A stretch of DNA of 64,000 bases from Eunapius fragilis (taxonomy: Eukaryota; Porifera; Demospongiae; Spongillida; Spongillidae): NCBI GenBank assembly GCA_963681505.1, contig OY811971.1:1351501-1415500 (forward strand), given 5' to 3'. Below the pieces are notes generated by a model, which worked only from the letters and a program-made list of their open reading frames with translations, ran no database searches and was not told the DNA's origin. Numbering within the stretch: position 1 is the first letter of the stretch; every line of letters starts with the position of its first letter. The position numbers and the translations under genes were made by a program. Shown in pieces: positions 1-64,000 of the stretch.

Positions 1-248
1 AAAACCTCACCGTGACCAACAGCTGATCCAAATACACATGTGTATCGAGCGTTTAATATTATATGCTTAGCAGACAGAAATTTAGTTTACTTAGATCTAC
101 CTGTTTCCTGAGAAAAAGGATCTGCTTGAGATCCATTGAATTGACGCGCTTACATCCTGTAGAACAGCTCGGCCTTTCATTTCGCGTTAAGATAATTAAC
201 CACGCATGTAATGAATTATTTATTACTTTGGGCCAAGGGGGGGTCTTT
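1..248. other. No gene recognised
   Basis: No convincing coding region is visible. The stretch ends in a G-rich run followed by the 8-bp sequence GGGTCTTT, which is the left target-site duplication of the hAT element that follows. Confidence 0.5.
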
Positions 249-266
249 CAGTGGCGGAGCTAATAG

Positions 267-300
<34 letters not shown>

Positions 301-1406
301 GGGGGGCTGGAAGGGGCTTGGCCCCCCCCCCTGCGATTTAAGCTTGTACAGTGACGTCAGCGCTTGGCCCGCCCCCAATATGTGTATGCACACGTACATG
401 TTTTAGCAGCCAGTGTGCCTCCAGTCCTCTAATAGATTTGTCGAACGCGTCACTCCTCTCTTGATTAATACTGCCTTCCGTAAGGGGTTAAAAATATTTT
501 GACGCCAAATTTTTCCTAAAATAGACTTAAATAGTTTGGACAAGCCATGGCTTCGTCAAGGCTCCCTGCATGCAAGGTGCACGTATATTACTATCGTTAC
601 TTAAGTTTGATTTACTTGTACGGCGAAGATAAAAAAAGCCAGAGGTAGCGGCATGTAACAAAGGTGATAATATTGGTGATATAGGTGTTGCTTCGGCCCC
701 CGAAATACCAAATGGAACCATTGCCTCTACCTCTGTAGTCTGCGGGGAGCAGATGACTGCCATTCATCTGTTCGGCAAACTACGGCCTCTGCTGCTACAA
801 GCAAGGGAAGCACTGCTAAGACTGCTTCCAATGACACTGAACGTTGAATGTTGTCAACTGAAGTGGAGCTGATGATTACTGAGATTACAATGGTGAAAAA
901 AGCAACTGAATTTTCAGAGATGAAAATGAATGACATGTGCAAATGGCTGCATACCAAGTCAGGCAGCTACCCGCTTACTCAGCGTTTGTATGTTCTTGTA
1001 AGTGTGCTGCCTTACTCCTCAGCTGCATGTGAGAGGAACTTCTCTGGGATTGAAATATGTTAAGAACCGCCTCAGGTCTACCATTGGATCTATTGACCAT
1101 GCTTGTAGAAAATGACCTGGTGATGCTATTCTCAAAGCAGATGACAGTGACACTTCATTCACTCAAGCCATTAACTACTTTGCCACACAGTTTGGGAAGA
1201 GAAGGGAAACGGTGTGATCTACTGAGTAATTGCGTAGCAAATCATCAAACCAACTGCTTCATTTATTTATTATTTCAATGTGTTATTCCCATCACAATTT
1301 TTCATATTATCACAATCACAATTTAAAGCCGGGAGAAATAAAACATGTTCAATGATTCTGCATCAGTACTAGTATAGAAGTTATATTATCCCTGGATTCC
1401 ATGCAC

Positions 1407-1443
<37 letters not shown>

Positions 1444-1584
1444 CTAGCAAGAGCTTTTCGCTTCTGGCATCTGCACCAGAAACCAACACGCGTTAGCTGG
1501 TCCCGTCAGGACTCGGGAGGGAATGTCCCTCCCGTGAAGTTGGCCCCCCCCCCACCCTATAATAAAATCCTGGCTCCGCCAGTG
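249..1584 (+). mobile_element. Degenerate hAT transposon with 8-bp target duplication
   Basis: The left end starts CAGTGGCGGAGC and the right end is GCTCCGCCAGTG, so the terminal inverted repeats match at 11 of 12 bases. GGGTCTTT lies at 241-248 and again at 1585-1592, a perfect 8-bp duplication, as expected of hAT elements. Inside are long G and C runs near the left end, an AT microsatellite near 1407-1438, and the remains of a hAT dimerisation domain. At 1.3 kb with most of the transposase missing, it is a dead internal-deletion copy. The duplication and TIRs are read directly; the family follows from them plus the coding relic. Confidence 0.85.
848..1145 (+). pseudogene. hAT transposase C-terminal dimerisation domain relic
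   Basis: The translation reads YPLTQRLYVLVSVLPYSSAA then CERNFS. This is the hAT family C-terminal dimerisation signature (YP-L, P-SSA-CER-FS). The frame stops near 1062, but the neighbouring frame continues with KNRLRSTIGS, the segment that normally follows, so a frameshift separates the two. The catalytic DDE region is not present in this copy. The fragment lies inside the hAT terminal repeats, so it is the residue of that element's own transposase. Confidence 0.75.
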
Positions 1585-1592
1585 GGGTCTTT

Positions 1593-1872
1593 AGACCCCA
1601 ATGATCCCCCCCCCCCCCCCCCCCCCCCCCCTCCCCCCCCTGAATCCGCCCCTGACTACTTTCTCAGCGCTAGTTTTTCCTGATCCCAGGCCGGCGCGCC
1701 CGTATAATTTTATAGCGGCTCCATTTCGACATACACACCGTGCACACAAAAGTGACCAAATATAGTTACGACATGATACGTACATGGTTACTAGGAAAAT
1801 GCTTGTGGTAAAATCCATAGGTAGCTGCGAAGAACTAGGTACAGAAACGGACACTATATGAGCTCGCGATCC
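1593..1872. repeat. C-tract transposon end and unassigned DNA
   Basis: A long C run at about 1605-1640 ends in CCTGAATCCGCCCCTG (to 1656). On the other strand this reads CAGGGGCGGATTCAGG, a terminus resembling those of the elements at 7659-7823 and near 26470. No matching left end was found; the hAT element at 249-1584 may have inserted into this one. The remainder to 1872 shows no gene. Confidence 0.4.
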
Positions 1873-3295
1873 GTGGGCGTACGCAGGGGGGAGGAGGGGG
1901 GGGGGGGGTCGATGGGTTCGAACGACCCCCCCCCCCTCCTCTAATTTAAGCTAGGTCACCTTCACCATTGAATTTTTTTTCGTCAAATCGCTTACTGGTA
2001 TTTTACATACATGTACGCTAAGTATGATTGCGCTTACGCAGTACCGGTAATGAAGGCTTAATAACTTTGCCTCACGTCACACGTGTTCACAATTACTATG
2101 CCAGGATAAAAGCAGGAGAAAGAAAGAAAAAGGAACGAAGCGGCGGCAATGTGTCAAGACATTACATGGTATACCAAGAAAGCAAAGCAGGTGCGGGGTG
2201 GTTGGAGATGATAGTTTGACTGCTCCGGTTTTAGCTGGGAGATGAGATGCATGAGACAACGGCAACCACAACAGCTAGATGATAGCGCTAGCCTGAGCGG
2301 GAGTGTTTTTGAAGTACCTTGCAGATCAATTAATGCATGGCTTTCGCTTGCCGATATCGGGAACGTCATGTTGAACAATATCTGTAAGCAGGGCAAGCCG
2401 CTTGACACTGGCCAAAAAAAAGTAACAACATGATTTCACTTCATCAATCATGTAACGTATTTAAAACATGAGCGACTGGTCACCAGGTTGAGATGATGCC
2501 CTCAACAATGAGTGTATATAGCCAAAGATGCATCTCTCTGTACTTCAGCCTGAACGCCACATCTCTCACTCACATCCTCCCATATGTATTCCTTAGGAAA
2601 AGTATGATCTATAGAAGGTACAAAATGATACTGAAGCAAATGATACTTTTGGCATTGCTTGGAGTCCGTATGGTGGCTGTTGACCAATTAAGAATAGTCC
2701 AACATCATTCTTGAACTCATCAATTTCTGCTGTTACATTTAAGGAATCAATGGATGTAGTTATGATTGGAATAACTGGTGGTGTAGCTGCATGCGCTGAT
2801 ATATCATACACATACGTTTCACTGGACAACAATGACCCTGATGCATCTCTCCGATCTGCTATGTGGTATGGGAAACAAAATAGTGCTATGCTCAGTTAAG
2901 CAACAACGACCGTATTGCAAATAATGTCTGCACGATTCATGAATGCATGCACGAGCATATTCTAATCAGGTAACAATCCTGTGCCATGCAATATTGTCTT
3001 TAGTCAATGCAAAGTGTATTAGATTGGTTATCATGATGGAGTGGAAAGGGTCGAAATACTGATTATGCATGGTTGTAGTAATTAATCGGTTTCCCTTAGT
3101 TAGTTATGCAACTTACTTTTTAGCGCCAATTGATATTTATTATCCCGAATAGAATCGTACAAAGCATCGATGAACAAAATGGAAATAACACTCAAAATAT
3201 ATATTATTGTAATTAAGGTCACCTATTAACAAAATTCGACCCCCCCCCCCCTCCCCCCCCCCCCCCCCTTTTTCAAAAAGGCTGCGTACGCCCAT
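1873..3295. mobile_element. Unclassified DNA element with 7-bp target duplication
   Basis: GCGATCC lies directly before 1873 (1866-1872) and directly after 3295 (3296-3302). The ends are near-perfect inverted repeats: GTGGGCGTACGCAG on the left, and on the right a sequence whose complement reads ATGGGCGTACGCAG. Both ends adjoin long G or C runs. The interior holds only short frames that I do not recognise, so it looks non-autonomous. Copy B of the segmental duplication carries the right part of the same element (40685-41874) but not its left end. The family is unknown; hAT-like is possible. Confidence 0.65.
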
Positions 3296-3387
3296 GCGAT
3301 CCAAAGGGATATACACGTTCGCACGTTCCCTGTTAGCCTAGCCTAGCTTCGTTCCCAGGCCGTATCTTTATTAAAGTAACCTAACTG

Positions 3388-4789
3388 GTGTCTAACTGCG
3401 CATTCAGCTACGAAGACGCGTCGACTCCGGCGGAGGTGTGGTCAGCGGAAGCCCGCGTCGAGTTCGCCAACAACCAGGTCGCGAATCCCAGCGGTGGCGG
3501 ACGAGGGATGTACCTTGCAGGCGCCGTGGACGAACGTTGCAAGCGCTTGATAGCCAGCGTCACCGAGGCGACGTCGCATCGACGGGAACCTCCGTGGACC
3601 TCCACCCACCCACGGTGCGCGTCGGACCAGACGCTTACAAGATGGAGGTCATGTACGAGCAGTACATCACCATCAACGCCACAACTACCGATTGTTACAA
3701 CAACGTCGCGGAGACAGCGTTGCAGCTCGCGTCTCGATCCCAGGACTATGCAGCCCGTTGTGAGCTTCAACGGTACGGCCTCCGTGGTCGTCAGAGAAGG
3801 CCCGATATACACTAACATATACCTCCAGGACCTGAACGGGATGTCGGAGATATACCTTCTCCTGACCGACCTAGCGAACATCTATTTCCTCATCCACGTC
3901 AGCTTTATCACCAGGCTGGGGTTCGTATTTGATCCGTCCAGTCAGATGTATTCCTGCTTCTCCTCAGAGAGGATGCTCTGCAACAGAACCAAGTTGGAAG
4001 TGTGCATACAGAAAGGATTCTGGTACGGCGAGCTTCAGGGCGGGGAAAATAACACAATGAACACAGTCGCTCCCTGCTCCCCGCTGCACTGCCATGCAGG
4101 TCACGGGAAAGTGATGCTCGCAAGCGGCGAGCGAGGCGCCAAGCTCGTTCTGCTTGCTGTCTGGTAACCAAGACACCAGTGCAGCAACAACAGGGGCGGG
4201 GTTCTCTGCTCCAGGTGCAGGTACAACCATTCGTTCACCTACGATGCCTTGCAGTGCGTCCCTTCTCAGACATGCTCCTCTCTGCATGCCGTCTTCTTCA
4301 CTTTCTGCATCATCCTATTCTGGGTAGCCATTATTGTGTTCGCAACGGTAATCCTGCAATTGAATGCAAAGCTAGGAACCGGATGCACTTTCGCTTTCAT
4401 TTACTACTTCAGCGTCGTGCCACATCTGCTCCCCTCAAACCCTCCCTTCCTGGCTGAACGTGGTGGATGCCCTGCTCCTATTCGACCTGGCCCTCGTCTC
4501 CCTCCTCAACAGCACCGGGCTCCCGCCTTTAGCCGCGTCGTTACTCCTGCACTTACTCGTCCTCGTGCCCTGGGCGTACCCGGCCGCTGTGTTTGTGTGG
4601 CTCGGCGTGACCAGGATCAGGAGGAGGTTGAGGAGTTCGTGCGAGGCCGAGCTCTCCGTCATGAGCTACACTGTGGAGAAGAAGGCTTCGAACGTGCCGT
4701 CAGACGTCAGTGACAGTCCCATCTGCTACGAGGGCTTGATGGACCGCCACCCAAGAAAGGACCACTACCATAGCATCAGTGTCATGTAA
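3388..4789 (+). pseudogene. Multi-pass membrane protein with Cys-rich ectodomain, broken copy A
   Basis: Translated pieces in several frames line up with the better preserved copy B. An extracellular stretch carries NRGGVLCSRC-type cysteines (C-x-N-R-x-G-x-L-C-x-x-C). It is followed by hydrophobic membrane segments near 4290-4440 and 4460-4620 and by a short cytoplasmic tail ending in HYHSISVM. At about 4446 the frame jumps from the first membrane block to the last. Comparison with copy B (about 47845-48544) shows that roughly 700 bases are missing at this junction. Further frameshifts separate the N-terminal pieces. Large Cys-rich, multi-membrane proteins of this look are familiar from sponges; their function is unknown. 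A working product is very unlikely. Confidence 0.6.
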
Positions 4790-4829
4790 CCATTTCATGT
4801 AATTTTTTTTTTTGCATATCAAGCATGTA

Positions 4830-6225
4830 TCGGAACCTACGCGAGTAGGTTCCATATAGGAATCCTGCAGTATCATGAATGTCATTAAAAAAACGTCACT
4901 CGCGTCTAGCGGGACAGCCAAGAGTCGGGTCACTTCGCTTTTAGTGGCAATCGAGCAATATCAAAAAGGAGAACAGTTCTGCGTTATATATGTGTCTTAA
5001 GACGGTGTACTTTTAGAGAACAAAAATACTCGTCCCCATCGTCCGTACCCAGTCCCACCTAAAATTTCTCCTCCGTCGTCGTCTTCTTCTTCTTCCTTCC
5101 GGAGAGTATAACTCACGACAGGAACGTTTGTAAAGCACGCCATGTGTACCAATCGCTTCAGGATGTGTCCGCATGTTATCTTCAGGTATCTGTTAGACGC
5201 CTAACCGATCGGGCAATTGGCTGAAGCGAGTAGTACCTTATTTGGTGTTGATCTACAAATAGCACATTACATCAGCTATCACAATGTTCATGACGCACCA
5301 GTGTAATATAAACAGCGTTATCAAATTCGATGGTTTAACCATATAATCTCATGAGGACAATTCTGATTCCACTCGAGCATATAAAAGTGGAAAGATCCAG
5401 ATGCTGCCAGATCTGCCAAACGTGCGTATGTCAAGCGCGGTACCGAAAGGAACAACAAAACGACCACCCAAAGGTACGTTTATACGGCATCGATAAATGT
5501 TGGATCGATAAATTATAAGCATGCATATGGTATATCGCTAAAATGGAAGGAATAGTTTAGTTACAGCGGTCAAGATACTGCGTCTCTCCGTTTTACAGTA
5601 ATATGCGCTGTTTGAAATGTGTGTATAACGCCAAAGTTGCTTACGTCAATTTGGTCATGTATTGTGGTGCATGGTTTATCTGATTATAGCGTGAGATCAG
5701 TTTACTTAGAGTGCATTTATTCTTTGTATTATATGGCTTCGTTTTTAACCTTTATCAATCCTTTGCTCCTCAATGGAGATAGTCTGGGGACTAGTGTAAT
5801 ATTTGGTACACACCTCAACAGAATTGCAGATTCTAATATAAACCTGTCATGATCGCGCAAGTTGACGTTTATGCTACCTTATTCTATGCGTTTCAAGAAC
5901 TAAGTACAATACCAAATGCACCAGAAAAATTTAGGAAACAAGTAATAAAAACATTCTCTACACGAGAAGGTTGGTGGTACATAGGAATCAAAGGTGAGAT
6001 GGTGGTGTAAAAAGCAAGGGAACAAGGCTTCTGATTGAAAAGGAAAAATGAAATAGACCTATATTAGCACGCACATTAAATAATGACAACATGCTGCTAA
6101 TATAGGTCTATTTCATTTTTCTCTTTCAATCAGAAGCCTTGTTCCCTTGCTTTTTACACCACCATCTCACCTTTGATTCCTATATACCACCAACCTTCTT
6201 GTGTAGAGAATGTTTTTATTACTTG
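4830..6225 (+). mobile_element. Non-autonomous Helitron
   Basis: It begins TCGGAACCTACGCG directly after an A (4829) and ends ATTACTTG directly before a T (6226), the A/T insertion pattern of Helitrons. There is no target duplication. The first 25 bases hold a hairpin with arms GGAACCTAC and GTAGGTTCC around GCGA. Inside, 5389-5475 is a shrunken copy of the end of the basic repeat ORF found at 51458-52102, including a consensus donor AAAG/GTACGT. 5861-5938 matches the Helitron 3' region at 61098-61164. 5939-6225 is the 3' terminal palindrome. The helicase gene is absent. The insertion is missing from copy B at the equivalent point (about 48922). Confidence 0.85.
5939..6225. repeat. Helitron 3' terminal palindrome
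   Basis: This 287-base near-perfect inverted repeat has arms of about 125 to 130 bases around a short AT-rich loop near 6090. Versions with over 90% visual identity end the Helitrons at 49372-49654 and 61165-61447, and a diverged version lies at 38903-39175. The copy occupies exactly the position where Helitrons normally carry a 16-20-nt hairpin. Confidence 0.85.
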
Positions 6226-7035
6226 TTTTAATAGTATTATGAGCCCCTGTTTGCACAACCCAATTATAGAACAATGCTATCTACGCTTGCTGTTTGATAA
6301 ACTTCCACAACAAGATCTAGGCACTTGCTGAAATGATAAAATCATCTCGCATGCAAGGGCTCTGTAGTGTGTATCCAAGTCTGTGTGATCCATTGCTGAA
6401 ATCTTTATTGCATGCACTGAACTACCAGCTTGCATGTATAGAATGCCTGCATGGTACAAACCCCTCCCTCTCTGCTCTCTCTCTCTCCCTCCATCACTCC
6501 CTCCCCTCCTTCCCTCCCCTCCATCCCTCCCTCCATTCCTCCCCGGCTCTATTCACTAGTGATTTAATTTCACCACTAACATCCCAGCATGCATCACTTC
6601 TAGAGGATGTGGGTGTTAGCTGGTATGATTAAAGAAAGCACATGCTTGGAAGTGTACCGAGTCCACGGTACTGGAAAACCTTTATGGAGGTGGGGCAAGG
6701 AGAGGAGCGGACCTTCATAGAGATGGACTATTCATTACGTACATAATTAACAGGACAAGAACATGGGAGGGAGGGTGTGTGCATGGGCATTGAGTAGGAG
6801 GTGAGGTGAGGCTCGCAGATGGTAACTTGTACCTTCACAATTCACTTGATGGGCTGGCATCTGCCTCTCATGTTCTCCCTGTGTGTGTGGACATCCGTTG
6901 GCCATTTGGGGAATATGTTCTTTTACATTGCATATAAAAATGGTTTGCCACAATGCATCGTGAAATTACGTATACATGCCACAAGATATATAATCAGTAC
7001 CAAAATGGAGGTCCATGAAGGTATGTACAGAAAAC
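6226..7035. other. Duplicated non-coding DNA
   Basis: This is part of copy A. It contains a pyrimidine tract (about 6462-6545, CTCTCTCC and CCTCCCT units) and is alignable with 48925-49371 followed by 61917-62205. The empty site for the 12.5-kb Helitron nest of copy B is here, between A6743 and T6744. No gene is recognised. Confidence 0.6.
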
Positions 7036-8080
7036 CATAGATATTCGACTGGAAGGGATTGGAAACCGCGCACGTGCGCCATACATTTCAATAGAACGTA
7101 GCGGGGACACTCCTGGCAGTTGCTAATTGCTAATTGGTTAGTCTGGCACCTCGCCCCTCAAAAGTTTTTGGTCAAGTACGCAAGAGGCAAATAAGAAGAG
7201 TTGTAAAAGGTAGCGCACGAACTGTGGATCACAATGAAGTAATTATTATTTAAATACTCCATTCCTAAGAGAAGATATTCGACTTAAAGCGCTCCATGTC
7301 TAGAATCAAACTCACCGGTACTACGCCCGAACAAAGCGACGTAAAGGTACGGCGTTACGATAGGCAGATTGAGCACTGTGTTTTACGTACCACAGTATAG
7401 TTTTTGTGACATGAATGCGTCGTATCGATATAAAAATAAAAAAAACTTACTTTTGACTGGGTGTGATACTCACCGGTATAGCGACCGTAGCTTTGTCGTA
7501 AAAATTCTGAAAATTTGACTACCAGATAGCCAGATGAAAACTATGTGCCAACGGATAGTTAGTTTGCCGTCTGTACGTTCTCTACGACCAAAAAAAAAAT
7601 CTAAAAGCTAAGCCTTCATTTCGCGCGCAATTTTTGCCCTGGAGATAATAATGTATGGCAGGGGCGGATACAGGATTTTCCAAAAGGGGGGGGGGGGGTT
7701 GAGACCCGCCTTACGAAATGCGGGGTGGGGGGGGGTGTCCGCTTCAGGTCCGATAGCGGTACCTTATATGAAAGGGGGGGTTGCAACCCCCAATCCCCCC
7801 CCACCCCCCTGGATCCGCCTCTGTATGGATTATTAATGTGGTCGATTGCACCCTGAAAATCATCTGAATATGAAATAAAACAACCTACAAAACCATGAAC
7901 TTTATGATAAGTGTTCCCTTTACCACAATCCACGGATACGTTCTTTTACGCTCGCTCCTGCGCAAACTTGGTACCCGCCATTTTATCTGTAAAGGCCTGG
8001 GGATTTGAACTGCCAGGACTGTACTTGTTGATTGGTGTTAATTGGTCTGGTTTCCAATCCCTTCCAGTCTAATATCTATG
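7036..8080. mobile_element. Non-autonomous P-like element with 7-bp target duplication
   Basis: Both ends carry 32-bp terminal inverted repeats with one mismatch (7036-7067 and 8049-8080), starting CATAGATATT. AGAAAAC lies on both sides (7029-7035 and 8081-8087). Copy B, at about 62205, has one AGAAAAC and no insertion, which proves the boundaries. The repeat resembles in design and sequence (CATAGAT, a purine-rich middle, then GGAAAC) that of the intact P-type element at 42356-47183. It has no transposase frame. A smaller element (7659-7823) is nested inside. Confidence 0.85.
7659..7823. mobile_element. Small MITE with G/C runs
   Basis: The 165-bp insertion starts CAGGGGCGGATACAGG and ends CCTGGATCCGCCTCTG, giving imperfect terminal inverted repeats. 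TATGG lies on both sides (7654-7658 and 7824-7828), a 5-bp duplication. It is nested in the P-like element, so it arrived later. The termini resemble those at 1641-1656 and near 26470. Confidence 0.7.
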
Positions 8081-8436
8081 AGAAAACTATACATTCGGAG
8101 ATGCAGGAATTGGACACTCATCTTCAACTGATAGCCACTTGCATGCACCTCCTTTTGAATGCATGCAATGGAAAGTAATTAAGTTAATCAATTACAATAA
8201 GTTGCATGTGCGTTGAAATAGGTCTTTACATCAGAGAATTCAAATACGCGTGCGCAACCAGTAGGCAACTCATCTCAGGAAGAATTAAGGTTTACTGCAT
8301 GATTACAGGGTTAATGTTGGTAGCTGCTACTTTACGAATAATAGCACAACATGTTTTCAAGCTCTTCGTCCCCAGTCCATACAAGGAGTCATGTAAACCG
8401 CCATAGCGTGAATAGTGTGTGTGTGCAAGTGTTCAT

Positions 8437-8680
8437 AACTTGGATGGGCCTGGTTCAGAGGCAACTGCCCACACCAGTGCCTCAAAAGCTGGCAGAGCTC
8501 TAGAAGGTCGCCTGAGACACCTCCTTCACAGAGCTGTGGCCCCTTCAACGTCCAGTGCCACCAACAGGGCAGGGATCAGGAAGTACTACGCCTTCTGTCA
8601 CAAATTTAACCTGACCACTCTGCCAAGGAATCAAGCACTCCATCAACCTTTTTACTGATATCTCAGTCAAACGGGGAGTG
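8437..8680 (+). pseudogene. Tyrosine recombinase N-terminal fragment (DIRS-like)
   Basis: The translation includes LLHRAVAPSTSSATNRAGIR then KYYAFCHKFNLTTLP. This matches the SAM-like N-terminal segment of tyrosine recombinases carried by DIRS-type retroelements (A-x-ST---Y--G---Y--FC--F----LP). The frame stops near 8656, and TDISVKRGVRKDLYG in the next frame may be a frameshifted continuation. The catalytic Arg/His/Tyr domain is absent. The family assignment rests on the motif only. Confidence 0.5.
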
Positions 8681-9661
8681 AGGAAGGATCTCTATGGGAG
8701 AGGTAAGTTCATCAAAGTGGGCATGCTTACCCCTCTTGACTTCGTGCCTCGAGGGGGTAGGGACATGGTAGTGAAGGCAGAACGGGGCGTGGAGGAAGCT
8801 GCTCTCCCGCGACCTGGAGTGGTGGGTCCTCTCGCGCCGCTTGAACTTCTTCTTGCATGCGTCAGAGTCGCTGGACTCAGATAACGAGCTGGCTTCAAGA
8901 TGAGGATCGGCTGTGACATCGTTTCTCGCTCTTTGCCTTTTTGGCGCGATTGTGAGGAGCTTGCTTCGTACCTCTCGACTAGTCTCGTACCCAGACCCAC
9001 GCTTACGTAAGCATAATGTATAATACTACGTAGTATTGTAAATTATGCGGGGATAATGCTTACGTAAGCGTGGGTCTGGGTACGAGACTACCTCTAGCTC
9101 GTCAACAGAACGCCGTAACCTGTTGCTGTTGGTAAGCTTACGAACGTGTCCCGACCACGGACCACGTCTTCGATGACTCGCAACTGTTCGTCCTTAACTT
9201 TGGCATACCCCATACGTTCACCCGCCGACTAAATCGCACGTATTACCTGTACATCATCTATCTCTTGCCTTACCGCCATAACCGATAACTTCGATTGATA
9301 ACTAGATATGCAATTAGCGCATACCTCAAATCTGATTGGTCGCTACAACATTCCGGCGCAACTGGACAGAAATTTGTACAGGAGGACACCAGACCCACAA
9401 CTTGCGTAGGCGGCGATGTATTCCATCCGCAGCTGCGATGTGGGTCTGGTTTATACTATTTAGGCTAGTCTCGTACCCAGACCCTGGTTCCCACAGCTGC
9501 GGGTGGATTACATCACCGCTGCGTGGAAAGAGGGTCTGGAAGAATGCTCGTATCCAGTCTTCGATTAATGCATGACAGACGTTATGTCATAGTAAGCGTG
9601 ACGTCATTGGTGTCACAGCGACACTCATTTGTTATCGCTCAATTCACGCGCGCTTAGAAGT
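8681..9661. other. Unassigned DNA with fold-back elements
   Basis: No gene is recognised. Two inverted-repeat structures lie here: 8981-9089 and a shorter one at about 9392-9448 with arms ACCAGACCCACA and TGTGGGTCTGGT. The string CTAGTCTCGTACCCAGACCC near 8978 recurs at about 9465, so this is a small family. Confidence 0.45.
8981..9089. repeat. Fold-back MITE
   Basis: A 109-base palindrome with arms of about 34 bases, outer ends AGTCTCGTACCCAGACCC and its complement. The loop contains a second small palindrome centred on TACGTA. Flanking ACCTCTCG and ACCTCTAG could be a decayed 8-bp duplication, but this is weak. Confidence 0.6.
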
Positions 9662-12600
9662 ATGGATTGCTGCAAACTATGCGTTGCCCCTGTGTTAAGC
9701 TGCAAAGACAGACGGCGGCTCGATAGTCCATCAGTGTTGCAGTGTCGAGCTGTACTAATTGATCTAGTCTGCGATGCTGGAGGAGCGAAGAGCGATGCGT
9801 CGAAAGAGTACTCATCTGGGTTTATATGTAAGAAATGCTTCAACCTCACTACGAAGTATTCGGCATTGAAGGAGAACTTAGATAGCTTAAAGTGTGACTT
9901 GCAGGAGTTTCTTTGCCTACGAAGTTCTACCACACCTTCCACTTCTCGCTGCAAAGGCACAAAGCGTGCAGCTGATACTCTTCCAGAAGAAGCAAGTGGT
10001 GTTAAAGGTAAATGCATAAGATTTGTCTGGGGCATTTATATCAATGGATTGCTAAAATTTTGCATTGGTTGTTATAACCTATCAAGGGTGCGAGAAGAAG
10101 TACGTACTGTCTCCCATCAAGGGAAGCGATTGGAAGGTCTCTAGGCCGCAATGCTAAATTTAAATTAGCTTTTGCAAAGCATTCACTGCTATCTGAAGCA
10201 ATGAGGAAGTACCTGTTGGCTAGGATTAACTGGATTATACGAACGGAAATGAAGGACATCATAAAACATTGTACCATCCTGGTCAAGAATGCAAGCTTTG
10301 CAGCCTATTATGCAAATAGCCACAGTCACTACACTACCCTCAAACGTGTAGCTCCTGTCCTCATTGGAATGTTAGATACTTGCATCCCAAAAACAGTCCT
10401 AAACGTCTCAGCATAACACTTGCCTGTATAGCAATTCTTGTTAAATCACACGATTTTTCTTTTTATTGTATCTCTCATTCTATATTCTGGGCATGCAGGA
10501 AAAATGGTAAATGCAACTATCTGTTAGTGGATTAGATTTTCATTATGTGGTATATACATACATTTAGGTATACTCAAGACTGCAGAAACTTGGTTTGTGT
10601 TTATCAAGTGACAGTACAAGAGAAGTGGTTAACATTCTCGGATCTAACCATGATGCAGTAGTGACGGAATATGTAGCAGTTTTGAAAACTTATATACAAA
10701 CCACTCATGTAATTTTTGATGTATTCATTTCATTTACCTAAAACCACTTTCTTAGGGTTATGGCTCTGTTGCACCAATTTTATCAGTGTATACTGATAAC
10801 TACGACTCATCATCCAGCATAGAATCACCAAATTTTTCTCCTTTAACAACATCACTGTCATCATCCTGCAGTGAAAGAGATTTGCCATCTCATGATGTTT
10901 TACAAGATGGTAAGTGTAATTTTATGGCCCATGTTACAAGTGAATGCATTCTTATTCCTTTGTACTATATTGGTTGTGGATCCTACCAATCCTAATGATG
11001 AAGAGTATTTGGAGTGGTTTGGATTCAAACTAGTAGGTGATAACATTGACAGGAATGTAAAATTAGATTTAGCAGCCAAACCACATCACTGCATTACTTT
11101 TATGTATATGCAGTGAAGGACAGGATTAGTTTTAAACACCTTAATAGCAGTCCTCCACTGATTACATCTGATGACATTGACTTCAATGTCTTTTTCCCTG
11201 CACCAGCAGACAATGAACAATTAGTTGCAAACTTTCAAATTCTAATGACACGAATATTAGTCCATTATTTACCAGGTCTTCAGACATTGTCAGCTGGTAC
11301 AAATAACCATATTCTTCACAAGTACTCTAGGAATATGTCCCTAAAGTCAAATGTGGTAAGTGATTGTAGTTTATTAAAACAATATTGTAAAACAATATTG
11401 TAAAACAATATTGTAATGATTTAGTCCATTGTACAATACAGGTACCTTTGGGAGTGATTTTGAAAAATGAGAATGTGCTCAATGACATGGTAGATATTGT
11501 AGATGAATTGCATAAATACATTCCAAAGGCCACAAGTGTTCAGACCTTCCAAGTCAATGGAGGGTCAGAAGTTTTTACCCTCAATATTGACCACTTCTAC
11601 CACATTGGCATTGGTGGTGACCAGTTGACAGCTGCCAGAATTTGTAAGGTATTTTCTAAAACTCAGTAAATGGATGGGAGTGTGGTGAGGGACTTATTCC
11701 TATCATTGAAGACTGGCATACAAAGCTGTGTTACATGAAGGTAGTGTATGGTGAAGCATGCATGTGAAAGGGGAGGGTTTAGATGGTGTGCACATGATAG
11801 TAAAGAAGAGTAGACTACACAGAGCCATGTGTTAATGATATTCATTGGTATGAATTCATTCAGAATGTGGGTGTTGCAAACACAAGGCAGCTATCTGACA
11901 AGATACTATCTTCTGCTGATCGTATAGCAGCTGTGAGGAGTATTGTGGAGGCATTGTGCAGTCAGGCTGTCTGAGTTTCCTTTACCAAGCAGTCAAAAAA
12001 AGCCAGTGGACAAAATGACAACGTTTTGGAATGTGCAAGAAAAACCCTATCCTTAGGTTTTGGAGTTTAAGGATGCCATAAAGAAAGGTGATGGAACTAG
12101 AGTACTACGATGCTGGAAATATTTTCTAATCATCTTTCAGGCCACAGGTCATAAGAACTATTGCATTGAAGCCTTCACCTTTTTGATGCAATACTATTAC
12201 ACCCTCCCACCAAGACATGCAGAGCAAATGCTGTGGGGACGTTTTGTCAACAGCGAAGGTGGAGCAGGAAAAAACATTCCAGCGGATCTCCATATGGAGC
12301 ATTTGAACCGTCTTATCAAAGATGCAGTTAGCCACCTTGGAGCAAACAAAACACACAAAGCAATAATGAGAGCCAGCAAAGCACTAGGTGCTCTAAAGGT
12401 TATACTAGAAAAATATGATAAGGCTAATGGAATAGGATATTCTGGCAGACACACTCACAGGTCGGAGTCTGAGGATCTAGACAAAATTGTTACTGAACTT
12501 GCAAACAATGAAGTATTCCAAAGCAAACCTGGCAGGAAGCATTGCACATTTTCATCCATCACGTGTAATCAACTATTAACTAGTGTGAAAAGAAAAAAGC

Positions 12601-12719
12601 TAGATGTATGGATGAAAACAAAAGTCACTTCATTAATCCCCGCTTTCTTTTTAGATGTGTTCATGTCTAAAATTAAATTTCATACAGTTGCATATTCATC
12701 TCAGTGGGCAAAACAATGA
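9662..12719 (+). pseudogene. DUF6589-family transposon protein, decayed
   Basis: The first exon (9662-10007) starts MDCCKLC and carries a Cys-rich N-terminus, then splices with matching phase to about 10087 (KYVLSPIKGSDWK). A frameshift near 10135 leads to FKLAFAKHSLLSEAMRKYLL. Later blocks are a relic at about 10565-10680, 10962-11350 with a frameshift near 11105, then 11442-11648 containing GGDQLTAARI, EDWHTKLCYMK near 11709, and 12060-12719 with the hallmark GRFVNSEGGAGKNIPADLH then MEHLNR. This order is that of DUF6589 proteins, which are abundant in sponge, cnidarian and fungal genomes and behave like transposon proteins. The aspartate of GGDQL may be catalytic, but that is inference. 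Several frameshifts make it non-functional. Confidence 0.75.
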
Positions 12720-12819
12720 TAGTGAACGTGGGTGGTACTCTACCCTAACAGCTACCGCATGTCAGACCAACCTGACAACATACTCAGTGCATGGGCCTGA
12801 ACATCACAGCCGGGGAGCA

Positions 12820-13311
12820 TTAAAGAGGGAAAAAATTAGGGTTACAGTTCTGGCACTTACAGCGTACTGCACACACATCACAGCAAATACAACCACAAAT
12901 GTTTTCAAACGGGCAATCAAAGTATGACATTAACAGAGCTCTTCTGCATGTTTCCTTGTTATGGCAGAAGTGTTCCATTTCTTTGCGACATGTGATTTGA
13001 CATCCACTTCACTCCATAAATAAGAGTGCATTTGCACGACAACCATTTCTACCTGCTCTTCCACACTCCTGCACATATGACTCAACATCTGATGATGGTC
13101 CCCAGTGTATTACCTGACATACATCAGTGCAGTCTATGCCCATCCCAAAAGCAATAGGGCAAATTACTATTCTAAGTGGGCTGTCACTGTCCCTAAATGA
13201 CGCTATAGTGGAATCCTGCACAAACTTACGGGTTGCACCTGTATACATATCTACCAGTCGGAACACAGGCAGATTGGGTGCTGCTACAGGCTCTGTAAAT
13301 TCCTCCCTCAT
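12820..13311 (-). pseudogene. RecQ-like helicase C-terminal fragment
   Basis: On the minus strand the translation contains IVICPIAFGMGIDCTDVCQV then YVQECGRAGRNG, which are helicase motifs V and VI of the RecQ family. After an in-frame TGA (about 13009-13011) the same frame continues with a cysteine pattern (EHFCHNKETCRRALLMSYF, then C-x-C-C-x-x-C) typical of the RecQ zinc-binding subdomain, to the stop at 12820. The ATPase N-terminal half is absent. It lies tail to tail with the DUF6589 gene, 100 bases away, and so may be a second gene of the same element. Confidence 0.75.
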
Positions 13312-13998
13312 TGAATAAAATAAAAACTCAAATAGGCCGCCTTCAACCCTTTCGCGTTACGATTTGCTACCTATAAACACGGATGTACAGTACACATGAA
13401 CAAAATGCACGTGCAATGCGATCATCTTGTACCTGATCTTTCATCAAAGCAATTAGCGGTGTCTCGGCCCCGGTCCCAACGGACGCAAATTATGTTGTAC
13501 ACGTATAACGTAGCTACCCCCTGGCTAGTTTAAAATATTTATTCGCTAAACTGGCCAATATTATAACCAAAGCAGTCATCCGCACCCCTAGAACCACTGG
13601 CACTTGGTTAAACGGCAGTATATGTTACTTAAGGAGTACTAAATTTAGTTCTCATGTAAATGATGCAATGATGTACATTTGATGAATACACTCCCCATGT
13701 GTGTGTGTGTTAGTGGGGAGGGGGGGGGAGGGGGGTGGGGGTGGGGGTTCCCACATGCTGAAACGTTGTTTAAAATATTGGCAGACCACTGAATGTGACC
13801 ACAGCAAAGTGTGGTCACACATTCAAATCCAGACCAAGCAGCTGCATGTAATAGTCAGTTGCAAAATGAGAAATTGGTGCATCACATCATCCATTATGGG
13901 ACGAGTTCTCAATGCAAAACGTTTAACTGATATTATAAAGCGCTACAAAACCAAGTGTCTACTCTAACACACATAGTTCAGGCCAGTTCATATCTATT
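13312..13998. other. No gene recognised
   Basis: Unassigned DNA with a short G-rich tract at 13712-13748. No coding or repeat structure was recognised. Confidence 0.4.
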
Positions 13999-16858
13999 CG
14001 TTCAGAGCATACTATCTGTAGCCCTCTGATTGCCCTCAGCAAGTGAGTAGACCCTCCCACCAACTTTATTTCCACAGTCAGGACACTTGCCCCTTTCCAT
14101 TGCCCCACCACATCCAGCTATGTAGTAACAATGGCCTTTGGGACATTTGAACCAGTGCCCTTGAATAGGACCCATTGCTTTCACTATCTCAGTTCTCTCA
14201 GACTCCGTAACTGGGCCTAAGTTATGCAGGGTGCTCAATGATGCAATCAAATCAGCCGCTTGTCCTTCTTCATCTTTAGTCACCTTGGGCCTCTCCCCTT
14301 GGCCACTTTTAAGAATGCGACACGTGAGGGAGGACAAAGCTTGTTTGTCTGCAGCCTTCAGGACGCGATTTTGAGTGGTCAGCTTATATTTAATGTCACA
14401 AAGCTCAACGGTGCACTTTATTCTTTGCAATTCTGTGAATATATCATGAAGTTGCTGATCACAAAAGACAAATTGTGCTTCAGCCATAAATTGCAGAAGA
14501 GTTATTATGTCGTTTTTCAAATACAAGATCGAGGCTGACAACAAAGGTTTCATAAGATAGCTCTTCGCATGCCATTAGATCAAGGACATCCAATAACCTT
14601 ACCACCTCTGGAATAATAACTATGTAGTTTTGAACTGCATGCATATACTGGTGAGAGAGCTGCTTTCTTGCTGTGAGGAGTGCTTGTATCTGTTCAATTG
14701 CCGCCTTAACATAATCATAATTTTTCGAATTGGACACTTTCATGGTAGTTTTTTCAACTTCATTTAAAAGCCAATCAACATTTACAAGCTGCTTCTGCTT
14801 AATACTCTCCATGTCTAATAGAGAATGCTTTACAATATTTCCATAACGAAGATGACGACGAATGACTTTTGTACATTTTGGACAGGACTTGAATTTTACT
14901 TCACCTTCATTTCCATTCATCCATTTATCTAAACCACTGACTTCCAAAATGTATTTGCAATCCTGCAACTGAATGAATCTAGCATTCTCCTCAGTTTCAT
15001 TGCCAAAGATGATTTCTGTGACCTCGTCTTTGTTACACACGAGACATAAGGTGGGGCAGACCTCACCACAAAGACAAATACATGGGTGTCCACAATGCAG
15101 TGTCTTTGTGCAAGGTTCATTGCACGGGGGTCTGTCGCAGAGCTCCCCGCACCTTTTGGTACACTTAAAATTGTCACATTGCCACAGGCAGTCTTCAGTG
15201 CGTGGATCACACGTTTCATGGCATTTCTTGGGACATTGGCTATGGTTGCAGTAGTTTGTGCACTGCCTGTCACATGGGGGACAATTTCTGGCACAGGGAG
15301 AGTCACAGATATGACCACATGCAAGTGGGTGGCTGCATTTAGCAACACACCGGACGTGCAAGCGACCATTTCTACACTGTCCACAGGTTCCACGACATTC
15401 GTGGTGCACAGATGCATGGATGAGCAGGGTGCATCACAATTTACATCTTGCGGATGCTTGGAGCACATGGCCGTAACATTGTGGCCACAAAGTAGCTCCT
15501 TCTTGATGCGTTCATGACAAAGCTTTGAGCAGGGCTCTGAGCATTTCAACTTACACAGGTGGCCACACGGCATCTTCTTTTTACACACCTCTTTGCAAGA
15601 CGCATTGTTTGGGTCTTCGTTGCATGGGAGCAGTATGGTATGGCCGCATTTCATATCCTTGGGAACCTTTTTTTTACATGGCGGGCAACCTTTCTCACAC
15701 TGATAGCAATTCCTTTCACAGTTATGACCACATGACAACTGCTTGGGGCATCTTTTATCACACCTGTACGCCACATGCTCTCGATCATAAGGATGACAAA
15801 AGCGAGGGCACTTGTGCCCACACTTGAGCCTTGCTGGACACTTCTCCAGGCAACCTCCCTCAGGACACTTGCTGAAGTCGTCGGGCATTTCTATGAATAC
15901 CTTGGACTCCGGATGATTCTGACAATACAGGGGGAGGGCACGTCCAACACAGAACCTCTTTTCCATGTCTAATAGAATGTTCACCCACACTGTGCCATCA
16001 TTGCCTCGAAACATGCTAAGGTTTCCTATCACATAGAACCCCTTCTTAGCACGAGATAGGGAAACACATATCCTGTTAGCGGTTTTAATAAAAGCAATGT
16101 CTTTTCTTGAATTGCTACGCACAAGCGAAAGAAGGATGATATCATTTTCTTCTCCTTGGAAGTCGTTGACCACAGCAACCCATACACCTTGGTATTCAGC
16201 TTTCTTCATTCCGCGCCTGATTTCAAGGAGCTGGCCTCTATACACTGTGAGCATGGTGATCTGGTTTGGCTTGTAACCTTGCTTCAACATATGATGATAT
16301 AGTGCAACCATGTACTTGGCCTCATGAGTGTTGATATGGCTGTACTGATCTTCACCTGATCTATTCAATTCTGGTTAACGATGATTGATAAAAAACATGT
16401 CCTTTCCAACACCATTTATGTGCTCATACTTCAATACATTCTTGCTATTCTCAACGTGATCATATATATGTGGGCATATTAAACGCGCTATCTCCGGACG
16501 CATTTGGTGCTGGGAGGTCAGAGTGACAAAGGGAATACTGTTGTTTATTAATCTTTCAAAGAGGGATACATTGAAATTGAAATTATTTTCCAAATCATAG
16601 TTGCTGGGATTTGGTCTAAGCTGTTTGTGATCACCAATCATAACGAGTTGCTGGACACCTTGAGACAGAGCTGCAATGACGTGGACTTCAAACACTTCTG
16701 CAGCCTCCTCAAAAATGACTATCCTAGGCGAGATGTTTTGAAGAAGGGAGTGGTGCTTTGATGCACCAGTGGTCGTCATGCCAACTACGTCCATACAGCA
16801 TAGGACATGAACACTACGCTCATCTTGAATGCTTGTGTACTGTTTACAAATATCACTC

Positions 16859-16964
16859 ACAACGGTTCAAAATAGCACTCGATTCGAGGAATCGAGTGGA
16901 GGAATCGAGTGCTATTTTGAACCGTTTTGAGTGAAATTCACCCATCCGTTTTTACAGTGTATGA
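16859..16964. repeat. CACTG-ended fold-back relic inside the helicase gene
   Basis: On the minus strand it starts CACTGTAAAAACGGATGGG. A palindrome follows with arms of about 27 bases (GGTTCAAAATAGCACTCGAT and its complement). The CACTG start recalls EnSpm/CACTA termini. Its far end is missing and it sits exactly where the helicase ATP-binding segment is lost. Confidence 0.55.
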
Positions 16965-17311
16965 ATCAGTGTGACTGCATACATCACAAACTCTTTTATG
17001 CTGGAACTTCTGCACCCAATAGCGATAGAACATCCATCTTTGTTTGTTAGGAAGCTGAAGTACATCTTTAACTGCCACTGCTTCTTGTTCTTTTCTTGGA
17101 CGATTAGAAATACCAACTTTTATTTTCCTTTTCCTGCTGCGGTTGCTCATTTGAACTATCGTCCATCCAGAACCATCTCTATTTAAAGGAGTCTTGCCTG
17201 ATTGCTTCACTTTCTGTTCAGTTGATTTACAGTGACTTTTTGGTCTGACATCAGTGTCCTCAGGTTCTGATATTCTGTCATCTTCCAGAAGGCTGGCTTC
17301 TTGATCAACCC

Positions 17312-17515
17312 TCACCAGCTGATCATCATAATCATCATCGTCATCGACATTGTCATCATCATCATCACCATCATCATCACCATCATCATCATCATCACCA
17401 TCATCATCATCACCATCCTCATCACCATCATCATCACCATCATTATCACCATCATCATCATCACCATCATCATCACCATCATCATCACCATCATCATCAC
17501 CAACACAATCATCTT
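17312..17515. repeat. TCA/TCATCACCA microsatellite, coding on the minus strand
   Basis: An imperfect trinucleotide array. On the minus strand it reads GAT/GGT codons in frame with the ZNFX1-like gene, making an Asp/Gly acidic linker, so it is better seen as part of that gene than as random satellite. The plus-strand reading of hydrophobic residues is a shadow. Confidence 0.7.
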
Positions 17516-17600
17516 CAGCACCATCTTGATGATCATCACCTTGTATGCTGTGTTCAATATGGATACTTTCTTCAATTTCAACACGTCAGACACAGTTGGC

Positions 17601-18663
17601 AGCTCCCAAGGTGGTCGTGTGAATACTCGCCCGATGAAGCTGCTGGATAGTACTTGGCGTCATTTCAGATAGCTAGCGTAACGCCGATTTCCATTAAGAA
17701 GGCCACTACTATTTACTTACACGGCCAACAATTTGAGTCCGTATCGGAAGCGAATACACTGGCGTGACGTGAACGTGACCATAGTGACGTATCATCGTGG
17801 ATCGGCACCGCTTTTTTTTTATTTTTACGTAAGATTATTTGGCGTATCGGTAGCGTGAACGGGTCCAATTCAGGAGCGTTAACCTTGCCGTAAAGCAAGT
17901 TATGAGAAAAATTCGATACGGCAGCGTTTTACGTATTCCTCTCGTCCTATATATACCTTCCTGACTCACATGAATGTCACAATTAATAAACACAGAACAT
18001 ACACATAAACAAGCATCACGTGTCTGTGTGCATACAATACACATTCAAACAATACCAGTCATTTTTCCACTCATGTTGAAAAACAGTTTTTGTGACAGAG
18101 ACCTGCTGTCGTTCAACAGGTGTTGTAGTGCTGGAGTCTATATCCATGATCACATTGATGTACAACAGAAACAGACTTGTACTGAAGGGATGAACCTCAC
18201 AATAGTTGTTCGTGTCATCAAAGGGCAGTCATATTCATTTAGGAGTGGCACTCCATCAGGTGTGACAACAGGTTCTATGTGACGCACAACACAGTATGTT
18301 GTGGTGGTGTGGACTTGAAAACAGCCGATCAGAGCTCCTATCTCCAGTGTAAGCTGCAGTTAAAGATAATTCTGCATCCTTAACTAGAATAATAACTTAA
18401 AATGGACTTGGCTTGTGATTTGTGTCACCACATAGATCAACTGCCTGTCAGAGCCAACAATCGCACCATTACTAAGTACATGTTGCACTCTGTCCAATCC
18501 ATGAGGTAGTAGGACTGCAAATTTCTCTGAAAGCATGTTAAGGGAGATCTCTGCAATCTCTACAATGCTCAACATTGTAGAGTCAAGACTGCATATTTTG
18601 CTGAACTGGATTGCTATCAAACAATGATTCAACAATGTATTAAGTACAGAGAAAAATAATTTA
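17601..18663. other. Unassigned DNA
   Basis: A minus-strand piece near 17590-17660 (FTRPPWELPTVSDVLKLK) looks like a frameshifted upstream continuation of the ZNFX1-like gene. The rest holds a possible T-tract MITE near 17805-17935 and no recognised gene. Confidence 0.35.
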
Positions 18664-19125
18664 ACTTGCCATATGCAGTGTTCATATATATATATTTATC
18701 CTCTTTGGACTCCACACTGTACAGATAGTCTAGGGCACCATCTTTTCTGGATCGAAATCCCCGCAATACGCCATCCTGAATACGTATAAGGGAGTAGTAA
18801 ATGTAAGCATGAAATATGTAAATGCACATACCTTAGACAGGGCCAGCCAAACTTCTTTTTCTGATGGAGACAAGGAGACAGCACGAAGAGAGCTAACTGT
18901 GCAAATGCTTTAAAATCTCTACCAACGAAGGACTTGTAGTGCTTAGCAATATTGATAAACATTTTCTTAATTCTACCTGATGCTGGGAAGGCAGAAATGC
19001 GAGCTGAAAGTTCTGCACGCTCTTTCTGTGTTAGCTTTGCCATTTTGGCTGGTAGGAGGTACTTATATGGTCCTAACAGCAAGGTGTGCACAAGTTCCAC
19101 AGGGATGCACCTAAAAACCATTAAT
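18664..19125 (-). pseudogene. Unclassified transposon protein relic
   Basis: The minus strand encodes IPVELVHTLLLGPYKYLLPA, then NIAKHYKSFVGRDFKAFAQL, then after a frameshift SEKEVWLALSK, which ends at a donor AAG/GTATGT near 18831. A following exon (about 18775 downward) reads MAYCGDFDPEKM. The pattern PVEI-H--LLG--KY-----M------QK--L-ARI---N--G----------H--SFVG+DFKA--Q is one I associate with uncharacterised transposon proteins of sponges, corals and fungi. I cannot name the superfamily. The frameshift and the absence of other exons mark it as dead. Confidence 0.45.
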
Positions 19126-19873
19126 ACAATTGCAACAATTGCCAACAACTTATTAGCTAATACACCCATGTAAGTCTAATGGAAGTTTAAGGAAATGATT
19201 ATACTCCTCACATACACCATACTCGGTCCGTAAGGTGTGTTTTGCCTTTCTGCCATAAAGAGTTCATGCATAGCTTACCCTAATAGGTTCTGTAAATACT
19301 TGGTGGAGACGTTGCCTCACCATTGTGGTTACAGGGTGGGCACAGACACCGAAGTGTATAGAAGATAAACTTCAGGTTTTTGTGTCCCTGTAAAGCAACA
19401 TGCTTAACAACACAAAAAAGGGGAAAACGCACAAACCATTGGTCGAGGGTAGTGAGTAATGAGATACGCCATCGCTGCAGTTTTTAACATAAATGGTTCG
19501 TACCGCCCATCGAAGTTAGAGTCGCATAGGATGATGCTTAAATTAAGCTCGCCGCCGACTTCATCTATAGTATACCAACCCACCTTCAATGCCCACATCA
19601 ATCCTACAATGTCCACATCCCTCCTTTGTAGAGAAAAAAAAACTATTTTCCAAACTCATACCCAGTCCCACGTATATCTTCTTCTTCTTGTTCTTGACCA
19701 CGCATAACTCGGGATAGGAAAACTTTTAAGAAATGAAAATCACACCAATGGCTTCAGAATTCGTTGGCATTCTCGCTTCTGTGGTCAAAACGCCTCGAGG
19801 CTACATGAAATAAATCAGTGGTTGTGTTAGCAAATCACGTATGAAAACTTCGCCAATAGCTTCAGAATAGGCT
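19126..19873. other. No gene recognised
   Basis: No coding signal was recognised. The short string CCCAGTCCCACGTATATCTTCTTCTTCTTG near 19660 loosely resembles the Helitron 5' region at 51139-51185, so an old Helitron 5' end may lie here. No boundaries are visible. Confidence 0.3.
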
Positions 19874-20266
<393 letters not shown>

Positions 20267-21517
20267 GGATAGAGGACTGGTAATTGAATGTGATTGGTTG
20301 GTTTGGCATCTAAAGGGGTGGACTTGTAACAGCTGACCTACATGCTGATCTGATTGGCTGTTTATTGTGTACCACTATAACCTGAAAAACTGATGTGTAC
20401 AGAACCCTTCAAAGAAACTAGAAGTGATGTGTGTGTGCACATGCATAGGTGTATGTTTATTAACATGTGTGCATGTGTCCATATGCATATAAGTTATGTG
20501 TGTGACTCCAGTGTGTACTCATTTTCATACAGTTTGTTTAAGTTCCATTACTGCACACATGTCACACACACCCATTGGTTAATATAATGTATAATGTATT
20601 GCTTATTTCTTGTTCACAATAAATACGTCACACAAGATCTCTACATGCCAATTCATGCACACCCATACACCACACACACACACACACACACATGCATACA
20701 CATATACACACACATGCTCGCCCCTACATGCACACACATGCTCACACACATGCATACCCCTACACCATATGCACATGCACACATGCACATACACAAGCAC
20801 CCCATAGAGGGATCATATGTACTCATATGGACTTGGATTTGGAAGAGTTGTGTGTGAAGGGCTGTGAATACCACCTTGCACATTCCTATGGTACTACCTA
20901 AACTGTTAACACAACACTCCCTTTGGTTTGCACATTTCTATTGAAGGAGGAGAGGTGACATGTTGGCTTAATGCATGGATGTTTGTATGAGTCAGCAGTC
21001 AGCATAAGTGTGTGTATTCGTTCTAAATAATGCATTACTGAGTACTTGGAGTCCCACAGGGCCACTAGCTTGCATGAGACATGGGAACCATCCCATTCCA
21101 GGGACCACTCCTAGGAGGCCTGGGCACTAGGATAACTCCAGGGGACTGAGGGGTCTCTACTATATAGATACAATTAGTCAGCAACTTCAAGGCTATTTAC
21201 AGTTTGATTGGCACACTCTATACGGAGCTACACGGATACTCATGTGGCATCCAAAGGGTTAACTACTAAACAGAAGTAATGTGACCCCTTTTTGGCCCCT
21301 CCCCTCTTCCCATGTAGGCCTGTGTATGTACATGTCACACCTCTTTGCCCCCTCCCCTCTTCCTCTGTGAGAAATGCCTTGGTGTACTCAAGAATTGAGT
21401 ACACCAATATAGATGTAATCTGTAAAATCTACTGACCTTTATTGTAGAAATAACTTTCAGTGCATCGCTCACCATTCAATAAGAAATACCGCCCCCCGCT
21501 CCACCCCCACGCACTAT
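20267..21517. other. Non-coding DNA with CA repeats
   Basis: Several CA-rich stretches occur (20669-20800), with no coding region. The stretch ends in TAT (21515-21517), the left target duplication of the N-RAG element. Confidence 0.5.
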
Positions 21518-22004
21518 CACTGCAAGAAAAGTATGGTTATCCTAAGTTATCTAGGCTTGAGAAACTTGGGCACGGTTGTATGCGGCTGGAAACTAGGTTT
21601 ACAATTAGAACATTACGGTACCTGTCTAATAGATAGCGAAGAAACACCTCATTAAAAATGCTTATGTTTTAAAGCTCACAACTTCTCAGAAGAAGTAGTA
21701 AATGCAATATTTTAAACTAATATACAACACAACCTTTCATGTTCTTTTATCTATAGTCCTCACGCACTTTCCAAATTTCAGGCCTACCGTATGCGCAAGC
21801 CGTGTTTATAACCCCATGCGGTACTTATTTCGGTTAGGTGGGGAATGAGATCGAATAGAACGGGCTACCCAAAGTTGATCTGGAGGTAAGACTAGTCTGT
21901 CGGTCAAGCCAAGGCATTTCAGTAACGGAACTGACGAACCAGATCTGGTCTCGGATTTTCTGTCACCAGAATAACCTTGAGTGTATCTTATAAATTATCG
22001 ATGC

Positions 22005-25000
22005 ATGTTGCGGGTTACAGGGATGGATTACCACACAAAACAACTGCCGCTGCACTGCAGAGTTTGTGGAAAGAGGCTAATGAAGAGTGGGCAAAAGAAG
22101 TGCACTTATGAGTGCAAAGGATTCACAGATGACCTGTTAACAGCTTTTGCAGTCAACACCTCCACTGACAATGCTCACATCCATCCAGAACGCTTTTGTG
22201 AGTGCTGTCACCTGTCAATGAAGAGAATCATCTGTGCCAGGGCAGAAAAAGTGCACCATAAGTGTACACTGACACCATTTGAATGGGAGGAACATAGAAA
22301 TGAAGGGTGTAAGGTACATATATCTATACATCCCTGCTAGAGTTTACACATGTAACATCATATGCAATACACAGGTGTGTGAGCACTTCAAAGTTGTTGC
22401 AAAATGAGGTAACTCCAAAAAGCTCACTGTTGGCAGAGGACGTCAACCTAGCCTCACACCAAACATGGTAGCTGCACACCTTTGGAAAATTGCCCCTCCT
22501 CCAGTCTTCTCACGGGAACCGTACCCACCATTGTCAGGCCAGAACAACACGACTGTCCTCGATGAGTTGAAATGTGTGGTATGTGCAAACGTGCTTTCAC
22601 AGCCCCTTGAGCTACCATGTGGAAAGCTGGCCTGCACCAGTTGCATTGTACAGCGAGTGACAGCCTCAGCCACAGTGTGCCCTTGCTGCTTGCTGGGTGG
22701 TGGCTTGGTCCCCACTGAGATCAGACCAGCATCCAACCTTATACAACTGCTGCTAAAAGATGTTCTGGTTCAGTGTGTAGTGTGCCATAGGGATATAAAG
22801 GCTGGGTACTATGAAGAACATGAGTGCACACAATCCCTTAGGAAAGAGAAGCAGCGGGATTGTTGAAGAGGGCCATCTCCACCAGCCCTGATCAAGCCAC
22901 AGTACAGCTGGCTACAGGAGGGACGGTTAGGCGTATTCAGTGCCACTTAAATTGTTATGTTATGTTTGACCACCATACCTTGTAGCCAATGATTTCATGA
23001 AGTTAACAAAAGCCCGGCATCCAACTACAGCTGCTTGTTCCAGGACTGTCAAAACACGGTGTTCAGAGATGCACACAGCTAGGAGTGTTATCAGTGGAGG
23101 GGAACCATCCGCCCTGCTTGAGAGTGAGGTGCTCACATTGAATGATGAAGAGAAGAAGTCATTACTGGAGAAGGCAGGGATAACAAATGTCTCAATTGGC
23201 CCAGCTGAAGTATTGGCCATTAAAACTGGCCTTACTATTCCCTGGAATAGACTGAGGCTTCTAAGACGGTAAAGAACTTTATACATATCATAAAAATTAA
23301 CCTATTGTTTGTTCAGGTGGCTCAAAGCATCAGGAGTATCTTTAGCTGGGGAGGAGAGGATGCTCAACATCTGCAGACGAATTGTGGGCGACAACTTGAA
23401 AGGAGAGATGGCTCTGTTTTCATTTCCATCCACTTCTGGTGGTGAGGAGCTTAGGGGAGCAGCTTTGGTTTACATACCAGATCTGGTTCTAAAGGTTGTT
23501 GAACTTTTGGAAGAGAATCAAAGGTTAGGTGCTTAAGACACACACCGATATACAATTAATTTGTTTTGAAACCTAATGCAGGAGTGGACGGCTTACCTGG
23601 CATGATGGGGTCATCCCCGCCAGTGAGATATGGCTAAAAATTGGAGGGGACAAAGGAGGCGGATTCTTCAAAATGAACTTTCAAATAGTGAATGTTGTAG
23701 CGCCTAATTCAGTCCACAACACCTGCGTGTTTTGCTGCTTCGAAGCGGGAGACACTGTCACCAACCTCCATATAGCCCTTGACCGCTACAAAGATCAAGT
23801 AGCACATCTGCAAGGGATGGAATGGAGGTATGAACAGTTATCTAACATGACAGTATAAAGAATAAAATGAGCATTACACAAACAGGCAATACACATTGAA
23901 ATTGTTCATGTGTGGGGACTATGAGTTCATTACTAGAATGTATGGGCAATCTGGAGCAAGTGGTATGTGAGAAACTGGGGCCAAAAAAATGCATACCAAT
24001 ATTTCACCTTTGTAATAGGATGCTACCCACGCTTTTATTGCTTGGTCTTCCATGAGAACATGGTAAAACCTCTCTCAGCCAGAGGACATGCATCACCAAG
24101 AACATATGAATCCATATGCACTGACCATCAGCGCTACATTGCATCACGAGTGAGCAGGAAACAAGTACAGCACTTTTACAACTGCATCACGGAACCTATA
24201 TTTAACATCCCTATTGAACAGGTAAACATGCATTTCGTATTGTTTTTTTGCATAACTACACATACATGCATACACACACATACTTGTGCACATACACACC
24301 CACAAAACACACGTGCACAAGGTTTGCCCCCCAAGGCTACACATCACTTTGGGCATCTTTACAGAGCTTTATGGCTTGCTTGAAGATGAGTGTCATGCCC
24401 TTGACCTTGAACTAGCCCTGCTTTCAAGTGAGCAAGCCCACTCCAGCTTTGACACATATAGCCAAGAGCTGCAAATGCTTCGCTTATTGCAATCGGAGCT
24501 AAAGCAAGCCGAGGAGGCATATGCTGTATTGCAGCAAATGACAACATATGTATCCCTGGTGATTGGGGAGAAAGACCCAGTCACCGCTGATTTTTTTGTG
24601 CAATGTGAAGAAAAAAAGAAACATCTTGGAAAACTAGTAAGCCATATGCACTAAACATACAAAATGTGTAATACAGGCCATGATTTTGCTAGGAAGCAGA
24701 GGTAGCTAAATCTAAAGCTATTGTGGAAAAGGGGTTCTCTAAAAATAAAGGCCCCTTTGTTAAGGCATTGGATGATGCATTACAGTCAGTTGGAGTGCAC
24801 CGTCAACAGTACTTTGGTGGTGCTTTTGTTGGAAATCATGTACATAAGGCTCTAAAGGTACCACAAGTGTAATATATACAAACACATGAATGAGACATCT
24901 CCTACACTTTTTCAGGAATGCAACATTCAGAAGTTGTGCGGGTCTCTATGTGAAACAGCCAAGAATAAATTGCCTCATCGATCTACACAGGCAGAACATC

Positions 25001-25463
25001 GTACTGAGATCCTGGTTAAAGTATTCGCAATGTTTGCAAGATGCCATAACATCTACGACCACAATTTCATTGATGAGACACAAGCTCATGCCTTAGGTTG
25101 GTAATGGACCTTCAGGTGTTTATGTGAACTAAGCCAACAATATTGTTTTTTACAGAGAAGGCTGTGGGAGAGTTCATGACGTTCTTCCGTGAATCCTTCC
25201 CCCAGGCAACAGTCCCCATAAAAATGCATGTATTGGAAGACCATGCTGTTCCATGGGCAAAGTCTTTCCATGTTGGATTTGGTCTACTTGGCGAACAAGG
25301 GGCTGAGTCCATTCATGCTAAGTTCACACGACTTAGCCTATCATACACTGCAATTACTGATAAAGTGCAGCATCTCCTATGTATAGTGAAGGAACACCTA
25401 ATAAGTATTTCCCCACAAGTTGTAGCTACTATCCCTCCTCCACAAAAAAGAATAAAATCATAA
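22005..25463 (+). pseudogene. N-RAG transposase: RAG1-like zinc/RING N-terminus plus DDE-like body
   Basis: Eleven exons join in phase: 22005-22313, 22375 to about 22940, 22986-23268, 23317-23523, 23582-23827, 23886-23962, 24019-24221, 24322-24636, 24693-24857, 24916-25096 and 25156-25463. Exons 1-2 follow RAG1 order: HCRVCGK, IHPERFCECC, a W-x-x-H-x-x-x-C-x-x-C pair, then a RING (CVVCANVLSQPLELPCGK, LACTSC, CPCC) and a second C-x-x-C/H finger. Later exons hold LTWHDGVIPASEIWLKIGGD, GDYEFITRMYGQSGASG and GEQGAESIHAKF. The D, D and E of these blocks are the likely catalytic triad (inference). Lesions are TGA at 22405-22407, a frameshift near 22855, and Lys where the RING usually has His. AATAAA overlaps the stop (25451). 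The ATG at 22023 is an alternative start. Confidence 0.85.
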
Positions 25464-25475
25464 TACTTTGTGTAC

Positions 25476-25619
25476 TTACATCTTCAACCAGCAATCCACT
25501 GCACCTTCGTCTTCAATCTCCTGAGCTATAGTACACATCAGAAAAGCTTCAAGTTTTATCATTTCCCGCACTCGCTCATATGCATGTGAGATCCTCTTGC
25601 CTGCTGAAGCGAAAAGCAT
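25476..25619 (-). CDS. Possible terminal exon of an opposite-strand gene
   Basis: A 47-codon frame on the minus strand contains GKRISHAYERVREMIKLEAF and EIEDEGAVDCWLKM. It sits tail to tail with the N-RAG gene, inside the terminal repeats. A splice acceptor (CTTCAGCAG) lies just inside the frame, so it may be a last exon whose upstream part was lost. The composition is protein-like, but I do not recognise the family. Confidence 0.3.
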   Translation of the reverse strand: MLFASAGKRISHAYERVREMIKLEAFLMCTIAQEIEDEGAVDCWLKM

Positions 25620-26092
25620 AACATCACTTCGCACTTCATAACCAAATAACCAACAAAATGGCTACTTTTAGACCGTTTGAAAACTGCTTCAGAAAATCCG
25701 AGACCGCATGCGTGGAATAAAAAGAAGCAAAATTAGACAAGACGTACACGGAAAACGTTGTTTTATAGCCCATGGAACTTTGTGAGAGTGGCTATACCCA
25801 TTAGAACTCACGGGGTCCATGCGCGCTGAAATAAGTCCCTCACTTCCATTCACTAAACTGAAACGTTTTTGTAAGGTAAGGCCACGTGATTTATATGATC
25901 ACAGGAAGGTCAGAGGTGTTTCTTTAGCATAGTATGGCTTATAGGTGTTTATTGTACTCAGTGTGCTTAGTGTATAGCGCATTCCAAAGGACATCGGTTG
26001 TCAGGTTCGTTGCTATGGGACAGCATACCATTTCAAAATTTTTGGGCGGAGGACCTAGTTTCCACGCGTTCAATGGGAGTAGACAGCCGTGT

Positions 26093-26223
26093 GGGATAAA
26101 CTCACAAAAGTTACCCTAAATCTAGTACAACTCTGCACTACAGTTATCTGATCTATGAATGTAATTTTGTGGTAGTTGTGCAGAGTTATACTGGATTTAA
26201 GGTAACTTTTGTGAGTTTATCCC
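26093..26223. repeat. Palindrome abutting the N-RAG right end
   Basis: A 131-base fold-back with arms of about 46 bases and a few mismatches, outer ends GGGATAAACTCACAAAAG. Its last three bases are shared with the inner end of the right terminal repeat. It may be a small nested element or part of the N-RAG subterminal region. Confidence 0.6.
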
Positions 26224-26276
26224 AAGTTTCTCCAGCCCAGATAACTTAGGATAACCATACTTTTCTTGCAGTGTAT

Positions 26277-27984
26277 CAGGCACGCACACGCAAACAAAGA
26301 TATAAATCATCATATCATCGTATACGGCAAGCAGCCCCCCCCCCCCCGCCCCTCGCACTGATCGTATCGGGCCTGAAGCGGACAGCACCCCCTCCCCCCT
26401 CCACACACCCCGCTTTTCGTATTGCGGGTCTAAACTCCCGCTTTAGGAAAAATCCTGTATCCGCCCCTGGTTTCTCGCATACATTCATTGTCAATGTGCC
26501 GCCCCTCCTGTAAAACCGCCTCCCCGTCCTCAAACCAAAATCCTGGATCCGGGCTGACAATGGAATTGCCTCTCTTAAAGAACTACAAATACATGGATGT
26601 AAGGCTCCATATATTCTTTCATATATTCTTTTACGCCTATTTTGTTCTGTATACACGGCCATGTCAGCCAGCCCGACCACCGCAACGGCATATCGATACT
26701 GATTTCTAGCCTTATGATTTCTGGGCACGAGCGTCATCGGTCGTTGCGCTGCATGTCAATGAACCAATTGCGCGTAAGCGATGGAACGTTGATTAAACAT
26801 TTGATTGAATGTGACGTCACGTCCGGACTGCTATCTTAAAGTTGTCAGCCCAAGGAACGGTAACGTTTAGTCATGAGATTTAGCCTTAGCTTCACCAACA
26901 CCATAAACAGTTGATTTTCTGGATCTCGTTTTCGTTTTTCAATTCCGTACATGAGCGCCTTCCCTAGACTCTCAGTACTGCCAGAGATAATATACAGAGG
27001 GATTGGAAACGAGCCTAATCAACGCGGACAATGCTGCATGTAATGTATGTGGGTTTGAATCTCCCCCTGTGTACTTTTTTTTTTCATGCATAATTTTTTT
27101 CTCAATACATCACTACTGTAGTTCTCGTCTCAGAGCCTTTGCCTTTTGGGTGGCTTTTGGGTGGCTTTCTAGACAACAAGAGGGGAACCACCAACAATGG
27201 CCCACATAGTAGGGAGAGATAGGTATTGAAGTTTTAGAAGCCCAAAAAAAAATATGAACCCAACTCTAACTAGATAATCATCGTGTTTGATCCTGAAGTT
27301 AATCTTTGTAGGTGCATAATCGTTTTTTGAGTTTCTAGATATATATTCTATTCTATTATCTATGGGAGCATTAACTAATGATTCAGTCTGAAGGAAGCTA
27401 GATTGAACCCATCGGTGGGTAATGTGCCAGACTGTGAGGCATCGTTGGGCAACTGATGCACTTGATAGTCGCTCACTAGTTGTTATCCGAAATCAGCTAC
27501 AGAAAGTGGAGGTTGTTTAAAGATGGATGTTGTAACAGAATTACTACATGCTTGATGGTGTCGATGTTACTGACGTTGACGATAGGGAATGTATAGTCGA
27601 ATTAGCTGCTTATTGGCCTCTCGGTTTTTTTCCGGGTTTTTTCCCCCTCTTTTGGGGGGGGGGGGGGGTGTTATTCGCTTCGCTATTTGGAAAATGTCTC
27701 ATGGCACAAACGCGATGGTGAGGCTTTCTATCCCCTGACTGTAGGTTAAACACGGTAAGCTAGCCAGATACTGAGCCACCTTTCTAGGTTAGTAGGGATC
27801 TATGAAAGGAGGCATTTTGGATCGCCGGACTTGCTGTTGTCACACACTCGGCACCATGTGCCAGGCATTGCACCTGTTTATTCTGTAAGGGGTTTCCCAA
27901 GGATGGCGGTACTATTACACGTTGAGCTCCGTTCAAACAGTAGCAGTCCGGATGTAATTAACACCACAACTAGTCCATGTTCTA
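26277..27984. other. Unassigned DNA with C-tract element ends
   Basis: A C run at 26334-26347, followed by AAAAATCCTGTATCCGCCCCTG (about 26449-26470), is a terminus of the same kind as the 7659-7823 MITE. A second such end, AAATCCTGGATCCGG, lies near 26538. The rest, including a G run near 27656, shows no gene. Confidence 0.4.
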
Positions 27985-28400
27985 CACGTGTACCTTATAA
28001 ACCAGTTACATCAAAGCCTTCATGTACATGTAGGTGTGTACACACTAAGATACACATATGCACAACGCACACACAATGCACTCACTCACAAGCACACACA
28101 CACACACATAGTGATACAACGCAATGTTTCATAGAGAAAAAACCTCAATTGGAAATAAAGTTCAGCTGAAATCAGAGGGCGATAAGTAAACTTGTTCCTA
28201 GAGTGTTGCGCCACTTATCCCTGTAATAAGGGCTGAAATAGAGTAAAGACCGTACATGTATATGTAACAGGTTGGCTAACGTTCGTTTTACACAATGAAG
28301 CTTTATTTGAATTGATATATAAGACACAGCTGTTGTGTTTGGAAGATTATTCCAAAATTTCCAAGGGGCAATAACATGGCAAGGGGGGAATACAGCCCTT
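27985..28400. repeat. Direct repeat, first copy
   Basis: This block (from ACCTTATAAACCAGTTACAT to GGGGCAATAACATGGCAAG) recurs at 29211-29540 with visible but moderate divergence and the loss of a CA-rich stretch. No coding content is recognised. Confidence 0.75.
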
Positions 28401-29155
28401 ACATATGCACACACCTATATACAACTAGGTCACATGTGTTCTCTGTGAAGGCTCCAACTTTTGAGATTACTTAGGTAGACAGTAAAGGGGCCAGACAATT
28501 TGATACTTCACCATCTGCAAGACAGTGTGTTGAATGCCACACCCAAAGAGCCATCAAAATACCCCAAATCTTCCACCCAATTGGCCAATGCACCTTTCAG
28601 GTGACCCCTTATCCCCCTGGGCCCCTCCCCCTGATTGGCCATAAGTACATCAGCCAGCACAGGTGGTAACAGTTTATCAAATTTGACATGACTGATCATT
28701 GAGAGGAGGTGATCAGTGGCGGATCCGGGGGGGGGGGGGGGAGGGGCACCGGGGGCACGTGCCCCCCCCCCCCTTCGTTCGTCTAATTATATATTCATAG
28801 TTGCGCAATATAGCTTTTTAAATTGCATTTTGAACGTACAGTAACAAAAAGGGTCCCCGCTTCGCCCCTTTCGGTGAACACGCCCATTTCTCACTTCATT
28901 ATCACTTTAATAATTGGTGCTCCCCCCCCATTTCAAAATTCCTGGATGAGCTAGTAGGAGTTGGGCAGGAGGTTCAGAGTTAACACCTCAAGGTGGCTGG
29001 AACAGGTCATGGTGGTGATGAGCACCTGTGGCTAGATGAAGAGGATGATGACCAGCTGGACCTGGAGTCATCACCCATGTCACCTCTCCCCCAATAGAAA
29101 TGTGTAAATCTAAGGGAGTGTTGTGTTAACAGTTTATGCAGTCCAGACAGCCCAC
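28401..29155. other. No gene; G-tract element end
   Basis: CAGTGGCGGATCCGG at about 28712, before a G run, is a hAT-like terminus. A partner reading AAATTCCTGGAT at about 28935 is imperfect. No gene is seen. Confidence 0.35.
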
Positions 29156-29265
29156 AGTGCGTACACACCTACATGTACATGAAGGCTTTGATGTAACTGG
29201 TTTATAAGGTACCTTATAAACCAGTTACATCAAAGCCTTCATGTACATGTAGGTGTGTACGCACT
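29156..29265. repeat. Perfect 110-bp palindrome
   Basis: Every base from 29156 to 29265 pairs with its mirror around the centre GGTACC (29208-29213). There is no spacer. The right arm is the start of the direct repeat 29211-29540, so the palindrome arose by an inverted duplication of that repeat's first 55 bases. Confidence 0.9.
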
Positions 29266-29540
29266 AAGATACACACACAACACAGTGTTTCATAGAGTAA
29301 AAAACCTCAAGGGGAAGTTTAGTTTAGAGGGGACAATAAATAAATTTGTGTTGTGCCACTTATCCCTTGTAATAAGGGCTGAAATGGAGTAAAGACCGTA
29401 CATGTATATGTAACAGGTTGGCTAACGTTCATTTTGTAGAATGAAGCTTTATTTGAATTGATAGATAAGACACAGCTGTTGTACATGTGTTAGCATTTTA
29501 AAAGATTATTCCAAAATTGCCAAGGGGCAATAACATGGCA
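29211..29540. repeat. Direct repeat, second copy
   Basis: A diverged second copy of 27985-28400 in the same orientation. Its first half-arm forms the right side of the perfect palindrome. Confidence 0.75.
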
Positions 29541-29575
29541 AGTGGGGGGTGGGGGGGGGGGGGAGGGGAGGCAAA

Positions 29576-29795
29576 TGATCCCGTCTACATGGGAAGAGGG
29601 GAGGGGCCAAAGATGGGTCAGGTCTACATGGGAAGAGGGGAGGGGCCAAAGAGGGGTCACATGTACACAGGTCTACATGGGAAGAGGGGAGGGGCCAAAG
29701 AGGGGTCACACGTACACAGGTCTACATGGGTAGAGGGGAGGGGCCAAAGAGGGGTCACATGTACACAGGTCTACATGAATAGAGGGGAGGGGCCA
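29576..29795. repeat. Minisatellite, unit about 35-55 bp
   Basis: Five units, each containing TCTACATGGGAAGAGGGG then AGGGGCCAAAG. The later units add GGGTCACATGTACACAGG. Open frames across it are repeat artefacts. Confidence 0.85.
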
Positions 29796-30081
29796 AAAGT
29801 CATCTCACTATAGGAGCTATAACTATGAGTCTGCAGGCATTTAGGGATTCTATCATATCCACCCATCCTCAGAGCCATGTAGAGGAGGGAAGAAATCGTT
29901 GCTGTTAGAGAAAGAAGTACACATTTCATGGGTGACAGTGAGACTAGTCACATCACTACGTCCAGTACCAGCTAGCTTCCATGACGCATTCAACTTAGCC
30001 AAGGAGGAACACGGAGAGGCAGATTGGGCGCAGTTCTAGATAGTTACATGTACAGGAAAAGCTTAACCAAAGAGATCTCCT

Positions 30082-30560
30082 TTGAGGCCAAAGCCCTCTT
30101 CAGTCAAGGAGAAGGTGTCACGCTTGGAGACGGGTGTCATTGTACCATCAAAGAGCCCCTGGTCAAGCCCTGTTGTCTTGGTCCGCAAGAAGGATGGATC
30201 TCACCTGTTCTGCGTAGACTATCGGAGCATCAATGCAGTCACCATTCCAGACAGCTGCCCACACCCATGGATTGATGCCCTTTTGGATCAATTGGGTCAC
30301 TCCAAGTCCTTTTCCACCTTAGAGATGCCTGCTGGGTATTGGCTGATGAAGATGCATCCAGGATCTTGAGAAAAAACTGCTTTTGCAACAACTCAAGGAC
30401 TATTTGAGTTGATGGTAATGTCTTATGGCTTGACAGATGTTCCTGCAACGTTCCAAAGGCTCATGCAGATAGTTGTGATGGGTCTTAACCCACAGGACGG
30501 ACATGATTGTGTTTCTGTGAACCAGAAGCTGTCCATGCCATGGCATGGACCATATTTATT
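30082..30560 (+). pseudogene. Ty3/gypsy retrotransposon fragment
   Basis: The translation shows PSKSPWSSPVVLVRKKDGSH then CVDYRSINAVTIPDS and FSTLEMPAGYW, the N-terminal half of Ty3/gypsy reverse transcriptase. After a stop at 30367 the frame continues with TAFATTQGLFELMVMSYGLT then PATFQRLM. It then jumps abruptly to KLSMPWHGPYLLL, a segment usually found after the integrase. A large internal deletion therefore joins the two. No long terminal repeats were recognised. It is a dead fragment. Confidence 0.75.
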
Positions 30561-30759
30561 GCTCTTCAACCATTGGGAGGATAACTTGGGGAAATTGGAG
30601 CCAGAGGCAAGCAGTGTACATGAGGAGGTCAACTGTAATAGAGATCAACACAAACCGGTACAGCTTGCGAAAAAGGATCAAGAAACCGCAACGGTTCCAA
30701 ACATGATTCTGATTGGTGGATCTGATCTGCCGCTCGAGGTCGAGCTTCACTAGAGGTGG

Positions 30760-31432
30760 ACCAAATGTCATTAGTTAGGTAATTAGTCTGCTGTTTTGGA
30801 ACTGCGGTGCATTTCTGGTGGGGGTGAAATAGAATTATTTTTTTGGGCATTTTTTAGCATTATTTGGTGAACTAGTGGTATCTGGGGCCAATGGAGTAGC
30901 TTACTGATCATGGTGCATGGATAATGTCCCCCCCTTCCCTTCCCCCCAATAAGCAATGTCTGATCAAAAGAACAGCCAGCTACTAACATCTATCCTTTGC
31001 CATCGATACACCTTATAGAGCAAATGATGCAATAGCCCCTCCCCATTTGGCATCCTTTTATGTACAATAAAGTGGGCATTACCTGGAAATGTAGCTCTAG
31101 ACATACTGGACTTCTGCTTCCATGGTTACCAGAGGCCTGATCAGTTCTATCTGCTCTATCTCCATGAGGAGGTCACATGTCTCAGCACTGTGCAGGAGGC
31201 AGTATGAGGTTATGTCCACCACCAGACCATGTAGGCTGTCCTCAGGATTGGAGAGCCTCACCCTTAATTAGTGCACATCACCTGATATTAGGGTGTATAC
31301 ATTTACATGTATGTGACCACCAACTATGACCCTCACCCCTCATCACAAAGTTGTAACACACCTAGTACCCAAATGGTGCGAATAATTAATCACACACATA
31401 TACACAAGTTACACACACACAAGCACATGCAT

Positions 31433-31487
<55 letters not shown>

Positions 31488-32070
31488 AGTCTAGTGAATT
31501 ATGGTCACCTGTTTTTGAGGTTACATTGGTACTGTGTTACATTAAGGATGCAAGGAAACAATACCATATAAAGAACTCTTTGAGGGGACATCCAATTGGC
31601 ATAGAGATCTGATTGGCTGTCTAATGTCCTGTCAGGGATCTGGGGTGGTCTTGTAATTATAACAGCTGCCTGTAAAACAAGCAATGAGAATCTCATTAAA
31701 CCAATCACCACCATGTGATGTTTAGCTCTGGACAGGTCCAAATATTTGCTAATTAAATCATCAATGACATGTGGGAATCAACACATCATTCCCTGTACAT
31801 ACAGCTAGTGTCATCACATAGAGGACCCTAAGAACAGACCTTGTACACAAGGGTACAGCATTCCATTACATGCCCACGCTATTGGTGAGAGTATACTTTC
31901 ATGCCCTCCACACCTGTGGCACCACTAGCAGCATAACATAAGAGGTGACTCATGGCTGCTGTCTCTAGTACGGCCCTGTATATGTACTGAGCCTAAAATA
32001 TGCATGACAAACAAAACATATTCTCAGTATATATAAAACACTCCCACGTGTCGTTCTCTGGGAAGCAAAT
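30760..32070. other. Non-coding DNA with a CA microsatellite
   Basis: A pure CA run lies at about 31434-31486. I recognise no gene. The end of the stretch is the upstream region of the GTPase gene. Confidence 0.45.
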
Positions 32071-32077
32071 GAGTTTG

Positions 32078-32086
32078 TATATAAAG
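32078..32086 (+). promoter_or_regulatory. TATA box of the GTPase gene
   Basis: TATATAAAG lies 42 bases before the ATG at 32128. With a usual spacing of about 30 bases, transcription would start near 32110 and the 5' leader would be very short. Confidence 0.55.
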
Positions 32087-32127
32087 GATCGGTACAGTTT
32101 ATTTTTTTCCTTCTCCACATCGGATAC

Positions 32128-33915
32128 ATGGAGGCCAGCTGCAAAATTGTCGCCCTGGGTCATACTGGTGACGGAAAATCATGCTTATGTCAGAACTTAG
32201 CACTTCGTATGTTATCGCCTGAATCTCTGTCTGAAGAAATTGATAATGTTTTTGTGGACTCGAGTGGAGTTTCATCACACACACACAATCCAGTCTCTGT
32301 AACAGGTGGAAATCCAAGTTTGCTAGTGATGGATACTCCTGGCTTAATGGATTCGAATGGGGTTGAAAAGGACGAGCAAAGCATCGTAAACATCGTTAAA
32401 AGTGTGGCGAACCTTAAATCCGTGAATGGCTTTTGTTTGGTGGTGAACGAGTCAGCACCGCGGTTCGATTTCGGAATGCAGGACGCAGTGAAACTTCTAT
32501 ATGACTCGTTCGGCCCAGGCTGTTTGACAAACATGGGCATCGTGTTTACTAAGGCAATAGGTACGGTCACTCCCGCAGAATCTGCTGGAAAGAAAGAAGA
32601 AATTGTGCAGATAATCTCACGTAGAACTGGATTCTCCGTGTCTCACATGGCATCTTGGCAAGTAGACCTAAAACCAGAAGAATTACGTAAGAACCCATTA
32701 TTGAGGTTAACTGATAATGATATAACACAACTAAAATTGGGAAGAGACTCAACTTTGAATGAGATCATACGCTGGGCCCGCGCAAAACCTGAGGTTAGTA
32801 CAGAAAACGCAACCCCTGGTGATTATGAGGACAAGAGAATTGCACGCGAAGCTGAAACAAAGCGAAAAGTAGCAGAGGAAAATCAGAAGAAGGCAGAGGA
32901 AGACAAAATGAAGGCAGAAGTAAGCAAGGAGATAGCAGAAAAAGAAAAGAAGAAGGCAGAAGAAGCGCAAAAGAGGGCAGAAGACGACAGGGATAAGGCA
33001 GAAGAAGAAAGGAAGAGGGCAGAGGAAGAAAAGATGATGGCAGAGAAAGAAAAGAAGAGGGCAGAAGATGCGCAAAAGAGGGCAGAAGACGACAGGGATA
33101 AGGCAGAAGAAGAAAGGAAGAGGGCAGAGGAAGAAAAGATGATGGCAGAGAAAGAAAAGAAGAGGGCAGAAGAAAGCAAGGAGATGGCAGAAAAAGAAAA
33201 GAAGAAGGCAGAAGAAGCGCAAAAGAAGGCAGAAGACGACAAGGATAAGGCAGAAGAAGAAAGGAAGATGGCAGAAGAAGATAAGAAGAAGGCAGAAGAA
33301 CACAAGGAAAAGGCAGAAGAAGAAAAGAAGAGGGCAGAAAACGACAAAAAGAAGGCAGAAGAAGAAAAAAAGGCGGCACAAGAAGAAAAGAACAGGGCAG
33401 AAGAAGGAAAAACGAGGGCAGAGGAAGAAAAGAAGAAGGCAGAAGAAGCAAAGACGAAAGCAGAGAACACGGCACTAGAAGCAAGAAAGGCGGCTGCAGA
33501 AGATAAGAAGAAGTTAGAGGAAGCAAAACAAGCAGAAGAAAAGGCGGAAGCAGCAAGAAAGGTGGCAGAAGAAGCTGGGAGGACAGCAGTGAAAGCGGCA
33601 GAAAATGCAAGCAAGGCGGCTGCGGAAAATACGATGAAGGTAGAGGTGGCGGAAGCAGCAAGAAAGGTGGCAGAACAAGCTAGGATGGAATCAGAGATCG
33701 CGGCAGATAATGCAAGAAAGGCGGCTGCAGTAGATAAGGTGAGAGTAGAGGACGCAATAAAAGCAATAGAAACGGCGGAAAAAGCAGCAAGGATAGCAGA
33801 AGAAGCTAAGAAGAACGCAGAGCAGGTGGCAGAAGCAACAAGAAAGACTGCAGAGAACTCTTATTATTTTATTTTTGTATTTCTTATTTTATTTTTATAT
33901 TTTTTTTTTGAATAA
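32128..33915 (+). CDS. AIG1/GIMAP-like GTPase with long coiled coil and C-terminal membrane anchor
   Basis: Single exon, 595 residues. The P-loop GHTGDGKS lies at residues 11-18, the G3 motif DTPG at 69-72, and a G4-like FTKA at 140-143 lacks the usual Asp. Residues 1-215 thus form a TRAFAC-type G domain of the AIG1/GIMAP kind. Residues about 230-570 are an almost uninterrupted run of K-A-E-E heptad-like repeats, a long charged coiled coil, including a near-identical duplicated block (DAQKRAEDDRDKAEEERKRA type). The last 19 residues, FIFVFLILFLYFFF, form a tail anchor. GIMAPs act on membranes in immunity and plant AIG1 in pathogen response; a membrane or immune role here is inference. It has a TATA box upstream, AATAAA downstream and no lesions. 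It may be the only intact host gene in the window. Confidence 0.8.
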   Translation: MEASCKIVALGHTGDGKSCLCQNLALRMLSPESLSEEIDNVFVDSSGVSSHTHNPVSVTGGNPSLLVMDTPGLMDSNGVEKDEQSIVNIVKSVANLKSVNGFCLVVNESAPRFDFGMQDAVKLLYDSFGPGCLTNMGIVFTKAIGTVTPAESAGKKEEIVQIISRRTGFSVSHMASWQVDLKPEELRKNPLLRLTDNDITQLKLGRDSTLNEIIRWARAKPEVSTENATPGDYEDKRIAREAETKRKVAEENQKKAEEDKMKAEVSKEIAEKEKKKAEEAQKRAEDDRDKAEEERKRAEEEKMMAEKEKKRAEDAQKRAEDDRDKAEEERKRAEEEKMMAEKEKKRAEESKEMAEKEKKKAEEAQKKAEDDKDKAEEERKMAEEDKKKAEEHKEKAEEEKKRAENDKKKAEEEKKAAQEEKNRAEEGKTRAEEEKKKAEEAKTKAENTALEARKAAAEDKKKLEEAKQAEEKAEAARKVAEEAGRTAVKAAENASKAAAENTMKVEVAEAARKVAEQARMESEIAADNARKAAAVDKVRVEDAIKAIETAEKAARIAEEAKKNAEQVAEATRKTAENSYYFIFVFLILFLYFFFE

Positions 33916-33980
33916 TAATAACACCTGTTAGATAGTGTGTTACATAGTAATCCTGTACATGCATTTATTCCCAATCGTGT

Positions 33981-33986
33981 AATAAA
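33981..33986 (+). promoter_or_regulatory. Polyadenylation signal of the GTPase gene
   Basis: AATAAA lies 66 bases after the stop codon at 33915, in AT-rich DNA. Confidence 0.5.
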
Positions 33987-34142
33987 TAATAATACTTTTT
34001 TAAATTTTTTTTAATCAACAACTATTGATCGATAATCAACAACTAGATATACAGTACTTACACTAATCAGAATAAATGCACTAAATAACGAATGCTATTA
34101 TTAATACATACATACATATCCAGACACACTGAGACACACTGG

Positions 34143-36612
34143 CTATGAAAGTGACAATGAGGAACTATCCCCCTCCTGAAGGGAACAGCCACATCGTAAG
34201 AGGAGGGCTCGGGCATTGGCTCGCACAAGAGTCAAATTAAGGCGGCCATACAAGCTGCAGACAACCTTGGACTTGGGGGGGTTGGTCCTTGTGGCAAGGT
34301 ATGATGCAAGCCGTGAAAAAGCTTGCATCGCTTCGTTGCCCCAGGCTCCATATGACTCGGCCACAAGGGGAATACATGTCCACCCTAGCTCGGAACACTT
34401 GGCATCATTGGCAGAGTGCTTCCTTAGCTCAGCAGCAACCGCTGCTGACCCTGCTGTGTGACCCGCTTCAGATATAAGAGTAGGGTTAAGCGGAGACACC
34501 ACAGTAAGGTCAAAGGCAGCAGGCTTGCCACAGAGCCAATTGGAAGCTAGGATGTCAGCAGGGCATGTGTTCCGAAGCTCATGTCCTAGTCCACTACCAG
34601 CCTCTGCCTTGGCGCTGATGCAGGCATGATGACAGGTTTGAAGCACCTGGATACAGCATTACCACCTCTCTTACATGTTATTGCATGGTGACCTAGGGGA
34701 TCCAAGGGATGTTCTGGACACAATGTACAGGGAGGTGAGCCAGATGAGGTGTTTAGCCCCAGCCACCACTTGATGGCCATTTGGTGCTCGTTGGGGTCTA
34801 AGCTTAGACCCAGGCCTGGAGATGGTACTACAGAGAGCCAAGCAGAGGCATGGGGAGCTAGAGGAGATAGACAGGAGACGAGCCTTGTCAGCCACAGAGC
34901 TCTGGGATAGAAGAGACTTAAATTGAATGTTTTCTAATGCAGCTGATAGAGTGTGTTGTCGGCAAGGAGAATATTAATTGCACTCTCAGGGGGAACACAT
35001 CTATTGTAGGAATTGACCGCATCAGCCAGGAAGTTATCTGATGGTGAGGCAAGGCCTGCAATACTGATGGAGGCGATAAAGGCTGCATTAGAGTGATGAG
35101 CTAGTAAACGAAGCCCCAGGCCACCTCTGCTTAAGCTCAACTGGGCCTGCATCCAAGAACTGTCAGTAGTGTCAATAGCTTGGCACTCTGTGAAGGTGCA
35201 CCTAACCTGCTCATCAAAGGCATGCAACTCATCCAATGCCAGGGATGGGGGAGTGGAACGTGCAACGTGGACCAATTTGGTAAATCCACCACACATGCGT
35301 AGTAGAATGAGAGCAATCTGAGGATCACATGACCCGAGCTTAACCAGGAAGGATAGCAAAATGGAGGCAGCAGCACGTTTAGAGGCAATAAATGATGAAC
35401 AAAATGCAACATGCCCTATGGGAGCTCCAAGGATGATAAGATTGGGAGTACAAGATTTGTTCATCTGAGAAGGGAATACACTGAGGTCACCTTGGCCAAA
35501 AAGCTCACATTTTGATGGATTTAGATGGAGCCCCAATGAGGGACCTAAATCTTGAAGTAGACATACAACATGCTGGACAGAGGCAGATGGGCCGGCCACC
35601 ACCCCATCATCCAGGTACCATGCATTGAAAAGTAAGTCTTGGCAACTTTCCTCCTTGGAGATGGAAAGGACCAGATGGTGCAGGACCAAGGCGAAGTAGA
35701 AGGGGCCTAGGGGATCCCTTTGCTGCACACCAGCCTCAGAAGTCAAAGTTCCCAAAGAATGCCACAGGAAAGGGTGTTGGCCACAACACCATGTTGTCCA
35801 TGGGAGGAGAAGGGGAAAATGTAGGGTGCATTGGTCAAGGAGGGACTGGCGAGACACTAGGTTGAAGGCATTTTTCATATCAACCTTCAAGCAGACAAAT
35901 TCAGGGTCGTGCCAATGAGTATCAAGACAACGTCTGAGGCCATGGATTACCTTCTCACATCCTTGGGGGAGAGCAACACCAAACTGAAAAGGTTGAAAGA
36001 AAGCAGAAGCATCTTCCTTGATCAAACTGCATAAACATTTGCTAGTGAGTCGGCGAAGTGATTCACCCACTGCGATGGGCCTGATGTCCTGAGTACCTTT
36101 CCTTAAAGCAACTAAGCTGCCCCCGGCCATGTACTGGGAAATTGCAGCTGGGGCTTGTCCAGAGGTGAGGAGATTTATTATACCCCGAAGGAGGGAGCAG
36201 ATGGAAGTGGGAACTGGAACTTCAGCCACATCAAGAAGGTGTTGGATGCGCAGACCTGTGGGGCCTGCTGCAGAGGCCTTGGGGAATGATCGAAGGATAG
36301 ACAGTACATTAAAGTCTGGTGGTAAGATTGGAGAGGCCAATGGAAGAGGTGGGTGAGCAGGAGGTAGTGGGGGAGGACTCTTGGGGTGTTTGGCTGATAG
36401 CTGAGTCCATGTATCCTCAGTATTGGGAGCGAGACCTGAAGAGGTAAGGATCTGGCAAGCCTTTCCAAGAAGGCCGTCCTTGGCAAGAGAAATGGCTTCA
36501 GTGATCTTCTTTACATCCTCCTCAAGGGGTGAAGACCAGGGGCCATGGTGTGACACATGCTGTTTGGTACGAGCCCACAATGATGTAAACTGACCACACT
36601 CCCAGGCCTCAC
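34143..36612 (-). pseudogene. Non-LTR retrotransposon: reverse transcriptase, CCHC finger and restriction-like endonuclease
   Basis: The main minus-strand frame (36580-34934) holds ASAAGPTGLRIQHL, RPIAVGESLRRLTSK, FVCLKVDMKNAFN and AWYLDDGVVAGP. These are RT motifs with the catalytic YLDD. After frameshifts near 34945 and 34860 come a C-x-x-C-x(8)-H-x(4)-C knuckle (CTLCPEHPLDPLGHHAITC). After another near 34640 comes CPADILASNW, AAFDLTVVSPL and further downstream conserved residues. The order RT, zinc knuckle, P-x-D...D-x-T-V endonuclease is that of RLE-type elements (R2/NeSL-like); the endonuclease label is inference. The 5' end is cut off near 36612. At least three frameshifts mean it is dead. 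Confidence 0.7.
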
Positions 36613-36663
36613 ATATAATACTTTTAAAACAAAATAATAAATAAAATAAAATTAATTAAGTAT

Positions 36664-36990
36664 CAAGTTGAAAAGGTTTTACACAGCCGAGAGATTGACC
36701 TTGCTGTCTGAAATTACAAGGTCAATTGATGTGTCGAAGAGATGTTGTGTCCTGTGGTAAGAAGAGCGCGAACCACGGAGGCACATGATAGCTGACCTAA
36801 GCAGGGAGAAGCTCACTTTGCAGCCAAGCCAGAATAGTGTTTTACTGTATGGTTGTTCCTGCTTATCCGTGATCAATGAAGCAAGTCTCTTGAAAACTAC
36901 TGGAGCAATTGAACTAATGGCGAAAGGAACCAAACTCAATTTCCCGAATGCGTTGTTCATATGCACGTTTCTTCTCCAGTTCAGCACGGC
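36664..36990 (-). pseudogene. Second RLE-type retrotransposon, C-terminal fragment
   Basis: The minus strand reads KLSLVPFAISSIAPVVFKRL then LGCKVSFSLLRSAIMCLRGS. This corresponds to the extreme C-terminus (after the endonuclease) of retrotransposon proteins like the preceding one but from a different lineage. It lies just upstream of the truncated 5' end of that element, in the same orientation. Confidence 0.45.
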
Positions 36991-37006
36991 GGTAGCACTG
37001 TGGTAA

Positions 37007-38902
37007 AGGGACTTTGCTTAAAGTAGCACAAAAAGGATTGAAAACCCTAACAGCAAGTGCATGATATCACTGCCTGTGATCGTCTTACTATGCTGAACCA
37101 ATTTAAAGCTGTCAGAATGGTGCTACGAACACCTTTTTCATAACTCACTGTTCACATGCTCTCTCTGATGTGAATACCCTGTCGCTGCAAAGCATCTTCC
37201 AACATGTAGGTGTGTGTGCTTTGCAGTTTGTTCATTTACCACCATCGTTTAAGTAGTCACACAACCTGATTGACAGTACCTGAGAAAGTTAGTGGAGGTG
37301 GTTGTTTTCTGCATTCAGTGAGTGTTGGTAAGGTGATTTTTTTTTTCTATTGTATGCAGGTGTACAGTGTGTTGCAGTGGAATCAAATGGCTCAACTAAA
37401 CTAACGGGCTCACATAGTACAAATGAGCAAGTGAAGAGGTAACCGCATCACCGTGCATGCATGTTTACAACTAACGCCCCAAGCCAAACTGGCAGGGTTC
37501 TCCACACCACCAAGGGGGGGGGGGGGGGGGGGTAAGGGCATGGTCACAGCCAGTATGGGGGTAAGTAAGCAACAGCACTCGTGACTTATAAACATAGGTT
37601 TGAATGTCATGCATGCATACAATATGGACATGGTTAAATGTATGCACATGTACTGTACGGTTTTAGGTTAGTTAATGTACATGTAGAGCTATGCATATAT
37701 GTGTATGCATGGTTCCTACACATACATAAAAGCAGCATTACATGTAGCTTAATTCTATGCAGTGGCAGCCAGCCTAACCTGATCATGCTCCACAGACATT
37801 TGTCCGCAACGTCCATCTGCCTATAAAGAGCAGAGACCTTAACGCAATTGAGGTGTTCTCTGTATAATCAGTTGGCAAAGCTGTCCTAAATATAAAGCAG
37901 TTTCTGATATCTGACATTTAATGCTGCAGCTGCTACCGTACACATTTGTCATGCCAAATCACCATATCCATCGACATATTGCAAATGCATGATGGTGTGA
38001 GCATCACTCCACACACTGTACCTTTATCTGTCATGCTTTTCATTATTGCACAGCAGAAGATGGTGTGCTCGTTGTCAAAACTAAGACGAGTTATCGTGGT
38101 ATGATAACTGCACTCCTCACTTCCCTTACAGCACCGAATTTATATGATTGACAATATTCTGAATGAGACTGATATTCCAGGTACATCTTTATTAATATTT
38201 ACCTACTCTAGTCCTCTCAGCCGGAGGTATTATGTGGTCAGGTGCTCAAACAAGGTGCATAACCAAGAGAACACTAGTGCACGTGTATATCATCTAACAA
38301 ATGAACACGTGAGGTAAAATTGAAGTTACAATGCACCGTATATAGTGAAAGTTTTTTTCTATGGTTGGGTACTCAGGTTGTGTCCATCCTCCACCAAGGT
38401 AAAATAGCAAAGTTGAATCTCTTATTCTGACGATGAAGCGAGCGTGCAGGTATTACTTACATGTACGGTAGCCGTCGTACATGAAATGACGGTAAGAAGT
38501 ACATGTAGGCAGGGTATGCGGAGAAGGAAACAAAATATTAGAGTAAAGGTCGGGTTATGTAGCGCTACAGTAAACTATCTCTTGAGAAAATCTTAATATT
38601 GAAAACTACAGGTTGACTCAGTCAAGGTTTGTTGATACATTGGTCACAAAGTGAACTCATTAGCAATTAACCCTCCGTGGGGCATCTTATATCAGCTAAT
38701 AGCTTACAGTGTACTTGAGGTCGCAATGAATGTGCCATTTTGCGAGCTATTAAAAGTCGCATTTTGCGAGCCGCTACTGTATTCAGTTGTGTTGTCTGGG
38801 TGTGGTCTGTACCCTGGGCAAGATTGGGTTCAATCCATCTACACAACCAGAAGATGTAACGTTGACGACGTCGTAGTACAGTCTCGATGGCACTTGTAAT
38901 TT
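37007..38902. other. No gene recognised
   Basis: A G run lies at 37516-37532. Several potential splice sites are seen (for example a tract before 38132), but no exon chain that I can support. Confidence 0.35.
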
Positions 38903-39175
38903 ACATTCTCTAACGAGAAAGTTGGTGTGATATAGGAATTGGAGGCAATGGTGGTGTTAAAAGAAAGGGAACAAGGTTTTGAGAAAAGGGTAATGAGACA
39001 AAAATCCTATATTTAGCACTTCCTTTGGTTCTGTTACATTGACACGTGCTCAATATAGGATTTTTGTCTCATTACCCTTTTCTCAAAACCTTGTTCCCTT
39101 CTTTTTAACACCACCATTGCCTCCAATTCCTATATCCCACCAACTTTCTCGTTAGAGAATGTTTTTCTTTACTTG
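38903..39175. repeat. Diverged Helitron-type 3' palindrome
   Basis: A fold-back of about 270 bases with arms of about 120 bases, reading ACATTCTCTAACGAGAAAG and ending TTTACTTG directly before a T. It is clearly related to the palindromes at 5939, 49372 and 61165 but is an older or separate subfamily. A matching Helitron 5' end to its left was not found. Confidence 0.7.
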
Positions 39176-40534
39176 TTTCCTCTATTTTTTTATTATCATT
39201 TTTTATCAATTATTAATACTGGCAAGTGCCCCCCCCACCCCCACCCCCTCCGCTTCAATTACCGTCACGAGCAGACGCCCGCTTTTGTTTGGGATCACTG
39301 TACGGAACGCGGGAGAATTCTAACACGTCGTCTGCTCTCCTCTTTTGTTTGCACAATTCTAGTTATACGTAAATGTCGCCATGGGAACGCTTCTATTTAA
39401 CACTACGCATTACGTAATGAATACGTATGTCAGTTTTATGTACTTTATGTACATCTGATACTTGAAGATGTCCTTCCAGGAGATTCCAAAGCGATTGGTA
39501 TAATTGGCGCTCTTTAGGAATAGAAACTGCAAGCATAGGTCACAATTGCGGGACGCCCAAGTGGCGGGCTGAATTTTGATTGGTTCGCTGCTATACGTAA
39601 TCACTACAGGAATGAAGGTTAGTTATAACTACATCACGTGATTAAAGATTACGGAGTATGGTAGCGCTTACTTCATCGGTGTGGTTTACAACGTTCGAAG
39701 TGAAAGAAACTTGGTACCGAAACTTGTAGACGTTGTGGATTGGATTTCCGAGTCGAGGCCAAGGTAGGATTGAACTGGCATGTGACATAATAGCACGTGG
39801 ACAGCGCTTGCATGTAAGAGCGGGCGCGGGTAGTACCACAGGGACCGCAAAATTAGTGGTAAAGTTAGGGGCAAGGAAGTATGTGGCGGCGGTGGGGTTT
39901 GGTGGCGGTGGACTGGTGGTGATGTGCGCTGACAGTGAGCATGTCAATATGGAGGGAAATGATTTTTAGATGTAATGATTCATCTTTATCGTCGACTTGT
40001 GGGTAGGCTTATCGCATCATGGTAATCATGAATTTCAATTGTCCCCGTAAAGTAAAGGATTACCCCGTGCTGCCCGACTACTACAGCGTACGCTACCGCA
40101 CTATATGGGACACTGCGTAAGGAAACATGTAAGTTACTAATACGCCCCGCCCCAGAATTCACAAGACTAAATGGACATGCCCTACCAAGCTTTTGAGGTA
40201 AGCTTCACGATTAGTATGGCTGACATTGTTATTGTTACAGAATGGTCTCCTTTGCTTCCCGAACGTGACGGCTGCATGCACCCAAGATTTAAGGTAAGAT
40301 ATCTCTCGTGATGTAACCTGTCCTTTATTAGTTTTCTTGATTTTCTAGTGTCTGAACAGAGAAACAACCTGTTCGATCGTTATAGCGTGTAAAGACATCT
40401 ACATTTCTTTATGTGTTCTTTTTATGGGTTGTATTTATTTATCACCATTTTATTAAAATCAATTAAACGTGTTGTTGATTTATTTATGTTGGGACCATCA
40501 ATTTACGGTAAATATCGTGATATTGTTACCTCTG
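39176..40534. other. Unassigned DNA, possible small host exons
   Basis: A plus-strand frame of 78 codons (39733-39969) rich in Gly and Val, and a small segment (about 40241-40291) bounded by TTGTTACAG and AAG/GTAAGA, could be exons. No family is recognised and no connected gene model is supported. Confidence 0.25.
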
Positions 40535-40684
40535 TCAACACCCAATAGAGTGTACTGGCTACACTTCAGGGGTGTTGGCCATAACACTCCTGAGCGGTTA
40601 CGACTACACTCCAGGGGGTGTCATTTTTAAACATGCGTACAGACACCCCTAAGTGTGTTGCGGTAACACCTTTTTTTTAACAGT
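40535..40684. mobile_element. CACTG-ended MITE, left end missing
   Basis: The right end reads GGTAACACC, then a T run, then AACAGTG; its complement is CACTGTT followed by A's, an EnSpm/CACTA-like terminus. Internal strings AGGGGTGTTGGCC and AGGGGGTGTCAT are related repeats. It directly abuts the start of duplication copy B. Confidence 0.45.
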
Positions 40685-42355
40685 GCAGGAGAAAGAAAGA
40701 GAAAGGAAAGAAGCGGCGGCAATGTGTCAAGATATTACATGGTATACCAAGAAAGCAAAGCAGGTGGGGGGTGGTTGGAGATGATAGTTTGACTGCTCCG
40801 GTTTTAGCTGGGAGATTAGATGCATGAGACAACGGCAACCACAACAGCTAGATGATAGCGCTAGCCTGAGCGGGAGTGTTTTTGAAGTACCTTGCAGATC
40901 AATTAATGCATGGTTTTCGCTTGCCGATATCAGGGACGTCATGTTGAACAATATCTGTAAGCAGGGCAAGCCGCTTGACACTGGCCAAAAAAAAAGTAAC
41001 AACATGATTTCACTTCATCAATCATGTAACGTATTTAAAACATGAGCGACTGGTCACTAGGTTGAGACGATGCCATACATGCACAGTGAGTGTATATAGC
41101 CAAAGATGCATCTTTCTGTACTTCAGCCTGAACACCACATCTCTCACTCACATCCTCCCATGTATTCCTCAGGAAAAGTATGATCTATAGAAGGTACAAA
41201 ATGATACTTAAGGAAATGATACTTTTGGCCTAAAGTCATTGCTTGGAGTACGTATGGTGGCTGTTGACCAATTAAGAATAGTCCAACATCATTCTTGAAC
41301 TCACCAATTTCTGCTGTTACATTTAAGGAATCAATGGATGTAGTTATGATTGGAATAACTGGTGGTGTAGCTGCATGCGCTGATATGTCATACACATACG
41401 TTTCACTGGACAGCAATGACCCTGATGCATCTCTCCGATCTGCTATGTGGTACGGGAAACAAAAAAGTACTATGCTCAGTTTAGCAACAACGACCGTATT
41501 GCAAATAATGTCTGCATGATTTATGAATGCATGCACGAGCAAATTCTAATCAAATAACAATCCTGTGCCAATATTGTCTTTAGTCAATGCAAGTGTATTA
41601 GATTGGTTTTCATGATGGAGTGGAAAGGGTCAAAAATATTGATATGCTTGTTGTAGTAATTAATCGGTCTCCCTTAGTTAGTTATGCAACTTACTTTTTA
41701 GCGCCAATGGATATATATTATCGGAATAGAATCGTACAAAGCATCGATGAACAAAATGGAAATAACACTCAAAATATATATTATTGTAATTAAGGTCACC
41801 TATAAACAAAATTCGACCCCCCCCCCCCCCCCCCCCTCCCTTTCCTAAAGGCTGCGTACGGCCATGCGATCCGAAGGGATATACACGTTCGCACGTTCCC
41901 TGTTAGCCTAGCCAAGCCTCGTTCCCAGGCCGTATCTTAATTAAAGTAACCCAACTGGTGTCTAACTGCGCATTCAGCTACGAAGACGCATCGACCCCGC
42001 GGAGGTGTGGTCAGCGGAAGCCCGCGTCGAGCTCGGCAACAACCGGACGAGGGAGGTACCTCGCAGGTGCCGTGGACGAACATTGCAAGCGCTTGATAGC
42101 AAGCGTCACTGAGGGACTATGGCTCCGTGGCGACGTCGCATCGACGTGAACCTCCGTGGAATTCCACCCACCCGCGGTGCGTATCGGATCAGACGCTTAC
42201 AAGATGGAAGTGATGTACGAGCAGTACATCACCATCAACGCCACAGCTACCGATTGTTACAACAACGTCGCGGAGACGGCGTTGCAGCTCGCGTCCTCGA
42301 TCCCAGGACCATGCAGCCTGTTGTGAGCTTCAACGGTACGGCCTCCGTGGTCGTC

Positions 42356-42387
42356 CATAGATTATAGAGTAGAAGGATAGGAAACAA
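42356..42387 (+). repeat. P-type element left terminal inverted repeat
   Basis: 32 bases, identical to the complement of 47152-47183. Starts CATAG. Confidence 0.92.
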
Positions 42388-42429
42388 ATCACGTGAGCCA
42401 TAGACTTCTATAGATCTTCTGGCGCGCAC

Positions 42430-42440
42430 TCCGCATAGTT
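42430..42440 (+). repeat. P-type element left 11-bp subterminal repeat
   Basis: TCCGCATAGTT, 74 bases from the left end; its inverted partner is at 47123-47133. By analogy with Drosophila P it may be a transposition enhancer, which is inference. Confidence 0.65.
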
Positions 42441-42894
42441 GTTAATTGGATGTGAAACGTTCCTCCCCTAAAACGACAACCAGAATTTGAAGAGGTAAAG
42501 AAGTTTTGAGAGAGTATTCTGATAGAGCTGTAAACGCTGATCACGTTGATATAAGTTTTGTTAGAGGCATGTGCATACGGTGGTCGATACGCACGTTTGT
42601 AGGAATCACTTATAAATGTGAACTGCGGCGTTCTGAATCCAAACGCATTGGTTTCAATCCTCTTGGAAGGTTTTTTCGTGTAGCTTTCGTGAAACTACAC
42701 AACATGGTGTATGTTTTACCTATGCCAGATTCTTATTGTGCGTGTGAGAGCCAAAAAACTAATTCCAGATAGGAGGTCAAACTGCGGCGTGTTGCGGGCG
42801 TATCTTTATAGTGGTCAGGGCGATATTGAGTATACATGTTAAGAAGTGTATTTTACACAGCAACGCATTTTGGTTTTAGTGTAACAAGCTTCGT

Positions 42895-45800
42895 ATGGGG
42901 AGAAAACAAGGTACCACTTCATGTGTCTCCTTAGACCTGATGAATAGGACTGGGCACTCGAAGTTTAGGCTGGATTGCAGAACGAAGAGGACGACAAAGG
43001 ATGGCTCATTTGCGCTGTCAGTGTGCATCCCGTTGGATAAAGTGAGCTTGTTTCCTATCTCCATTCCACTAAAAGACCTTCCTCTAAAGGTGGGAATGTA
43101 AAGAACGCTTTTCTGTACAATCTTGATGCATGCATTAAATTTCAGATATCCATTCCTTTGGAGATAGTGAACAGTGCGGTGTTTGACAGTTTCAGCCATT
43201 TCCTAGCGCGCATGGAATGGAGTTATGTACTTCAACCTGGTAGGTATACAACAGTTTATTTTCTTTCACTTATTCAATGTTGGGGATTCACATGATTACT
43301 TTTGACAGGTTGGGTGAAGTTTCCTATTGAAGATGGCACACATGCGTTGTTTTCAAAAGTGTGGAAGTCTGAAGGTGGTGTTGTAGAAACGCAGACAAAT
43401 CTTCAGATTATGCACAACTTCTCATGGGAAGTTACTGTTAGCGGAAAACTGGTACCCCGTCAAGACACATGCACACTTTTGCGTGGCCTTCCAGCATCAA
43501 TTACATCTGGTATGCATACATGTACATCATTTGTGGTATAATGATATTTCACAATACCACGTTCATTTTCAGTTTCAGATTTGGATGTGGTCATCAAGAC
43601 TATTGACACTGGTCAACTATGTGTTGGGAATCCAGATGACGTTTTCAAAGTTCTGATGCCTAAAAAGACATTTTTAAGCAAAGATGGTATGTACATGTAT
43701 ATTGCATCATATTGTGTTCATCAAGCTCATACATGATAGGAATCAGTGTTGTGGCAGTAGTGGAAGAATTGATGCTTGGTTACCCTACTATACGTTCGAG
43801 TGGCTGCGAAGTTCTGTTATGCATTGGTCCATCCAAACGATGCTTGCAGTGCACCATGCATCGCAAAAGTCTTCATGCAATGATTGCGCAGAGCAGAGCT
43901 GAAACCAATGCTGAAAGGGTCATGCCTACCAGTCACACCAACTATCGCTACATGTCTGCACCAGATCTCCGCAGTCGACTTTCCTTGCTGCATAAAGAAA
44001 ATCGCAAAACAACATTGCAGATTGAGCGACTCAGGAAGAAGGTGGCTCGTTATTGTGAAGAGGATGATGGAATGGAAGTAGATGATGAAACTCATGATGA
44101 CTTGAAGAGCATTGTAGCCAACAATTCTGCCACTGTTGTTGGTTCCTATCCACCTGATGCTTTGGAGAGAATATTTTGGGAACAGCAGGAAAAGGCAGCT
44201 TTGACAACAAATGCACGTTCCATGAAATGGCATCCATTAATGATCAGGTGGTGTCTCTACTTACGACACATTTCTTCAAAGGCTTATGAGGCAATCCACA
44301 GATCTGGGTTACTTGCACTGCCAACACAACGCACATTGAAGGATTACACCTATTTTACATCCACCATCATCGGATTCTCAGCAGATGTCGATCGCCAGTT
44401 GATGAGTGCCACTAAGCTGAGCAGTTGTGCTGACTATGAGAAGTGTGTCATTCTTGTCATTGATGAAGTCTACATCAAAGAAGATCTGGTGTTTGACAAG
44501 CGAAATGGCAACCTATTGGGTTTTGTAAGTCTCGGTGGAATAAACAATAAGCTGACAGGGCTACAAAAGTTCATAGCAGGAGAGGCGACAGACGACCTAG
44601 CCAAGTCAATGCTTGTGATCATGGTTCGGGGTTTGTTCAGTAGGTTGTGCTTCCCTTATGCCCAATTTGCCACAACATCTTTGACTGGAGATCAACTCAT
44701 TGAACCCATGTGGACAGCTGTAGCGAGGCTTGAAAGGTGTGGCTTTAAGGTGCTGGGGATTACTGGTGATGGGGCTTCATCAAACCGTCGGTTTTTTAAG
44801 CTGCATGAAAAACAGTGCCACCTGGATAGCAAGATTGTAAATCCTCATGCTCCAGAACGTTACATTTTCTTCTTTTCTGACCCACCACATCTAATAAAGA
44901 CAGTGAGAAATTGCTGGTTGAACCGGAGGATGTGGGTAAGTGAGAGAGTGCTATAAATTTGTACATCTATCTCACTAAAGATTGTTCTGTTTTTCAGTGC
45001 AATGGAAAAGAGATTTTATGGTCACATCTAAAGAATCTGTACGAGTTGGAAAATGATCCTACAAAAACTGCTCCTGGCATGCGCATAGTGCCTAAATTGA
45101 AGTACGAGCATGTCCATGTGATTCCATTCTCCAAGATGAGGGTCGATCTTGCAGCACAAGTAAGTTTACTTTTGGGTTAGGGTGAGGGTTACGATTGTGG
45201 TTTATTTTAGCATTGTTTTACCGACATTAGGTGTTGAGTGAATCTGTTTCAAAGGCCATAGAACTGACTGGCGGTCCAGAAGTTAGTGAAACAGTTAAAT
45301 TCATTGGGATGATGGATAAGTTTTTTGACTGCCTAAATGTTGACAATTACAGCTGTGGTTTTGCTCAAAGGAAACCATTCAAACACCCATATAGATCCTC
45401 AAATGACTTTAGGTTGACTTGGTTGGAGAAGGAGTTCCTACCTTACCTGGACCAATGGGAACAAAGTGTATGGTCTCGTCAGTTTGAAGGTGATAAGTCC
45501 ACCATGATGCTTAGTGCTGAAACACTGCTCGGAATTCGTTTTACAGGTCGGTTGGCTATTTATTTTAATGCTATGCTTACTGCTGAACACCTATTTCTAA
45601 TTAGTGCAATCCTTCATTGGCTTGGTGACATACATCTTCACACTTCCTGGTGTAACATCCTTTCTGAGTGAAAAGATTAACCAAGATCCTCTAGAAAAAT
45701 TCTTTGGGTGTCAGCGGCAAAGAGGCAGAGCGAATGATAACCCCACAGTTTCAGAGTTTTGCAAGAACACTCAAGCTCTGAGAGTTGTGGCTTCTGTGCA

Positions 45801-45933
45801 GGACGTTGTTGGAGGCAATTGTCGGGGTCGGAAGCGCACTCAGAGCACTTCTGTTGACAGCACTGCCCCACTACAGAAACGAAAACAGATACGACCACCG
45901 GCAAAATGTGCACAGAAACGGCATAGTATGTAA
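42895..45933 (+). CDS. P-superfamily transposase, 8 exons
   Basis: Exons 42895-43089, 43146-43239, 43309-43509, 43573-43686, 43740-44935, 44998-45159, 45231-45546 and 45605-45933 join in phase over introns of 53-71 bases, giving 868 residues. The body has the P-element layout: a Cys pair block (CEVLLCIGPSKRCLQC), a predicted coiled coil (LRSRLSLLHKENRKTTLQIE), HPLMIRWCLYLRHIS, then RNase H-like catalytic blocks VIDEVYIKE (D about 443), GITGDGASSN (D about 545) and NQDPLEKFFGCQRQRG (D787, E790). The N-terminal 200 residues show no THAP C2CH finger, unlike Drosophila P and THAP9. The frame change near 45600 is resolved by a 58-base GT-AG intron. No lesion was seen. Confidence 0.85.
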
Positions 45934-45997
45934 TGTATTGTAATTGGTTGGTTACATGCATGTGACATAGCACAAATGATAAATTTCATACACATTC

Positions 45998-47099
45998 TCA
46001 AGTACAACTGGCAGTTTCAAGATTCTTACGCAGGGCCTTTTTTTTTTGGAGTGTGCTGCCTTTTAATTGTTTGTATTGTTCTACCCATCCACTAACATAT
46101 GCAAAACCTCTGACAGTTATCCATAATTTTGTTATGTCCTGAAGCAGGATAGATTCCTCCTCCTGTCCAAAATCAGCAGAAGCTATACTCCAATAAAACA
46201 AAATGTCCTCATTTGAAGTAATAGCATCTGTTAACCCCTTCACATCCAGTGTGTGCTGAGTGTTCATGTTCCTCACATGCCTTCGTGTTTCTTCCTCCAT
46301 GGCATAGAACACAGGATAAACACTGCCACTAACATGCCAAAGACCACCACGATCAATAGATTCCACCCATGCTGTAGAGTCATCGTTGCATGGCTCGCCT
46401 TCACCATAACTCTCGATTTCAAGCTTGTGGAGACACCAAATTAATTTATCTTTTGATGGATGTGAAGATTTTTTAAGCTTATCAACTAAATGCTTGCATA
46501 CATATCCAGCTGCATAACGTAAGGCACATTCCTCAATTCTGGTCATTGACTCAGTGCTGTCTTCTTTGCTGTTTATAGGAACTATTCCATCAACATGTCT
46601 TTCAACCATTTTGCCTAGAAGAAGGTCTGTTATGTGTTGGTATAGATTAGGTGGAGGAATACTCCCAATTGTTTGTTTGAAAAAGTCACACCAGGTATGC
46701 CTGAAGGTTGGGGATATCCGGATCTTATAGTAAGTGCTCCACATCTTTTCTCTCCCGGCATTGAACTTGGTAGACACTGAATTCACATGGCACACTGCTT
46801 TTGTTATATACCTCTGCATACTGGAAAGAAACTTGATTGTTGTCTCAGTTGTGGTGTTGCCTGCGATCCAGTCTTTCAGACTACAGGCTGCTTTCCTAGA
46901 GACTTCAGCCACAGGTGATGGCAGCAAAAAACTTTCATCCGCCAAGATTTCATCCAAAGCGGCAATAAAATCTCCTACAAAATTTACATAACAGCGTCTT
47001 ACTTGCTTGTGCGCATAAAGTGAAGCATGTCTTACCAACGAAAGTGGCTTTTAAACCGCTGTTGTCTTCGATCGCTTTGAACATTTGGCATCGTGCCAT
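45998..47099 (-). CDS. Accessory gene of the P-type element, unknown function
   Basis: Two minus-strand exons, 47099-47036 and 46974-45998, join in phase over a 61-base GT-AG intron, giving 346 residues starting MARCQMFKAIEDNSGL. This start is preferred because the open frame upstream of 46974 is intron. Motifs include FLSSMQRYITKAVCHVNS, ECALRYAAGYVCKHLVDKL and GGLWHVSGSVYPVFYAMEEE. Similar uncharacterised proteins accompany transposon genes in sponges and cnidarians, as far as I recall; no function is known. It ends 65 bases from the transposase stop, tail to tail. Its ATG lies 24 bases inside the 11-bp subterminal repeat, so transcription must begin at the element's right end. Confidence 0.75.
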
Positions 47100-47122
47100 G
47101 ATAATAGTGGAATGGGTACGAG

Positions 47123-47133
47123 AACTATGCGGA
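47123..47133 (-). repeat. P-type element right 11-bp subterminal repeat
   Basis: The complement reads TCCGCATAGTT, 50 bases from the right end, immediately upstream of the accessory gene. It pairs with 42430-42440. Confidence 0.65.
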
Positions 47134-47151
47134 CTGCACGTGTTAATTGAC

Positions 47152-47183
47152 TTGTTTCCTATCCTTCTACTCTATAATCTATG
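47152..47183 (-). repeat. P-type element right terminal inverted repeat
   Basis: 32 bases, perfect complement of 42356-42387. Confidence 0.92.
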
Positions 47184-49371
47184 GGTCGTCAGAGAAGGCC
47201 CGATATACACTAACATATACCTCCAGGACCTGAACGGGATGTCGGAGATATATCTTGGCCTGACCGACTTAGCGAACATCTATTTCTTCATCCACGTCAG
47301 CTTCATCACCAGGCTGGGGTTCGTATTTGATCCGTCCAGACAGATATATTCCTGCTTCGCCTCAGAGAGGATGCTCTGCAACAAGACCACGCTGGAAGTG
47401 TGCATCCAGAAAGGATTCTGGTACGGCGAGCTTCAGGGTGGGGGAAATGACACCATGAACACTGTCGCTCCCTGCTCCCCGTAGCACTGCCAGTTCACGG
47501 GAAAGCGATGCTCGCAAGCGTGCGATGCGCTAAGCTCGTTCTGTTTGCTGTCTGGTAACCAAGACGACCAGTGCAGCAACAATAGGGGCGGAGTTCTCTG
47601 CTCCAGGTGCAGGTACAACCATTCGTTCACCTACGATGCCTTGCAGTGCGTCCCTTCTCAGACATGCTCCGCTCTGCATACTGTCTTCTTCACTTTCTGC
47701 ATCATCCTATTCTGGGTAGCCATTATTGTATTCGCAACGGTAATCCTCCAATTGAATGCAAAGTTAGGAACCGGATGCACTTTCGCTTTCATTTACTACT
47801 TCAGCGTCGTGCCACTTCTGCTCCCCTCAAACCCTCCCTCCCTCTTCCTAAAGACTGCAGTCGACGTATTTGCGGGCATTGTGCAGCTGAACCCAAGGTT
47901 CCTGGGGCTGATAGAGTGGTGCGCATTTGAGTCATTGGACAACCTGGGCTACTGGACCCTCCGTTATCTCCACCGGCCCGAGTCCACCCTCTTGTCTTCC
48001 TCCTGGTGATGTTAGTGCTCTCCGTGGTGAAGTGGAGCTGCAAGAGGTTTCCACGCACCTCACTCAACAAGATACCGAGCGTGCAGATAAACTGTCTCCT
48101 CTTCGTGCTCGTCTTCTCCTCCCTCAGCGAGGTCAGTCTGAAGCTGCTCACCCCCGTCAGCCTAAACAGTCGCCTCTACGTTGCCGTGGAGCCCAGCGCG
48201 GAGCTATTCGACGAAGCTAAGCACCTCCCCCATGTCCTCCTGGCCCTGGTAGTGGAGTGCGCGCTACTACTGCCATCCGTGCTGGTGTTGGCGTTTGGGC
48301 CCCTCGTGGAGAGACTGAGGAGCTCTCAGAACAGGCCGTGTAACAACGGAATGCTCAGCGAGTACCAAACTTGCTACAGGAGAGGGTCCAGGTAGGTGGC
48401 CAGCTTCTACCTCATCGCACGCCAGGCCGTGTTCTTGGTTCCAGTCCTGTGCTTGTCCACAGAGGCCAGCAGCGTCTTCTTCCTCCAGGTCCTCACCGTC
48501 CTCACGGCCGTCTCTCACACGGCCCTGCAGCCGTACAAGAGGTCCTGGCTGAACGTGGTGGACGCCCTGCTCCTATTTGACCTGGCCCTCGTCTCCCTCC
48601 TCAACAGCACCGGGCTCCCGCCTTTAGCCGCGTCGTTACTCCTGCACTTCATCGTCCTCGTGCCCTGGGCTTACCCGGCCGCTGTGTTTGTGTGGCTCGG
48701 CGTGACCAGGATCAGGAGGAGGTTGAGGAGTTCGTGTGAGGCCGAGCTCTTCGTCATGAGCTACACTGTGGAGAAGAAGGCTTCGAACGTGCCGTCAGAC
48801 GTCAGTGACTGTCCCATCTGCTACGAGGGCTTGATGGACCGCCTCCCAAGAAAGGACCACTACCATAGCATCAGTGTCATGTAACCATTTCATGTAATTT
48901 TTTTTTGCATATCAAGCATGCATGCGCTTGCTGTTTGATAAACTTCCACAACAAGATCTAGGCACTTGCTGAAATGATAATATCATCTCGCATGCAAGGG
49001 CTCTGTAGTGTGTATCCAAGTCTGTGTGATCCATTGCTGATATCTTTATTGCATGCACTGAACTACCAGCTTGCATGTATAGAATGCCTGCATGGTACAA
49101 ACCCCTCCCTCTCTGCTCTCTCTCTCTCCCTCCATCACCCCCTCCCCTCCTTCCCTCCCTCCATCCCTCCTCGGCTCTATTCACTAGTGGATAAATTTCA
49201 CCACTAATATCCCAGCATGCATCACTTCTAGAGGATGTGGGTGTTAGCTGGTATGATTAAAGAAAGCACATGCATGGAAGTGTACCGAGTCCACGGTACT
49301 GGAACACCTTTATGGAAGTGGGGCAAGGAGAGGAGCCGACCTTCTTAGAGGTGGACCATTCATTAAGTACA

Positions 49372-49654
49372 CAAGTGATAAAAACATTCTCTATGCGAGA
49401 AGGTTGGTGGTATATAGGAATCAAAGGCGGTGGTGGTGTAAAAAGCAAGGGAACAAGGATTGTGATTGAAAAGGAAAAAAGAAATAGACCTATATTAGCA
49501 GCATGTCGTCATGTTTAACTGTGTGTGCTAATATAGGTCTATTTCATTTTTCCTTTTCAATCACAATCCTTGTTCCCTTGCTTTTTACACCACCACCGCC
49601 TTTGATTCCTATATACCACCAACCTTCTCGCATAGAGAATGTTTTTATCACTTG
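49372..49654. repeat. Outer Helitron 3' terminal palindrome
   Basis: A 283-base fold-back with arms of about 128 bases, nearly identical to 61165-61447 and 5939-6225. In minus orientation it ends the outer Helitron. Confidence 0.85.
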
Positions 49655-49848
49655 TTTCCTACATTTTTTGGTAGATTTAGTATTGTATTTAGTTCTTGAA
49701 AAGTAACCATGTAGCAAGAATGTCAAATGACAGTTTTATTTTAGAATCTCGTGGCCATGCAATTTTTTGAGGTGTGGGTGTACCATTAAAACACACAGTA
49801 TTACTATTTAAACAATAAGTACAAGTATTTCATTTATAACCCAGGAGC

Positions 49849-50465
49849 ATGTCATCTTGTATAGGATATACTGCTGTATATTCTGGACCAGGATATACTT
49901 CTGTATATCCAGGATATATAGCAGGTAGAGCAGGTGGAGCTAATCCTGCAGCTGGACATGGATGGAACCACTCGTGGACCTGGACCTGAAACAAATCCTC
50001 CACTGGCAAGTGAAGCCATATAATACATCAGACAAAGATTACATGTACCCACTGATCTCACGCTATTATCAGATAAACCACAATACGTTGTCATCAGCAA
50101 CTTTGATACTATTAGATATAAATTATGCACCACAATACACATTAACATTATTACGAAATTGTTGTCAGCGAACAGCGTGCACATATTTCAAACAACAGCA
50201 CGGAGAGAGCTGCAATATCTTCCGCTGTAACTGTTGCATAAAATATTTTAGCGATACACTTTTCATGCTATAATTTATGTCCAGATCCAACATTCATGGT
50301 GTAACGCACATTCGGGGTGGTCGCTTTGATGGTCCTTTCAGTAGCGCGCTTGACACCTTGTCGTGTCTTGTATTGCACTCGTTTGGCATATCTGTAGGTG
50401 TACGAGTGGCTAGTTGTTGCCGGGTTTTTTTTTTCTGTAAGGGCGGTGGTGTGGGGGGGACACAT
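49849..50465 (-). pseudogene. Relics of Helitron ORFs in the outer element
   Basis: On the minus strand, about 50465-50270 encodes YRYAKRVQYKTRQGVKRATE, matching the end of the basic ORF at 52000-52085. 49990-49849 encodes IYPGYTEVYPGPEYTAVYP and ends like the proline-rich frame at 60454-61002. Sequence between them matches the intron near 52370-52440. The helicase is absent, so this is a deletion derivative. Confidence 0.7.
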
Positions 50466-50920
50466 TCTAATTGGAGCCTCTTACTTCACATTATCTGCTG
50501 TAGACTGTATACCGTAGTATCTGATCGCGTATGTAGTTCCACCGACAGAATTCGAAAGTTATGCTATATAAGAAGCTATAGTATAGAAATCAATTCGGTC
50601 AAAACAATTATATGCGATAGTGTCGGGTACTTACGTGTATGGTAGTTTTGGCTTTCATTTCAAGCTGCGTAACGAATGATAAGAGTTGAGAGTAACGCAC
50701 AGGCGTCATGCAGAAAATGATACCTTGAATATTCGTCAGGAGCCTTCCTATAACGTTATCGCTGCTCCATTCCGTTTCTCAACCATTTGGCATTATGGTT
50801 GGACATTTATACATGGAGCCGTAGGGACCCGAAAAGGCTCTTGGATTCAGTGCGTATACCTCTTCCACAGCGTGCGGGAATATTAAGAATTTGAATCACG
50901 CCCACGACACGTGGCTATTA

Positions 50921-50945
50921 TCGGAACCTACGCGAGTAGGTTCCA
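50921..50945 (+). repeat. Helitron 5' terminus with hairpin
   Basis: TC followed by arms GGAACCTAC and GTAGGTTCC around GCGA. The same terminus occurs at 4830, in inverse orientation at 61916, and in a diverged form at 63855. Each is preceded by A. Confidence 0.8.
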
Positions 50946-51457
50946 TATAGGAATCCAACAGTATCATGAATGTCATTATAAAAACGTCACTCACGTCTAG
51001 CGGGACATTTAAGAATCGGGTCACTTCGCTCTTAGTGGCAATGGAGCGATATCAAAAAGGACAACAGTTCTGCGTTGTATCTGCGTCACAAGACGGTGTA
51101 CTTTTAGAGAACAAAAATACTCGTCCCCATCGTCCGTACCCAGTCCCACCTAAAATTTCTCCTCCGTCGGCTTCTTCTTCTTCTTCTTCCTTCCGGAGAG
51201 TATAACTCACGACAGGAACGTTTGTAAAGCACGCCAAGTGTACCAATCGCTTCAGGATGCGTCCGCAGGTTATCTTTGGGGGTCTGTTAGATGCCTAACT
51301 GATCGGGCAATTAAATAAAGCGAGTAGTTCCTTATTTGGCGTTGATCTACAAATAGCGCATTACATCACTAGGTACATTACGCAGCCAATATAAAATAAC
51401 CAGCCGTTATTAAATTCGTTGATTTTCCCATGCAATCTAACACACTTGGGCTAAAAA

Positions 51458-52102
51458 ATGCCTTCACGTAAACAGAAGAAGAGATTGCAACAACGAGCGG
51501 AATACCTCCAAACCAAAGACGAAGTGTTAGAAATAAAGTCATCGCAAGAGTGTAAAGCTAAAGCCCGTGCGCGCTATTTAGCAAATCCTGAGAAAAAGAA
51601 GGCCTCTGTTCGCGACAGCTACAAGGCAAATCCTGAGAAAAAGAAGGCCTCTGTTCTCGAAAGCTACAAGGCTAATCCTGAGAAAAAGAAGGCCTCTGTT
51701 CGCGAAAGCTACAAGGCTAATCCTGAGAAAAAGAAGGCCTCTGTTCGCGAAAGCTACAAGGCTAATCCTGAGAAAAAGAAGGCCTCTGTTCGCGAAAGCT
51801 ACAAGGCTAATCCTGAGAAAAAGAAGGCCTCTGTTCGCGACAGCTACTATGCTGATGTTGAATCCACGAGGTCTACTAAAAGACAGCGATATCAGAATGA
51901 CATTGATGAAAACCGTGCTTCTAAAAGAGCAAAGTACAAGGACTATTCTGATACCGTTCGGGCATCTAAAAGGAGTCGCTACTGGAAAGACCCCGATGCT
52001 GCCAGATATGCCAAACGAGTGCAATACAAGACACGACACGGTGTCAAGCGCGCTACTGAAAGGACAGACAAAGCTACCACCCAAAGGTGCGTTACAGCAT
52101 GA
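51458..52102 (+). CDS. Basic tandem-repeat ORF at the Helitron 5' end
   Basis: Frame of 214 codons starting MPSRKQKKR. It contains six near-identical 15-residue units of the type SYKANPEKKKASVRE (51586-51845), then degenerating units with the same spacing (RYQNDIDENRASKRAKY, RYWKDPDAARYAKR). It is very Lys/Arg-rich, so nucleic-acid binding is likely (inference). A donor AAAG/GTGCGT at 52087 is conserved in the shrunken copy at 5475 (GTACGT), and the downstream Rep/helicase frame opens at an acceptor, so this is probably the first exon of the Helitron protein. The phases do not match for that donor (phase 2 into phase 0). A weaker donor at 52091 (GTTACA) would fit. Confidence 0.6.
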   Translation: MPSRKQKKRLQQRAEYLQTKDEVLEIKSSQECKAKARARYLANPEKKKASVRDSYKANPEKKKASVLESYKANPEKKKASVRESYKANPEKKKASVRESYKANPEKKKASVRESYKANPEKKKASVRDSYYADVESTRSTKRQRYQNDIDENRASKRAKYKDYSDTVRASKRSRYWKDPDAARYAKRVQYKTRHGVKRATERTDKATTQRCVTA

Positions 52103-52289
52103 ATGTTGAATCCATAAATTATGAGCATGCCATAGTGTATCGCTAAAATGGAAGGAATATTTTATGTAACAGTTACAGCGGTAGATATTGCATCTCTCTC
52201 CACTCTTAGTGCTGTTTGAAATGTGTGCACGCTGTTCGTCAAAGACAATTTCGTAATATTGTGGTGCATAGTTTATCTGATAATGGCGT

Positions 52290-52368
52290 CAAGCAGGCCG
52301 GGGGTTCGTAACCAGGGAAAATAGCTGATTCTATTTTACGGGTTTCTATGGTTACGAACCCGGCCCTG
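52290..52368. repeat. Small hairpin insertion in the Helitron intron
   Basis: Ends GCAGGCCGGG and CCCGGCCCTGC with inner arms GGTTCGTAACCA and TGGTTACGAACC. The flanking sequence (TATTGTGGTGCA to GATAATGGCG) is repeated on both sides, at 52257 and 52388. Confidence 0.6.
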
Positions 52369-52512
52369 CAAAGTTGCTGATGATAATGTATTGTGGTGCA
52401 TGGTTTATCTGATAATAGCGTGAGAACATGTAATCTTTGATGTATATGGCTTTGCCACTGCCAATGCTTTAAAACTTTACCTTTTAACTGAGGGTTGTTT
52501 AAACAACTTTAG

Positions 52513-55500
52513 GTGAAAATTAATGACTGCAACCATCTCCTTCTCTCATGTAGCTACTCCCTGTATGAACCCAACTCTCGTGTACTAACGGAGTATAATG
52601 GTGGTCTAGAAAAATCTATTCTTAGGAATAGTGAGCTTTTAAGTGAAGCAAATGATGCCTTTTGTAAGACCCATCCATGGCTAGCTCAAAAGGTAATTAC
52701 TAGATCTGCACATGCGGCAGTAAGTAAGATTAGTGCAGATGCATTACTCGCTAAAGCATTGAGTGCACGAAGAGCAAATGCAGGGTCATTGCTAAAAGCT
52801 ATCCGTGAAGTTAATGCAATTAAATTAGAAGAAAATGATATTTTAGTAGGGAATAGGTATCATACAGCTGGCTCTGAACCCTATTTCTTTGACACTTCTT
52901 ACACTAACACAAGAGGACCTGGTGCCATACCAGTAGACCTCAATGGTAGGTGTGCAGTGGCAGAGGAGATAGGGGACAGGAATAAGGATACCATGCGACC
53001 ACTGAAATGGAAATGTACAAACGAATGTCGCCTTCTCACTCATGACGAATTAGCAGTAGTGTTGAGGACAAAGTCACTGTTCCAAATGTCTGTTGAAGAT
53101 CTTCGAGCAGGGCTTGATGACCTTGATTCAGGGTGTGACCATGTTCACCACGATAGCTCCGAGCATCTAGGTCATCTCATTTATTGTGATCTTCCAGAAT
53201 GCTCCAGTCCATTGAGGGTAATTAGAGCAGCTGCACCTCACTATCCTGTACTGCGGATGTTTACTAGGCTTCTGTACTCTGCCCGCAAATGCCATATGAC
53301 CATTAAGGCTATTGATTCAGCCCTTCAGGCAGGGGATATTGATGACCTGATAGCTTTACTGGGCTTGAAGGGGAGCTTGTCCAACTTATTCAGTGAGGAT
53401 GGAGCTGAGCATGTTGTAGTTAGTGAAGACCACTCATCATTTGGTCTAGGCTGCATTGAGAGACACTTGAAAGTTACTCATGCTGACCTCATGGCCACGC
53501 TACAATCAAAGTTCAAAGATGATCCAGAGTTTCCCTGTTGTTGCTGTGAGCGTTTGTGTCAGCGTAAACAGGTGTCTTGTGTTAACTTTAGCCTAGAAAA
53601 ATACAACACAGATGCTTGGTTGACTTTGAAATACCACATAGTGCTAAACAGTGATGCAGAAAAGGTGTATGTGTGCCGCTATTGTGAACCTTTTCTTAAT
53701 AAGAATGCCATACCAGCTAGGTATGTCCTTAATGGGCTTCTCACAGAACCTGTACCAGACGAACTGAAGTCACTAGATGCTCTTAGTAAACAGTTGATTC
53801 AGAGGGCAAAGGCATTTCAGACAATAGTGAGGTTGGGTACATATTCTGGTAAAGTACCAGCATACAATGCACTGCAAGCATGTAGAGGTTGCATGTTCTT
53901 TCTGCCACTGCCACTGAAGAATACGTGGGACACTTTATCTGAAGTTCAAATAGGTGGAACTGAGCTAGTGGCTTTGCCTGACCCACAGCTGTACATAATC
54001 GTTAATGGTGTTCCAACAAAAAATAAAATAGTATGGCAAACCCTGGTGGATGTAAATGCAGTGAAGCTAGCTATAAAAAAACTAAAAGAAATAAATTGGC
54101 TTTATAAAAACATAGATGATGCATCATTAGATGAGGCAGCTAGAAATGTAGTTGAGGTAGTTGACAAGGCTTCCTGCACAATGTTGGAAAAGGCATCAGC
54201 TGATGATGTAGCTGCTTTACAGGCATACACTATTCGATCGTTAGACCAACAAGGGTCAGTAATGATGGACGTTGAGCAGTACAAGATGCAAAATGTTAAA
54301 GATGATCCTATTGAAAGCAGACAGAGATATCTAGATGTAATGTGTTTTCCAACACTCTTTCCATCCGGGCAGTTTGGTGAATTCCACCCTCGGGACATAC
54401 ACATATCAGCGTCAGAGTATGCCAAATCACGGCTGCTCCACAAAGATTCTCGATTTCGAAAAGATCCACAATACGTATTCTTTTTACTGTGGTTGCAAGA
54501 AATGCGGCAGATTTCAGCAGGCATTTACAATGTTCTTAAAAGTACTGCTAAAGGTAAAATGCCTGTGAACCAGTTTCTTGCAGGAGTTTCTAAATCTGAT
54601 GAAAATATTGAGGCAAATCTTTCCACCATATTTCAGTCTGTGCGTGGAACCAAGCAGTACTGGTTCCATAGGAGCAGTGAATTGAAATGCATGCTGAGAG
54701 AGTATGGATCGCCTACGCTCTTCATTACTTTTAGCTGTGCAGAGTACAACTCGGAGCACATAGATCGCTACCTAAGGAAGGTCAATGATCATCCTCCTAG
54801 CTATCCCATATCTAAGCTTTGCATTGAAGATCCTGTATCAGTGTCCAGAAAATTTTCTTCAAATTTTCATGATTTGTTTAACACTGTTATACTAAAAGGA
54901 TCTGTGCTTGGGGTAGTGGAACATTTCTTTTGGAAAAAAGAATACCAGATGCGAGGGGCCCCTCACTACCATGTGCTTCTGTGGATTGAGGGGGCACCAA
55001 TGATTGGTAAGAGTGATCCAAAAGAAGTACTTGCATGGATTCAAGAACGCATTACGTGCAGAATCCCTGACGCTTCTCTCAACCCTGAACTCCATGCATT
55101 GGTTACTAAATATCAGATGCATAAATGCACTAACTATTGCAAGCGCAGACAGAAGCTTAAAAATGGGTTTATTACCAAATGCAGATTTGGTTTTCCACGT
55201 GACTGTACTGAGTATGCTGTGCTAAACCCAGTGGAGGAATGCCTCAAGACAAGGAAGAAAATATATTTTCTTCCTCGAGCTGAACAGGAATGCAGAGTGA
55301 ACGATTACAATCCACTACTGCTTATGCTATGGCAGGCCAATATGGATATACAGTTCACTGCAGAGGCTTCATTGACCCTAGCTCATTATGTAACAGGTTA
55401 TGTTACCAAAGCAGAGAAAAGTAACATGCAGGATGTGTGGCAAGAGGTCAATTCTAACAGCAGTATTTACAGCAAGCTCTGGTCCTTTGGTGTACGGTCC

Positions 55501-58446
55501 TTGCGTTCTAGAGAGTGTGGCCTCTACGAAGCCAGTGACTTGTTGCTTGGTGACCATCTCACTGAGAAATCAGTGACTGTAAAATGGGTTGATGTTGCAA
55601 TGCCTCAAAAAAGAAAGCGCAGGCTTAAGAATCATAAAAAGCTCCTTGAAATTGAAAAGAGTGATCCCAGTTCTACAGATATATTAGAGGGGAGTGTGAT
55701 TGATGTATTTTATCCTACTCGAGCCAAAGAGCTAGAAAATGTGTGCCTGCATGACTTTATACAGTGGTATGAGTATCGTGGGACTAGTAGTGATGGAAAA
55801 AGGGTTTACCAGAAGTTAAAAAAGCCTCATCTTCCTAATCACAAGCTGTTTGATCCTTCCAATGAGAGCCAGAGAGAAGACTATTACTATTCTCTTATGT
55901 TGCTATTCATTCCATTTCAAAATGAAAGTGACCTGGTGGCAGATGGAGAAACAGCTGAGGTTGCCTTCAAGCGCCACATCGGTGAGAACTTGAATCTGTC
56001 AGAACACCACAACAAACTGCAAGTGTTGCTGAAAGCGCAAGCTGCAGTGAAGAAGATCAATGAAGCAAGAGAGGAGGAAGGTGTTGCTGTACCTCCTGCA
56101 GAGGAAGATGCTTTCTTTAACGGTGAAGCTAAGGCAGCAATGGAAGATGTGTTCCAGCTGAATGAATGCAAATTAGAAACTGAGACAGTTGAAGATCGCA
56201 TTGCCCAGCTCAATCCAGATCAGCTGCGCATCTTCAATAACATAAATGAGCATCTTTGCCACCAGCAACTACACGAAAGTGGCAAGTGTTCCTGCGCTAA
56301 CCATAAGTCCCTGTCTATGTTTATTAGTGGTGTGGGTGGTACAGGAAAATCCTTTCTAATTCATACACTCAGAAGGAAGGTGAATGAATTGTGGAAGGAT
56401 AACAAAGATTCCATAAGGTGTGCACTAGCAGCACCCACAGGCTTGGCTGCATTTAACATAGATGGTGTTACCGTTCATAGGCTATTCCAGTTGCCTGTAG
56501 AACATGATTCTAAAACATCCACCTACTGGCCTTTACCAAAGGAATCACTTAAAGTGATGCGTAATGGTTTTAGGCATGTAAAGCTAATAATTATTGATGA
56601 GGTTAGCATGCTATCAAGCCTGACCTTAGCCTATGTCCATCTGAGGCTTGAAGAGTTGTTTGGAGGTGATCAATGGTTTGGGTCTATGAATATCCTCTTT
56701 TTTGGTGATTTGTTGCAGCTACCTCCTGTAAATGGTTCAATGGTTTTCCAAAATATTAGTAATAAAGTCATTGCAGCAAGGTTAGGCTGTGTGACAGCAG
56801 TAAACATCTGGAGGGAATCTGTAGTGTATGATGAGCTCACCATTAATGAAAGGCAAAAACGAGATCCAGAATTTGGTCAGCTTTTAAATGAGGTCAGGGT
56901 GAATTGTATATCAGATACAACTATCGCTCTCCTAAACAAAGCTGTTATAAAATGCACACCTATTGAAAAATTTCAGGAACTTCTAGATCAACACCTGTCC
57001 CCTGTGTGTCTGTTAGCCACAAGAAAGTCTTGTGACCAATTTAACGCAGACATGCTTTCCAAAGTAGGATCACATATTGTACACATGCCCTGCATAGATG
57101 AGTTTGATGAAACAGCAGGGAAAGTGAAGTGGACGAAAAGGGCATCATCTGAACTAGAAAGGTTAAATAAAGACTGTAATATGACTGCAGGTTTAGAGGC
57201 AGACTTAAAAATCGCCGTAGGGGTACGGGTCATGTTAAGACGCAATCTGGACACGGCCCAAGGGTTGGTTAATGGGGCACTGGGTACTATTTCTGCAATC
57301 AGCAAGGACTGCATTCAGGTTACATTTGATCACACTCCAAAATCACTGTTTAAAATTGAACGTGTACGTAGTAGGTTTCAAATACTGCGTCGTTTCTATG
57401 TGTATAGAAAACAGTTTCCTTTAATTCTGGCATTTGCTGTTACAATCCATAAATGCCAAGGTTTATCATTAGACTGTGCAATTGTGGACCTGTCTAAGGA
57501 TGTATTTGCAACAGGAATGGCCTATGTTGCCATGTCACGTGTGAGAACACTAGCTGGTCTGTATCTTTTATCATTTGATCGTAAATCTATCAAGGTCAGC
57601 AGGGAATGTACTGAAGAAGTTAACAGGTTAAAAAAACTTTTTAGAAGTGACATTCCATGCATAGAGCTGTCAGGGGTTCCTAAAGAACCCAATAGTAAAC
57701 CTAAGCTTACTGGTTTAACATGTGACAGCATACATCCCCAACAAAATGTAATACCTAAGAAGGCAGTAAATGAAAAGAAGTTTAAAAAGCGACCAGCAAA
57801 GCCATGCACACCCAGCTCATCTACTGTAGATCTTACTAAGGCTAAGGGTAATGGAAGGGTACTTCGGGCAGAAATACAAACCACATGGCCATGTTTGAGA
57901 TATTACCAAACAGATGAAATATGGCAACTGGAGAAGTGTGCACAATTGGGGCTTCAGTTTCACAATACAAACAACTTTGAAATTGGTGGCCCTGGTGTGT
58001 ATTTAAATCGCCCTAATGCACACACCATACTGAAAGAAATAGGTGATGGAAATTGTCTCTTCAGGTGTTTTTCACATATCATCACTGGTTCACCTGATTA
58101 CCATTATGAAGTGAGATTGCTCATAATTAGACACATGCGCCAAATATCACACCTTCTGGTTGGTTCAATGCTCACTGAAGTGGGGGAGGATATAGAGGCA
58201 TATATATCTGACAATAAAATGGATGTGTTGGGTAGCTATGGTACAAGTAATGAAATGGTCGCATTGTCACACCTGCTGTTGTGCAATATTTACTCTTTTG
58301 ATGCTGACTTTGCTTTTAGCTGGAGCTTCATGGCAAACCCCGGTGCAATTGACCCCAGCATTCCCAACATTGTTGAAAGAAAATCCATGTATATTTACTG
58401 GAGAAATGGAAATCATTTTGAGGTAGTTACCTCCCAGTTGGAATAA
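52513..58446 (+). CDS. Helitron Rep/PIF1 helicase with C-terminal OTU protease
   Basis: 1977 residues of uninterrupted frame, opening at acceptor TTTAG/GTGAAA; no ATG occurs in the first 150 codons, so an upstream exon is needed. The HUH motif is GAPHYHVLLW (His 818, His 820). The two-tyrosine motif is HYVTGYVTK (Tyr 959, Tyr 963). The PIF1 helicase has Walker A GVGGTGKS (1273-1280), Walker B IIIDE (1359-1363), then FFGDLLQLPPV and a C-terminal AVTIHKCQGLSLD. The OTU cysteine protease domain is at about 1835-1975, with catalytic DGNC (Cys 1848) and HFEV (His 1968). Rep nicks and joins DNA ends and the helicase unwinds during rolling-circle transposition. OTU domains are known in some animal Helitrons; their role is unclear. 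AATAAA lies at 58602. Confidence 0.9.
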   Translation: MKINDCNHLLLSCSYSLYEPNSRVLTEYNGGLEKSILRNSELLSEANDAFCKTHPWLAQKVITRSAHAAVSKISADALLAKALSARRANAGSLLKAIREVNAIKLEENDILVGNRYHTAGSEPYFFDTSYTNTRGPGAIPVDLNGRCAVAEEIGDRNKDTMRPLKWKCTNECRLLTHDELAVVLRTKSLFQMSVEDLRAGLDDLDSGCDHVHHDSSEHLGHLIYCDLPECSSPLRVIRAAAPHYPVLRMFTRLLYSARKCHMTIKAIDSALQAGDIDDLIALLGLKGSLSNLFSEDGAEHVVVSEDHSSFGLGCIERHLKVTHADLMATLQSKFKDDPEFPCCCCERLCQRKQVSCVNFSLEKYNTDAWLTLKYHIVLNSDAEKVYVCRYCEPFLNKNAIPARYVLNGLLTEPVPDELKSLDALSKQLIQRAKAFQTIVRLGTYSGKVPAYNALQACRGCMFFLPLPLKNTWDTLSEVQIGGTELVALPDPQLYIIVNGVPTKNKIVWQTLVDVNAVKLAIKKLKEINWLYKNIDDASLDEAARNVVEVVDKASCTMLEKASADDVAALQAYTIRSLDQQGSVMMDVEQYKMQNVKDDPIESRQRYLDVMCFPTLFPSGQFGEFHPRDIHISASEYAKSRLLHKDSRFRKDPQYVFFLLWLQEMRQISAGIYNVLKSTAKGKMPVNQFLAGVSKSDENIEANLSTIFQSVRGTKQYWFHRSSELKCMLREYGSPTLFITFSCAEYNSEHIDRYLRKVNDHPPSYPISKLCIEDPVSVSRKFSSNFHDLFNTVILKGSVLGVVEHFFWKKEYQMRGAPHYHVLLWIEGAPMIGKSDPKEVLAWIQERITCRIPDASLNPELHALVTKYQMHKCTNYCKRRQKLKNGFITKCRFGFPRDCTEYAVLNPVEECLKTRKKIYFLPRAEQECRVNDYNPLLLMLWQANMDIQFTAEASLTLAHYVTGYVTKAEKSNMQDVWQEVNSNSSIYSKLWSFGVRSLRSRECGLYEASDLLLGDHLTEKSVTVKWVDVAMPQKRKRRLKNHKKLLEIEKSDPSSTDILEGSVIDVFYPTRAKELENVCLHDFIQWYEYRGTSSDGKRVYQKLKKPHLPNHKLFDPSNESQREDYYYSLMLLFIPFQNESDLVADGETAEVAFKRHIGENLNLSEHHNKLQVLLKAQAAVKKINEAREEEGVAVPPAEEDAFFNGEAKAAMEDVFQLNECKLETETVEDRIAQLNPDQLRIFNNINEHLCHQQLHESGKCSCANHKSLSMFISGVGGTGKSFLIHTLRRKVNELWKDNKDSIRCALAAPTGLAAFNIDGVTVHRLFQLPVEHDSKTSTYWPLPKESLKVMRNGFRHVKLIIIDEVSMLSSLTLAYVHLRLEELFGGDQWFGSMNILFFGDLLQLPPVNGSMVFQNISNKVIAARLGCVTAVNIWRESVVYDELTINERQKRDPEFGQLLNEVRVNCISDTTIALLNKAVIKCTPIEKFQELLDQHLSPVCLLATRKSCDQFNADMLSKVGSHIVHMPCIDEFDETAGKVKWTKRASSELERLNKDCNMTAGLEADLKIAVGVRVMLRRNLDTAQGLVNGALGTISAISKDCIQVTFDHTPKSLFKIERVRSRFQILRRFYVYRKQFPLILAFAVTIHKCQGLSLDCAIVDLSKDVFATGMAYVAMSRVRTLAGLYLLSFDRKSIKVSRECTEEVNRLKKLFRSDIPCIELSGVPKEPNSKPKLTGLTCDSIHPQQNVIPKKAVNEKKFKKRPAKPCTPSSSTVDLTKAKGNGRVLRAEIQTTWPCLRYYQTDEIWQLEKCAQLGLQFHNTNNFEIGGPGVYLNRPNAHTILKEIGDGNCLFRCFSHIITGSPDYHYEVRLLIIRHMRQISHLLVGSMLTEVGEDIEAYISDNKMDVLGSYGTSNEMVALSHLLLCNIYSFDADFAFSWSFMANPGAIDPSIPNIVERKSMYIYWRNGNHFEVVTSQLE

Positions 58447-60453
58447 ATTATGCATGGTTAGATTCCCCAATGACATGCTAAGGCACAATAAGGCACAGTG
58501 TTATTATATTTGGTCAGTGCAATGCGGACAGTCCCTATTACTGGTGGGTAGGTGTGGAGGGTATGCACATTGATTACAAATGTTGATGGTCACAATGCTC
58601 AAATAAAAACACTGATGTCCTTTGTCTATATTTGTCTGAGTAGACTGGTCAAGCTACAACAAGCAGACCAAGGCTGTTAACACACAGCCCATGTTCTATA
58701 TCAGTGTATTGTGTATTTGTGAAAGACAAAGGATTTTTTTATTGCAAGTGACTAGAGAAATTAATCATTGTGCATAGCACCAGTACTGTGGGATTGTCTC
58801 CTGCACAATCAATATAAAACATTGGCCCAGCTGAAGTTATACAACATTGCATGCATGTAAATGTCCAAGGTTCTGTTCTATGATGAAAATATGTTTGGTA
58901 CATATGCCAAAAGCAGGCTACAATGAGTGAGCTGGGGCTCATGACACCCCCACCTTTGAGTGGATAATACATATATCTCATAAACCAAACAGAGATATAT
59001 GGGGGACCTGCTCCCATGGCAAATAGTTCATAGTTCATAATCAGCAGACTTGTAACTATACTATTATGGCATTCTTTTATCACACCTAGGTAGAATATAT
59101 GTTGTGCACCCATACAGAGGAGGCAGTCCTTTCAATGATAATTGGCTGATTCCAATGTGTTAGGTAGTAAAAACTAACAAGGAGGCAGTCCTTCCCAGGG
59201 CAGGGTATCTGATTAATGATCTACATCGTACAGTGTTTAGAATGCATAGCAGCAATACACATTTTAGCACTCAAGAAAGGAGGCAGGCCTTCACATGACC
59301 TTCAGAATCACTAAACCACCACCCCCCCCCCCCCCCCCCCCATATTTATATGCTTTCTCATACTGTGTATTACCTCAGAACAAGGCATAAAAAGATATGC
59401 AATATTTGAATTTAAGGATTTCCTTTGATTTGTGTTAGTAATAAGGTCAATGCATCAAGGAGGGAATCATTAATGAAAGGCAAAACGTGATCCAGAATTT
59501 GGTCAGCCTTTAAATGAGGTCAGGGTGAATTTTATATGGAACAGTGCCACCCCGATGATACTTTATCAAACTTCCCAGGACAAGCAAAAGAAAAGTACCT
59601 CTCACATTGAAATATATGGCTAATTATAAATTCAGTGCCTAATAACTTTGTGATGGATAGTCCAATTTGACCATTAGATAGAAGCTCTTATGGGAAATGA
59701 AAAAATTTGAGAACTTGAAAAACTATCCAAAAGGGTGATTTTGCTGGACACCGTCCCATATGAGGTAGAACTACCGCTCTCTGCTATACAAAGAACTTCT
59801 AGATCAACATGGATGTCTGTTTGCCATAAGATCAATTAACACAGACATGCTTTCCAAATTAAGTAGGATCATATATTGTACACACACCCTGCATTGTGTG
59901 CATATAATTTTCTTTCTGTTGATGACAAAAACATGCGTCAAAAGCTGCATGGATAATGAGTGAGCTGGGGCTCTGAATGACACCCCACCTTTGAGTGGAT
60001 AGTATACTCATTAACCAAACAGAGATATATGGGGGACCTGCTCCCATGGCATCCACTTGAAGCTACATGCATCAGACATAGTTCTAAGGTTCATAATCCA
60101 TAATCACTACTTGTATCACACCTAGGTAGACCATATATGGTGTGCACCCGTACTAAGGAGGCAGTCCTTAAACTTATAATTGGCAGTAAAAACTTACAAG
60201 GAGGCAGTCCTTCCCAGGGCAGGTATCTGTTAATAATCTGCATCTTACAGTGTTTACAATGGATGGAGGCAGGCCTTCCCATGACCTTCAGAACCCTTGC
60301 ATGTATCACTAAATCACCCCTCCCCCATTTTTCGCATATATATATACGCAATATTTGCTTGCTCATTCGTATCATCGTTTATTACCTCGAGCAAGGTATA
60401 AAAAGATGTGGTGTATTTGATGCCATAATTTAATTGATTTGTGTTATGGATAG
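58447..60453. repeat. Helitron downstream region with internal duplications
   Basis: 58921-59020 (GTGAGCTGGGGCTC to GACCTGCTCCCATGG) recurs at 59950-60050, and 59115-59300 (GGAGGCAGTCCTT units) recurs at 60160-60300. A C run lies at 59324-59342. The region is non-coding apart from the helicase relic. Confidence 0.7.
59464..59890 (+). pseudogene. Degenerate duplicate of part of the Helitron helicase
   Basis: 59468-59540 matches 56846-56912 (ATTAATGAAAGGCAAAA, then GATCCAGAATTTGGTCAG) and 59788-59890 matches 56970-57092 with deletions. Both are frameshifted. The element therefore carries a decayed second copy of the region between helicase motifs III and IV. Confidence 0.7.
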
Positions 60454-61002
60454 ATGTCCGACAGTGAATCTGATGACGACGACATGATGCGAGCCATGGC
60501 TGCCGTGTCTCCAACCGCTCCTGAGCCATCGCCACCATCACCTTCACAGGCTCGCCGCCGCTATGAGCTTGGAATCGCTCCGCCACGTCCAGGACTCCAG
60601 CCCCCTGCAGGTCCTGCAGTCGCTCCGCCACGTCCAGGAGGAGTCCAGCCCCCTGCAGGTCCTGGAGTCGCTCCGCCACGTCCAGGAGGAGTCCAGCCCC
60701 CTGCAGGTCCTGGAGTCACTCCGCCACGTCCAGGAGGAGTCCAGCCCCATGCAGGTCCTGGAGTCGCTCCGCCACGTCCAGGAGGAGTCCAGCCCCCTGC
60801 AGGTCCTGGAGTCGCGCCGCCACGTCCAGGTCCAGGACCAGGATATACTGATGTGTATCCTGGACCAGGACACGCTCCTGGACCCTTTCCCCCCGGACCC
60901 AGGTTTAACCCATACCCTCAACAAGGAAGACGGGGGCGGGGGAAGAGGCGTGGCCAGGCGCCTAAACAAACATTTTATAACTGTGTAATAAACAATAAAT
61001 GA
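60454..61002 (+). CDS. Proline-rich repeat protein in the Helitron 3' region
   Basis: 182 residues starting MSDSESDDDDMMRAMAAVSP. An acidic head is followed by five repeats of about 16 residues of the type PPRPGGVQPPAGPGVA (about 60585-60830), then GYTDVYPGPGHAPGPFPPGP, and a basic tail GRRGRGKRRGQAPKQTF. A splice acceptor (GATAG) directly precedes the ATG, so an upstream exon is possible. AATAAA overlaps the stop. A relic of the same frame is present in the outer Helitron (49990-49849), so it belongs to the family and is not a one-off capture. It has low complexity; a function cannot be inferred. Confidence 0.5.
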   Translation: MSDSESDDDDMMRAMAAVSPTAPEPSPPSPSQARRRYELGIAPPRPGLQPPAGPAVAPPRPGGVQPPAGPGVAPPRPGGVQPPAGPGVTPPRPGGVQPHAGPGVAPPRPGGVQPPAGPGVAPPRPGPGPGYTDVYPGPGHAPGPFPPGPRFNPYPQQGRRGRGKRRGQAPKQTFYNCVINNK

Positions 61003-61164
61003 AGTGTACATGTATTGCAAAAAATGAAATGTTTTAATGGCACACCCACACCTACAAATTGTATGGCCACGAGATTCTAAAATAAAACTGTCATTTGACG
61101 TTCCTGCTACCTAGGTCTATAAGTTTCAAGAACTAAATACAATACAACAAAAAAATTTAGGAAA

Positions 61165-61447
61165 CAAGTGATAAAAACATTCTCTATGCGAGAAGGTTGG
61201 TGGTATATAGGAATCAAAGGCGATGGTGGTGTAAAAAGCAAGGGAACAAGGCTTCTGATTGAAAAGGAAAAATGAAATAGACCTATATTAGCACACACAG
61301 TTAAACATGACCACATGCTGCTAATATAGGTCTATTTCATTTTTCCTTTTCAATCAGAAGCCTTGTTCCCTTGCTTTTTACACCACCATCGCCTTTGATT
61401 CCTATATACCACCAACCTTCTCGCATAGAGAATGTTTTTATCACTTG
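61165..61447. repeat. Inner Helitron 3' terminal palindrome
   Basis: Left arm 61165-61293 and right arm 61319-61447 are complementary over 129 bases by eye, with a 25-base loop. The final bases ATCACTTG are the element's 3' end. Confidence 0.88.
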
Positions 61448-62555
61448 TTGCATTTAAAAATAGCTAGCTGATGTAATTGGGTATTTTTAACCGAATACCA
61501 AATGAGGTACTATTCGCTTTAGTTAATTGCCCGAACAGTTAGGCGTCTAACAGACCCCCGAAGATAACCTGCGGACGCATCCTGAAGCGATTGGTACACT
61601 TGGCGTGCTTTACAAACGTTCCTGTCGTGAGTTATACTCTCCGGAAGGAAGAAGAAGAAGAAGAAGCCGACGGAGGAGAAATTTTAGGTGGGACTGGGTA
61701 CGGACGATGGGGACGAGTATTTTTGTTCTCTAAAAGTACACCGTCTTGTGACACAAATACAACGCAGAACTGTTGTCCTTTTTTATATCGCTCGAATGCC
61801 ACTAAGAGCGAAGTGACCCGATTCTTAAATGTCCCGCTAGACGTGAGTGACGTTTTTTTAATGACATTCATGATACTGTTGGATTCCTATATGGAACCTA
61901 CTCGCGTAGGTTCCGATAATTAACAGGACAAGAACATGGGAGGGTGGGTGTGTGCATGGGCATTGAGTAGGAGGTGGGGTGAGGCTTGCAGATGGTAACT
62001 TGTACCTTCACAATTCACTTGATGGGCTGGCATCTGCCTCTCATGTTCTCCCTGTGTGTGTGTGTGGATATCTGTTGGCCATTTGGGGAATATGTTCTTT
62101 TACATTGCATATAAAAATGGTTTGCCACAATGCATCGTGAAATTACATATACATGCCACAAGATATATAATCAGTGCCAAGATGGAGGTCCATGAAGGTA
62201 TGTGCAGAAAACTACATTTGGAGATGCAGGAATTGGACACTCATCTTCAACTGATAGCCACTTGCATGCACCTCCTTTTGAATGCATGCAATGGAAAGTA
62301 ATTAAGTTAATCAATTACAATAAGTTTTATGTGCGTTGAAATAGGTCTATACATCAGAGAATTCAAACACGCGTGCGCAACCAGAAAGCAACTCATCGTT
62401 GGAAGAATTAAGGTTTACTGCATGATTACAGGTTTAATGTTAGTAGCTGCTACTTTACGAATAATAGCACAACATGTTGTCAAGCTCTTCGTCCCCAGTC
62501 CATACGAGGAGTCATGTAAACCGCCATAGCGTGAATAGTGTGAGCGTGCAAGTGT

Positions 62556-63424
62556 TCATATACAATGCCAAGTGTATACACTATTTATAAAAGGTCCGGG
62601 GTGACAGTGAAGGAAGGACCCATGCAGATCAGAGCTACGTTTAAGCTACTAGGCAAAGATTATGGATCAACTACCCATGCAGTCTTAGACTAGTCCTATG
62701 CACATAGCATGAACTATTTAAGAGTGACGACATAACACTACTCAAATGTATGGCATACAGGTCGCCGCCCGAGTCTTTGATGCTTAGAAGGACCGGAGGA
62801 GCCATGCATGCAGACGCGGTGCTGGGAGACAGCGTGTGTTGGGGACACATGCAGATGCAGCAGTCTGGGGTCAGACGTGGAAATCTGCAATTAGGCAGGT
62901 CGTTTTCACGTCCGCTTTTTTATCTCGTTCCCATAATTATGACGTGAAGTAAAAAAAAATATCTACACGGTGCACCGTGACGGTTATATCTTAAGACACG
63001 CGCTGCAGAAGGTCTGTATTGTAGTTTGAATTGCTTATCATGCAGATTTTAATCACTCCCTTCACCATGTTGATGGACATACTTTTCTAACTCACCTGAG
63101 CTACGATGTGCAAAGACAGCATTGTTTAGTTGAGATTCGTGGTTCTATATGGTACGAGGTAATGTAGGGGTGCCCCCACATCACGTGTACACAGTCATGT
63201 ACACATTATTTAAAAATAAAACGCACATGTGTTATTTATGTATAAGCAGCTGCATTCGCTGCGTATAGTAGTAATACATATATGAGTCATGTCTGCAGAA
63301 CGTCAGTGTTGCAGTTGTTACAATGCCATGCCGGCTCTGCATGGAGATATGCAGGGCGGACGGACGAAGGGGCGTGGCAGAGGAAGGGGGGGGGGGGGGG
63401 GGGTAATTGACTACGCGTAATTGA
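62556..63424. other. No gene recognised
   Basis: Unique sequence after the end of the duplication, with a G run at 63386-63403. No coding or repeat structure was recognised. Confidence 0.4.
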
Positions 63425-63690
63425 AAGTAATTAAATGAAGTTACTCTACGTTAACCAATTGTACATGCATGTACGTTGAAATAGGTCTACATCAGAGAAG
63501 TCAAACAGATACACATGTACTGACTTCCTATTTGCAACACTTTATACTACAACATTTCTCTAATAGATATGGGCGTCTTGCATTTGCTTCGTGCCAGTGT
63601 TGCAATGTACACCACTAAGCAACTCCTCGCAGGAAGGATGATTTACTATATAGCACATTAGTACATGCAGGGTTAATGTTTAATCTCCCG
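63425..63690 (+). repeat. Third partial copy of the duplication tail
   Basis: Pieces match 62290-62450 and 8170-8310 (GTTGAAATAGGTCTACATCAGAGAA, GCAACTC-TC-CAGGAAG, GCAGGGTTAATGTT). An unmatched stretch (about 63508-63610) splits them. It is more diverged than copies A and B. Confidence 0.6.
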
Positions 63691-63854
63691 CAATCCTTAT
63701 TTCAGGATGGCCATCCTTAAATAAGGATGATGACTACTTTTTAACAGAATGATGTACTCTTGATGCTTTGTTTTATATTAGTGATTTACTAGATTCAAGA
63801 TCATGCAGATCAGTGATACTGCCGTGATTAAAACAGGTTGCTCAAAAACCGGTA

Positions 63855-64000
63855 TCTGAACTTGCGGCAGCAGGTTCAATATAGGATTGATTGAGGGTTG
63901 ATGAAGTCATTAATAAAACTTCACTAGCGTCTGGAGGGACAACGGAGAAACGGATCGCTTATCTCTTTATCGCGACGGAATGAGAGCACAACGACCTACA
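63855..64000 (+). mobile_element. Diverged Helitron 5' end, cut by the window edge
   Basis: TC after A63854, then arms TGAACTTGC and GCAGGTTCA around GGCA, then ATATAGGATT. Downstream, TCATTAATAAAACTTCACTAG then CGTCTGGAGGGACA follow the layout of 50963-51010 (TCATTATAAAAACGTCACTC, CGTCTAGCGGGACA). It belongs to a related subfamily. Confidence 0.65.

Follow-up and report, generated by a model that had tools for sequence, protein, structure and literature searches.

The RAG1-like gene in the window (the whole 64,000-nucleotide stretch of DNA analysed here) almost certainly encodes the transposase of a freshwater-sponge cut-and-paste transposon that belongs to the Chapaev superfamily and was inserted into a CACTG MITE with a 4-bp TGGG duplication. 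The boundaries of the element, its duplication, the empty site, the gene model, the catalytic motifs, the selection, and the asymmetric bipartite ends were read directly from the sequence (Table 1). Judged by sequence profiles and by a structure model of a relative, the protein is similar to RAG1, the recombinase of the immune system, over most of its length.

Table 1 Features of the Chapaev-type transposon and its MITE target in the window.
Feature	Position	Strand	Basis
Chapaev-type transposon, 4521 bp	21571..26091	+	homology to other copies begins and ends at these positions
TGGG target-site duplication, left copy	21567..21570	+	duplication in element; single TGGG in gene-free MITE copies
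TGGG target-site duplication, right copy	26092..26095	+	duplication in element; single TGGG in gene-free MITE copies
CACTG MITE (insertion target), left part	21518..21570	+	MITE copies elsewhere in genome; empty site
CACTG MITE, right part, starting with duplicated TGGG	26092..26273	+	MITE copies; empty site
Short end: CACGGTTGT, then GGAAACTAGGT from bp 18	21571..21598	+	end comparison
Long end: CACGGCTGT, then GGAAACTAGGT from bp 29	26053..26091	-	end comparison
Exon 1, RAG1-type N-terminal zinc (Chapa) domain	22005..22313	+	PF12560 E 6.6e-6 with exon 1 alone; open in L019 and L020
Exon 2: CxxC, RING, CxxC/H finger	22375..22932	+	donor at 22926 or 22933; premature TGA and 10-bp deletion vs other copies
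Exon 3	22986..23268	+	comparison with other copies
Exon 4	23317..23523	+	comparison with other copies
Exon 5, DUF1280; first catalytic Asp in GGDKGG, codon 23649-23651	23582..23827	+	profile match, motif alignment
Exon 6; second catalytic Asp in GDYEF, codon 23917-23919	23886..23962	+	motif alignment
Exon 7, C(2)C motif; one Cys to Arg in window copy	24019..24221	+	motif alignment
Exon 8, LH motif	24322..24636	+	motif alignment
Exon 9	24693..24857	+	comparison with other copies
Exon 10	24916..25096	+	comparison with other copies
Exon 11, HxxxxH motif; catalytic Glu codon 25305-25307; stop	25156..25463	+	motif alignment

Ends of the element

The gene-bearing element has the termini CACGG...CCGTG, which were also found in other copies of the family. 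Among the 15 family copies with both ends located, a perfect 4-bp duplication was present in eight (the window copy, L010, L013, L018, L019, L020, L026, and L032). The other seven had no clean duplication: L023, L025, and L041 showed no match, the right end was rearranged in L024 and L031, and the left end was degraded in L034 and L044. In related subfamilies, 4-bp duplications were found in 3 of 3 and in 10 of 10 elements.

Both ends are bipartite, and the positions of the second motif at the two ends differ by 11 bp, about one helical turn. All 29 paired elements, counted after one of 30 pairs was left out as a mis-pairing, combined a short with a long end; 22 were exactly 18/29, and seven had the long motif at bp 28, 30, or 33. 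The P0023-type family (L048-L050) showed neither clean ends nor 18/29 ends, and the homology between L049 and L050 stopped inside apparently truncated copies. Therefore, this family speaks neither for nor against the end asymmetry.

We suggest tentatively that Chapaev transposons with a RAG1-type N-terminus, RING, and RAG1-fold core follow a 12/23-like rule, by which a short and a long end must synapse together. The transposase would bind the terminal CACGG-TGT plus the second motif (GGAAACTAGGT in the window) at each end, and one short end would be synapsed with one long end. Cutting would proceed through the RAG/Transib-like DDE core with its CxxC/HxxxxH zinc site, and insertion would occur with a 4-bp stagger. 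By analogy with RAG1, probable roles for the N-terminal zinc domain and RING are dimerisation, regulation, or ubiquitin transfer.

It is also possible, at somewhat less than even chance, that the asymmetry is a frozen accident, that is, one ancestral 11-bp insertion that was inherited with no functional requirement for short-long pairing. A single genome supplied all of the end data, and a CATTGAA core is common to the long spacers; both would fit such an accident. Furthermore, long ends with the motif at bp 28 exist (31 of the first 100 matches listed), and therefore the length of the long spacer is not strictly fixed. On the other hand, every paired element joined a short to a long end, and the spacing was kept even though 9 of 19 long-spacer bases were changed and the second motif was changed at both ends together. 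The second motif covaries in three classes. Among the matches listed, CATTGAA lies 1 bp further in at 21 long ends and 1 bp nearer at 44, and the motif is at bp 29 in both groups.

Among the open-licence papers listed, we found none that describes asymmetric ends for Chapaev or this family of sponge elements. 'Spongebob' in PMC4298943 is a CACTA element and not a sponge.

Transposase gene and protein

The sequence gave an 11-exon gene model for the transposase. In the window, the gene is damaged in exon 2, where it has a premature TGA and has lost 10 bp, and it differs by 1 bp from several copies at the start of exon 3. The window copy itself also lacks one cysteine of the C(2)C (CxxC) motif, though the family has this motif. 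As predicted from its sequence, no normal transposase can be made from the window copy, which might still be mobilised by intact copies. Open frames were found in L020 (951 aa, a reading that presupposes the predicted exon 2 donor at 22926, not 22933) and L032 (948 aa). Between such diverged transposase copies, the sequences show purifying selection (L020 vs L032, 75.5% amino acid identity and dN/dS 0.163), while the closest two copies are 99.6% identical. No relatives were found in viral contigs, where 13 stretches fitted a pattern and 0 were confirmed.

The motifs encoded by exons 1 and 2 follow the order of RAG1, as an earlier note on this DNA had described: a CxxC pair comes first, then HPxxFCxxC and WxxH...CxxC, and after these a RING and another CxxC/H finger. 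PF12560 (RAG1_imp_bd) scored 23.8 bits, just above its cut-off of 23.3; the RING was also matched, but the RING models score below the Pfam cut-offs. In a profile search of the PDB, full-length mouse RAG1 ranked first (E 5e-19, over mouse RAG1 152-390). These PF12560 and mouse RAG1 matches bear out the proposal that this sponge DDE element is similar to RAG1 past a generic RING, and support an N-terminus of RAG1 type at the level of sequence profiles. The N-terminus of the crinoid relative P0046, used as the sole query, recovered only P0046 itself.

The core matched DUF1280 (PF06918, E 4.7e-13), and a scan that accepted E values up to 10 gave this match in 18 of 18 relatives. DUF1280 is the Chapaev transposase (PMC3985635), and the available text of PMC4079192 gives as Chapaev hallmarks CAC/GTG ends, a 3-4-bp duplication, and the C(2)C, LH, and H(4)H motifs. 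The sponge family has 5'-CAC...GTG-3' termini, a 4-bp duplication, and a DUF1280 core with these motifs; the D-D-E, C(2)C, LH, and H(4)H motifs are present in both L020 and P0046. Since the DUF1280 match and all the hallmarks are found in the family, it was assigned to Chapaev.

The structure model is that of P0046 (30% identical over 99%), not of the window protein; its residues 1-154 have pLDDT <50, and the RING-to-core stretch (about 240-370) is mostly <60. In structure comparison, the predicted core fold matched RAG1, BbRAGL, and HzTransib, with the D-D-E and the CxxC/HxxxxH zinc site placed in a RAG1-core fold. The earlier note had regarded the rest of the gene as unlike the RAG1 core, a view that the predicted fold does not support. 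The core is thus Chapaev by sequence and, by the modelled fold of a relative, a RAG1/Transib core. This fold and the RAG1-matching N-terminus would suit a RAG-like (RAGL/ProtoRAG) or Transib transposon carrying RAG1L instead of a Chapaev element. However, duplications are 4 bp and not 5 bp in the three subfamilies tested, the sequence family is DUF1280, and identity to RAG1 is only 13-14% in structural alignments, which makes this alternative highly improbable.

Insertion into a CACTG MITE

The earlier note had read 21518-26273 as a single, complete EnSpm/CACTA-type transposon carrying the gene. The 53-bp inverted repeats (21518-21570 and 26221-26273, 96% complementary), the CACTG termini, and the TAT duplication (21515-21517 and 26274-26276) on which it relied are all real. 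Nevertheless, comparison with other genomic copies showed that the repeat pair belongs to an unrelated element flanking the gene. Bases 1-53 and 54-183 of the left end starting at 21518 were found apart from each other in the genome. In 50 of the 85 genomic matches, 24 pairs of overlapping opposite-strand matches mark compact MITE sites, 182-237 bp long. One of these sites is the right part in the window itself, and the remaining 23 are too small for the gene. When the window flanks were joined, an intact MITE was restored across the junction and matched three gene-free MITE copies, the first 60 columns, junction included, being identical in 4 of 4 rows. Two gene-free MITE copies have 3-bp duplications (GTA in L046 and TCG in L047); a duplication of this length is a feature of the MITE and not of the gene-bearing element. 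With the gene-bearing family stopping at 21571/26091 and having 4-bp, not 3-bp, duplications, the EnSpm/CACTA assignment was ruled out and a single transposon of that type has next to no probability. An Rfam search of the window gave no match at gathering scores.

Comparison with known systems

A RAG1-type N-terminus was tied to the Chapaev superfamily already in 2015; the available text of PMC4411706 describes two subgroups of Chapaev with a Chapa domain and RING, naming lancelet and sea anemone. The sponge element has the same order of Chapa, RING, and DDE core as these, and shares CAC/GTG ends, the 4-bp duplication, and the DUF1280 core with Chapaev in general (PMC4079192, PMC3985635). It differs from the Chapa and RING subgroups, as they are presented there, in its sponge host and in what was resolved for this family: how its copies are built, which of them are open, and the bipartite 18/29 ends. 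Aplysia N-RAG-TP (cited in PMC8355894), likened here by its description, is likewise a transposon-borne protein resembling the RAG1 N-terminus.

With vertebrate RAG1, the sponge protein shares a collinear N-terminal zinc domain, a RING plus finger, and the predicted core fold, and its bipartite ends with their 11-bp difference resemble the 12/23 signals. A profile search with the poorly modelled RING-to-core stretch, the place of the RAG1 nonamer-binding domain, gave no RAG1 match (the best hit, at E 0.26, was unrelated). In contrast to the RAG1 system, the second motif has no evident likeness to a nonamer, identity across the core is low, and a second gene is not evident in the window ORF list. 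ProtoRAG/RAGL has asymmetric TIRs (27/31 spacers in ProtoRAG, PMC8289069) and a RAG1-like core, but differs in its 5-bp duplications, its RAG2L partner, and a spacer difference of 4 bp instead of 11 bp. HzTransib has a 5-bp duplication and symmetric TIRs (PMC8289069), and the available text of PMC4411706 describes canonical Transib as having no N-terminal domains.

The RAG1 N-terminal region, the core, and the 12/23 signal asymmetry are usually explained separately. This sponge transposon family unites, in many copies, a RAG1-like N-terminus, a RAG1-like predicted core fold, and an 11-bp offset between the ends. Since open copies (L020 and L032) and a 99.6% identical pair exist, the function of the asymmetry is directly testable outside the RAG lineage. 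If the 12/23-like rule is true, the transposase would be the reader of signal asymmetry, and the logic by which V(D)J recombination uses asymmetric signals would either predate RAG-like transposons or have arisen twice on the same protein architecture.

A Chapaev element inserted in a MITE

The earlier note regarded 21518..26273 as one complete transposon whose 53-bp inverted repeats formed the ends of the gene-bearing element. The repeats and the flanking TAT duplications were borne out, but the gene-bearing element proved to be a separate one, lying between two parts of a CACTG-ended MITE. When the window's own genome was searched with 21518–21700 (42 matches; 40 of 218 candidates scored), most matches among the candidates scored started at about base 54 (21571) and ran onward. 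Bases 1–53 matched other places, none of them in this set except the window itself. A search with 26092–26273 gave 85 matches, 50 of which contained 24 overlapping opposite-strand pairs representing compact palindromic MITE sites of 182–237 bp; 23 were gene-free, and the remaining one was the window's own. Among three MITE copies fetched, L046 and L047 had both ends and 3-bp duplications (GTA and TCG, respectively) without the gene, and the right end of L045 was damaged. Hence, the 53-bp repeats are not the ends of the gene-bearing element. Joining the window flanks with TGGG counted once restored an uninterrupted MITE identical to three other MITE copies over the first 60 alignment columns, junction included. 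The split matches, gene-free MITEs, and restored junction indicate that the element inserted in the MITE and duplicated TGGG, and we identify it with very high confidence as a Chapaev element nested within a MITE. No autonomous partner of the MITE family, to which the window's TAT duplication belongs, was identified in this analysis; the family may rely on an EnSpm-type element at another locus.

Coordinates of the features in the window and in contigs of the same genome
Feature	Location	Description
Chapaev element	window 21571–26091	CACGG/CCGTG ends
CACTG MITE parts	window 21515–21570 and 26092–26276	
Inverted repeats of the MITE	window 21518–21570 / 26221–26273	53 nt, 96% complementary
Tandem repeat	window 51584–51847	45 bp, 5.9 copies, 97% matches, consensus AATCCTGAGAAAAAGAAGGCCTCTGTTCGCGAAAGCTACAAGGCT
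Tandem repeat	window 60570–60830	48 bp, 5.5 copies, 94% matches
Chapaev left ends L015, L016	C9 9.65 and 9.61 Mb	ca. 48 kb apart, 20-bp flank in common
Stretches L048, L049	C20 ca. 2.11 and 2.04 Mb	97% identity over 3.77 kb, starting at first base of L049
Family of ca. 2.0 kb (examples)	C1:3534573–3536558; C14:1039830–1041849	Chapaev-type ends, perfect 4-bp duplications, too short for full gene

Superfamily assignment and the RAG1-like N-terminus

In Pfam searches, the protein matched DUF1280 (E 4.7e-13), which is the transposase of Chapaev transposons and is grouped with RAG1 (PMC3985635). The hallmarks of Chapaev (PMC4079192), CAC/GTG ends, 3–4-bp duplications, and the C(2)C, LH, and H(4)H motifs, were all found in the sponge family, whose duplications are 4 bp. 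Because of these hallmarks and DUF1280, the EnSpm/CACTA-type mechanism previously proposed for the gene-bearing element is rejected. Transib/RAGL, with a 5-bp duplication, does not fit the 4 bp observed.

The proposed RAG1-like N-terminus was upheld beyond a generic RING by RAG1_imp_bd (E 4.1e-5, 23.8 bits vs. a cut-off of 23.3; E 6.6e-6 on window exon 1 alone), although the RING models matched only below their Pfam cut-offs. At E up to 10, DUF1280 was found in 18/18 aligned relatives and RAG1_imp_bd in 6/18, many of these gene models being without an N-terminus. We conclude with high confidence that the protein combines a RAG1-type N-terminus with a predicted RAG1-like core fold. PMC4411706 describes the Chapa domain as the N-terminal part of RAG1 in truncated form, places it ahead of a RING in two Chapaev subgroups, and states that no other known transposable elements encode these domains. 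Therefore, the expected tie between the RAG1 N-terminus and a transposon superfamily holds for Chapaev but is already in print; the sponge Chapaev family and its anatomy are new here. The Aplysia N-RAG-TP is cited in PMC8355894.

Copies, gene, and relatives

We compared the window element with 36 other stretches whose left ends matched. Both ends were located in 15 copies, the window's included, and 8 had a perfect 4-bp duplication. In the other 7, the flanking 4 bp did not match (L023, L025, and L041), the right end was rearranged (L024 and L031), or the left end was degraded (L034 and L044). In an alignment of ten near-full-length copies including the window's, the closest pair showed 99.6% identity; seven copies were 95.9–98.6%, L026 91.3%, and L032 74.7% identical to the window copy. 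The shared flank of left ends L015 and L016 suggests a single insertion that was copied together with the DNA around it.

The window gene has 11 exons with GT/AG junctions and is broken: exon 2 is interrupted by a stop codon and has lost 10 bp, exon 3 differs by 1 bp from several copies at its start, and one CxxC cysteine is lost. Copies L020 and L032 are open throughout (951 and 948 aa; 75.5% identity), the exon 2 donor used for L020 being 7 bp upstream of that for L032. Their dN/dS was 0.163 overall and 0.145–0.239 across four regions; hence, selection has acted on the Chapaev protein. The catalytic and zinc residues of the L020 protein are D477, D547, C566/C569, H874/H879, and E900, with the LH motif within PPGLHI (632–637). 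The second Asp lies 19 residues before CxxC and the second His 21 before Glu, both close to the spacings in RAG1.

The best database relatives were Ephydatia muelleri gene models; full-length relatives occurred in Antedon (P0046, 30% over 99%) and Asterias (P0047, 29% over 99%). PF12560 and DUF1280 were also found together in P0064, P0067, P0070, P0071, and P0072, with Pfam RING domains in P0070 and P0071. Four matching gene models (P0051, P0056, P0057, and P0059) carry additional domains, among them PF00566 (Nucella), kinase and retroelement domains, and PF00443 (two Ephydatia models), and are fusion genes or annotation artefacts. L048 and L049 likely represent a segmental duplication carrying a P0023-type Chapaev, a family without recognisable ends in the three loci examined in this genome. 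A peptide closely similar to that of the 45-bp tandem repeat, PEKKKASVRD, is present near the N-terminus of Chapaev gene model P0013.

Asymmetric ends

Both ends of the element start with CACGG(T/C)TGT and share a 12-bp block beyond it, TGGAAACTAGGT; a match as long arose in 1/5000 shuffles. Within this block, GGAAACTAGGT starts at bp 18 in the short end, which lies 5' of the gene, and at bp 29 in the long end, 3' of it. A loose-pattern scan (spacer 1–45) over the fetched copies and the window found the motif 75 times, at bp 18 in 30 matches and at bp 29 in 11; one left end (L039) had the motif at bp 17, and the others, in the coding region or scattered, were at bp 13 (14), 26–27 (2), and 40–49 (17). 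In L034 and L041, whose right ends are more degenerate, the right-end motif likewise lay at bp 29. Genome-wide, CACGGNTG-gap-GGAAACT gave 167 matches vs. 34 for the reversed control; among the first 100 listed, 72 were at bp 18, 17 at bp 29, and 11 elsewhere.

In a second subfamily, both ends carry GGAAACTTAGT, likewise at 18/29 (shuffles, 0/5000; 4-bp duplications, 3/3); the L060 copy of this subfamily codes for a distant Chapaev (three segments with 30–42% identity to the L020 protein, middle missing). A third class, GGACATTAGG, gave 112 matches vs. 0 controls (41 at bp 18, 48 at 29, and 11 elsewhere among the first 100 listed), with 4-bp duplications in 10/10 elements examined. L061 of this class has its long-end motif at bp 28 and encodes a distant Chapaev (ten segments, residues 5–943 of the L020 protein, 34–60% identity); its short end lies 5' of the gene, as also in L060 and the window copy.

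When ends facing each other at up to 8 kb were paired from two lists of 100 matches, 30 pairs resulted. One 29/29 pair (C1:3531043–3536558) was dropped as a mis-pairing with a nearer partner at 3534573. Among the matches listed, all other 29 pairs joined a short (18) and a long end, with 0/29 short-short; the long-end motif was at bp 29 in 22, 28 in 4, 30 in 2, and 33 in 1. A pattern for long ends in which two gaps were left free gave 140 matches vs. 0 controls, and the first 100 listed had the motif at bp 29 (65), 28 (31), 30 (2), or 33 (2). CATTGAA followed after 7 bp in 44 and 8 bp in 21 of these 65 ends; since both reach bp 29, the total length is kept while this landmark shifts. As the class at bp 28 shows, some variation in this length occurs. 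The elements of ca. 2.0 kb are likely non-autonomous.

Since the second motif changes in step at both ends, it is most simply read as a putative transposase-binding site. The literature searched on Chapaev ends, sponge Chapaev, and Ephydatia RAG1 transposons, as far as its text was available, yielded no report of asymmetric ends for Chapaev. Most Transib families have symmetric ends, and ProtoRAG prefers asymmetric ones with 27/31 spacers (PMC8289069). The usual 18/29 offset of 11 equals that of the 12/23 signals (23 − 12 = 11), a likeness to RAG that could stem from common descent or from convergence. A functional 12/23-like rule in sponge Chapaev, under which a short end would have to pair with a long one, is thus far a plausible reading of the sequences of one genome.
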